Shown piece by piece: positions 1-38,214 of a DNA stretch of 38,214 bases. The stretch covers positions 1 to 38,214 of the IMG/VR virus record IMGVR_UViG_3300009703_000045; one strand, given 5' to 3'. The stretch's first letter is position 1. The number at the start of each line of letters is the position of its first letter. Under the pieces are notes generated by a model, which made no database searches, was not told where the DNA came from, and worked only from the letters and a program-made list of their open reading frames with translations. The position numbers and the translations under genes are program-made. Source of the stretch: a virus.

Positions 1-2
1 CT

Positions 3-185
3 ACTTCAAGTTATGCAACTACTTCGAGTTATGCAACTACTTCGAGTTATGTTGAATCTTCAAGTTATTCATTGACTTCAAGCTTCGCAACTACTTCAAG
101 TTATGCAACTACTTCGAGTTATGTTGAATCTTCAAGTTATGCAACTACTTCGAGTTATGCATTAACAGCGAGTTACGCATTAAAT
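3..185 (+). repeat. 18-base-period coding repeat (SSYA array)
   Basis: Near-identical 18-base units of the type gcaactacttcgagttat follow each other in frame, encoding ATTSSY, with variants VESSSY and ALTASY. A 36-base block at 33-68 recurs without change at 105-140, so part of the array was duplicated as a 72-base unit. It runs off the left edge of the window. It is coding, not a CRISPR array: there are no unique spacers. Confidence 0.85.
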
Positions 186-533
186 AGTACTCCTGGTGGA
201 GGTGGTTCTGGAATATTTAATCAAGTTGGTACTACCGACTGGTATCAAGTTACTCAAAATCTATCAATAAGTGGAAGTATAACTATATCTGGTTCTATTA
301 TACCTGACGAGAACGCTGAACATGATTTGGGACAGCGAGGAAATAAATGGAAGTCCATCCATGCACAAGATACATTTTTTGGTGATGTAAATTTATCTAA
401 TGAGCAGTATCGTGGAAATGAAGTTGATGGTACACACGGTAGTTGGACTATCCAAGAAGGAGATACAGATTTATTTTTAATCAATAGAAAGACTGGGAAG
501 AAATATAGTTTTGTGTTAAAGGAGGTTAAATGA
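3..533 (+). CDS. SSYA-repeat structural/fibre protein, 5' end missing
   Basis: The reading frame is open from the first bases of the window, so the true start lies upstream. A TTG at 72 could be read as a start but sits inside the repeat array and has no ribosome binding site. The first about 60 residues are a hexapeptide-like array (TTSSYA, VESSSY, ALTASY). A glycine-rich linker and an ISGSITISGS beta-type stretch follow, then a C-terminal part with the fibre-type motif HDLGQRGNKWKSIHA and the ending DLFLINRKTGKKYSFVLKEV. Similar endings occur in virion proteins of marine T4-like phages as I recall them, so a role at the virion surface (fibre or fibre-attachment) is inferred. It overlaps the next gene at TGATG. 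The exact function is unknown. Confidence 0.75.
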   Translation, partial: TSSYATTSSYATTSSYVESSSYSLTSSFATTSSYATTSSYVESSSYATTSSYALTASYALNSTPGGGGSGIFNQVGTTDWYQVTQNLSISGSITISGSIIPDENAEHDLGQRGNKWKSIHAQDTFFGDVNLSNEQYRGNEVDGTHGSWTIQEGDTDLFLINRKTGKKYSFVLKEVK

Positions 534-1018
534 TGGAATTTTCAAGTTCATTATTTATTGTATCTGAATCAAAAGCTACCTTTAAAAGTGGAATTACTGT
601 TACAGGTGATGTTACTATTGAAGATTCTGTAGGACCGATAGTGGGTACATTCCAAGGAGATGGTAGTTCGTTGGATGGAGTTGATGGAGCCGGAATACAA
701 TTGCTTGTAGGTTCAGCTTCAGGAACACCAATGGCGTTTGATGAGTGGGCTACTGGTAGTGGGGGGTTACATGATATAACATTAACAGCTTCATCTTCGG
801 GTGGGGATTTAAATCACTATACTTTTATCGAAAACAAAAATGACGAGTGGAATGTAGTTTCTTCGGGCTCTAATAATGGGTTAAATAAACAAGATACATA
901 TATAGTCGAGGGACTATCTACTGGTGTTTATAGATATTTAGTGTTAGGAGTTACGACAGCATCAAAATCCACGGTAGTTAAGGGGACAACAATAACAATT
1001 AATCCGGGTGAGTTATAA
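533..1018 (+). CDS. small structural protein, paralogue of the N-terminus of the next gene
   Basis: About 161 residues. Two ATGs at 530 and 533 are possible. AAAGGAGG at 518-525 lies 4 bases from the first and 7 from the second, so 533 is preferred; it overlaps the upstream stop as TGATG. The protein has a fibre-type GDGSSLDGV motif and ends with GVYRYLVLG and TTITINPGEL. Both ends match the first about 190 residues of the following giant protein (QFTSSAW...FQSGI, GDGSALTGV, GVHRYLVYG, TTITIKSFVNEL), so the two probably arose by tandem duplication. It abuts the next gene at TAATG, which suggests translational coupling. A virion surface role is inferred from context; no enzymatic motif is visible. 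Confidence 0.7.
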   Translation: MEFSSSLFIVSESKATFKSGITVTGDVTIEDSVGPIVGTFQGDGSSLDGVDGAGIQLLVGSASGTPMAFDEWATGSGGLHDITLTASSSGGDLNHYTFIENKNDEWNVVSSGSNNGLNKQDTYIVEGLSTGVYRYLVLGVTTASKSTVVKGTTITINPGEL

Positions 1019-4000
1019 TGGCAGGAATACATCAATTTACGAGTAGTGCATGGATACAATCTGGAAGTGAAGCTAAATTCCAGAGTGGGATTGTGGTGTC
1101 TGAATCTTTTGATGTAGAAGGCACTATCATCGCATCGGCGTTTAGTGGAGATGGGAGTGCACTAACAGGGGTCGGTAAAGTATTCTTCGCAGGTACGGGT
1201 TCTGCACTATCTGAATCCACCCCAAGAACTGAAGACATTGTAATTCAATTAGGTTCTGGTGAAAGTCTGGCCACGGTAGAATCAGTTAGAATAGAAACTA
1301 CATCATCGGCAAATTTCTTACCAAATTATTATACATTCGTAAAAATAACAGATAAATTTACAACAATTGATAGTGGTTCAAGAAGTTATTATTCTGCTTC
1401 TAACAGAGACCCACTTTATGACGCAACTGACCCTGAATATATTCAAGTACCATCTTTAAATGATTTTGCACCGGGAGTTCATAGATATTTAGTGTATGGA
1501 GCTCAAACTGGCAGTGGTGGTGATACACAACAAGTATTCACAACTATTACGATTAAGTCATTCGTTAATGAACTTCCAACTATTATTATTCCAACTGGCT
1601 CGGTAGTAGGTAGTCCATTAACTATGTCTATGGTACATGACGAAGATTCTATTGAAATGATAGCTCATTTTACATCATCTGAAGATACAAACATTGATGA
1701 TTTTATTAGGGTTTATTCCGCGAGTAGAGATACAAGTAATCCAGCAGTAAATTATGGAACCAACACACCTAGTTATACTTTTACAATGCGACACCACCAA
1801 GCTGACATTTTAAATGATAAAATTTGGACAGCTTCTATTAATACAGACGGTGATGAAGAAACGGGTGGTACAGCTGAAGCTTTATTACAAGAATCCTTAG
1901 TATTTACTGCAAGTGTTAGTAGTTATGACATGGTTGACAATAATAGAGTTTTAAATCAAGTAATTAACCGAGATGAAGAATTTAGAATTGGTATGTTAGA
2001 TAATAATGTAGCTCAAGGAGCAACTGGTCAAGGAGCTCCAAACGAAGTTCCATTTACAATGTCTGTATTTCCACCACCTACGGCAAGTATTGATAATATA
2101 AGAGTTGAATTTGAATCTGGTAGTTATAGTGGAATTGTTACAAGTTCGTATGAAACAACTATTCTATATGATGATGTTGAAACTCGCCAAACAGCATCAG
2201 ATTTAGCTACCGAATATACAGCATCATTAGTCAGATTACGAGTAACAGCAGATATTACAGAACCCCCGGGATATACTACAGCTGACACTCATTTTACAAC
2301 TGTTAGAATTTTAAGTGCTTCAAGTGTTCCAACTAATACTGCTGAAACATTTAATTACTTTAGATTTAGTGGTAGTCAAGAGACAGCATCAACTTATCAT
2401 ACAACAGAAATAGGTCACGACACACCATATACAGCAGTTACCGAGAGTGAAGGATTTACTGGATTTATTTTCGGGGACCATACAGCTTTCTTTAGTGTAG
2501 CGAGTAACAGATTACACTACACTACTTATATTAAACATGGTAACAATGACCATTATAAAGCAACTCATTATACAGACCATATGGGTAAACTAATAGTTAA
2601 TCCTTGCCCAGTCATAGAAATATCAGATATTGTAGTAGAAGTAGAAAGTGGTTCATATTTAACAAATGAACTTGATACTGAGAGAACGGCTAGTATATTA
2701 TATGGATATACAACTACATTATTAACTGCTGAAACATCCAGTTTAGAGGGGTACGAAAAGTCAAATGAGTATATAAGTGAATCTGTTGTTAGATTACGAT
2801 TGAGAGCTAAAGTTCAAGAACCATTTGGCCCACATCATACTATAATTACAGCTTCTATTGATGCAGTTGGTGGTGATTATAGTCATACATTTTATTTTGA
2901 AACTGGTTCAACATCTCATCCAAGTGGGGCAATAGATTTCTCTTGGGGCAGAGATGAAAATTATAGATTAACTGCGTCATATACATCATCTTGGAAAGAA
3001 TTTAAGTATAATCCAGGTGAATATACATTTACACCAACTTTTACTTCACCGACAAATGCAGATATAAATGATTATACTTCATACATAACCGAATGTCACA
3101 TATCAGTAAGTCAAACACCACCGACACAAATTGAAGATATTGTTTATGAAACAGAAACTTATGGGTATTCTGAGGTAACTACCACATCGGGTTCAAGGAA
3201 AATATTGTATGGTGTTCCTCATTATTCATTAGCTGATAGTATGAGTTTTGCAACTCATCCAAGTGCATCAAATTACGCTTCACAATCAGTTTCAAGATTT
3301 AGAGTTAGAGCTAAAATAACAGAACCCTTCGGACCACATCATACAGAATCAAGATTTGAGAAGTCTTTTGAAACTGCTAATGAATCGACACTAACAGATT
3401 CAATTACATTCAGTACAGCATCAACTGATGTCCCAGAGGGATATTCAAGTTCTGGTTATGATAGCAATAATAGACTTACAGCTTCTTATACATCATCTTG
3501 GGTTGGACAGCAATTAAGTAGTTCAGGTTATACAGATGGGACAACTTGGTCATATTTAAGTGGTAGTATTTTACATACACCAGCTGATTTGAGTGGTTTT
3601 ACGACCACATCGGGTCAAACTTCATCATTAATAGTATATGATACAGAACAAACAAAAATTAGAAATTTGAAAATAGAAACAGAAACATTTGGTGAATCTG
3701 GAATTGGACAGAATTATCCATCATTTACTCCAGCACAAAGAACAATATTATATGGAAAAACAACTTCCGAATCTACTGGTTCAGATTGGCCAAATAATCC
3801 AGAATATACAGCTTCATCTGTTACACGATTTAGAATATTAGTTGATGTTGAAGAACCATTTGGATTTCATCATCATAGTACTGCAATTAAGTATAATAAA
3901 GACAATCAACACACCGGTGATACTGGTACTGGTGATGGAACTACAAAAACTTTTAATACTTCATCGGCTTATAATATTAATTGGGGTTATGATAACAATA

Positions 4001-7000
4001 ACAGACTTACAGCATCTTATACTTCATCTTGGATAAATGAAGCATTAGCTCCATCATATAATAGTATTGACCAAGATACTTGGGAATTCCATTTTACTGA
4101 TAATGATACTTATATTTTACACAACCCAAGTGATGAAAATGGTAGAACAATATTAGATGATATATCTCAAGCAACGAATTATACTGCAGTTTCAGCTTCC
4201 CCAGATGTTAAAGTTGAAAACTATAGTGTAGAAGTAGAACAATTTCCATATTCTTCAAGTATAGGTACTGATTCAAGAACAGAAACTATATTATATGGAC
4301 AAACAGCAACATTACAAGATACAATAGCTGACACTATTGGGGATTTATGGAGTGGTTCAGCTTGTGTTAGATTTAGAGTGTTGGTAGATATAACTGAACC
4401 AAAAGGACCTCAACACACACCTATGGACTTTACATTAAACAAAGATAATTCAGTATTAAAAACATTTATATTTAAATCTGGTTCCGATACTGGTGATATT
4501 GAAACATCAAGTTCTGGTTATAATACAAATAATGATTATACAGCTTCTTATACAAGTTCTTGGTATGGTAATACTCCAGTTACTCCATTTACTGTAGGTA
4601 CTTACAATATGAACTCAACAGCATCCCATACATCTCAACCAGTTGGTGAATTTTATACTGATGGGTTACTTGATGATAAAGCTGATACAGTTGCTTCTTT
4701 AACAATAAATAACCATGACGATACTCAAATTAAAAATATTAGAGTAGAAGCCGAAACTCCAATATCTGGAAGTGGTGTAGGAACACCTTCACGGGTAACA
4801 ACATTATTACATGGAAAAAATGTAACTGAAACTGTTAAAGCTACAAATAGTGGTTATAATATTCCTTCACAAGAACAATTAGTTAGTGTTAGGGTATTAG
4901 CAGATATAATAGAACCATTTGGCCCACATCATACCTCAAGTGTATTTACTATTGGTGGATATTCTGGTGGAAACCATAAAGTAACAGTACATACTGGTTC
5001 TACAGAGATTTCAAATTCAATCAAATTTGATTATAATGTGCATAGTTCACAATCAGTATTTTATACATCTTCATTTGTTCCTATTGAGTTGAATAGTACA
5101 GCGACAGTCACATATAATTCAGTATTACATAATACTGATAGTGGTTTAGTAACTGTAACACATTTAGGTGGTACTGAAATTACAGTTAATCCACCACCAT
5201 CAGCATCGGTATATACTGTACCAGAAACTTCATCAGATGATACCGATTGGTCTTCAAGTGTAGATTTAGCTAAGTATGTAACTTATGAGGGCGCTGATAT
5301 TTCAGTAGATATAGTTTCAGGTATAAGTGCAATTGCACCTCCAACTACATCTTTATCTACTTTGACATTCCCTGCAAATTTAGAAGTCAATTACGATGCA
5401 ACAGATACTGTTGATATAGTGTTTAATCCAACAACTGGTGACGCTAATAATAGTGCAGATACATCCTCATTGGAAATTGATACAGCTCTGTTAAACGATT
5501 TAACAGATGTAGGAAGTTATACTATTTATGTCACTGGTAGTGATACGGAGCCTGGTAACGGAACATCATCAAATAATCCATTTACATTTAATATCGTTCC
5601 AGCTAAACCAAGAACATTACATGGTGAATATTGGTCAAATAGTGGTGGTAGTAGTCACATTATAGTTTCTACATATGCAGCAGCAGGAATTAATATACCA
5701 CCGATAGGTGGTAGTGCTCGATTATACAAAGCATCACTACCTACAGGTTTAGATTATTATAAAGGTGATGAGCCAGCTGGTAATACTGTTACTAATGTTA
5801 TGATGGCAAAAGATACATCAGCTGGTCCAACAAATTATACAATGTCATTTACAACTCCTAGCAATTTTAATGGTAATTATACTAATACTGATAGAGCATA
5901 TGATTTTGGTGATACAGGTTCATTAATTGTTAAAGTTAATGGTGTTGAAAAAGTTAATGCTAGTTTACAAGCAGAGTTTGTAGAAGCAGATAAAACTGGT
6001 AATCAAAGTTTAGAAGGTTATGATGAAAATGGTTGGAGTGATGGTACAGCAAGTTGGGATAGTGGTAAATCAAGATTGATACTTACAAAAGTAGCTCCGT
6101 TTAACAATGTATCTCAAAGTATTTATAGGGGTGACAGATATTATCCAAATGGTTATCAAGGTTGGGCAGCTAGACTTGAATTAGACAACAAACAGAGAGA
6201 TGGATATAATATATTAGAATTTTCACATTCTATTGATGGAACAACTACACAAAGTTTAGAACCATTTGAGTGGTATTATGATGATGGGATTACAACCGCT
6301 TCAATTGATACCTCAGGTATTATAAGTTGGAGTTTTGACCCTGTAGGTAGTATTACTCAAAGTTATTTATCTGGTGTTTCATTTTTCAGAAAACAGACTA
6401 CACAAGCTAATAATCATCTTGTATTATCTTTAAAAGATAGATTATTAGGTTTAGCAAATAAAACATATAGAGACCCTAGCACTTCAACTCAAGCAGCTGT
6501 AGTTATTACTACTACAGGTGTTGAATTTACTGAAGATACTGCCAATGAAATTGAAATAGATTCTGGTTCAACTTTAAATAATAATACAACATTGTATCAC
6601 GATTTGACAAGTACGAGCACTCGTGACGGGTTAGTATTTAGTGATACAGCTTATGATAGCATAATTCCTACAACAGGTTCAAGTGGTAGTATTGATAAAA
6701 TAACTGCTTGGGTAAATACTACTTTACCATCTAACCCAGCAGATAAGAAAGGTATTGTTTATACACTTGATATTAAACCACAAATCAGAACTTATAATGG
6801 AAATAATAGTTGGACTCATAATCCTATATCAGCTTCAATTCCAGTGGGTAGATGGTTAAATGATTTTACACCAATTACATCAAATACTGATGAATCAGAA
6901 TTTTTTGGTAAAGAAGATTATAGGTGGACAAGTCAAAGTGCAATTGATTTGGTAGAGTTAAATGACCCTGGAAACCTTTTCCCAGCATCAGGTAACCCTG

Positions 7001-7692
7001 TACAAGATGGTGCTTTAAATTGGTGGACAGGTTCAGAAAGAACAGATTATACTTCATCAAATAATATTTCACAATCAACTGATTTACAAGTTAGATATGA
7101 TGGAGCTTTAGTATATCCAACTATTGATTATACTCGATATGATGGAATAACTAATAGAGTTACAAACCCAACATTTACAGATTATTCTAATGCGAGTGGT
7201 AGTGGTGATAGATATTATTATAGAATAATAAGTGTACCAGACCCATCAGGACAATCATCATATAAAATGAAAATAGGAACAAGTGCTGGTGAAGATGGTA
7301 TATTAAAGTCAGATATTTGGGCAGGTGGTCCACCAGCAGTTGGGATTGATACTTTACCTGTTAGAATTGATATGAGATTAGTTGGAACTCCAACTACAGC
7401 AGGAACAGGAAATACTGGTGTTCCTGGAACTAAATGGGGAGTTGTTACTGGAGGTGAAACTGCAGGAACTAATCCAGCAGCTGATGATTGGGGAACAGCT
7501 ACCGCATTTTTAGATAAAGAAGTTACTGCTCCTGAAGGTAGTGGTGTAACTACTGAACATCATATTAATTTTACTTTACGGACTATGGTTGCTGATTATA
7601 ATGGTGGAATATTCTTAGTTAGAGTTAGATTTAAAGATAATGCTACTGGTAGTAGAATGCATATGAATAGTTTAACTATAGTAGAAAATTAA
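1018..7692 (+). CDS. giant repeat-containing virion surface/fibre protein (2224 aa)
   Basis: The N-terminal about 190 residues resemble the preceding small gene. From about residue 360 to 1390 there are six tandem repeats of about 170-185 residues. Each has a VEVESGSY/VETETFG-type strand, a TILYG segment, a VRLRVRAKV strand, an E-P-F-G-P-H-H-T motif (first residues near 415, 601, 769, 946, 1127 and 1299) and a YTSSW element. Ig/cadherin-like sequence follows (about 1400-1530), then a large beta-rich C-terminal part with WW-rich and GD/SGS segments that could be a receptor-binding or carbohydrate-binding head; that is inference. No signal peptide, coiled coil or S74-type chaperone end is evident. 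It starts within the upstream stop (TAATG). The length and repeats fit a long tail-associated fibre or adhesin. Confidence 0.7.
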   Translation: MAGIHQFTSSAWIQSGSEAKFQSGIVVSESFDVEGTIIASAFSGDGSALTGVGKVFFAGTGSALSESTPRTEDIVIQLGSGESLATVESVRIETTSSANFLPNYYTFVKITDKFTTIDSGSRSYYSASNRDPLYDATDPEYIQVPSLNDFAPGVHRYLVYGAQTGSGGDTQQVFTTITIKSFVNELPTIIIPTGSVVGSPLTMSMVHDEDSIEMIAHFTSSEDTNIDDFIRVYSASRDTSNPAVNYGTNTPSYTFTMRHHQADILNDKIWTASINTDGDEETGGTAEALLQESLVFTASVSSYDMVDNNRVLNQVINRDEEFRIGMLDNNVAQGATGQGAPNEVPFTMSVFPPPTASIDNIRVEFESGSYSGIVTSSYETTILYDDVETRQTASDLATEYTASLVRLRVTADITEPPGYTTADTHFTTVRILSASSVPTNTAETFNYFRFSGSQETASTYHTTEIGHDTPYTAVTESEGFTGFIFGDHTAFFSVASNRLHYTTYIKHGNNDHYKATHYTDHMGKLIVNPCPVIEISDIVVEVESGSYLTNELDTERTASILYGYTTTLLTAETSSLEGYEKSNEYISESVVRLRLRAKVQEPFGPHHTIITASIDAVGGDYSHTFYFETGSTSHPSGAIDFSWGRDENYRLTASYTSSWKEFKYNPGEYTFTPTFTSPTNADINDYTSYITECHISVSQTPPTQIEDIVYETETYGYSEVTTTSGSRKILYGVPHYSLADSMSFATHPSASNYASQSVSRFRVRAKITEPFGPHHTESRFEKSFETANESTLTDSITFSTASTDVPEGYSSSGYDSNNRLTASYTSSWVGQQLSSSGYTDGTTWSYLSGSILHTPADLSGFTTTSGQTSSLIVYDTEQTKIRNLKIETETFGESGIGQNYPSFTPAQRTILYGKTTSESTGSDWPNNPEYTASSVTRFRILVDVEEPFGFHHHSTAIKYNKDNQHTGDTGTGDGTTKTFNTSSAYNINWGYDNNNRLTASYTSSWINEALAPSYNSIDQDTWEFHFTDNDTYILHNPSDENGRTILDDISQATNYTAVSASPDVKVENYSVEVEQFPYSSSIGTDSRTETILYGQTATLQDTIADTIGDLWSGSACVRFRVLVDITEPKGPQHTPMDFTLNKDNSVLKTFIFKSGSDTGDIETSSSGYNTNNDYTASYTSSWYGNTPVTPFTVGTYNMNSTASHTSQPVGEFYTDGLLDDKADTVASLTINNHDDTQIKNIRVEAETPISGSGVGTPSRVTTLLHGKNVTETVKATNSGYNIPSQEQLVSVRVLADIIEPFGPHHTSSVFTIGGYSGGNHKVTVHTGSTEISNSIKFDYNVHSSQSVFYTSSFVPIELNSTATVTYNSVLHNTDSGLVTVTHLGGTEITVNPPPSASVYTVPETSSDDTDWSSSVDLAKYVTYEGADISVDIVSGISAIAPPTTSLSTLTFPANLEVNYDATDTVDIVFNPTTGDANNSADTSSLEIDTALLNDLTDVGSYTIYVTGSDTEPGNGTSSNNPFTFNIVPAKPRTLHGEYWSNSGGSSHIIVSTYAAAGINIPPIGGSARLYKASLPTGLDYYKGDEPAGNTVTNVMMAKDTSAGPTNYTMSFTTPSNFNGNYTNTDRAYDFGDTGSLIVKVNGVEKVNASLQAEFVEADKTGNQSLEGYDENGWSDGTASWDSGKSRLILTKVAPFNNVSQSIYRGDRYYPNGYQGWAARLELDNKQRDGYNILEFSHSIDGTTTQSLEPFEWYYDDGITTASIDTSGIISWSFDPVGSITQSYLSGVSFFRKQTTQANNHLVLSLKDRLLGLANKTYRDPSTSTQAAVVITTTGVEFTEDTANEIEIDSGSTLNNNTTLYHDLTSTSTRDGLVFSDTAYDSIIPTTGSSGSIDKITAWVNTTLPSNPADKKGIVYTLDIKPQIRTYNGNNSWTHNPISASIPVGRWLNDFTPITSNTDESEFFGKEDYRWTSQSAIDLVELNDPGNLFPASGNPVQDGALNWWTGSERTDYTSSNNISQSTDLQVRYDGALVYPTIDYTRYDGITNRVTNPTFTDYSNASGSGDRYYYRIISVPDPSGQSSYKMKIGTSAGEDGILKSDIWAGGPPAVGIDTLPVRIDMRLVGTPTTAGTGNTGVPGTKWGVVTGGETAGTNPAADDWGTATAFLDKEVTAPEGSGVTTEHHINFTLRTMVADYNGGIFLVRVRFKDNATGSRMHMNSLTIVEN
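2095..5190 (+). repeat. six tandem protein-domain repeats (EPFGPHHT repeats)
   Basis: Six degenerate copies of a roughly 510-560-base coding unit lie head to tail inside the 2224-residue gene. The codons for the EP(F)G motif begin at 2260, 2818, 3322, 3853, 4396 and 4912, giving spacings of 558, 504, 531, 543 and 516 bases. The first copy (EPPGYTT) and fifth copy (EPKGPQHT) are the most diverged. DNA identity between copies is modest, so the expansion is old or the repeats are diversifying. Confidence 0.75.
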
Positions 7693-7720
7693 TTAATATA
7701 TATAATAGGAGATATTTATT

Positions 7721-7915
7721 ATGGAGAATGAACTATTTAAAATAATATATAATAGTAGTAATAGTAATGTTGAATTAAAGTTTTTAATAGGCGAATATAG
7801 TATTACTACGAGTAAAAATTCATATATAAGTAAAATACTATCTTTAGATGAATTTAAAAAATTTATGTTACAGATTAAATCAGAAGTTGAAATATATGAT
7901 AATAAAAACTTATAA
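7721..7915 (+). CDS. hypothetical small protein (64 aa)
   Basis: A 64-residue frame with a good ribosome binding site (ataggagat, about 10 bases upstream of the ATG) sits alone between the two largest genes of the window. The product is charged and mostly soluble (starts MENELFKIIY, ends in EIYDNKNL) with no recognisable domain, membrane segment or cysteine. The intergenic DNA upstream (7693-7720) is a run of A and T. Its place between fibre-type genes suggests a fibre assembly or attachment accessory role, but this is only context. The binding site and clean spacing to both neighbours support it being real. Confidence 0.55.
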   Translation: MENELFKIIYNSSNSNVELKFLIGEYSITTSKNSYISKILSLDEFKKFMLQIKSEVEIYDNKNL

Positions 7916-7929
7916 TAGTGAGAGTATAA

Positions 7930-10900
7930 ATGGCCTTAGGTGATGTAGGATTTAGTGAATATGAAAAACGAATTACAGCGTTTAAGCATGTATTTAATAC
8001 TTTAAACCAAGATTCGGGTAAACAACAATATGAAGAAGTATTTGATACTGCTCATACTATATTTGCTGAAGAATTAATTGATGGATATGTAAAACCACAG
8101 AGAGTTGGTACACCCTCATACGCGAGAGTTAGAACTTGGGTAACACGTAGTGAAGATGTATCGGGAGATGTTACTGCTTTATGGTCCGGTAGCTTTTCTT
8201 CTTCAGATGAAGATGCTGATACTGATAATCCAAATGTTGAAAAAATCGTTATGCCATTGACTATGTTAAATGAAGTTAATAACCAATATTACTATGCTTA
8301 TGGCAAATCAGGGTCTTTACATGAGGATATAAATTCTGTTGATGGTACTTATGATTCTGGTTATGCTACTACTAAATTAAGTAGAGGTTTACTATTTGAT
8401 TCTTCTTCAGCGATATTAAGAAACTGGATAAATCCTCAAAGATTTGGGGGTGCATATAAATCTACAATTAAATATACAAATTCTACTAATACCGGACCGA
8501 CTGGTCAGATACCCGATGATATTCCGTCAACTTCAACAGGATATAAATTAGGAGGTTGGATTTTCGATGCGTTTAAAGGTGGGTTGTTTATAGCTAGACA
8601 TGCTACTGCAGAAGATGCACCTGATTTAAGTGGATATAAACATCCACTTTGGATTGAAGGTTATCGTTACATAGGACCAACGGGTCAAGTTCCAACAGCA
8701 ATTTCATCATCTTATCTTAGTGCAAGTGGAATAAGTTTCACAAGTGCAAGTTCCGCGGAAACAAACCAATATAATACTGTATTAATAGATACGGGTTCAG
8801 GTCGATTATATTATACTGGAAGTTATGGTGGTGGTGGAAGTGGTAATGGATTTCCATTTAGTGGAAGTGCACTATTGACAGGTTCTCTGTTAATTTCAGG
8901 AAGTGGTGATGATGAACCATTATTTACCGTTGATGGTGATATGAGTGTAACTGGATATGTAAATAGTAGTTTAACTATACAAAATAGTTCTGATGACGCT
9001 ACCTTGAAAGTTCAAGGATATCATGCGACTGAGTATGTTGAATTGAAATGGGACTATGACTCAGATAACGCAATCCTTGAATGGCACCCTAATTATGATT
9101 TGGTAATGAGGACTTCTGCAGCCTCTGTTATGACACTTAGAGGTGATAGGTCAGTAGAAATCTTTAAAGATTTAGTAATAGGTAATTTATCTTCAAACTT
9201 TATTAGTGCGAGTAATGGTACTATAGAATTTACTGGAGATTTAAGTGGTTCTGGTACGACAACAGCTTCATTCGCTCATTTTGTAGTAGATACTGTTGAA
9301 AGTAAGTCAGTAATACATACGGTTGTGAATGAAATGAGTCATTTTTCATCATCTACATTTAGTGGTAGTACAATATTCGGAGCAGATGACCCAGAGGATG
9401 CGGGTCCAGCATCAGAATACATCCACCAATTTACAGGTAGTATTGATATATCAGGTTCGGGTGAATTTAGAATACCATCAATATCATTTCAATATGCTAG
9501 TGGCTCATACTTAGATTTTAATAGTGCTAGTTTTGGTAATTTAAAATCTACCGAACATATACATTTTTCTCAATCAGTTTTAACTGGTTCTTTAACTATA
9601 AGTGGAGGAGTAGATGACACTCCATTATTAAATGTATATGGTACAGCTAAATTTATTAGTGATTCTTATGAATATTTTAACATAGATTCATCTGGTAATG
9701 GTGATTTGGAAGTTACGGGTTATATAAGTGCTAGTGAACTCGTGTTAGTTAATAATCTGAATGTGACGGATATAACCGCAAGTAGAAACATAAGTTCAAG
9801 TGGGATAATAGTAGGTTCAAATTTAAGTGGTACAAATACTGGTGACCAAGATTTATCTACTTATTTACAAAATTCTGATACTGGTTCGATGGGTAGTTTA
9901 AATGTAGTTGGAAACATAAGTTCAAGTGGAAACATAAGTTCAAGTGGAACTATATATGCAACTGAATATTATAAAAATGGTTCTGTATTTTCAGGTGGTG
10001 GGACTGGTAATTGGTTTGATGGTACTACTTATCAAACTTCATCTGTTGATATACGAATAGAAGGTGACATAAGTGCAAGTGGTGATGTGTACGGTCGTCA
10101 TATAATCCCAAATAATGTATCTGGAGTTCATACTTTAGGAACCAACACAGACCGGTGGGATAGATTATATATGTCGTCTAACATAATGTACGATAATGAT
10201 TTAAATCTCAGTGGTTCGGGTAATGTCAATATAGGTAATATGAGTGGTATGGGTAATATACAAGGTAAATTAGCAGTCACCACTGAAGTTGGTGATGAGG
10301 TTATAGCATCTTTTGGTTACAAATACAGGAAAGTTATGGATATAACTCGTGGTGGAAAACCAGCCGACACTACTGGTCACGGTCATTTCGACTACATAAC
10401 CGATTCGGTGGGTGTGACAGTAATAGGGGCGGATGGTAAACCAATACCAAGTTCTATAATAACTCTGTATGACAACACTTTCCATAGTGCTCCGAGCGGT
10501 GGAGCTTGGATGAATCTAATGCATGTATATAGTAGTTCAGCTGGAGTTGTATCATCAAGTGCTGGTGTTATAGGTTGGGGAGGAAATTCACCAGTATTTG
10601 GGTTAGGAACTACACAACCATCAGCATCATTTCACATATCAGCTTCCCTATCTGGAAGTCAGACTGATTTACTCAGAATACAGAATGATTTGGGAGTTCC
10701 TGTATTTAAGATGAAACCTGATGGTAGATTTATAATGAGGCACTCAGCTTCTTCAGCTAATGAAGTGACAATGAGTGTGGGGACAGACAATACTTTTAGA
10801 GTAAATGATGTATTTTCGGTAAACCACAAAGATATTAGAATAAGAACTGGTTCACGAGAAATTAAAATGTTTGTTGACCCAATAACTCACGATTTAAAAA

Positions 10901-11880
10901 TAAAATCGGGGTCGGTTGATTTGCTTAGTGTATCAAAGGAAGGTGGTATTATAACTGATAGGGTTACGAATGTTACCACTGATTCACCACAATCATCAAT
11001 TGTAGCAGCCACGGCCAGTAGAATTTTAAATTCAGATACAAGTTTTATTCAGGGTGGTATAAACCACGAAATAACCGCATCAAAACATTCTGCTATATTA
11101 GGAGGTTTTAACAATAGTATTGACTTAGCTAACCACGCTAACGATTATGGTAATATGATATTTGGTAGTATTAATTCTAAAGTATCGGGGTCTGTTGGGT
11201 ATAGTAATTTAATATTAGGTTCTGGGGGGTCTTCCATTTACAAAAGAACATCCTCAGTTTATTATAGAAATATTATAATAGGTGGTAGTTCACACCAGAT
11301 AACAGATGGAATTGACAATGTAATAGTTGGGGGTCAAAATAACATATTAACTGGTAGTATTTTAGATTCTAACTCAGGATTTATTGGTAGTTGGAACTCT
11401 GTCATATCCAATAAAACGGATAGTTGGATTATAGGTATGAGAAACAAAACTGCAGATGCTGACGAGACAGTTTATGTAGAAAATCTATCAGTTGATAGTA
11501 ATATAAATGTAGGTGGTGATGTTGATATAAGCGGAGTTTTAACTGCGACAAGAAAATCATTTTTAATTCCACATCCATCAAAAGAAGGTAAACAATTACA
11601 ATACGCCTCACTTGAAGGACCAGAAAATGGTGTATATGTCCGTGGAGTTTTGAAAAGTGATTACAAAATAACATTACCAGATTATTGGGTACACTTAGTA
11701 GATAAAGGAACAATAACGGTTAGTTTAACACCTATCGGAAGATTCCAAAATTTATATGTAAAAGACATTCGTAATAATGAAATATTGGTAGGTTGTAAAA
11801 AACCTACACGGAAAATATATTGTCATTATGTAGTATATGGTGAGAGAAAAGATATAGATAAACTGGAGGTTGAAGTGTAA
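7930..11880 (+). CDS. large tail-fibre-like structural protein (1316 aa)
   Basis: The protein opens with an about 290-residue domain that may anchor it, containing two GPTGQ(I/V)P motifs. A long region of ISGSG/SGSLTISG and NISSSG units follows, then the motif VHTLGTNTDRWDRLYM, which resembles the DLG..W motifs of two other genes here. Next comes a stretch of GGFNNSI/GSINSKV/LGSGGSS/GGQNNIL units typical of left-handed beta-roll head domains of trimeric adhesins. It ends with a compact conserved-looking domain (about 1205-1316) containing SLEGPENGVYVRG, LPDYWVHLVDKGTITVSLTP and YGERKD. Similar C-terminal domains occur in T4-like cyanophage structural proteins as I recall. The start has GTGAGAG 6-12 bases upstream. 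It overlaps the next gene by one base (TAATG). Role: trimeric fibre, inferred. Confidence 0.72.
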   Translation: MALGDVGFSEYEKRITAFKHVFNTLNQDSGKQQYEEVFDTAHTIFAEELIDGYVKPQRVGTPSYARVRTWVTRSEDVSGDVTALWSGSFSSSDEDADTDNPNVEKIVMPLTMLNEVNNQYYYAYGKSGSLHEDINSVDGTYDSGYATTKLSRGLLFDSSSAILRNWINPQRFGGAYKSTIKYTNSTNTGPTGQIPDDIPSTSTGYKLGGWIFDAFKGGLFIARHATAEDAPDLSGYKHPLWIEGYRYIGPTGQVPTAISSSYLSASGISFTSASSAETNQYNTVLIDTGSGRLYYTGSYGGGGSGNGFPFSGSALLTGSLLISGSGDDEPLFTVDGDMSVTGYVNSSLTIQNSSDDATLKVQGYHATEYVELKWDYDSDNAILEWHPNYDLVMRTSAASVMTLRGDRSVEIFKDLVIGNLSSNFISASNGTIEFTGDLSGSGTTTASFAHFVVDTVESKSVIHTVVNEMSHFSSSTFSGSTIFGADDPEDAGPASEYIHQFTGSIDISGSGEFRIPSISFQYASGSYLDFNSASFGNLKSTEHIHFSQSVLTGSLTISGGVDDTPLLNVYGTAKFISDSYEYFNIDSSGNGDLEVTGYISASELVLVNNLNVTDITASRNISSSGIIVGSNLSGTNTGDQDLSTYLQNSDTGSMGSLNVVGNISSSGNISSSGTIYATEYYKNGSVFSGGGTGNWFDGTTYQTSSVDIRIEGDISASGDVYGRHIIPNNVSGVHTLGTNTDRWDRLYMSSNIMYDNDLNLSGSGNVNIGNMSGMGNIQGKLAVTTEVGDEVIASFGYKYRKVMDITRGGKPADTTGHGHFDYITDSVGVTVIGADGKPIPSSIITLYDNTFHSAPSGGAWMNLMHVYSSSAGVVSSSAGVIGWGGNSPVFGLGTTQPSASFHISASLSGSQTDLLRIQNDLGVPVFKMKPDGRFIMRHSASSANEVTMSVGTDNTFRVNDVFSVNHKDIRIRTGSREIKMFVDPITHDLKIKSGSVDLLSVSKEGGIITDRVTNVTTDSPQSSIVAATASRILNSDTSFIQGGINHEITASKHSAILGGFNNSIDLANHANDYGNMIFGSINSKVSGSVGYSNLILGSGGSSIYKRTSSVYYRNIIIGGSSHQITDGIDNVIVGGQNNILTGSILDSNSGFIGSWNSVISNKTDSWIIGMRNKTADADETVYVENLSVDSNINVGGDVDISGVLTATRKSFLIPHPSKEGKQLQYASLEGPENGVYVRGVLKSDYKITLPDYWVHLVDKGTITVSLTPIGRFQNLYVKDIRNNEILVGCKKPTRKIYCHYVVYGERKDIDKLEVEV

Positions 11881-13238
11881 TGAGTTTAGAATCGGGTTCT
11901 ATAATATTATATCCATCACATAATATGTGGAGTAGAGATGGTGGAGTTAGTGGTAGCTACAATGACTCTTCCGATACTTCAATTACCGCTCCTAAATTGA
12001 CTGCACTTGACGGAGCAAATAGTGATGAAGCTACTTATGTAGATAATAGACCTGTATTTGGTTATTCCATTAGAGCTAATGGCAGTGATACCTGGGCAGG
12101 AGTCAGGGATAGTGCGAGTGTGGCCAATACAACCTTAGGTCAAACCTCGTATAGGGTGTTTCCAACAAATACATCGGGACCTGGCTACCATTCGGGATAT
12201 AAAAATGTTACGCGGAGTAGCACTGGTACACCCAATGGGTGGATTGGTTGGGGCCCCGCCTCACATTGTATACCACCCGTTACAGATGATGATGGAATAA
12301 CATCCTACAGCCTTCGTAGGTATTATATACGAGTAACACGCACCCAGATAGATATACCACAGTTCAAGGCAATTGCAGATTTATCGTTACATTTGACCTG
12401 TTTCAATGATTCAGGCGAACTCTCTATTGATACGAATACTGCCTATGAGGGGCTTTACGCTGGTGGAGGTATGTGGAGGTTTGGTCCAATAAACCCCATC
12501 AGTAAATTTATTTGTGTTAAAGTACCCATGGGACATATTCCACATAATAATCAAGCTGCTGTATTACCGTTTACTGACGACATCCACGCTTCTGTATCAT
12601 GGAGTGTTGAGTTTGATACTGATATGAGTATGTCAGCATATAGTAAACCATTTGAAGTATCAGCTTCCAAAACCGAGCTAGTCAGTAGTGACAATGATTT
12701 ACCAGATTTTGAATTTAAAACCATCCGACTAAACCAATCAGCTACTGATGATTTTAATGATAATGGTGAGCTAAACTTGGCTATAGTAGATTATAGTTAT
12801 GATTATTTAAATGTACCACCCACCTCAGCCTCTGGTGAAACTCACCCAATAACAGCTGAACCGACAGATACGGGTTCTAGGTTTAATTGTTTCTGGGGGA
12901 GATGGCTCCCGCTATATTTTGATGAGTCGTCAGCGAAATATAACGGTAGATATTTTGGTCCATTTTTTAGTGCCAATAACACTAAAGCTCCATTTGCAGG
13001 TAAAATGGAAATTAATAGTGGAAAAGTTATAATTGGGTCCCCGATACACTTTGGTAAACATCGAAATTTATTCAAGTCACCAGTCACAGACCCAATACCG
13101 ACAGATTATGGTGGTGGTCTCAGTACTACACCATACACAGCGTCGAGGCTAGACCCTGATGAATATTCAGCTGTAAGATATGGGATAAATTATGTTAGTA
13201 GTAGTGTTTATGTTAAAGGTTATCCTATAACACATTAA
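11880..13238 (+). CDS. hypothetical virion-associated protein (452 aa)
   Basis: It begins in the stop codon of the preceding fibre gene (TAATG), so it is probably translationally coupled to it. The sequence is aromatic- and glycine-rich without ISGSG repeats, and I recognise no family. Segments such as GNGWIGWGP-like patches, many Tyr/Trp and few charged residues suggest a beta-rich globular domain, for example a receptor-binding tip or a fibre partner; this is inference. Base composition differs from its neighbours: by hand count about 47% G+C in 12121-12240, against roughly one third in flanking genes. That could reflect recent acquisition or exchange of a host-range module. Confidence 0.62.
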   Translation: MSLESGSIILYPSHNMWSRDGGVSGSYNDSSDTSITAPKLTALDGANSDEATYVDNRPVFGYSIRANGSDTWAGVRDSASVANTTLGQTSYRVFPTNTSGPGYHSGYKNVTRSSTGTPNGWIGWGPASHCIPPVTDDDGITSYSLRRYYIRVTRTQIDIPQFKAIADLSLHLTCFNDSGELSIDTNTAYEGLYAGGGMWRFGPINPISKFICVKVPMGHIPHNNQAAVLPFTDDIHASVSWSVEFDTDMSMSAYSKPFEVSASKTELVSSDNDLPDFEFKTIRLNQSATDDFNDNGELNLAIVDYSYDYLNVPPTSASGETHPITAEPTDTGSRFNCFWGRWLPLYFDESSAKYNGRYFGPFFSANNTKAPFAGKMEINSGKVIIGSPIHFGKHRNLFKSPVTDPIPTDYGGGLSTTPYTASRLDPDEYSAVRYGINYVSSSVYVKGYPITH

Positions 13239-13253
13239 AAACCAATAATACAT

Positions 13254-13263
13254 ATATTTATAT
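13254..13263 (+). promoter_or_regulatory. ATATTTATAT motif, copy 1
   Basis: The first of seven exact copies of this 10-base word in front of genes. It ends 15 bases before the ATG at 13279 and abuts the binding site taggag. That is too close for a standard -10 box to leave the binding site in the transcript. Either this copy works differently or the motif is not a simple promoter. Confidence 0.35.
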
Positions 13264-13278
13264 GTAGGAGAAGTATAA

Positions 13279-14472
13279 ATGGGAAAAAATATAGTAATTA
13301 TACCAGCAACTGGAACGATTGAATTTTCGGGTTCATCTACGCATCATAATGTATTAACAGTAGATAGCAAGTCAATATCTATTACTACTGATAATTTTAT
13401 TATTGATGGTGGAAACATTACCGCTCAAAATTATATAGTTTCATCTTCTGTCACGCATATGACACAATCATTTTCAAGTGGTTCAACAATATTTGGTGAT
13501 ACATTAGATGATACTCATAATTTTACAGGTTCTGCTAATATAACAGGCTCATTAACACTAAATGGTGATTCAATAACTGCTGGTGGTGGTGGTAGTTCTC
13601 TATGGCATGATAGTACAACTTATTTATCTTCTTCCGTTGGTGTGAGAGTAGAAGGTGACATATCAGGAAGTGGTAATCTATTCATATCCGGAAGCGGTGG
13701 CGAATCGATATTTGGAACTGTATCCAGTGGTGTCGGTTCAAATGGAAATCAAAAAATATTAATAGGTTCTGCCACCAATCAATCATCATCTATTCATTTA
13801 TACTCGTCAAATGTAAATTGGGAGATAGCAACTTCTAAAACTGGATTTACACCAGTGGGAGGATTATTATTTAGATATGGTGGTACTGATACACACGCAT
13901 TTGATAACGCCGGTAATTTCGGAGTAAATACAACATCACCATCAAAAACCTTAACTGTAAATGGTGATATATCAGGAAGTGGAAATTACTATAATGATTC
14001 TTCAACTACACCAGTTATAAGTTCAAGTGGTGAGTTTTTTGGAAAAATAAAAGATATAAAAAATAGCGCATTCTATCATAGTTACAGTTCTACTAAAGTA
14101 TGGATTCCATTAGCAGGTACAACTTCTGAAGGAACTACAGCAGCCGCATATCACATGATGATAGCACCCTACGCGGGCAGATTAGTAAAAGTACTTTTAT
14201 ACAACCAATCTACCGACCCTGGAAGTACTACGGTGAAGTTTTGGACTGGTGCATATAATAGTGGAGTTATATTTAGTCTATCAGCCACCCAAGAAATTAC
14301 AGTAGATATGGTTGATGATACAAGTACTTTATTTAGATTTTCAGGAAGCGTAGCTACATTTAGTGCTGGTGAGCGGTTAGGGATTTCAGTAGAAAGAACA
14401 TCCACTAATAGTAATTATTTTGTAGCAACTACTGTTTGGGAATATGATACAACAGATGAAGGCAGTTTTTAG
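13279..14472 (+). CDS. fibre-like structural protein with GDISGSG repeats (397 aa)
   Basis: A taggag binding site 8 bases upstream supports the start. The N-terminal about 280 residues consist of short beta-type repeats (GSANITGSLTLNG, VEGDISGSGNLFISGSG, VNGDISGSG) like those in the 1316-residue fibre gene. It shares the phrase HMTQSFSSGSTIFGDT with the SHFSSSTFSGSTIFG of that gene. The C-terminal about 130 residues switch to a globular, probably jelly-roll-like domain (KVWIPLAGTTSEGT, MMIAPYAGRLVKVLLYNQS, GERLGISVERTS), which resembles surface-exposed beta-sandwich domains found at fibre tips. No catalytic motif is visible. It is followed 10 bases later by another structural gene, so the two are likely co-transcribed. 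Confidence 0.65.
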   Translation: MGKNIVIIPATGTIEFSGSSTHHNVLTVDSKSISITTDNFIIDGGNITAQNYIVSSSVTHMTQSFSSGSTIFGDTLDDTHNFTGSANITGSLTLNGDSITAGGGGSSLWHDSTTYLSSSVGVRVEGDISGSGNLFISGSGGESIFGTVSSGVGSNGNQKILIGSATNQSSSIHLYSSNVNWEIATSKTGFTPVGGLLFRYGGTDTHAFDNAGNFGVNTTSPSKTLTVNGDISGSGNYYNDSSTTPVISSSGEFFGKIKDIKNSAFYHSYSSTKVWIPLAGTTSEGTTAAAYHMMIAPYAGRLVKVLLYNQSTDPGSTTVKFWTGAYNSGVIFSLSATQEITVDMVDDTSTLFRFSGSVATFSAGERLGISVERTSTNSNYFVATTVWEYDTTDEGSF

Positions 14473-14482
14473 GAGATGATTA

Positions 14483-15274
14483 ATGGCCAATGAAATACGA
14501 CAAGACACCGATTTATATATAAAAGAAACTCGAAAAAGTAAACGATTATTTGTTACAAGTAGTGATGCTATGGTTGATGATGTACAGACAACTTCCACTA
14601 CAATTAGCAGTAGTGTGTTTAATGAAATGTCATCATCATTCGCTAATGGTGACCACCTATTAGATTCGGCTATGTTAGAAGCGAACAAACCAATTCTTTA
14701 TATGTTACAACAAATAGAAGATGATTTAACTGATGTATATAATGAAGTATCTGCTAGTGTATTTGAATCGAGTTATCTCACAGCAGCTAATATCGATACA
14801 GGTTCAGTTGGAGTTATCAGTTCAAGTTTGATTCCAAATTCAGACAATGTTTATGATTTGGGTTCATCTACAAAAGAATGGAAAGATTTATATGTCGATG
14901 GAACTGCTAATATTGATACTGGAAATATAACTGCAGGTCACATAACAAGAATAGATGGTCCGATGGGTGAAACCCTTATTACTTTTAGTGCGAGTGATAC
15001 AACACCAACAGTTTCAAAGGGTAATATGTTTAAAACAGCAAACACCAGAACAACTAATATAAAATCTTTTACTGGTGGTGTAGCCGGTCAAGAGGTCACT
15101 ATCATTTTGAAGGATGGTTATACTGATTTTACACACGGTGGGGCCCGTAACACTGGTGATTTGACTTTACAAGGTGGTACAAATTGGACAGCTGGAACTA
15201 CAGGAGATACGATTACTTTAGTAAGTGATGGTACTTATTGGTATGAAAAATGTCGGTCAGATAATACAAGATAA
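14483..15274 (+). CDS. structural protein with DLGSSTKEWKDLYV motif (263 aa)
   Basis: The binding site taggagatg ends shortly before the ATG and partly overlaps the preceding stop. The N-terminal about 100 residues are mixed helical (VFNEMSSSFANGDHLLDSAM..., LQQIEDDLTDVYNEVSASVF). The centre carries the fibre motif YDLGSSTKEWKDLYVDGTANI, and the C-terminal third is a beta-rich domain (SFTGGVAGQEVTIILKDGYTDFTHGG, TLQGGTNWTAGTTGDTITLVSDGTYWYE). The C-terminal pattern resembles domains seen repeatedly in phage fibre and whisker proteins. A virion role is inferred from composition and place. It is the last gene of the fibre region; 75 non-coding bases follow before the tail genes. Confidence 0.62.
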   Translation: MANEIRQDTDLYIKETRKSKRLFVTSSDAMVDDVQTTSTTISSSVFNEMSSSFANGDHLLDSAMLEANKPILYMLQQIEDDLTDVYNEVSASVFESSYLTAANIDTGSVGVISSSLIPNSDNVYDLGSSTKEWKDLYVDGTANIDTGNITAGHITRIDGPMGETLITFSASDTTPTVSKGNMFKTANTRTTNIKSFTGGVAGQEVTIILKDGYTDFTHGGARNTGDLTLQGGTNWTAGTTGDTITLVSDGTYWYEKCRSDNTR

Positions 15275-15306
15275 TAAAAATAAAATACATTTTCAGAAAA
15301 AACTAT

Positions 15307-15316
15307 ATATTTATAT
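15307..15316 (+). promoter_or_regulatory. ATATTTATAT motif, copy 2
   Basis: An exact copy in the 75-base gap before the 103-residue gene, 33 bases ahead of its ATG. The flanking sequence (ctatatatttatatatataac) is entirely A/T except at the ends. The place fits a promoter -10 region with a short leader containing ataggag. Confidence 0.4.
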
Positions 15317-15349
15317 ATATAACTTATAACAATATAATAGGAGTTACAC

Positions 15350-15661
15350 ATGACAGAAGAAGTCAAATTTACAGAAGAGGAACTACAACGATTAGGTGGT
15401 CTTCAACAATCATATCAAAACATCCAAGCTACTTTTGGTCAACTTAAAGTTCAACGAATTTTACTTGAGCAACAACTCGATAGCTTACAGGATACAGAAA
15501 ATACAATAGAAGAAGAATACGAAAAAGCTCAAGAAAACGAGCGAGTATTTGTCAAATCATTAAATGATAAATATGGTCCGGGTCAACTTGACCCAGCTAC
15601 AGGAGTTTTCACACCAAATCCAGACAAAACTGAATCAGAAGCCACAGGAGCTCCAAAATAA
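15350..15661 (+). CDS. small coiled-coil protein upstream of the tail sheath (103 aa)
   Basis: A binding site (ataggagtt) 7-8 bases before the ATG supports the start. Residues about 6-75 are a continuous amphipathic helix rich in Glu, Gln and Leu (EEELQRLGGLQQSYQNIQ, LLEQQLDSLQDTENTIEEEY) with coiled-coil character, like a prefoldin arm. The tail (PGQLDPATGVFTPNPDK) is flexible. Small coiled-coil proteins of this sort lie next to gp18 in several marine T4-like phages as I recall, but no function is established that I know of. A chaperone or structural accessory for the tail is possible. It has its own upstream control motif and a 140-base gap to the sheath gene. Confidence 0.6.
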   Translation: MTEEVKFTEEELQRLGGLQQSYQNIQATFGQLKVQRILLEQQLDSLQDTENTIEEEYEKAQENERVFVKSLNDKYGPGQLDPATGVFTPNPDKTESEATGAPK

Positions 15662-15715
15662 TTTAAAAAAATAGTATAAATATTAAGTAATTTCTTTTTT
15701 TGAGAAATTTTATAG

Positions 15716-15725
15716 ATATTTATAT
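15716..15725 (+). promoter_or_regulatory. ATATTTATAT motif, copy 3, upstream of sheath gene
   Basis: An exact copy 76 bases ahead of the sheath ATG in a 140-base intergenic region. A perfect T4 late-type TATAAATA also occurs on the + strand at 15675-15682, and a weak hairpin (AATTTCT 15689-15695 with AGAAATT 15703-15709) lies between them. Sheath protein is made in large amounts, so a strong promoter is expected here; which element is used cannot be told from sequence. Confidence 0.4.
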
Positions 15726-15801
15726 ATGGTTGGATGATGTTAGTCATTGAGGATTAACAGGAGATATTTAACAACAAATTTAAATTTATGGGAGAAAAAC
15801 A

Positions 15802-17547
15802 ATGGCAGAAAAAATTGTAAGTCCGGGCGTATTCACCAATGAGATAGATGCTTCTTTTTTACCAGCAGCAGTCGGAGACATTGGCGCGGCGTTGATAGGA
15901 CCGACAGTAAAAGGACCACATCTGGTTCCTACAGTAGTCGAATCATACGCTGAATATCAAGCAAAGTTTGGTGATTCTTTTAAAAGTGGAAGTCAATATT
16001 ATACATATTTTACTTCAATAGCAGCTAAGAATTATCTACAGCACGCTGGTAAATTGACAGTAGTGAGAATTGCAGGTGATGGTATAACAAATGCATCGGC
16101 TAGTATTACACAATCGGTAGGCACTGGTAATTCATTTGATTTACATACTTTAGCAGATGGTGTTATAATGAATAATAGTGGTTCGATAGGTACCAATGAT
16201 ACATTAGCATCAGCTACAAAGGATAGTATTCGATGGGAAATAGCAGGTAGAAATGATAAAAAAGGTACATTCACTTTAGTTATTAGAAATGGTAAAGATA
16301 CTTCAAAGAGAAAGAATCCGTTAGAAACTTGGAACGATTTGTCACTTGACCCTACCTCAAATAATTATATAGAACGAATAATAGGTAACCAGTATAATAC
16401 ATTAGCTACTGATGGTAGTACTACATATTTACAATCAACTGGTGAGTTTGTAAATAAGTCAAAATATGTTAGAGTTGCTAATGTAACTCAAACACCTGAT
16501 TATTTAGATGAAAATGGTACTGTGACAGTTCCAGCTGATAGTGGTTCATTACCTCAGACTGGTAGTGGTTCAATTGGCGGTGCATTCCAAGGTGGTAATG
16601 ATGGTGTGAAAACAACAGGTCCACATAAGTTCTATGGTGACGCGTCAGCATCGGCTGAATGGCAGGGTTTTAATTTGACTTTAGGTAAAGCTACTGGTAG
16701 TGACCAATTCGTAAGTGCACTAAATCTAATAGCAAACGGTGATGAATATGATATTAATATGATATTGATGCCAGGTGTTACTAATGATATAGCTTCACAT
16801 CTTGTTTCAAAAGCAATCGATGTAGCAGAGGCGAGAGGTGATACTTTCTATGTAGCAGACCCAGTAGTCAAGGGAGCTAATCTATCAACTGCAGTTACAG
16901 CAGCAGAAACATACGATTCTAATTATACTGCAATGTACTGGCCGTGGGTTCAAGTAAATGAACCACAGATTGGCAGAAATGTATGGGTACCACCATCAAC
17001 TATGATGGCTGGTGTTATTGCATTCAATGATAAAGTTTCTCACGAATGGTTTGCACCTGCAGGATTGAATAGAGGTGGACTTGATATGGCTATACAGGCT
17101 GAGAGAAAACTAACACATGCGAATAGAGATACTTTGTATGAATCGAGTGTTAATCCATTAGCAACTTTCCCTGGGGAAGGTGTTGTATGTTGGGGCCAAA
17201 AGACTCTACAAAAGAAATCATCTGCGCTGGATAGAGTTAATGTACGAAGGCTATTAATTAAAGTTAAGAAGTTTATAGCAGCTTCTTCACGGTTTTTAGT
17301 ATTTGAACAGAACAATGCATCGACACGAACCAGATTCTTGAATATAGCTAATCCTTTCCTTGAAAGTGTTCAACAAAATAGCGGTTTAAGTGCATTTAAA
17401 GTGATTATGGATGATACAAATAATACTCCTGATTTAGTTGATAGAAATGTCTTATATGGACAGATTTTCTTACAACCAACACGAACAGCTGAGTTTATTG
17501 TATTGGACTTCACAGTAATGCCTACAGGAGCGACTTTCCCTGAATAA
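15802..17547 (+). CDS. 18: tail sheath protein (gp18-like)
   Basis: 581 residues. The contractile tail sheath subunit wraps the tail tube and contracts to drive it through the host envelope. The N-terminus has the sheath hallmark SPGVFTNEIDAS and AALIGPTVKGPHLVPTVV...YAEYQAKFG. The C-terminal third is the most typical part: NVWVPPSTMMAGVIA, WFAPAGLNRGGLD, VNPLATFPGEGVVCWGQKTL, VNVRRLLIKVKKFI and the final beta-strand FIVLDFTVMPTGATFPE, which in the family mediates subunit-to-subunit exchange. The central part (about 90-280) is the variable protruding domain. It is a little shorter than T4 gp18. The start is preceded by gggagaaaaac. A terminator follows at once, so it is probably a separate transcript end. 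Confidence 0.95.
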   Translation: MAEKIVSPGVFTNEIDASFLPAAVGDIGAALIGPTVKGPHLVPTVVESYAEYQAKFGDSFKSGSQYYTYFTSIAAKNYLQHAGKLTVVRIAGDGITNASASITQSVGTGNSFDLHTLADGVIMNNSGSIGTNDTLASATKDSIRWEIAGRNDKKGTFTLVIRNGKDTSKRKNPLETWNDLSLDPTSNNYIERIIGNQYNTLATDGSTTYLQSTGEFVNKSKYVRVANVTQTPDYLDENGTVTVPADSGSLPQTGSGSIGGAFQGGNDGVKTTGPHKFYGDASASAEWQGFNLTLGKATGSDQFVSALNLIANGDEYDINMILMPGVTNDIASHLVSKAIDVAEARGDTFYVADPVVKGANLSTAVTAAETYDSNYTAMYWPWVQVNEPQIGRNVWVPPSTMMAGVIAFNDKVSHEWFAPAGLNRGGLDMAIQAERKLTHANRDTLYESSVNPLATFPGEGVVCWGQKTLQKKSSALDRVNVRRLLIKVKKFIAASSRFLVFEQNNASTRTRFLNIANPFLESVQQNSGLSAFKVIMDDTNNTPDLVDRNVLYGQIFLQPTRTAEFIVLDFTVMPTGATFPE

Positions 17548-17574
17548 TTAGGAAATAAAAGTTCAATGTAGTAA

Positions 17575-17604
17575 TAAAAACCCTCTTTAGTTAGAGGGTT
17601 TTTT
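17575..17604 (+). terminator. rho-independent terminator after the sheath gene
   Basis: Stem ACCCTCT (17580-17586) with AGAGGGT (17593-17599), loop TTAGTT, followed by TTTTTTG then more T. An A-run precedes the stem, so the hairpin could extend and could work in both directions. It lies 27 bases after the stop of gp18. Confidence 0.88.
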
Positions 17605-17636
17605 GTTTTTAAATAATACTTTTTTTTCAAAACTTT

Positions 17637-17646
17637 ATATTTATAT
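17637..17646 (+). promoter_or_regulatory. ATATTTATAT motif, copy 4, upstream of tube gene
   Basis: An exact copy, 59 bases ahead of the gp19 ATG and 33 bases after the sheath terminator. Because the terminator should stop upstream transcripts, a promoter must lie between 17605 and 17706; this motif is the best candidate. Its context atatttatatatgagtt matches copy 6 for 17 bases. Confidence 0.5.
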
Positions 17647-17705
17647 ATGAGTTGATAGATATGTGACGGATTTAAAAGATTTAAAAGATTTATAGGAGAA
17701 CTAAA

Positions 17706-18197
17706 ATGGCAGACTTCATTCAACCAGATGAACTATTTCCAACAGCGTATGAACCAAAACATAAAGCTAGGTTTATTATGTATATTGAGGGGATTCCATC
17801 TTTTGTTATTAAGGTATCATCAAGACCTAAATTAACCTTTGCGGAACTGACGATTGACCATATAAATACAAAGAGATATGCACAAGGTAAAGCGAGTTGG
17901 GATGCTATCTCAATTGAATTGATGGACCCGATAGTACCATCATCAGCACAAGCTGTAATGGAATGGTGTAGGCTTAGTTATGAGTCTATAACAGGAGCTC
18001 AAGGTTACCATGAGAATTATGTTAAAGATGTTACTATTAAATTATTAGGACCAGCCGGAGATATTGTAGAACAATGGACTGGTAAAAACACATTTATAAC
18101 TGAAGCTGACTTTGGTGCGTTAGATTGGTCAAGTGATGCTGACATGATGGGTGTAACTGTTGGGTTACGAGCTGATTATTGGGTATTAGAGTTTTAA
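17706..18197 (+). CDS. 19: tail tube protein (gp19-like)
   Basis: 163 residues, the same size as T4 gp19. It forms the stacked hexameric rings of the inner tail tube. Recognisable features: FPTAYEPKHKARFIMYIEGIPSF near the N-terminus, VSSRPKLTFAELTIDHINTKRY, WDAISIELMDPI, an AVMEWCRLSYESITGAQGY helix and the ending GVTVGLRADYWVLEF. These are the core beta-barrel strands of the tube fold shared with other contractile systems. The ataggag site precedes the ATG by 7 bases. It sits directly after the sheath gene but is separated from it by a terminator and a putative promoter, so tube and sheath can be expressed at different levels. Confidence 0.95.
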   Translation: MADFIQPDELFPTAYEPKHKARFIMYIEGIPSFVIKVSSRPKLTFAELTIDHINTKRYAQGKASWDAISIELMDPIVPSSAQAVMEWCRLSYESITGAQGYHENYVKDVTIKLLGPAGDIVEQWTGKNTFITEADFGALDWSSDADMMGVTVGLRADYWVLEF

Positions 18198-18231
18198 CAA
18201 TTAAATATTAATTATTAAGCGTCTATTTAAG

Positions 18232-18261
18232 AGTGGGAATAATTTATTCCCACTTTTTTTT
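18232..18261 (+). terminator. rho-independent terminator after the tube gene
   Basis: Stem AGTGGGAAT (18232-18240) with ATTCCCACT (18246-18254), loop AATTT, followed by seven T. It lies 34 bases after the gp19 stop. Strong GC core and T tract. Confidence 0.9.
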
Positions 18262-18269
18262 ATTTCTGT

Positions 18270-18279
18270 ATATTTATAT
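18270..18279 (+). promoter_or_regulatory. ATATTTATAT motif, copy 5, upstream of gp26
   Basis: An exact copy 32 bases ahead of the gp26 ATG and only 9 bases past the T tract of the gp19 terminator. As at copy 4, transcription of the downstream genes needs a new promoter in this short gap, and this is the only notable element in it. Confidence 0.5.
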
Positions 18280-18311
18280 ATATGAAACGGTTATTATAAT
18301 AGGAGTTACAC

Positions 18312-19112
18312 ATGACAAAACCAGCACAACCACTAAGTAAAGAATTAGAATTTCCTACTGAACTTGTTACTTTACCGAGTACAGGGTACTTTTATCCGAG
18401 CGATAATTCACTCGCAAGTGGTAAAGTTAGAATTAAATATATGACAGCTCGTGAGGAGGATATTCTTACAAGTAAAAATCTTATCAATAAAGGTATCGTA
18501 CTTGATGAATTATTAAAAGCTTTAATAATTGATAATGGTGATGGTCAACCAATTAATATGGATGACTTGTTACTTGGTGATAAAAATGCAATATTAATTT
18601 CAGCTCGTATATTAGGTTATGGGCCTGAGTATGAATTTGAGATTAACGACCCGACTACTGGTGAAAAAACCAAAGATTCTGTTGATTTGAACCAATTATC
18701 TACCAACGAAGTTAATTTTTCTGAATACACTAAGGGTAGCAACGAGTTTATATTTGAATTACCAGTTTCCAAAAAAACACTTGGATTTAAAATACTGACT
18801 CATAAAGACGAGAAAGAAATTGATATAGAATTGAAAAAAATGAAAAAGTTCACTAAGGCTACTGGTATTGAGCACGATATAACAACTCGTATGAAACGCG
18901 CTATAATATCTATTGATGGTGATTCGGAAAAAAATTCTATAAATAAGTTTGTAGATACTCAGTTTTTGGCTCAAGATTCGAGAGCATTCAGAACACATTT
19001 AAAAAATATTGCACCTGATGTAGATTTATCATATAATTACACAAGTCCAGATGGGACAGAGACGGAGGTACAGGTTCCTATGACCGTCAGCTTTTTTTGG
19101 CCTTCCTCCTGA
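18312..19112 (+). CDS. 26: baseplate hub/tail assembly protein gp26-like
   Basis: 266 residues, preceded by ataggag. It matches the T4 gp26 (T4 baseplate protein) family: ELVTLPSTGYFYP near the N-terminus, VRIKYMTAREEDILTSKNLI, a DELLKALI helix, DLLLGDKNAILISARILGYG and EYEFEINDPTTGE. The frame ends MTVSFFWPSS; an ending of the FFWPS type is, as I recall, common for this family in cyanophages. The seven T at 19092-19098 within the FF codons are followed in the +1 frame by a long coding-looking stretch, so a second, longer product by frameshift is likely (separate entry). The gene sits upstream of the tape measure gene, where long-tailed phages keep tail assembly chaperones. Confidence 0.85.
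   Translation: MTKPAQPLSKELEFPTELVTLPSTGYFYPSDNSLASGKVRIKYMTAREEDILTSKNLINKGIVLDELLKALIIDNGDGQPINMDDLLLGDKNAILISARILGYGPEYEFEINDPTTGEKTKDSVDLNQLSTNEVNFSEYTKGSNEFIFELPVSKKTLGFKILTHKDEKEIDIELKKMKKFTKATGIEHDITTRMKRAIISIDGDSEKNSINKFVDTQFLAQDSRAFRTHLKNIAPDVDLSYNYTSPDGTETEVQVPMTVSFFWPSS
19092..19098 (+). other. candidate ribosomal frameshift site (seven T)
   Basis: The run reads TTT TTT TGG in the gp26 frame, three codons before the last sense codons and the TGA at 19110-19112. A +1 slip of the Phe tRNA from 19095-19097 to 19096-19098, or a -2 slip to 19093-19095, keeps perfect pairing and enters the frame that stays open to 19317. That frame is closed upstream by TGA at 19081-19083, so any shift must happen between 19084 and 19109. 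Confidence 0.6.
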
Positions 19113-19317
19113 AGTTAAACCTCAACTACACGAGCAAATATTCAGCCTTTGTTATTTCTCAAATGGCGGGTTTACTTTTAATGAAGTATATGGTATGCCT
19201 GTAAATTTAAGACGCTTTTATTTACAACAATTACAGAAAGTAAAGAAAGCAGAGCAAGAAGAAATGAATAAAGCTAACAAAAAACCATCACATAGTCCAC
19301 CTTCGTTTAATAGATAA
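19099..19317 (+). CDS. frameshifted C-terminal extension of gp26 (about 72 aa)
   Basis: The +1 frame after the T run encodes GLPPEVKPQLHEQIFSLCY, then SNGGFTFNEVYGMPVNLRRFY and a Lys/Glu-rich helix, ending at TAA 19315-19317. The composition is protein-like, with a clear MPVNLRRFY motif. It has no usable start: the first ATG (19195) lies inside the apparently conserved part and lacks a binding site. Thus it is probably made only as a fusion to gp26, as with the G/GT pair of lambda or the gp41/42 region of Mu. Its place equals that of gene 51 in T4. A sequencing error in the T run, or a genuine broken gene, are the alternatives. Confidence 0.6.
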   Translation, partial: GLPPEVKPQLHEQIFSLCYFSNGGFTFNEVYGMPVNLRRFYLQQLQKVKKAEQEEMNKANKKPSHSPPSFNR

Positions 19318-19337
19318 CTATAAATTTCAATTTTATT

Positions 19338-19347
19338 ATATTTATAT
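19338..19347 (+). promoter_or_regulatory. ATATTTATAT motif, copy 6
   Basis: An exact copy in the 67-base gap before the 76-residue gene, 37 bases ahead of its ATG. The context ttatatttatatatgagtt is almost the same as copy 4. No terminator is visible after the gp26 extension. Confidence 0.4.
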
Positions 19348-19384
19348 ATGAGTTATCCTATTCACAAATTTTCGGAGGTATATA

Positions 19385-19615
19385 ATGACTAAAAAGAATC
19401 TTATACGGGAAAGTTTAATGACTAAGTTTGTAAGTGGTATTATGGGTAATATCATTAACAGACAACGACAGAAGAACATAAAAGCATTAGAGAATGACCC
19501 TAAGCTAAAAGCGATGGAAGCGGAATTAGCTAAATCCATTGAAAAATTTAAGAAAAGTGTAGAATCCTACACCGGAGGAAGTTCTGCAGCTTTTAGAAAG
19601 AAATACGGATTGTAA
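19385..19615 (+). CDS. small helical protein between gp26 and tape measure (76 aa)
   Basis: A strong binding site (cggaggt, 7 bases upstream) supports the start. The product is highly basic and helical: IRESLMTKFVSGIMGNIINRQRQKNIKALE, then DPKLKAMEAELAKSIEKFKKSVE, then a short tail (GGSSAAFRKKYGL). I recognise no family. Short helical proteins occur at this place in other marine T4-like phages as I recall. Given its neighbours, a helper of tape measure folding or baseplate hub assembly is the best guess. It is 12 bases from the tape measure gene, so the two are almost surely co-transcribed. Confidence 0.6.
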   Translation: MTKKNLIRESLMTKFVSGIMGNIINRQRQKNIKALENDPKLKAMEAELAKSIEKFKKSVESYTGGSSAAFRKKYGL

Positions 19616-19627
19616 TAGAGAATAAAA

Positions 19628-22609
19628 ATGCCAAAACCAAGAGACGCCTCGGGACAATTTATATCTAATGACAAAGCTGATGAAATCATTGAAGCTGAAA
19701 AACGAATAGCTGAAGCTAAACAGAATGCACAGCAGCAAACATTCGATAAAGCTAATAAACTTGTAGATGACTATTATGCTAAGGTGGAAGCAGGTGAAAA
19801 AATAACTGATGAGCTTAAGCAACAATATTTTGACGCTATAAAAGACATTGATAAATTCCAGAAGAAATCACAAAAGGAAATAGAAGAAAAGGCGGAAGAG
19901 TATGCTGAATATAGAGTATCACAGGTAAAACAATTAGGTGTACACGAAACGGAATTATCAAGTATTGCAATTGGAGCTATTGAAGCAGCACAGTTCGCTT
20001 ATAAAAAAGGTAATGATGATATGGCTAAAGGTTTTGACAAAATAACCGAACTTACTCTTGAACAAGCAGCCGCGTCAAAGCAAATTGGTTCGGAAGATTA
20101 TACTAATTTAACATATAAAACTGAAATAGCAGCTACAGATAAGGAAATTTACACAATAGAGTCAGATATTCTTAAAGCTAAAGCAGCTGGTAGAAGTGAC
20201 GATATGCAGGATTTAATATCAAAAAAACAAGCTTTACAACTACAAAAAGACGGATTGGAAAAGTTAGAAGAATCAGCTGAAATAATGAACTACAAACACG
20301 ATGCCATCACTAAAGGTCTACAACCACTTAAAGATATGGAAAAAAAGTTTAATGATATATTACATACTGTTGGTGCTATAGTTTCAAATCCAATGGTATT
20401 ATTAGTTACATTAATAACAGCTGCCGCAGCACACTTCGCAGCGACGGAAAAAGCAGCAGAAGATTTTCGCCAAGGGCTTGGGTTGACTGTTAGTGAGAGT
20501 AAAGCATTAGAAGAATCAGCTATGAATGTTACTAAAAACATGGCAGCGGTTGGACAAACTTATACGGAATCTTTAAGTGCGGCGTCAGCATTAGTAACTA
20601 CGATGGGTAGTTTAAGTGCAGCTACTGCAGAAAATATTGAAATGGTTTCTAAAATGAGTAAAGTTCTTGGAGTGACTGCTGATGAATCTGCAAAGTTCCT
20701 TGAAAATATGTCAGCGACTGCTGGAATAACAGTTAAAGAAGCTGGTCACTTAGCGGTAGTTAGTACTGAACTGGCTAAAGCAGCGGGTGTAGCTCCTGGA
20801 CAAGTAATAAAAGATATGACTACTAATTCAGAATCATTCGCAAACTATATAAAAGATGGTGGTGAGAATTTAGCAGAAGCAGCTGTATTTGCGGCTAAGA
20901 TGGGTGTAAATATAGCGTCAATGGTAAAGATGGCTGACAGTTTATTAAACATAGAACAATCATTAAATGATGAAATGGAAGCAGAAGCATTGTTAGGTAG
21001 AGACATCAATTTAGAAAAAGCTAGACAATTAGCTTTTGATGGTAAAATTGCAGAAATGGGAGCTGAAATAACTAAACAAGTTGGAACGGCAGCTGAGTGG
21101 GAATCAATGAGAGGTCACGAGAGAGCAGCTTTAGCTAAAGCTATGGGAATGGAAGTTAGTGAGATGGGTAAGATGATTAAAAACCAAGAACTTATAGCAG
21201 ACTTAGAAGCTGGAAGATTGAGTACACAAGAAGCTATAGCACAAGGATTATCATTCGATGAAGTGATGAAAGTTAATGATGTTTTAGGCCCTATTACAGA
21301 GATGAAAAATTCAATTTCAGCTATAGCTATGAATTTATTAGAAGTGTTTAAACCCGTGTTTTCAGCGATAGCACTCATAATTGAGGGTATAGCTTTTACT
21401 CTTGCTCTCATAGCTAAATGGTTAAATACTGATATTGGTAAAGGATTAACTGCTGGTGTTGTAGCTTTAACACTATGGAGGTCAAATACTCTTGGAATGG
21501 TAAAAAACTTAACTGTTGGTGGATTAAAAGCAATTAAGAATTTCGTTACTTGGTTAATAACAGGACAAAAAGCTCAAGAAGCTACAACAAAAAGTGCAAA
21601 AGGAATGTTTAGTGTGATGAAAGATGGTATGAAATCAATTACCGGAAAAGGAAAAAGTATGTTAGGACTTGGTAAGGCAAAAGTATCAGACTCAGTAAAA
21701 ACAACTGAAAGTCCAACTGAAAGTCCAACTGGAGGAATGTTTAAGAACTTCGATGCTAAAAAAGCTTTAAAAGGAGCAGCTGCGTTATTAGTGGTATCGA
21801 CCGCGTTATTCGTGTTTGCTAAGGCACTTCAAGAAATGCCACTCGATGTTGGACCATATATAGCAGCCGCAGCTGGATTAGGAATTATGGGAGCAGCATT
21901 ATTTGGAATATCAAAGTTGTCTGGTGATTTAATAGTAGGAGCTGCAGCTATGGTAATTATGGGAGCTTCATTAATCCCATTCGCGTTTGGGTTACAAATG
22001 TTGTCTGATGTAGATTATGGACAAATAGCGTTAGTCGGAGTTACTCTGATAGCATTTACGGCCGCAGTATTTGGTTTGGGGGTTCTTATGATGACTGGTG
22101 TAGGAGCTCTTATATTCGGCGCTGGGGTAGCTGGTTTTATAGCACTTGGTGGAGCTCTTATAGTTCTCGGAGTTGGTGTCACGGCTATAGGTGGTGGTAT
22201 GATGTTATTGACTATGGGACTTCAAGGTTTAGGTGAGCATATAATACCATTAGCTACCAATGTCAGTAATATCGTATTACTTGCAGGGGCGTTTGCACTC
22301 TTCGGAATAAGTTTAGTTTCGTTAGCAGCTGGACTAGCACTAATTGCACCAATGTTACCAGTGATATTAGCTTTAGGAGCAATTGGTGGGTTAGCTATGG
22401 GAGTTATGAGTTTCACTACAAGTAACGAACATTCAGAAGGAGAAACATCATCGTCAACATCATCAACATCACCGAGTGAGGGAGAAAATTTAGGAGCTAA
22501 ATTAGATAGATTAATATCATTAGTAGAACAGGGTGGTGTTATTAATATGGATGGTAAAAAAGTGGGTGAAGTGTTGGGTGGTAGTATAATGAGACCGGTA
22601 GTCGGATAG
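19628..22609 (+). CDS. 29: tape measure protein (tail length determinant, gp29-like)
   Basis: 993 residues. Tape measure proteins fill the tail tube lumen and set tail length. Features: a charged, helical N-terminal third with coiled-coil segments (EIIEAEKRIAEAKQNAQQQ, KKSQKEIEEKAEEYAEY), a first hydrophobic segment near 255-275, a central Met/Ala-rich helical region (about 290-560) of the kind found in many phage tape measures, a second hydrophobic stretch near 560-600, and a long chain of Gly/Ala/Leu hydrophobic segments at about 715-925. It ends with a Ser-rich linker and a small conserved tail (KLDRLISLVEQGGVINMDGKKVGEVL). It is longer than T4 gp29. The start has only a weak binding site (gagaat), so coupling with the preceding gene is likely. 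Confidence 0.85.
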   Translation: MPKPRDASGQFISNDKADEIIEAEKRIAEAKQNAQQQTFDKANKLVDDYYAKVEAGEKITDELKQQYFDAIKDIDKFQKKSQKEIEEKAEEYAEYRVSQVKQLGVHETELSSIAIGAIEAAQFAYKKGNDDMAKGFDKITELTLEQAAASKQIGSEDYTNLTYKTEIAATDKEIYTIESDILKAKAAGRSDDMQDLISKKQALQLQKDGLEKLEESAEIMNYKHDAITKGLQPLKDMEKKFNDILHTVGAIVSNPMVLLVTLITAAAAHFAATEKAAEDFRQGLGLTVSESKALEESAMNVTKNMAAVGQTYTESLSAASALVTTMGSLSAATAENIEMVSKMSKVLGVTADESAKFLENMSATAGITVKEAGHLAVVSTELAKAAGVAPGQVIKDMTTNSESFANYIKDGGENLAEAAVFAAKMGVNIASMVKMADSLLNIEQSLNDEMEAEALLGRDINLEKARQLAFDGKIAEMGAEITKQVGTAAEWESMRGHERAALAKAMGMEVSEMGKMIKNQELIADLEAGRLSTQEAIAQGLSFDEVMKVNDVLGPITEMKNSISAIAMNLLEVFKPVFSAIALIIEGIAFTLALIAKWLNTDIGKGLTAGVVALTLWRSNTLGMVKNLTVGGLKAIKNFVTWLITGQKAQEATTKSAKGMFSVMKDGMKSITGKGKSMLGLGKAKVSDSVKTTESPTESPTGGMFKNFDAKKALKGAAALLVVSTALFVFAKALQEMPLDVGPYIAAAAGLGIMGAALFGISKLSGDLIVGAAAMVIMGASLIPFAFGLQMLSDVDYGQIALVGVTLIAFTAAVFGLGVLMMTGVGALIFGAGVAGFIALGGALIVLGVGVTAIGGGMMLLTMGLQGLGEHIIPLATNVSNIVLLAGAFALFGISLVSLAAGLALIAPMLPVILALGAIGGLAMGVMSFTTSNEHSEGETSSSTSSTSPSEGENLGAKLDRLISLVEQGGVINMDGKKVGEVLGGSIMRPVVG

Positions 22610-22618
22610 GAGATATAG

Positions 22619-24652
22619 ATGGCATTAGTAACACAAGACGCGATACCAACCACAGGATTATCAGCGAAAAAACCAACACCAAAAAAAAATAACAGTAAAA
22701 TTCAACAGAAGTTGACAAGTCCACCATCGATGGGTGGTGATGATTTCAAAAATAATGATAATCGTATAGCATGGCATTCAACCAAACACTCACATCCATT
22801 GAACAATGGACTTGGAGATATACAATTTGGTAAGGGTATTCCCAATAAAACAGAATTAACGAACTGGACAATTGGTACTACTACTATTGACTACACACCA
22901 ATATCAAGTAGATATAATTCGTCAAAGATACAGTCAAATTTAGGTGATTCTGTATATGAAATAATTTCAGCTGAAGCTCAACGGCGAGCTAGTGGACCAA
23001 GAACAGCAGCATATTTTTCTGAACCACATATAATTAAACGACCGCACGAAGCACCTGCTCAAGAAGGAAAGGTTGCAACTGCAGTGAATTTAGTTAAAGG
23101 GATGGCTGACTTTATGGGTCTTAAACTTTCATTGAAAGATGCATATGCTTACGGTCGACATACATTAAGCCCTCGAGGTTTATTATTCTTAGCTAATGAG
23201 ACGGCTCTAACTAAAAGAATATTGGGTGCAGCATACGAAGGTCCTAAAACATTCAGAGAAACATTGGGTAGTTATAGTCCATCAGCTATCATTACCAAAT
23301 TGAAAACTGGAAACACATTTAATCCATTAGGTATATACGCGTCGAGAGTACTCGGTGGTGTAGGGGCTAGAGGTATAAGAAATTACAGAAATAAAGGTGA
23401 AGGTCTTACAGGGATGTTAGCACCTACCGTAGTGTTATATAGTGATGATTTACAGACTGGTGAGGACGATATTGAAAAAGCTTATCAGACTAATATAGGG
23501 TTACATGAGCACTACGCGGATATTACACCCCACATTCGTAAAAAAAGTTTTACTAATACAGAACGACCATATGTAGATGAACCATTTATGGAACAGAATG
23601 GACCTATGTCCTGGCTTGGTATTGTAACTAATAGAAATGATTTGAGTAAATGGTGGACTAAGAGAATAAGACAATCACAGCGAAATGTAATAGATGCGGT
23701 ATCAACTGACGAAGATGTTTCAGTAAATGCTGACGGTGTCGAACCCGTAGGTTCAGATTTTACTGACCATAAAATAATGCAAGATATAACTCCGTCACAC
23801 GAATCAATGGAAACTCCATTTACTATGAAAGCTAATGAAGATGGTGAAACATTACATACCCGCGGTGGTGAGGAATTAGTAGATAAATACAGAGCTCATT
23901 TATATGGAGGTATTGTAGCAGCAAGAAATGACAGAAGTAAATGGACATCACAGCGAACAATAGAAGTTGATGGCCAACCTAAAAAGGTAGAAATACAAAC
24001 ATCATATGGAGTATCTGGTCGACCGAACCCCGGTGGGAAATATGAAGGTGATAAAATTAATTTATTAGAAATTCAACAATTAAACGATGATGGTACTGAA
24101 CCAGTAACAGGTGTCCACGATTTAATACCATTTAAAATTAAAATATTAAATACAAACCAGATGATTATATTAAGGGCTTATATTGATGACATATCTGACA
24201 CTATAACTCCAGACTGGTCTGAGATTAATTATGTAGGGAGACCAGACCCTGTCCATGTATATAAAGGGGCCAAACGACAATTTTCTTTAAAATTTAAATT
24301 AATACCTAATTCAAAAGCAGAACATAAAATTCTTTGGGAAAAGGCTAATACTTTAGTTGGTTTAAATTACCCTACATATGCTAGTTTAGGTAATACTGAA
24401 ACGAATGCAAGCTTAGGTAATAGAATGGTAGCTCCATTTATAAAATTAACAGTAGGTGATATAATTCATGACCAAGCTGGTTATTTTAGTGGAATTAATG
24501 TCAGTTCGATAGATAACTCTCCGTGGGAACTTACACCGGGACAACGATTACCTATGTATATAGAAGTATCGGCTACATTTGTGTTTATAGGTAATCACTT
24601 ACCAGATTTAGGTAACCCTAAATTTTATAATATAGATAACTTACAACAGTAG
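22619..24652 (+). CDS. 48: baseplate tail-tube cap/initiator protein, gp48-like
   Basis: 677 residues, started by taggagatatag. The C-terminal about 180 residues carry the recognisable part: LIPFKIKILNTNQMIILRAYI, DDISDTITPDWSEINYVGRPDP, VHVYKGAKRQFSLKFKLIP and a final RLPMYIEVSATFVFIGNHLP. This set is typical of the T4 gp48/gp54 baseplate tube-cap and related contractile-system tube-end proteins, which join the baseplate to the first tube ring. The N-terminal two thirds look phage-specific, with long Arg/Lys-rich helical segments. The size exceeds that of T4 gp48. It lies between tape measure and the LysM protein, as expected for baseplate-tube junction genes. The 48 versus 54 assignment is uncertain. 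Confidence 0.72.
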   Translation: MALVTQDAIPTTGLSAKKPTPKKNNSKIQQKLTSPPSMGGDDFKNNDNRIAWHSTKHSHPLNNGLGDIQFGKGIPNKTELTNWTIGTTTIDYTPISSRYNSSKIQSNLGDSVYEIISAEAQRRASGPRTAAYFSEPHIIKRPHEAPAQEGKVATAVNLVKGMADFMGLKLSLKDAYAYGRHTLSPRGLLFLANETALTKRILGAAYEGPKTFRETLGSYSPSAIITKLKTGNTFNPLGIYASRVLGGVGARGIRNYRNKGEGLTGMLAPTVVLYSDDLQTGEDDIEKAYQTNIGLHEHYADITPHIRKKSFTNTERPYVDEPFMEQNGPMSWLGIVTNRNDLSKWWTKRIRQSQRNVIDAVSTDEDVSVNADGVEPVGSDFTDHKIMQDITPSHESMETPFTMKANEDGETLHTRGGEELVDKYRAHLYGGIVAARNDRSKWTSQRTIEVDGQPKKVEIQTSYGVSGRPNPGGKYEGDKINLLEIQQLNDDGTEPVTGVHDLIPFKIKILNTNQMIILRAYIDDISDTITPDWSEINYVGRPDPVHVYKGAKRQFSLKFKLIPNSKAEHKILWEKANTLVGLNYPTYASLGNTETNASLGNRMVAPFIKLTVGDIIHDQAGYFSGINVSSIDNSPWELTPGQRLPMYIEVSATFVFIGNHLPDLGNPKFYNIDNLQQ

Positions 24653-24661
24653 GAGTTTTAA

Positions 24662-24973
24662 ATGGCTAATAGATATTCAAGAATTGGTAAAAGTACAGAT
24701 AAGACTACCAGTAATAGAATTTATAATTCTACCCTATACCCACAGATACACCCAAGTAATTCAGATATAGTTATATTTGTGAAAGATGGTACAAATCGAC
24801 TTGATTTATTAGCTCATAAATATTATAGTAATCCTAATTTATGGTGGGTTATATCTCAAGCTAATAATCTATCAGGTGATACTTTTTTCATACCAACGGG
24901 ACAAAAAATTAGAATACCTGCAGACATAGAAACTATACTCAGAGATATGGACGAGTTAAATAACGCGAGGTAA
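24662..24973 (+). CDS. 53: LysM-type baseplate wedge protein, gp53-like
   Basis: 103 residues, preceded by taggag. Nearly the whole protein is one domain: Y-P-Q-I-H near residue 27, DIVIFVKDGTNRLDLLAHKYY, NPNLWWVISQANNL and FFIPTGQKIRIP. This is the LysM-like signature found in T4 gp53 and in LysM spacer proteins of contractile tails (XkdP/gpX type), which clamp hub and wedge together. It is about half the length I recall for T4 gp53, so the C-terminal part of that protein is missing. No peptidoglycan-degrading domain is attached. It is placed between the tube-cap and hub-like genes, with only two bases to the latter. Confidence 0.78.
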   Translation: MANRYSRIGKSTDKTTSNRIYNSTLYPQIHPSNSDIVIFVKDGTNRLDLLAHKYYSNPNLWWVISQANNLSGDTFFIPTGQKIRIPADIETILRDMDELNNAR

Positions 24974-24975
24974 CT

Positions 24976-27498
24976 ATGACAGGAAAAAATTTAAGCTCAT
25001 CGTTTCTATCTTTTATCCATGAAAATGTACAAAAGACACTTTTCGGTAAAATGTCTGATTCGCCACAGGAAGGACATATAAGAGATTCTATTAAATCTAC
25101 ATCCACGAGAGCTGTCTGGATAAAAATGACTTCTGGTGGGTTACCCATTGACGAAGCTAAATCAAAAACCCCTGTAATTTTGATGGGTGGTGAGTTGACT
25201 AACAATGGAACATTACCAGCTGGTTTTAGTGATTTATATGAACCTAAGATAGAAGGATATGACGAAGATTATGGTGAAACATATAAACCACTCCCTGGAA
25301 TAACAGGTATTTCGTGTAAAACTGAAGGTACTTATGGTTCATTAAAAAGTGCTACAATAAATTGGCAATGTTGGTCACTTAGTCAATTAGAACGATTAGA
25401 TGGTCATTTTATGCGAATAGGGGGGTCGGTGATGTTAGAATGGGGTTGGAGTTTAGCCCCGGGTGAAATTATATCATTCGCTCCCACCGAGTTTAGAAAA
25501 GCAAGTACTGAGGGTAAAAAAAGAGTATTAGACAATGGTGGTAATTATGATGTTGTATGTGGAGTTATAAAGAATTTTTCCTGGTCATCTAACGATGCTG
25601 GAGGGTTTGATTGTTCAACTGAATTAATATCACAGGGTACTCCTATGATAACTTCTGGTGTCGGTAATGACGGAAGTGATATGAGTGACGCCGCAGATGA
25701 AACTGAAATGAGCGAAGAAGCCAAGCAAGAATTGAAAAAATTGGGTATGTCTAATTTTAAAAAATATGTTACTAATATGAAACTTGAATTACTTAGACAC
25801 TTAAACCCTGGTACGGTAATTGATACTTGGGGATTTGATGATGGACCTACAACATCAGATGCTGACATCTATACAGGTAAAAACATTGAATATCGTGATA
25901 CAAATATCCAATTTGGTACTTTGGCATTTATAAGTTGGGGTTATTTTGAAGATAATGTATTAAGTAAATATTTAGGCAGAGTTTCCGGTGACGGGCAAAT
26001 AAAATATACAGTTAGGAGTATTGATGTTATAGATAATAGTGGTACTGGCGGTGATACACCATATAGTTATGAGTCGGTACAATGCTCAAATCATCCAGCA
26101 TTAAGAACAGCTGATTCAAGAATTTGTCAATTTCCAGGAACCGGTGAATTGGACTACGGAGATTTTGAAATATTTAGAGGAGATGATGGGGGAAGACCCA
26201 AACTCCCCGAAGACCGAGGTTATCTGAGAAATATAAAATTGAATGTTCAATTTATAATGGATTGTTTTGACGATGTAAACACCTTGCCCGAAGGTATGGA
26301 AAAACTATTTGAAGGTATCAATAGTGTAAGTGGAGATATATTTAATTTCAGTTTACAACAGGATAGTGCTGTTGAAACTAATATGCGGGTAGTTGATATG
26401 AATGTTGTTGACAATTCAGTACAAAATTTATTAGACCCTAATATGCGAAGTACATCATCAGACCCAACTAAGGTATTTTATTTCCCAACCTGGCGTTCCG
26501 ATAACACCATAGTTATAAATCAATCATTGACAGCTAAAATACCTTCAACCGCTATGTTAACAGCTATGTATGGTTCTAATAAAGTTGATGTGCAGATGGA
26601 TAAAAACCCACCTAAACCTGAAGATGGAGATATTGAGTCTTTAACAGCAGTCCAACGACAGGAAGTAGTAGATAAATTCCTCAGTGGATTTACTTTACCA
26701 GATGCGTTATATAGAACAACCACAAGTTACTATGGAAACGCTTCAGGTGAGTTACCACCACCTGGCAAGTTAGCTGTAGATATAAACAGTAATATGGGAT
26801 GGAGTGGAGGCCCGCCGAGTGTCGCTGAAATTAAATTGAGTGGAATAGAAAAAATAATATCTAACAAGGGGAAAGAAGCTGCTCTGTCGGCAGATGCAAA
26901 AGCAATAGCAAAAGCCAATGAAGAAGACCCGCCCGAAGAACAGAGTATGTGGTCGACCATGTGGGAAGGTGTGAAAAGTGCATCCGGTGCCATAGCTGAT
27001 AGTGTAGCTGATGTAGTTACTGTTATAGATAATGGGTTTTCTCATGTGACGAGAGCTGTACACGCGGCTTTTACTGAATACCAATTAGGCGAAATACTAC
27101 CAGCTTATCAGATAGAAGTTATGAAAAAGAAAATACAATTTGGTGAATCAAATGAAAACGGTGAAATTGAAAATCCTGAAGAAGGAAAAGTTTATAAAAC
27201 TGATTTTATTTTACCATTAGAATTATCAATGAAAATAGATGGAATCGCTGGAATATATCCCGGTAATGTATTCAGTACTGATTATTTACCCAACGCTTAT
27301 AGACCACGCAACAGTCTGCACCACGATAATTTTAGAAGTGGAGTAGTATTTATGGTAAAGGGAGTGTCACATGACATAAGTGCTACTGGGTGGACAACTG
27401 AGTTCGATGGTATAATGAGAGCTTCTATACCACCACCTATAAATAAATCCGCTCAAGAAGTTAGTCCTATAGCTAACCCAACTCAAGGTGCTTTATAA
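24976..27498 (+). CDS. baseplate hub-like structural protein (840 aa)
   Basis: A GAGGT site 5 bases before the ATG overlaps the preceding stop. A segment near 110-170 (ITGISCKTEGTYGSLKSATIN, WQCWSLSQLERLDGHFMRIG, VMLEWGWS) looks like the tube-like beta domain of hub proteins. The C-terminal about 100 residues (LPLELSMKIDGIAGIYPGN, VVFMVKGVSHDISATGWTTEF, then GIMR) form a second conserved-looking beta domain that I associate with hub/spike-base proteins of T4-like and other myophages. No lysozyme domain such as that in T4 gp5 is present. Its place after the gp53-like gene supports a gp27-type hub role. This is inference from pattern, not a proven homology. Confidence 0.6.
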   Translation: MTGKNLSSSFLSFIHENVQKTLFGKMSDSPQEGHIRDSIKSTSTRAVWIKMTSGGLPIDEAKSKTPVILMGGELTNNGTLPAGFSDLYEPKIEGYDEDYGETYKPLPGITGISCKTEGTYGSLKSATINWQCWSLSQLERLDGHFMRIGGSVMLEWGWSLAPGEIISFAPTEFRKASTEGKKRVLDNGGNYDVVCGVIKNFSWSSNDAGGFDCSTELISQGTPMITSGVGNDGSDMSDAADETEMSEEAKQELKKLGMSNFKKYVTNMKLELLRHLNPGTVIDTWGFDDGPTTSDADIYTGKNIEYRDTNIQFGTLAFISWGYFEDNVLSKYLGRVSGDGQIKYTVRSIDVIDNSGTGGDTPYSYESVQCSNHPALRTADSRICQFPGTGELDYGDFEIFRGDDGGRPKLPEDRGYLRNIKLNVQFIMDCFDDVNTLPEGMEKLFEGINSVSGDIFNFSLQQDSAVETNMRVVDMNVVDNSVQNLLDPNMRSTSSDPTKVFYFPTWRSDNTIVINQSLTAKIPSTAMLTAMYGSNKVDVQMDKNPPKPEDGDIESLTAVQRQEVVDKFLSGFTLPDALYRTTTSYYGNASGELPPPGKLAVDINSNMGWSGGPPSVAEIKLSGIEKIISNKGKEAALSADAKAIAKANEEDPPEEQSMWSTMWEGVKSASGAIADSVADVVTVIDNGFSHVTRAVHAAFTEYQLGEILPAYQIEVMKKKIQFGESNENGEIENPEEGKVYKTDFILPLELSMKIDGIAGIYPGNVFSTDYLPNAYRPRNSLHHDNFRSGVVFMVKGVSHDISATGWTTEFDGIMRASIPPPINKSAQEVSPIANPTQGAL

Positions 27499-27915
27499 AT
27501 GAATGAAGAAGAAATAAAATTATATAAACAATTATTAGACGATAAGGGATATTCGAGAGATACTGACCACGCTAAAGTATATCAACCTGAACCTACAGAA
27601 AAAGATTATAAAAACACTTTTATATTTAGATATTTTGCTAGACAAGCTAATTCTCCGACATCTCCTATTATAGAAATAAGTAAAGGTCAATATAATTCAT
27701 GGGCTAGTATGGGTAGTGGGTTAGATAATGCGTTTTATATAGTACTAAAAATTATATGGAAAATTCGAGGTAATATACAAGGGCATACTGATACTCAGGG
27801 TATATACCACAAAGGTATAACTGAAGCTAATCATGATACATTACAATTGAGTGAAGAAACACTACCAGGCATACAATCGAAATTAGGGAATTTATTAGAA
27901 TTTTATCAACCATAA
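27499..27915 (+). CDS. hypothetical protein at the end of the tail gene cluster (138 aa)
   Basis: The ATG follows the preceding stop directly (TAA then ATG), suggesting translational coupling; only a weak AAGG lies upstream. The protein is soluble and mixed, with a central segment (FIFRYFARQANSPTSPIIEIS, YNSWASMGSGLDNAFYIVLKIIWKIRG) and a C-terminal helix that ends LGNLLEFYQP. I recognise no family. Coupling to the hub-like gene suggests a baseplate component or assembly factor. It is the last gene of the tail block; after a 44-base gap the gene content changes to replication-related functions. Confidence 0.58.
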   Translation: MNEEEIKLYKQLLDDKGYSRDTDHAKVYQPEPTEKDYKNTFIFRYFARQANSPTSPIIEISKGQYNSWASMGSGLDNAFYIVLKIIWKIRGNIQGHTDTQGIYHKGITEANHDTLQLSEETLPGIQSKLGNLLEFYQP

Positions 27916-27923
27916 AAACACTT

Positions 27924-27940
27924 GGTTTGCATGCTATAAA
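27924..27940 (+). promoter_or_regulatory. candidate extended -10 promoter before the polymerase-like gene
   Basis: TGCTATAAA (27932-27940) fits an extended -10 element; no good -35 lies 17 bases upstream. It follows GGTTTGCAT (27924-27932), a 9-base word that also occurs in the third tandem promoter at 31256-31264. The ATG of the polymerase-like gene is 20 bases downstream. The shared word suggests a common early or middle control signal. Confidence 0.35.
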
Positions 27941-27959
27941 AGTTTTAAATTAAGGTTAT

Positions 27960-29291
27960 ATGAAAGTTATAGAAAAACAACACCAGTTCGATGCATTTAT
28001 TCGGAATAATAAAAACTCAAAGTGTTACATTGTTCCTATATTCACCGACATATACAAGCATCCGTTAAACAACGCATTGTCGTTGTTATATGTACATTGT
28101 GATACAGATTTTTTGATATGCTTTGACCATAGTGAAACTCAGAGTATATCAACTAAAAACCTGGCTTCATTGAATGAGATGACTATTTACACCCATAATA
28201 AGAATGAATTGAACCATATTTATCATTGGGATAATGTAATTGATGTAGGTATGTTATATTATTTAAATACAAATAACCCACTTAGTTTTGATGATATAAA
28301 CACATCAGCTCATACTTATTTTAAACAAAAGTACCACCGAGTAAACAATGTTAATAAATTGATACCAGTGAATAAGCACCTTGAATATTGTATAGAAATA
28401 AAAGATAAAATGAAAAGGGTATTGACAGTATGTGATAGCACTGGTACTTTTCTGAAATATAATGATGTAGTAATTGATAATTTAAGTTTTATAGAATCGT
28501 CTGGATTAAAAGTTAATAGAGATAAATTACCATTTAAATATCAAAGACATATCTCAAAAGATAACTTTGTATTTACACGCTATAATCCATATACATTGAC
28601 AGGACGACCAGCTAACAAATACGGTGGGTTAAATTTTTCAGCTATGAACCGAAGTGATGGTAGTAGAGAACCCTTCGTTAGTCGATTTGAAGATAGTGGA
28701 CTTTTAATTGAAATGGACTATGATGCATATCATCTAAGATTAATAGCAGATATTGTAAACTATGATTTCCCTGATGGGTCAGTGCACGAATATTTAGGAA
28801 ACCAATATGGTGTAGATTATGAAGAAAGTAAAAAATTAAGTTTTAAGTATTTATATGGTGGAATTCCCAAAGATATAGCGACAACTATACCATTTTTTGG
28901 GTTGGTTACTGAATATGTTAATAGTAACTGGATAAAGTATAATAAGAGGTTTTCTGTCAAATCTTATATTTATAATAGGAAAATAGGAAAAAATAATTTA
29001 CAGGATATGAATCCTAATAAGTTGTTCAATTATTTAATACAATTGAATGAGACAGAATATAATATGGAGGTCATTTCTAAACTACAGAAAGTGTTGAAGG
29101 GTTATGAAACTAAATTAGTATTGTACCAATACGATTCATTCCTTTTTGATTTTTGTATGAGAGATGGTAAGGAGTTTTTATTGAAGATTAAAAACACGAT
29201 TGAAGGAAGTGCTAAGTTCCCAGTTAAAATATCGAGAGGGATAAATTATAACGATATGGTAAATATAACGGAGAAGTTGAATGTTAATTGA
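27960..29291 (+). CDS. compact family A DNA polymerase-like protein (443 aa)
   Basis: The C-terminal half has the family A (Pol I) motifs in order: T-G-R at 214-216 followed by GGLNFSAMNR; motif A as EMDYDAYHLRLIADI with catalytic Asp 253; motif B as ESKKLSFKYLYGG with Lys 291, Phe 295, Tyr 299 and Gly 300 in register with E. coli K758, F762, Y766, G767; motif C as YQYDSFLFD with Asp 392. Deviations: the steric-gate Glu of motif A is His 258, the motif B Arg (R754) is missing, and the usual HDE of motif C reads YDS. The N-terminal about 150 residues may be a decayed 3'-5' exonuclease (THNKNEL, IDVGMLYYL). It is far shorter than normal Pol I. Binding site AAGG; it overlaps the next gene by 11 bases. 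A DNA polymerase role is inferred; activity is untested. Confidence 0.78.
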   Translation: MKVIEKQHQFDAFIRNNKNSKCYIVPIFTDIYKHPLNNALSLLYVHCDTDFLICFDHSETQSISTKNLASLNEMTIYTHNKNELNHIYHWDNVIDVGMLYYLNTNNPLSFDDINTSAHTYFKQKYHRVNNVNKLIPVNKHLEYCIEIKDKMKRVLTVCDSTGTFLKYNDVVIDNLSFIESSGLKVNRDKLPFKYQRHISKDNFVFTRYNPYTLTGRPANKYGGLNFSAMNRSDGSREPFVSRFEDSGLLIEMDYDAYHLRLIADIVNYDFPDGSVHEYLGNQYGVDYEESKKLSFKYLYGGIPKDIATTIPFFGLVTEYVNSNWIKYNKRFSVKSYIYNRKIGKNNLQDMNPNKLFNYLIQLNETEYNMEVISKLQKVLKGYETKLVLYQYDSFLFDFCMRDGKEFLLKIKNTIEGSAKFPVKISRGINYNDMVNITEKLNVN

Positions 29292-30648
29292 TTATGATGA
29301 AATAGTAAGAGAATGGGCTTATCGAGTTCCTAATGGGAAACCAGATTTAACTAATGCCCACCATAAGGATAAATTAGTAGAAGTTATGAAAGAATTAAAT
29401 TATCCATTGGAATTGTTATATGATTTACCTAAAAAACAATTAATTTTAGAAGGTGATACCTCAGCTACTACATTTTATCATGAATTTATAACTGGTGCTA
29501 TTGTTGGTGGTTGGAGCCCTGGTACAATCACAACAGGTGCTGATTTGATACCCGCATTAAAATATTGTCAAGCAACTACTAATGGTACAAGTCTTGTAGG
29601 TGATGATATAAATAATAGTGTTTATACTAATAAAAGTGGAAAATCCTTTTTTGACAAGTCGATGAAACCCAAGTCAAAAATAGTTGCTGACGCTAAAAGT
29701 ACTGCTATGTATATAATATATAATTTAGGTAAATGTACGGGAAAATGTATGTGGACAGGTCCAACTAATGACAGTTCAGACTATGGAGCAGCTGATATAG
29801 CTGGAGATTTTGGTAGTAAATATGGAAAAGTTGGGATTTCATTAAAATATGGAGTTGGGCAACTCAAAAATTTAACTATAGGTACATTTATAAAGACTTT
29901 AGGGTTGGGTACAATGACTGGTGATTCTTTTGTAAAGAATTATACGGGTTCATTTGACTATATGACTAAAGATTGGATAACACTTGTAACAAAATTATTT
30001 AATTCTAAAATTTATGGAGAAAATAAACAAAAAGCTAAAAATATATTTAAAAAACATTCTAAAACAACTTGGAGTGCTTATCAATCGGAAAAAATAACTG
30101 CAGATGAATATGATATATTAATTGATGCTCTCGGGTGGCCTGTACAGAAAAAGAAAGAATCTAAACATAAAACATTTAAATATTTTTGTCGTAAACTTCA
30201 AGAAAAATATCATGGTACTAAATGGAGTGATTGGATTACAGTAAGGGTAGAAGGATTTAAAGATATATTTGGTCATTTTTTAAAAGAGAATGAAGATAAA
30301 ATATATAGTGGTTTGCACGATTTATTTAAGCGACAATTAAGTATTGGAAAGACAAGTATGTTTTATGCGGCCAATAAAGGTCAAACATTTTGGTTTATAC
30401 CGAGTGAAACTTTATATGATAAAACTTTTGATGAAACAGAATTTACAATGGATTATCATATAAATACAAATAAATCAGATTTTGAATTTGTATTACAAGT
30501 TGGAACTGTAAGTGCAGGTGTTGTTGGTGAAATAACAGTTGTTATTAGGTTTGCTAAAGGACAGATGAATGGCGTACCAGACGCAAAATCAAAATATAAA
30601 TTAGTAGCTAAAGATTGGTCTGCCATATTGGGGGCATTTAGGAAATAA
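29281..30648 (+). CDS. hypothetical protein, possible nuclease-like fold (455 aa)
   Basis: The start, with GGAGAAG 4-10 bases upstream, lies inside the end of the polymerase-like gene (11-base overlap). No family is recognised with certainty. The segment SDYGAADIAGDF (166-177) followed by KVGISLKYGVGQLKNLT (183-199) recalls PD-(D/E)XK nucleases, where an Asp is followed by a strand ending in an acidic-x-Lys; here the position two before Lys 189 is Ser, so the motif is imperfect. The N-terminal part has a hydrophobic AIVGGWSPGTI stretch. The C-terminal part is beta-rich (FVLQVGTVSAGVVGEITVVIRF). Coupling to the polymerase-like gene suggests a DNA-processing job. Confidence in the frame is high; in function, low. 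Confidence 0.6.
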   Translation: MLIDYDEIVREWAYRVPNGKPDLTNAHHKDKLVEVMKELNYPLELLYDLPKKQLILEGDTSATTFYHEFITGAIVGGWSPGTITTGADLIPALKYCQATTNGTSLVGDDINNSVYTNKSGKSFFDKSMKPKSKIVADAKSTAMYIIYNLGKCTGKCMWTGPTNDSSDYGAADIAGDFGSKYGKVGISLKYGVGQLKNLTIGTFIKTLGLGTMTGDSFVKNYTGSFDYMTKDWITLVTKLFNSKIYGENKQKAKNIFKKHSKTTWSAYQSEKITADEYDILIDALGWPVQKKKESKHKTFKYFCRKLQEKYHGTKWSDWITVRVEGFKDIFGHFLKENEDKIYSGLHDLFKRQLSIGKTSMFYAANKGQTFWFIPSETLYDKTFDETEFTMDYHINTNKSDFEFVLQVGTVSAGVVGEITVVIRFAKGQMNGVPDAKSKYKLVAKDWSAILGAFRK

Positions 30649-30649
30649 A

Positions 30650-31063
30650 ATGAGAACTCAATTATTATGCACATTCACAGAAAGTGGTAAATTAAATACT
30701 ACTCTATCAACCATAATAGATGCTTATGATATTATATTTAACAAAATTTATGTATTTCAAGATGAAGATGACAGAGACCAGCTGATATGTACTTATAATG
30801 TAGATGCCGTTAATATTGGGAAATTTTTAGACAATACAATCTCGTTACATAGAAAAAAACAGACAAATAGTTTATATACAATCAATGCACTAAATTGCAT
30901 AATCCGAAAATTAAACAATGGTGTTTTAGATAAATCATTTGAGATACCTTGGAATAATTATAGTAATTCATTACTACTGGTTTCCGAAGATAATGACCTC
31001 AACCATATCCACACTCACATTTATTCAATAATAGATGTAACAACTTGGAAAACACAAAAATAA
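30650..31063 (+). CDS. hypothetical protein (137 aa)
   Basis: It starts one base after the preceding stop with AGGAAAT as a binding site, so it is part of the same operon as the polymerase-like gene. The N-terminus MRTQLLCTFTESGKLNTTLS is followed by IIDAYDIIFNKIYVFQDEDD, a central helix and a C-terminal part rich in Asn and His (NDLNHIHTHIY). I recall similar short proteins in T4-like cyanophages with no assigned function. No catalytic motif is visible. It is the last gene before the 260-base region that carries the tandem promoters. Confidence 0.58.
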   Translation: MRTQLLCTFTESGKLNTTLSTIIDAYDIIFNKIYVFQDEDDRDQLICTYNVDAVNIGKFLDNTISLHRKKQTNSLYTINALNCIIRKLNNGVLDKSFEIPWNNYSNSLLLVSEDNDLNHIHTHIYSIIDVTTWKTQK

Positions 31064-31066
31064 TCC

Positions 31067-31097
31067 TTGACTTAGGTACCAAAAAACCCTTATATTA
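31067..31097 (+). promoter_or_regulatory. tandem promoter unit 1 (TTGACT-N18-TATATT)
   Basis: -35 TTGACT at 31067-31072 and -10 TATATT at 31091-31096, spacer 18. Inside the spacer lies TACC (31077-31080), exactly 10 bases before TATATTA. It is the best sigma-70-type match of the three tandem units that precede the metallopeptidase/VWA gene. Confidence 0.6.
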
Positions 31098-31144
31098 TAT
31101 AGTATGATAAATGATAAAAAAAGGGAATATAAAAATAAAAAGAC

Positions 31145-31175
31145 TTGTATGGCATACCGAAATGTCACTATATTA
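31145..31175 (+). promoter_or_regulatory. tandem promoter unit 2 (TTGTAT-N18-TATATT)
   Basis: -35 TTGTAT at 31145-31150, TACC at 31155-31158, then 10 bases and TATATTA at 31169-31175. The spacing of all elements is the same as in unit 1. It is followed by AAAAGGAG and an ATG at 31207, just as unit 3 is followed by AAAGGA and the ATG at 31325. Confidence 0.55.
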
Positions 31176-31206
31176 CATAGTGAGACAAATAATACAAAAG
31201 GAGTTT

Positions 31207-31332
31207 ATGAATAGAGTTGTTACAAATGGTTACAATTTAATTTCAGAAATCCTTAGGTTTGCATACCAAAAGGTTCGTATATTATTATATGATAAAAAAC
31301 GAGAAAAAAACACGAAAGGATTTAATGTTTAA
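31207..31332 (+). CDS. possible leader peptide upstream of the VWA gene (41 aa)
   Basis: An ATG at 31207 with a good binding site (AAAAGGAG, 31196-31203) opens a 41-codon frame that runs through promoter unit 3 and ends at 31330-31332, overlapping the start of the next gene by 8 bases. The product is basic and resembles no known protein. It could be a leader peptide that couples translation to the VWA gene when transcription starts at unit 2, or merely a by-product of the duplicated promoter and leader DNA. Weakly supported. Confidence 0.25.
   Translation: MNRVVTNGYNLISEILRFAYQKVRILLYDKKREKNTKGFNV
31253..31284 (+). promoter_or_regulatory. tandem promoter unit 3, nearest the VWA gene
   Basis: TACC (31264-31267), 10 bases, TATATTA (31278-31284), the same spacing as units 1 and 2. 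The -35 is poor (TTAGGT 31253-31258 with a 19-base spacer, or TTTGCA 31258-31263 with a -10 shifted to TATTAT). A transcript from here would start near 31291 and carry a short leader with AAAGGA before the ATG at 31325. Confidence 0.5.
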
Positions 31333-33421
31333 CAACACACTAAAAGATAATAGAGGTTTTGTATTTAAAAACGCTGTCAAAAAAGCTACTACATCAACTC
31401 AATATTCGTCATTTTGGATGGATAGTGGGAATGATGAATACAATGAGTTATTTGGAGCAACTGGAGCTCCTGGAAAAGATTTAGTCCAGTTAGCTGGATA
31501 TAAGAGAGCGATTGGTAATTTTGTTAATATTGTTACTGGTGAGTCTATTCCAGTGACTTTCAATAGTAATGATGTGAGTTATACAGATGGTAAGACAGTT
31601 TGTATCGGGGCAAATTTGACTGAGAAGAATTTTGATATTGCAGTGGGTTTGGCACTTCACGAAGGTTCACATATAAAACTTTCGGATTTTAATTTCCTTA
31701 AAAATCTTGAAGTTAATATTCCAGCTGAGGTTTATGTGTTAGCTGAAAAGAAAGGGTTTGACCGATATACAGTTTTGGGTCACTTAAAAACATTATTAAA
31801 CTATGTTGAGGACAGACGGATTGATAACTATATTTTTAAATCCTCTCCTGGGTATAAAGGTTATTATCATTCTATGTATAAAAAATATTTTTATTCAAGA
31901 GTTATTGATAAAATGTTACTTTCATCTGATTTACGCGAGGAAACTTGGGAAAGTTACGAAGGAAGAATTATCAATCTTCATAACAATAACCGTCAGTTAG
32001 GAGCTCTTAAAGGGTTAAGAGCTATTTGGGGTGTTATTGATATTATGAACATCGGGAGGCTGAAAACTTCCGAAGATGCCTATAATGTAGCCGAAAGTAT
32101 TTACAGAATTATATTAGATAATGTTGTACATAATGGTTCTTCGATTGAAGGTACTGGTAAAACTTCAGATGATGAAACTTCAGATGGAGGAACTTCGGAT
32201 GGACTCCAAAGTGGAGGTGATGGTAATACAGGAAATTCAGATGAAAATTCAGATGAAGGTGGTGATGAAACTTCAGATGGTGGTGGTATTTCAACTAATG
32301 ATGATGGGTCAGAAGCTAAAGAATTAACTGATGCACAGAAGAAACAACTCCAAAATGCACTCAATAAACAGTCTAACTTTTTAGATGGTGATATTAAAAA
32401 AACTAAAATGTCAAAGAAGAATTTAAATGATATTAATGTTATTGATGATGCTGAAGCGAGTTATGAAAATGTTGGTAGTGGTGACGGTGCATGGGGAGGT
32501 AATACTAACGGGACACGGTGTTTAGTAGTTAAAAAATTAACACGAGCTATTATTGAGTCAGACCAGTTTGATTGTGCTACAAAGCGTAATATGAGTTCAT
32601 ATAGTGTTTCTAGGTGGAATAAATATGATTTTGTTGAAGAAGGTTTAAGAATTGGAACAGTTTTAGGTAAAAAACTTCAAATTAGAAATGAGGAAAATAC
32701 TACTAAATATACTCGAAAAGACTCTGGTAGATTGGATAAAAGATTAATCGCTGAACTTGGATTTGGAAATTCAAATGTATTTAGTCAGACTTTTGTTGAT
32801 AAATTTAATAAAGTGTTTGTTCACTTATCAATAGATGCTTCTGGTTCTATGAGTGGAACTAAATGGAATAAAGCAATGACATCAGCGGTGGCAATGATTA
32901 AAGCTGCTGATATGACTGGTAACATTGATGTGGTTGTTTCAATCAGAACAACACATAGTCCAACTGGTAGATATTCTTCCAATGCAAGTGTACCTTTTAT
33001 ATTGGTATGTTACGATTCACGAGTTGATAAGCTTGTCAAAGTTAAAACTTTATTTAAAGCACTTAGTGTTAGTGGAACAACTCCAGAGGGGTTATGTTTT
33101 GAAGCTATAATGGACGATTTGATTCCAAGTTCAAATACACAGGACAGTTATTTCATTAATTATTCAGATGGTGCTCCTCAGTTTTTTAATAATGACATTT
33201 CTTATTCTGGAACAAGAGCTAATGAGCATACTAAAAAGATGGTAAGTATAATGCGAGACAAAGGTATTAAGGTTCTCAGTTATTTCATCTCTGATAATTA
33301 TGATAGGGCATATGGAGTATCGTCATTTAAAACTATGTATGGAAATGACGCTGAATTTGTGAATGTTACCAATGTAGTAGATATCGCAAAAACTATGAAT
33401 AAGAGATTTTTATCAAAATAA
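31325..33421 (+). CDS. HExxH metallopeptidase-like / von Willebrand A domain protein
   Basis: The start at 31325 (MFNNTL) has AAAGGA 4-9 bases upstream; a TTG at 31259 would add 22 unlikely residues. This gives 698 residues. N-terminal domain: LALHEGSHIKLSDF with H112-E113-x-x-H116, then YVEDRRID (E162) as a plausible third zinc ligand, the pattern of the putative metallopeptidase domain that accompanies VWA domains (DUF2201/CobT-like). An acidic Ser/Gly/Asp linker spans about 270-330. The C-terminal VWA domain starts near 495 with the metal-ion site DASGS (504-508) and later SGTTPEG and NYSDGAP. Such proteins usually work with a MoxR/CobS-type AAA+ ATPase; T4-like cyanophages carry similar CobS/peptidase genes as I recall, but no ATPase partner is in this window. 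Substrate unknown. Confidence 0.78.
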   Translation: MFNNTLKDNRGFVFKNAVKKATTSTQYSSFWMDSGNDEYNELFGATGAPGKDLVQLAGYKRAIGNFVNIVTGESIPVTFNSNDVSYTDGKTVCIGANLTEKNFDIAVGLALHEGSHIKLSDFNFLKNLEVNIPAEVYVLAEKKGFDRYTVLGHLKTLLNYVEDRRIDNYIFKSSPGYKGYYHSMYKKYFYSRVIDKMLLSSDLREETWESYEGRIINLHNNNRQLGALKGLRAIWGVIDIMNIGRLKTSEDAYNVAESIYRIILDNVVHNGSSIEGTGKTSDDETSDGGTSDGLQSGGDGNTGNSDENSDEGGDETSDGGGISTNDDGSEAKELTDAQKKQLQNALNKQSNFLDGDIKKTKMSKKNLNDINVIDDAEASYENVGSGDGAWGGNTNGTRCLVVKKLTRAIIESDQFDCATKRNMSSYSVSRWNKYDFVEEGLRIGTVLGKKLQIRNEENTTKYTRKDSGRLDKRLIAELGFGNSNVFSQTFVDKFNKVFVHLSIDASGSMSGTKWNKAMTSAVAMIKAADMTGNIDVVVSIRTTHSPTGRYSSNASVPFILVCYDSRVDKLVKVKTLFKALSVSGTTPEGLCFEAIMDDLIPSSNTQDSYFINYSDGAPQFFNNDISYSGTRANEHTKKMVSIMRDKGIKVLSYFISDNYDRAYGVSSFKTMYGNDAEFVNVTNVVDIAKTMNKRFLSK

Positions 33422-33428
33422 TAAATTA

Positions 33429-33480
33429 TCTAGCATCAATGCTAGAGGGGTTGGGTTTTACTCCTTTCTACCTGACCCCT
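33429..33480 (+). other. two hairpins after the VWA gene, terminator or structured RNA
   Basis: Hairpin 1: TCTAGCA (33429-33435), loop TCAA, TGCTAGA (33440-33446). Hairpin 2: AGGGGT (33446-33451) pairs with ACCCCT (33475-33480), loop of 23 bases. No immediate T tract follows either, although a short T run appears at 33493-33498. They lie 8 bases after the VWA stop. They could end the VWA transcript, protect its 3' end, or form part of a folded leader for gp32. Confidence 0.45.
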
Positions 33481-33509
33481 AAAATATTGAAATTTTTTAA
33501 AGAATTGTT

Positions 33510-33519
33510 ATATTTATAT
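33510..33519 (+). promoter_or_regulatory. ATATTTATAT motif, copy 7, upstream of gp32
   Basis: The only exact copy outside the tail region, 69 bases ahead of the gp32 ATG. It is followed directly by an inverted repeat GTACC-GATAAT-GGTAC (33523-33538), which could be an operator or protein-binding site. gp32 is needed in large amounts, so a strong promoter here is expected. Confidence 0.4.
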
Positions 33520-33588
33520 TGGGTACCGATAATGGTACAAATAACAATTAGTAACTAATAAATAATAAATAACACATGGAGATGTACA

Positions 33589-34362
33589 ATGGATATTAAC
33601 GCAATCAAGCAAAGGTTATCCCAATTAAAGGATACGAGTAATAAAACTTCTAACTTATGGAAACCAGCCCCTGGGACACAGGTGGTCAGAATAGTACCTT
33701 ATAAATTCAATAAAGACAATCCTTTTATTGAATTATACTTCCACTATGACATAGCTAAACGCAGTTACCTTTCACCGATTTCATTTGGTCGACCAGACCC
33801 GATTGAAGAATTTGCTACCAAATTAAAGCAAACTGGTAATAAAGATGATTGGAGATTAGGTCGTAAAATGGATGCTAAGATGAGAACATTCGTTCCGGTA
33901 GTAGTTCGTGGCGAAGAATCACAGGGAGTTAGATTTTGGGGATTTGGTAAAACAGTTTATCAAGAATTGTTAGGTTTTATAGCAGACCCAGATTATGGTG
34001 ATATTGCAGACCCAATGACTGGTCGTGATATTGCAGTAGAATTTAAAACTGCAGAAGAAACAGGAGCTAGCTTTCCATCAACATCAATCAGAGTCAAACC
34101 AAATCAAACTCCGATTATTGAGGACAAAGAGAAGTTAAAAGGTATGTTTGATAATCAACAGAAAATTACTGATATATATCAGGAATTATCGTATGATGAT
34201 TTAAAAGATGTACTGAATAATTACCTTAATCCTACCGATGAGGGTTCTAATGAAACTGGTAATACTGGAAATCAAACACAAGAAACTACCAATCCAATTG
34301 TTGATGCTACGGAGAAAAAAGAAAAAGTAGCTGACGCGTTTGATGACTTGTTTAATAATTAA
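33589..34362 (+). CDS. 32: single-stranded DNA-binding protein (gp32-like)
   Basis: 257 residues, preceded by tggagatg. It coats single-stranded DNA in replication, recombination and repair. The family signature is visible: the N-terminal cooperativity segment (AIKQRLSQLKDT), LWKPAPGTQVVRIVPYKFNKDN, the OB-fold part with FIELYFHYDIAKRSYLSPISFGRPDP, VVVRGEESQGVRFWGFGKTVYQELL and a DPMTGRDI segment. A flexible Asn/Thr/Glu linker leads to the acidic tip ADAFDDLFNN, which in T4 binds partner proteins. The protein has no cysteine at all, so the zinc site of T4 gp32 (one His, three Cys) is absent. It is first in a replication cluster; T4 gp32 controls its own translation, and the structured DNA before uvsX may play a part here. 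Confidence 0.92.
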   Translation: MDINAIKQRLSQLKDTSNKTSNLWKPAPGTQVVRIVPYKFNKDNPFIELYFHYDIAKRSYLSPISFGRPDPIEEFATKLKQTGNKDDWRLGRKMDAKMRTFVPVVVRGEESQGVRFWGFGKTVYQELLGFIADPDYGDIADPMTGRDIAVEFKTAEETGASFPSTSIRVKPNQTPIIEDKEKLKGMFDNQQKITDIYQELSYDDLKDVLNNYLNPTDEGSNETGNTGNQTQETTNPIVDATEKKEKVADAFDDLFNN

Positions 34363-34374
34363 AACCACATAAAC

Positions 34375-34459
34375 TAAATAAGTGGGGTTTCTGGTAACTT
34401 GGACCACGATTCCTTCGATGGTGTATGGTAATAGCTTAACTATAAATTCCACTTATTTA
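34375..34459 (+). other. long-range stem-loop in the gp32-uvsX gap
   Basis: TAAATAAGTGG (34375-34385) is perfectly complementary to CCACTTATTTA (34449-34459), with 63 bases between that contain a smaller hairpin (ACCA.CGA / TCG.TGGT near 34413-34431). The left arm can instead pair through GTGG with CCAC at 34366-34369 next to a GTTT run, so two folds compete. The right arm ends 7 bases before the uvsX binding site taggag. The layout fits an attenuator or translational control element. Confidence 0.5.
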
Positions 34460-34478
34460 TCCCATTAGGAGATATTAT

Positions 34479-35573
34479 ATGTCAGTTAGAGACGATTTAG
34501 CCAGTATTATTGCTGGTGATTTAAATAAAAAATTTAAGGGTAATAAAGTAGCATTTTTTCTTGATGGTACTGATACAAGCCCCACCGATATAAAAGATTT
34601 CATTTCAACTGGTTCAGATATGTTAGATTTAGCAATAGCCAATAAACCAGATGGAGGAATTGCGGTAGGCCGTATTACAGAAATTAATGGTTTAGAATCA
34701 AGTGGTAAATCTTTACTTGGAGCTCATTTACTAGCAGAAACTCAGAAGAAGGGTGGTGTGGCAGTTTATATTGATACTGAAACCTCAGTTAGTAGAGAAT
34801 TTTTACAAGCTATAGGTGTAGATTTAGAAAATATGTTATATTTGCATACTGAAACAGTAGAGGACATTTTTGAAATTATAGAATCAATTATAATTAAAAT
34901 CCGCGAATCAGACAAAGACCGATTGGTCACTATTTTAGTTGATAGTTTAGCAGCTGCTTCTACAAAAGTAGAAATGGAAGCTGATTATGGAAAAGATGGT
35001 TGGGCTACATCAAAAGCAATTGTCATAAGTAAGGCAATGCGGAAAGTTACTCAGATGATAGGTAGGGAGCGAGTGGCTCTTGTGTTCACAAATCAACTTA
35101 GACAGAAACTTGGTGTTATGTTCGGTGACCCGTGGACTACTTCTGGAGGTAAGGCATTACCATTCCACGCATCGACTCGTATTCGATTAAAGAATATGGG
35201 TCAGTTAAAAGACAAGAAAAATAATGTTTTGGGTATGAAAGTTAGAGCCCAAATAGTTAAAAACAGATTAGGACCACCATTACGCCATACCGACTATACA
35301 ATGTATTTTGATAGAGGTATTGACAACTATGGAAATTGGTTAGAGAAAATGAAAGAGCACGGGATATGTAAGATTGGAGGAGCTTGGTATACTTTGCACT
35401 ATAATGGTGAAGATATTAAATTTCTTTCAAAGGACTTTGAAAGTGTTCTTGAAAAAGACCCCGCTATGAAGGATTGGTTATACCACCAAATATGTGACAA
35501 AGTTATATTAAAATATCAGGACAATATAGGTATTGATGATGTAAAAGTGGATGATACTAATGCAGAAGAATGA
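34479..35573 (+). CDS. uvsX: UvsX RecA-like recombinase
   Basis: 364 residues, slightly shorter than T4 UvsX. It forms filaments on single-stranded DNA and drives strand exchange for recombination-dependent replication. Walker A is GLESSGKS (71-78), the catalytic Glu lies in YIDTETSVS (101), Walker B is TILVDSLAAAS (Asp 155), and the L2/FTNQLRQK region with TSGGKALPFHASTRIRL follows, as in RecA/UvsX. The acidic C-terminus (DDVKVDDTNAEE) is like other members. The start has taggag 8 bases upstream, after a structured leader. The 3' end overlaps the next gene by 23 bases, so expression is coupled to the nuclease gene. Confidence 0.95.
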   Translation: MSVRDDLASIIAGDLNKKFKGNKVAFFLDGTDTSPTDIKDFISTGSDMLDLAIANKPDGGIAVGRITEINGLESSGKSLLGAHLLAETQKKGGVAVYIDTETSVSREFLQAIGVDLENMLYLHTETVEDIFEIIESIIIKIRESDKDRLVTILVDSLAAASTKVEMEADYGKDGWATSKAIVISKAMRKVTQMIGRERVALVFTNQLRQKLGVMFGDPWTTSGGKALPFHASTRIRLKNMGQLKDKKNNVLGMKVRAQIVKNRLGPPLRHTDYTMYFDRGIDNYGNWLEKMKEHGICKIGGAWYTLHYNGEDIKFLSKDFESVLEKDPAMKDWLYHQICDKVILKYQDNIGIDDVKVDDTNAEE

Positions 35574-36573
35574 GAGGTATTTAAGTATATTAGAAAATAT
35601 TAAAAAACCGGAAGATGAAAATATAAATCTTGATGACCGGGTGTTAATAATTGATGGACTGAATACCTTCATTAGGTGTTTTGTGGTTAATCCTGCTACA
35701 AATGATGATGGTGTCCATATTGGTGGAATGACTGGTTTTTTGAAGTCAATCGGGTATGCTATTAAGATGCACAACCCTACTCGATGTATTGTAGTATTTG
35801 ATGGTAAAGGTGGTTCACAACGCCGCAGAAAACTATATCCAGAATATAAAGCTAATCGCAAAGTTAAACATAGATTTAACCGAGTGTATGATTTTAATTC
35901 TATTGATGATGAGCAACAATCTATGAGGTTCCAAATCACACGGTTAGTTGAATATCTAAGTAATTTACCAGTAACTACTATGATGGTTGAAAATATTGAA
36001 GCTGATGATACTATGGCGTATTTATCAAAAAATCTATTAAAATCGAGTGAAATAATACTAATGTCCACTGACAAAGATTTTATCCAATTGGTAAATGATA
36101 GAATAAGCGTTTGGAGCCCTACTAAAAAGAAGTTGTACACACCAGAAGTTGTCAAGGAAGAATTTCAAGTCCCATCCCATAATTTTGTGATGTATAGAGT
36201 GGTCGATGGTGATAAATCTGATAATGTACCTGGTATAAAAGGTTTTGGTTTGAAAACTTTAATCAAAAAGGTTCCTAAAATATTGGGAGATATAAAAGTG
36301 ACTCCTGATGATTTAATTGCTGAGGGATTTGATACTGATATAATTAACCGTAATTATAGGTTGATGCAATTAGATGATGTTGATATAAGTGGTAAGTCAA
36401 AATTAGAGATACAACATTTACTAGCCGATACAGATATAAAAATGATAAAATATGAGTTTCAGAAAATGATGCTAGAAGATAAAGCTCAATCAGCTATTAT
36501 GAATTTAGATAGTTGGTTAGCGGAAACATTTAATAAATTAAATATAATAGCTACAAACCATAATGACAGATAA
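35551..36573 (+). CDS. rnh: RNase H-type 5'-3' exonuclease (T4 rnh-like)
   Basis: 340 residues if the first ATG is used; a second ATG at 35560 is an alternative, and neither has a clear binding site, which suggests coupling to uvsX (23-base overlap). The FEN/T4 RNase H family removes RNA primers and 5' flaps. Metal-binding acidic residues are in place: VLIIDGLNTF (D35), VVFDGKGGSQRRRKLYPEYK (D84 and the basic arch), ENIEADDTMAYL (E150, D152, D153), STDKDFIQL (D174, D176) and the helix-hairpin region DGDKSDNVPGIKGFG (D219, D221, D224). It overlaps the gp41 gene by 11 bases. The order uvsX-rnh-gp41 forms one replication operon. Confidence 0.92.
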   Translation: MILMQKNERYLSILENIKKPEDENINLDDRVLIIDGLNTFIRCFVVNPATNDDGVHIGGMTGFLKSIGYAIKMHNPTRCIVVFDGKGGSQRRRKLYPEYKANRKVKHRFNRVYDFNSIDDEQQSMRFQITRLVEYLSNLPVTTMMVENIEADDTMAYLSKNLLKSSEIILMSTDKDFIQLVNDRISVWSPTKKKLYTPEVVKEEFQVPSHNFVMYRVVDGDKSDNVPGIKGFGLKTLIKKVPKILGDIKVTPDDLIAEGFDTDIINRNYRLMQLDDVDISGKSKLEIQHLLADTDIKMIKYEFQKMMLEDKAQSAIMNLDSWLAETFNKLNIIATNHNDR

Positions 36574-37918
36574 AATAAGTTTAAACCAGTACGGACATTC
36601 ATTTCAAGCTAAACTGATAGCTTCACTATTAACCAACAGACAATTTTTGGAACAAATTGGTGATATATTAGAACCAAGTTATTTTGAATCAGAAGCTAAT
36701 AAGTGGTTAGTTGATGAGATAAAAAAATATTTCATTAAATATAAGAAATTACCTACACTTGAAGTTTTAAAAATAACATTGGATTCGGAAGAAAATGACA
36801 TATTACGCGTATCTGTAATAGAAGATTTAAAAAATGCATATAAACATTTCGAAGCTTCGGATTTAGAATTTGTCCAAGAAAAAACCCTTGATTTTTGTAA
36901 AAATCAAAAGATAAAAGATGCGATAATACAATCAGTAGATTTGATTCAAAGTGGTGATTACGAGAGTATCAAATCATTAGTAGATGATGCGTTAAAAGCT
37001 GGGTCAGAACGAGATATTGGTCATATTTACTTGGATATGTTTGATGAGCGGTATGAAGAATCAGCTAGAAAAACAGTTGGCACTCCATGGGAAATAATTA
37101 ATGATTTAACTGATGGTGGTTTAGGGCCAGGGGAACTTGGAGTTATTGTTGCACCGGCCGGTATTGGGAAATCGTGGGTATTGAGTTCAATTGGAGCCGG
37201 TGCAGTTAAGGATGGTAAAAAAGTAGTTCATTACACATTAGAATTAAATGATGCTTATGTAGGTTTACGATACGATAGTGTTTTCAGTGGTTATGCGTCA
37301 CAAAATTTAAAGTTCCACACAGATGATGTTAAGAGTAAATTAGACCAGTTAGATGGTGAGTTAGTCATTAAGTATTACCCAACTAAAACAGCTTCAGTCC
37401 AAACGATAGGAGCTCATCTCCAGCGAATGATTACCCTTGGACATGGTGTCGATGTAATTATTTTGGATTATGCTGATTTGTTACGAGACACAAATAAATT
37501 TACCACCGAAGTTAGACATGTCCTTGGAAACATTTATGAAGATTTGAGAGGGTTAGCTGGTGAGTATGAAATACCGTGCTGGACTGCGAGTCAAGCAAAT
37601 CGTTCGGCACTGGATGAAGATGTAATTGAGGCTCAAAAGATAGCTGAAAGTTATGCTAAAATTATGACGGCTGACTTTGTTATGTCATTGAGTAGAAAGG
37701 TTGGTGATAAGATAGCTAACACTGGTAGGTTTCATGTTATTAAAAATAGATTTGGTCCGGATGGTGTAACTTTCCCCGCTAAGGTAAATACTAATAATGG
37801 TTCTATTGACATTTATGAAGGTAATACTGTGGATGGTAAGGAACAGCAGGGTAAAATGGACAATCAAGATGAATATGTTAGAAAACAATTGGCTCAAAAA
37901 TATCAAGATTTGGGTTAG
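36563..37918 (+). CDS. 41: replicative DNA helicase, DnaB-type (gp41-like)
   Basis: 451 residues, close to T4 gp41. A hexameric helicase that unwinds DNA ahead of the fork and works with the primase. The N-terminal helical domain (about 1-150) is followed by the RecA-like core: PWEIINDLTDGGLGPGELGVI, Walker A APAGIGKS (197-204), Glu 227 in HYTLELND, Walker B VDVIILDYADLL (Asp 302), the TASQANRSALDED segment and the C-terminal HVIKNRFGPDG with the Lys/Arg pair that acts on the neighbouring subunit. The ATG lies within the end of rnh without its own binding site, so translation is probably coupled. No primase (gp61) or loader (gp59) gene lies in the window. Confidence 0.93.
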   Translation: MTDKISLNQYGHSFQAKLIASLLTNRQFLEQIGDILEPSYFESEANKWLVDEIKKYFIKYKKLPTLEVLKITLDSEENDILRVSVIEDLKNAYKHFEASDLEFVQEKTLDFCKNQKIKDAIIQSVDLIQSGDYESIKSLVDDALKAGSERDIGHIYLDMFDERYEESARKTVGTPWEIINDLTDGGLGPGELGVIVAPAGIGKSWVLSSIGAGAVKDGKKVVHYTLELNDAYVGLRYDSVFSGYASQNLKFHTDDVKSKLDQLDGELVIKYYPTKTASVQTIGAHLQRMITLGHGVDVIILDYADLLRDTNKFTTEVRHVLGNIYEDLRGLAGEYEIPCWTASQANRSALDEDVIEAQKIAESYAKIMTADFVMSLSRKVGDKIANTGRFHVIKNRFGPDGVTFPAKVNTNNGSIDIYEGNTVDGKEQQGKMDNQDEYVRKQLAQKYQDLG

Positions 37919-37924
37919 AATATA

Positions 37925-37999
37925 ATGAAAATTAAAAAAGAAATTGATGAGTTGATATTTATAAATGAGTTAAAAATTACAAAAAGTGGGAGGTTATAA
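37925..37999 (+). CDS. possible 24-codon peptide between gp41 and nrdJ
   Basis: ATG at 37925 starts a short Lys/Ile-rich frame (MKIKKEIDELIFINELKITK) that ends at TAA 37997-37999, two bases before the reductase ATG. Its last codons contain the reductase ribosome binding site GGGAGG. There is no clear binding site of its own. It fills an 82-base gap exactly, which is suggestive, but a chance frame is just as likely. Confidence 0.2.
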   Translation: MKIKKEIDELIFINELKITKSGRL

Positions 38000-38000
38000 A

Positions 38001-38214
38001 ATGGATATATCATCACAAATTTTATCAGATATTACAGTTTATATGAAATACGCAAGATACTTACCTGAATTGAAAAGGCGAGAAACTTGGTATGAATTGG
38101 TTACGAGAAACAAATCAATGCATATAAAACAATATCCTGATTTAAAAGACGAAATAAATAAAGTTTACAAGTTGGTTTACGATAAAAAGATACTACCATC
38201 AATGAGAAGTATGC
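38001..38214 (+). CDS. nrdJ: ribonucleotide reductase, class II type, 3' end beyond the window
   Basis: The first 71 residues are present. SDITVYMKYARYLPELKRRETW, ELVTRNKSMHIKQYPDLKDEI and YKLVYDKKILPSMRSM match the start of adenosylcobalamin-dependent ribonucleoside-triphosphate reductases (NrdJ), which make deoxynucleotides and are common in marine T4-like phages. The ending PSMRSM leads into the first conserved substrate region. The binding site GGGAGG lies 7 bases before the ATG, and the gene follows gp41 in the replication operon, consistent with nucleotide supply for phage DNA synthesis. The active-site cysteines lie outside the window, so the class is inferred from the N-terminus alone. 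Confidence 0.85.
   Translation, partial: MDISSQILSDITVYMKYARYLPELKRRETWYELVTRNKSMHIKQYPDLKDEINKVYKLVYDKKILPSMRSM

Follow-up and report, generated by a model that had tools for sequence, protein, structure and literature searches.

A giant fibre-like phage protein with diverged, probably Ig-like repeat units, variable in number between conserved ends

Phage proteins in which Ig-like or BACON domains are strung together are already known. The Hoc-like protein of phage Muldoon is described as having 10 Ig-like domains in 1174 residues (PMC10385173), and the BACON array of crAssphage is described as tail-associated, with position-specific clades and, in one lineage, growth by internal duplication (PMC6949934). 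The protein analysed here has 2224 aa and is encoded at 1018–7692 (+ strand) of IMG/VR virus record IMGVR_UViG_3300009703_000045; the window is the full record of 38,214 nt, not the repeat region alone. Like T4 Hoc and the Hoc-like proteins, it is a string of diverged domains, variable in number and Ig-like, the fold here being a predicted one; like the crAssphage array, it shows position-specific clades and internal duplication, a likeness in how the array works and not in family membership. The best reading is a stalk that would work like the T4 Hoc or crAssphage BACON arrays but is made from an unnamed repeat family.

Both ends of the giant protein align with those of relatives in other phages. 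The conserved N-terminal region (aa 1–351, 1018–2070, + strand) is 43–46% identical to that of four relatives, and aa 1–400 are 38% identical to a further one, L030. A 162-aa protein encoded just upstream (530–1018, + strand) is a paralogue of this N-terminal domain (blastp E 8e-12, 32%); the stop codon of its gene overlaps the start of the giant ORF (TAATG, 1016–1020) and a counterpart was found in 7/7 lineages in a search with the N-terminal profile. The conserved C-terminal region of 835 aa (5185–7692, + strand) is 28–41% identical to that of five relatives; structure prediction gave no usable model for it (pLDDT 38.6).

Between these regions lie six repeat units, all on the + strand: unit 1 at 2074–2598 (175 aa, EPPGYT at 2260), unit 2 at 2599–3111 (171 aa, EPFGPH at 2818), unit 3 at 3112–3639 (176 aa, EPFGPH at 3322), unit 4 at 3640–4191 (184 aa, EPFGFH at 3853), unit 5 at 4192–4707 (172 aa, EPKGPQ at 4396) and unit 6 at 4708–5184 (159 aa, EPFGPH at 4912). 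Unit borders were drawn from a shared first strand, which places the array at 2074–5184. An earlier note, made from the sequence alone, had described six diverged repeats of 168–186 residues at 2095–5190, marked by EPFGPHHT. The repeats are real: a profile built without any window sequences, from units of other phages only, finds all six (68.7, 125.7, 164.1, 122.3, 110.6 and 97.3 bits for units 1 to 6), while the best score was −2.6 bits for the reversed protein and 6.0 bits among 200 shuffles. The details need amending. The span was off by 21 and 6 bases at its two ends, the quoted lengths are the spacings from motif to motif (EP motifs at aa 415, 601, 769, 946, 1127 and 1299) and not those of the units, which have 159–184 aa, and the literal motif is present in units 2, 3 and 6 but replaced by EPPGYTTA, EPFGFHHH and EPKGPQHT in units 1, 4 and 5. 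Pairwise identity between the window units is 22–37%. When the giant protein was compared with itself by blastp, the internal repeats were not listed, which reflects the limits of such a search, and 2071–5190 yielded no DNA repeat ≥80 bases long; the copies in the window are thus old.

The tandem-pair structure prediction that the earlier note had proposed was made for units 3 and 4 with AlphaFold2. The model (pLDDT 81.1, pTM 0.76) is nearly all beta and consists of two predicted Ig-like beta-sandwiches, which is probably the correct assignment at the level of fold class only. The Foldseek PDB matches listed (best E 1.2e-5) were mostly chains of antibodies and TCRs, and TM-scores were low, reaching at most 0.26 by query length among the 50 matches listed. 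A single unit compared with an antibody V domain (VIA) gave Z 6.6 and 3.2 Å over 110 residues; VIA Z values for the unit model were at most 7.4, which the tool grades as a common arrangement. Two consecutive units also align with the repeats of the Clostridium perfringens adhesin Cpe0147 (PDB 4mkm; 246 residues, Z 7.2, rmsd 6.1 Å), but this protein is bacterial and 8% identical, and the likeness reflects a common fold. Eight matches with E ≤0.001 in a viral structure library had low TM-scores and were uninformative; four of the named ones were herpesvirus glycoprotein C or other herpesvirus glycoproteins.

Searches by sequence gave no family. Pfam at its cut-off returned nothing for the whole protein or for 45 units, so that no named Ig-like family was matched, and BACON (PF13004) was likewise without a match in these Pfam-A scans; TSP_Ig-like matched one of the 45 units below the cut-off (E 0.0094). 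PHROGs and PDB sequence searches had no match to the giant protein or its units. The view that the repeat is not a named domain thus holds for sequence families, but the predicted fold is a common Ig-like sandwich.

Nine related IMG/VR contigs, representing six lineages besides the window, were detected only with alignment-based scans of IMG/VR, and further scans returned the same nine; one of them, L029, is a near duplicate of L028. A pattern scan of IMG/VR built from a single protein had no match, nor did tblastn searches of INPHARED that used as queries two relatives, the window protein and three units from it. Two scans of genome contigs, each with two short patterns, found sequences matching the patterns, but none was confirmed as a relative. 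In six complete proteins, including that of the window, arrays of 6, 16, 15, 8, 5 and 6 units lie between a common N-terminal region of ~350 aa and a common C-terminal region of ~835 aa, and the proteins span 1913–4139 aa. The comparison of repeat number suggested in the earlier note therefore reveals a range of 5–16 units between conserved ends, and its proposal of a spacer setting fibre length gains support at the level of sequence. In copy number, which varies between relatives here, the array differs from that of crAssphage. It differs from Hoc in the size of the complete proteins, in units that have no Pfam match at the cut-off, in the conservation of both ends and in the inserts borne by some relatives' units.

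The end units are position-specific. Window units match the first three or last three units of other arrays at the corresponding position in 26/30 comparisons (3.7 expected), where success meant that the best match was the unit equally far from whichever end is closer. One of the 26, Wu03–L030, is a near tie and another comparison favours a different unit; for the five-unit array, Wu03 and Wu04 were both counted against its middle unit. Three of the four misses fall in L023 and L030. In a tree of the units, clades were recovered across phages for position 1 (support 100/100, 7/7 arrays), position 2 (95/79, 6/7) and position 3 (86/91, 5/7) and, counting from the end of complete arrays, for positions −3 (84/72, 4/6), −2 (100/99, 4/6) and −1 (98/90, 6/6). 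The middle units u6, u8 and u12 of L019 share 87–89% identity, and u6 and u8 are separated by 1026 bases, the length of two units. As the end units match by position in 26/30 comparisons, array length appears to have varied chiefly through the central units, with the end units keeping their places.

The explanation we consider moderately probable is that a T4-like myovirus uses the protein as an adhesion fibre whose Ig-like stalk can be extended and whose far end is the C-terminal region. We infer the protein's location on the virion, its orientation and its part in adhesion. The N-terminal region, probably the virion anchor, would dock the fibre, a version of it being encoded also as the small separate protein just upstream; the six Ig-like beta-sandwich units strung together would form the stalk, whose length would change as middle units are gained or lost and the end units remain, and the large C-terminal region would be the far end.

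The surrounding genes bear on whether such a fibre sits on the tail or, like Hoc, on the capsid, where an Ig-like string would decorate the head and give weak general attachment. ORF 3–533, before the giant-protein cluster, has a tail-fibre PHROG match, and sheath, tube and hub genes follow the cluster in PHROG context. The cluster itself runs on into fibre genes: the neighbouring 1316-aa fibre-like protein (7930–11880, + strand) has a C-terminus in common with a protein of Flavobacterium phage immuto annotated as tail-fibre-like (46% over 184 aa; 45.2% in a second comparison). In a comparable stretch, this cultivated phage has genes for two Laminin_G_3 proteins with a structural annotation. 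In L028 and L029, the cluster comes after the major capsid protein and PhoH genes, as a capsid fibre might, and T4 Hoc and its homologues are described as strings of Ig-like domains, 10 in phage Muldoon (PMC10385173). Pfam and PHROGs gave no family match for the whole protein, and so none to the Hoc capsid-binding domain, a test of limited reach; the C-terminal region yielded no usable model. A capsid-surface fibre is rather unlikely.

In three relatives, five of 56 units carry inserts, all at one common hairpin; none occurs in the window protein. The unit profile does not match the second halves of L019u01 and L030u01, which were not counted as inserts. A profile of three inserts matches five PDB sequences (best E 0.0014), all glycoside hydrolases, chitobiase or AlyQ, the chains being those of a GH92 mannosidase, a GH31 protein, AlyQ and chitobiase. 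The matched parts of these chains are, we presume, CBM32 or F5/8 type C domains. Pfam scores of the inserts for these discoidin-like domains are below the curated cut-off: F5_F8_type_C_2 reached 22.6 bits on an insert against a cut-off of 27.8, a match lost when that insert was scanned alone; the best Pfam E value, 1.7e-4, disappeared in this way, and L022u08 gave F5_F8_type_C_2 at E 0.045–0.056. L020u12 has a weak MAM match (E 0.047). Searched alone against PDB sequences, the L019 insert found antibody light chains and 'Cake' chains, the latter with a best E of 1.6e-7 but no individual stretch that passed, and that of L022 one weak unrelated match. The inserts thus weakly resemble glycan-binding domains, a reading kept weak because only the three-row profile gave consistent matches. 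Those of L019u11 and L020u10 resemble each other (32% over 62 aa) and have the same place in their arrays, five units ahead of the final one; they may reflect one inherited event. A discoidin-like fold in R-pyocin fibres is described as a proposed receptor binder (PMC6363177); inserted domains are not mentioned for the crAssphage array in the abstract or section 3.4 of its description (PMC6949934). We infer for the inserts a role in which the unit hairpin of some relatives would take in an extra, probably glycan-binding, module.

Glycan binding could instead belong to each Ig-like unit, with copy number setting avidity and not length. Phage Ig-like domains and BACON arrays are described as proposed binders of mucus or hosts (PMC9853417; PMC6949934), and units that diverge so strongly from one position to the next would fit a range of ligands. 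That three relatives gained extra modules as inserts instead argues against this, and we regard it as improbable.

Metal binding by the units through a conserved His-His, raised in the earlier note together with acidic patches, is very improbable and was rejected: HH is found in 4/6 window units, but across phages HH follows EPxG in only 18/60 units, with one His in 28/60 and none in 14/60, while the acidic residues are kept (the E of the EP motif in 60/60 units, and Glu14, in unit 3 numbering, in 58/59 alignment rows). These conserved glutamates might still form a calcium site. The strong variation in repeat number among relatives might also recall a tape-measure-like ruler of tail length, a role hardly to be credited and likewise rejected, as a separate tape-measure candidate is present (ORF 19628–22609; 25.5% over 341 aa to the annotated tape measure of immuto, E 3.8e-14) and its length shows no positive relation to unit number in four phages (993, 690, 785 and 620 aa where there are 6, 15, 8 and 6 units).

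Within the preferred reading of an adhesion fibre with an extendable stalk, a more specific arrangement may be put forward tentatively: a fibre built like a charm bracelet, with fixed end units, a recombining middle and, on each link, one permissive hairpin for differing modules. This small set of related phages combines 5–16 units between conserved ends with a single insertion site that has taken in modules of differing kinds, and the unnamed repeat family now has a profile. With a cultured member, fibre length could be tested directly against adsorption. If the charm-bracelet arrangement is correct, reach and binding repertoire would evolve independently of the docking ends.

The ORF at 1018-7692 on the plus strand of the window encodes a giant protein of 2224 residues. 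Residues 353 to 1389 (window 2074-5184) are occupied by six units of 159-184 residues, with EP motifs at residues 415, 601, 769, 946, 1127 and 1299. Pairwise identity among the units is 22-37%; plain self-blastp of the protein listed no internal repeat match, and no DNA repeat of at least 80 bases was found within the repeat region. A profile built from the relatives' units alone recovered all six window units at 68.7-164.1 bits, the controls being the reversed protein (-2.6 bits) and the best of 200 shuffles (6.0). This bears out the six diverged repeats described in the earlier note.

No match to the giant protein was found in Pfam, PHROGs, PDB sequences or INPHARED. Alignment-based scans of IMG/VR gave nine related contigs and later scans added none. 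Three near-duplicate pairs (L019/L021, identical at 3867 of 3891 residues; L028/L029, 863 of 863; L030/L031, 2011 of 2011) reduce these to six lineages, to which the window adds a seventh. The protein is complete in six of the seven and is cut by the contig end in L028. The N-terminal region of the window protein has 38-46% identity to the relatives and the C-terminal region 28-41%. Units were counted with an iterated profile, a unit split by an insert being counted once and weak window stretches at 1.6 and 3.6 bits being left out. The complete proteins have 5 units in L023 (1913 residues), 6 in L030 (2011) and the window (2224), 8 in L022 (2911), 15 in L020 (4106) and 16 in L019 (4139).

The array appears to have grown from the middle, with end units that are position-specific. 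In a tree of 60 units from the seven arrays, four of them from L028, clades were formed by the first units of all seven arrays (support 100/100), the second units of six, without that of L030 (95/79), the third units of five, with unit 13 of L019 also inside (86/91), the third-from-last (84/72) and second-from-last units (100/99) of four arrays each, and the final unit of each of the six complete arrays (98/90). Neither L023 nor L030 has a unit in the third, third-from-last or second-from-last clade. Placing is less sure for the first units of L019 and L030, which are half-length rows, and for unit 8 of L022, whose row includes part of an insert. When window units 1-3 and 4-6 were matched by best identity, 26 of 30 comparisons (3.7 expected) paired them with the unit equally far from the nearer end; the 26 include unit 3 against L030, a near tie that the other identity comparison assigns differently, and units 3 and 4 were both scored against the middle unit of the five-unit array L023. 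The four misses were unit 3 with L023, unit 4 with L019 and with L030, and unit 5 with L023. Units 6, 8 and 12 of L019 are 87-89% identical; in the DNA, the distance from unit 6 to unit 8 is 1026 bases, equal to two units, and from unit 8 to unit 12 it is 2487 bases.

An AlphaFold2 model of window units 3-4, from an alignment of 42 rows, had pLDDT 81.1 and pTM 0.76, unit 4 being less well defined than unit 3. Each unit is modelled as chiefly beta with one short helix. Foldseek returned 176 chains at E ≤0.001 (best 1.2e-5); those listed came predominantly from antibodies and TCRs, and integrin, DSCAM and Cpe0147 were also among them. TM-scores by query length were ≤0.26 among the 50 matches listed. 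A viral structure library gave eight matches at E ≤0.001, with low TM-scores. The highest VIA-align Z was 7.4; both units aligned with Cpe0147 adhesin repeats (Z 7.2, 246 residues, 6.1 Å) and one unit with an antibody V domain (Z 6.6, 3.2 Å over 110 residues). The model thus suggests an Ig-like fold class and no particular family, since such Z values may reflect just a common arrangement.

EP is kept in all 60 units and EPxG in 55. In the model EP lies at a strand end, in the loop preceding the strand at residues 80-88. The other conserved residues, numbered for unit 3 from residue 700, are E14 (58 of 59), L31 (57/60), Y32 (54/60), R61 (52/60), R63 (51/60) and G73 (56/60). EPxG is followed by HH in 18 units, by a single His in 28 and by no His in 14, which makes the conserved His-His metal site envisaged earlier unlikely. 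A metal site formed instead by conserved glutamates would be compatible with the conservation counts.

Inserts of 138, 122, 218, 145 and ~179 residues occur in 5 of the 56 units of the six complete arrays, in three arrays, and the window array has none. All five align to one turn, which in the model joins the strand at residues 80-88 to that at 91-100. A three-row profile of inserts (L022 unit 3, L019 unit 11, L020 unit 10), searched against the PDB at E up to 10, matched five distinct sequences (GH92 mannosidase, 0.0014; GH31 protein, 0.003; AlyQ, 0.071; chitobiase, 0.4, 0.47), in parts which we take to be CBM32 or F5/8 type C domains. Pfam F5_F8_type_C_2 scored E 1.7e-4 in the whole L022 protein, short of the cut-off, and gave no match in the L022 insert scanned alone. 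In the PDB the L019 insert alone matched antibody light chains and, at 1.6e-7 with no single stretch passing, 'Cake' chains. These two results weaken the glycan-binding likeness. The sole match of L020 unit 12 was MAM (E 0.047). From their sequences, the L019 unit 11 and L020 unit 10 inserts may be one inherited insert.

The gene directly upstream (530-1018) encodes a 162-residue protein paralogous to the N-terminal domain of the giant (E 8e-12), with a counterpart in all seven lineages, that of L019 being read whole from L004 on the same contig. Before it, an ORF open at its start (3-533) has a tail-fibre PHROG match (E 3.4e-6). The downstream 1316-residue protein (7930-11880) has a C-terminus, about residues 1161-1315, in common with a tail-fibre-like protein of the cultivated Flavobacterium phage immuto. 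As a whole it matched 45 INPHARED records, of which 32 are from Synechococcus phages, and PHROGs families of unknown function. The comparable PhoH-to-lysozyme stretch of immuto contains two Laminin_G_3 proteins annotated as structural (L038 14719-16084); this is not homology, but it would fit a locus that serves to bind surfaces. A protein of 187-193 residues adjoins PhoH or fibre genes in L028 (2786-3346) and L030 (7793-8371); the L028 copy had no PHROGs match and the L030 copy one INPHARED match, the huge uncultured phage record LR756502.

The window contig is a 38-kb viral record. Its sheath, tube and hub have matches among PHROGs tail families, and its UvsX-like and DnaB-like proteins among families for replication and recombination. 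The top-ranked INPHARED match of the sheath (15802-17547) was immuto, at 44.9% over the whole length; the match to Microcystis phage Mel-JY01 was 49.3% over 87%. The L028 capsid protein is nearest to Mel-JY01 (56.9%) and immuto (55.5%). The sheath has 581 residues in the window, 568 in L045, 709-714 in L043, L044 and immuto, and 812 in Mel-JY01, differences implying a middle stretch missing or added. A 677-residue protein (22619-24652) aligns to the C-terminal part of a 2255-residue Mel-JY01 protein (26% over 232 residues).

The repeats are unlikely to act as a tape measure, as the candidate tape measure (993, 690, 785 and 620 residues in four phages with 6, 15, 8 and 6 units) does not scale with unit number. 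No occurrence of the repeat motif string, and no paper on the repeat judged by title or abstract start, was found in the literature searched; for the terms searched, the available text of a Baltic Flavobacterium phage paper (PMC7077304) had nothing on the locus. The nearest precedents there, as far as the available texts go, are Hoc-like proteins, in which as many as 10 Ig-like domains are strung together (PMC10385173), and the crAss-BACON array, which shows internal duplication (PMC6949934). Discoidin-like domains of R-pyocin fibres are proposed in the text available to bind receptor (PMC6363177), and discoidin domains are reported likewise in jumbo phages (PMC7824862).

The giant protein, presumably part of the virion, would be an adhesion fibre, its tail or head site, orientation and ligand all putative. 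The N-terminal region would dock the fibre, the Ig-like units would form a stalk of adjustable length, and the inserts in some relatives may be side modules on that stalk.
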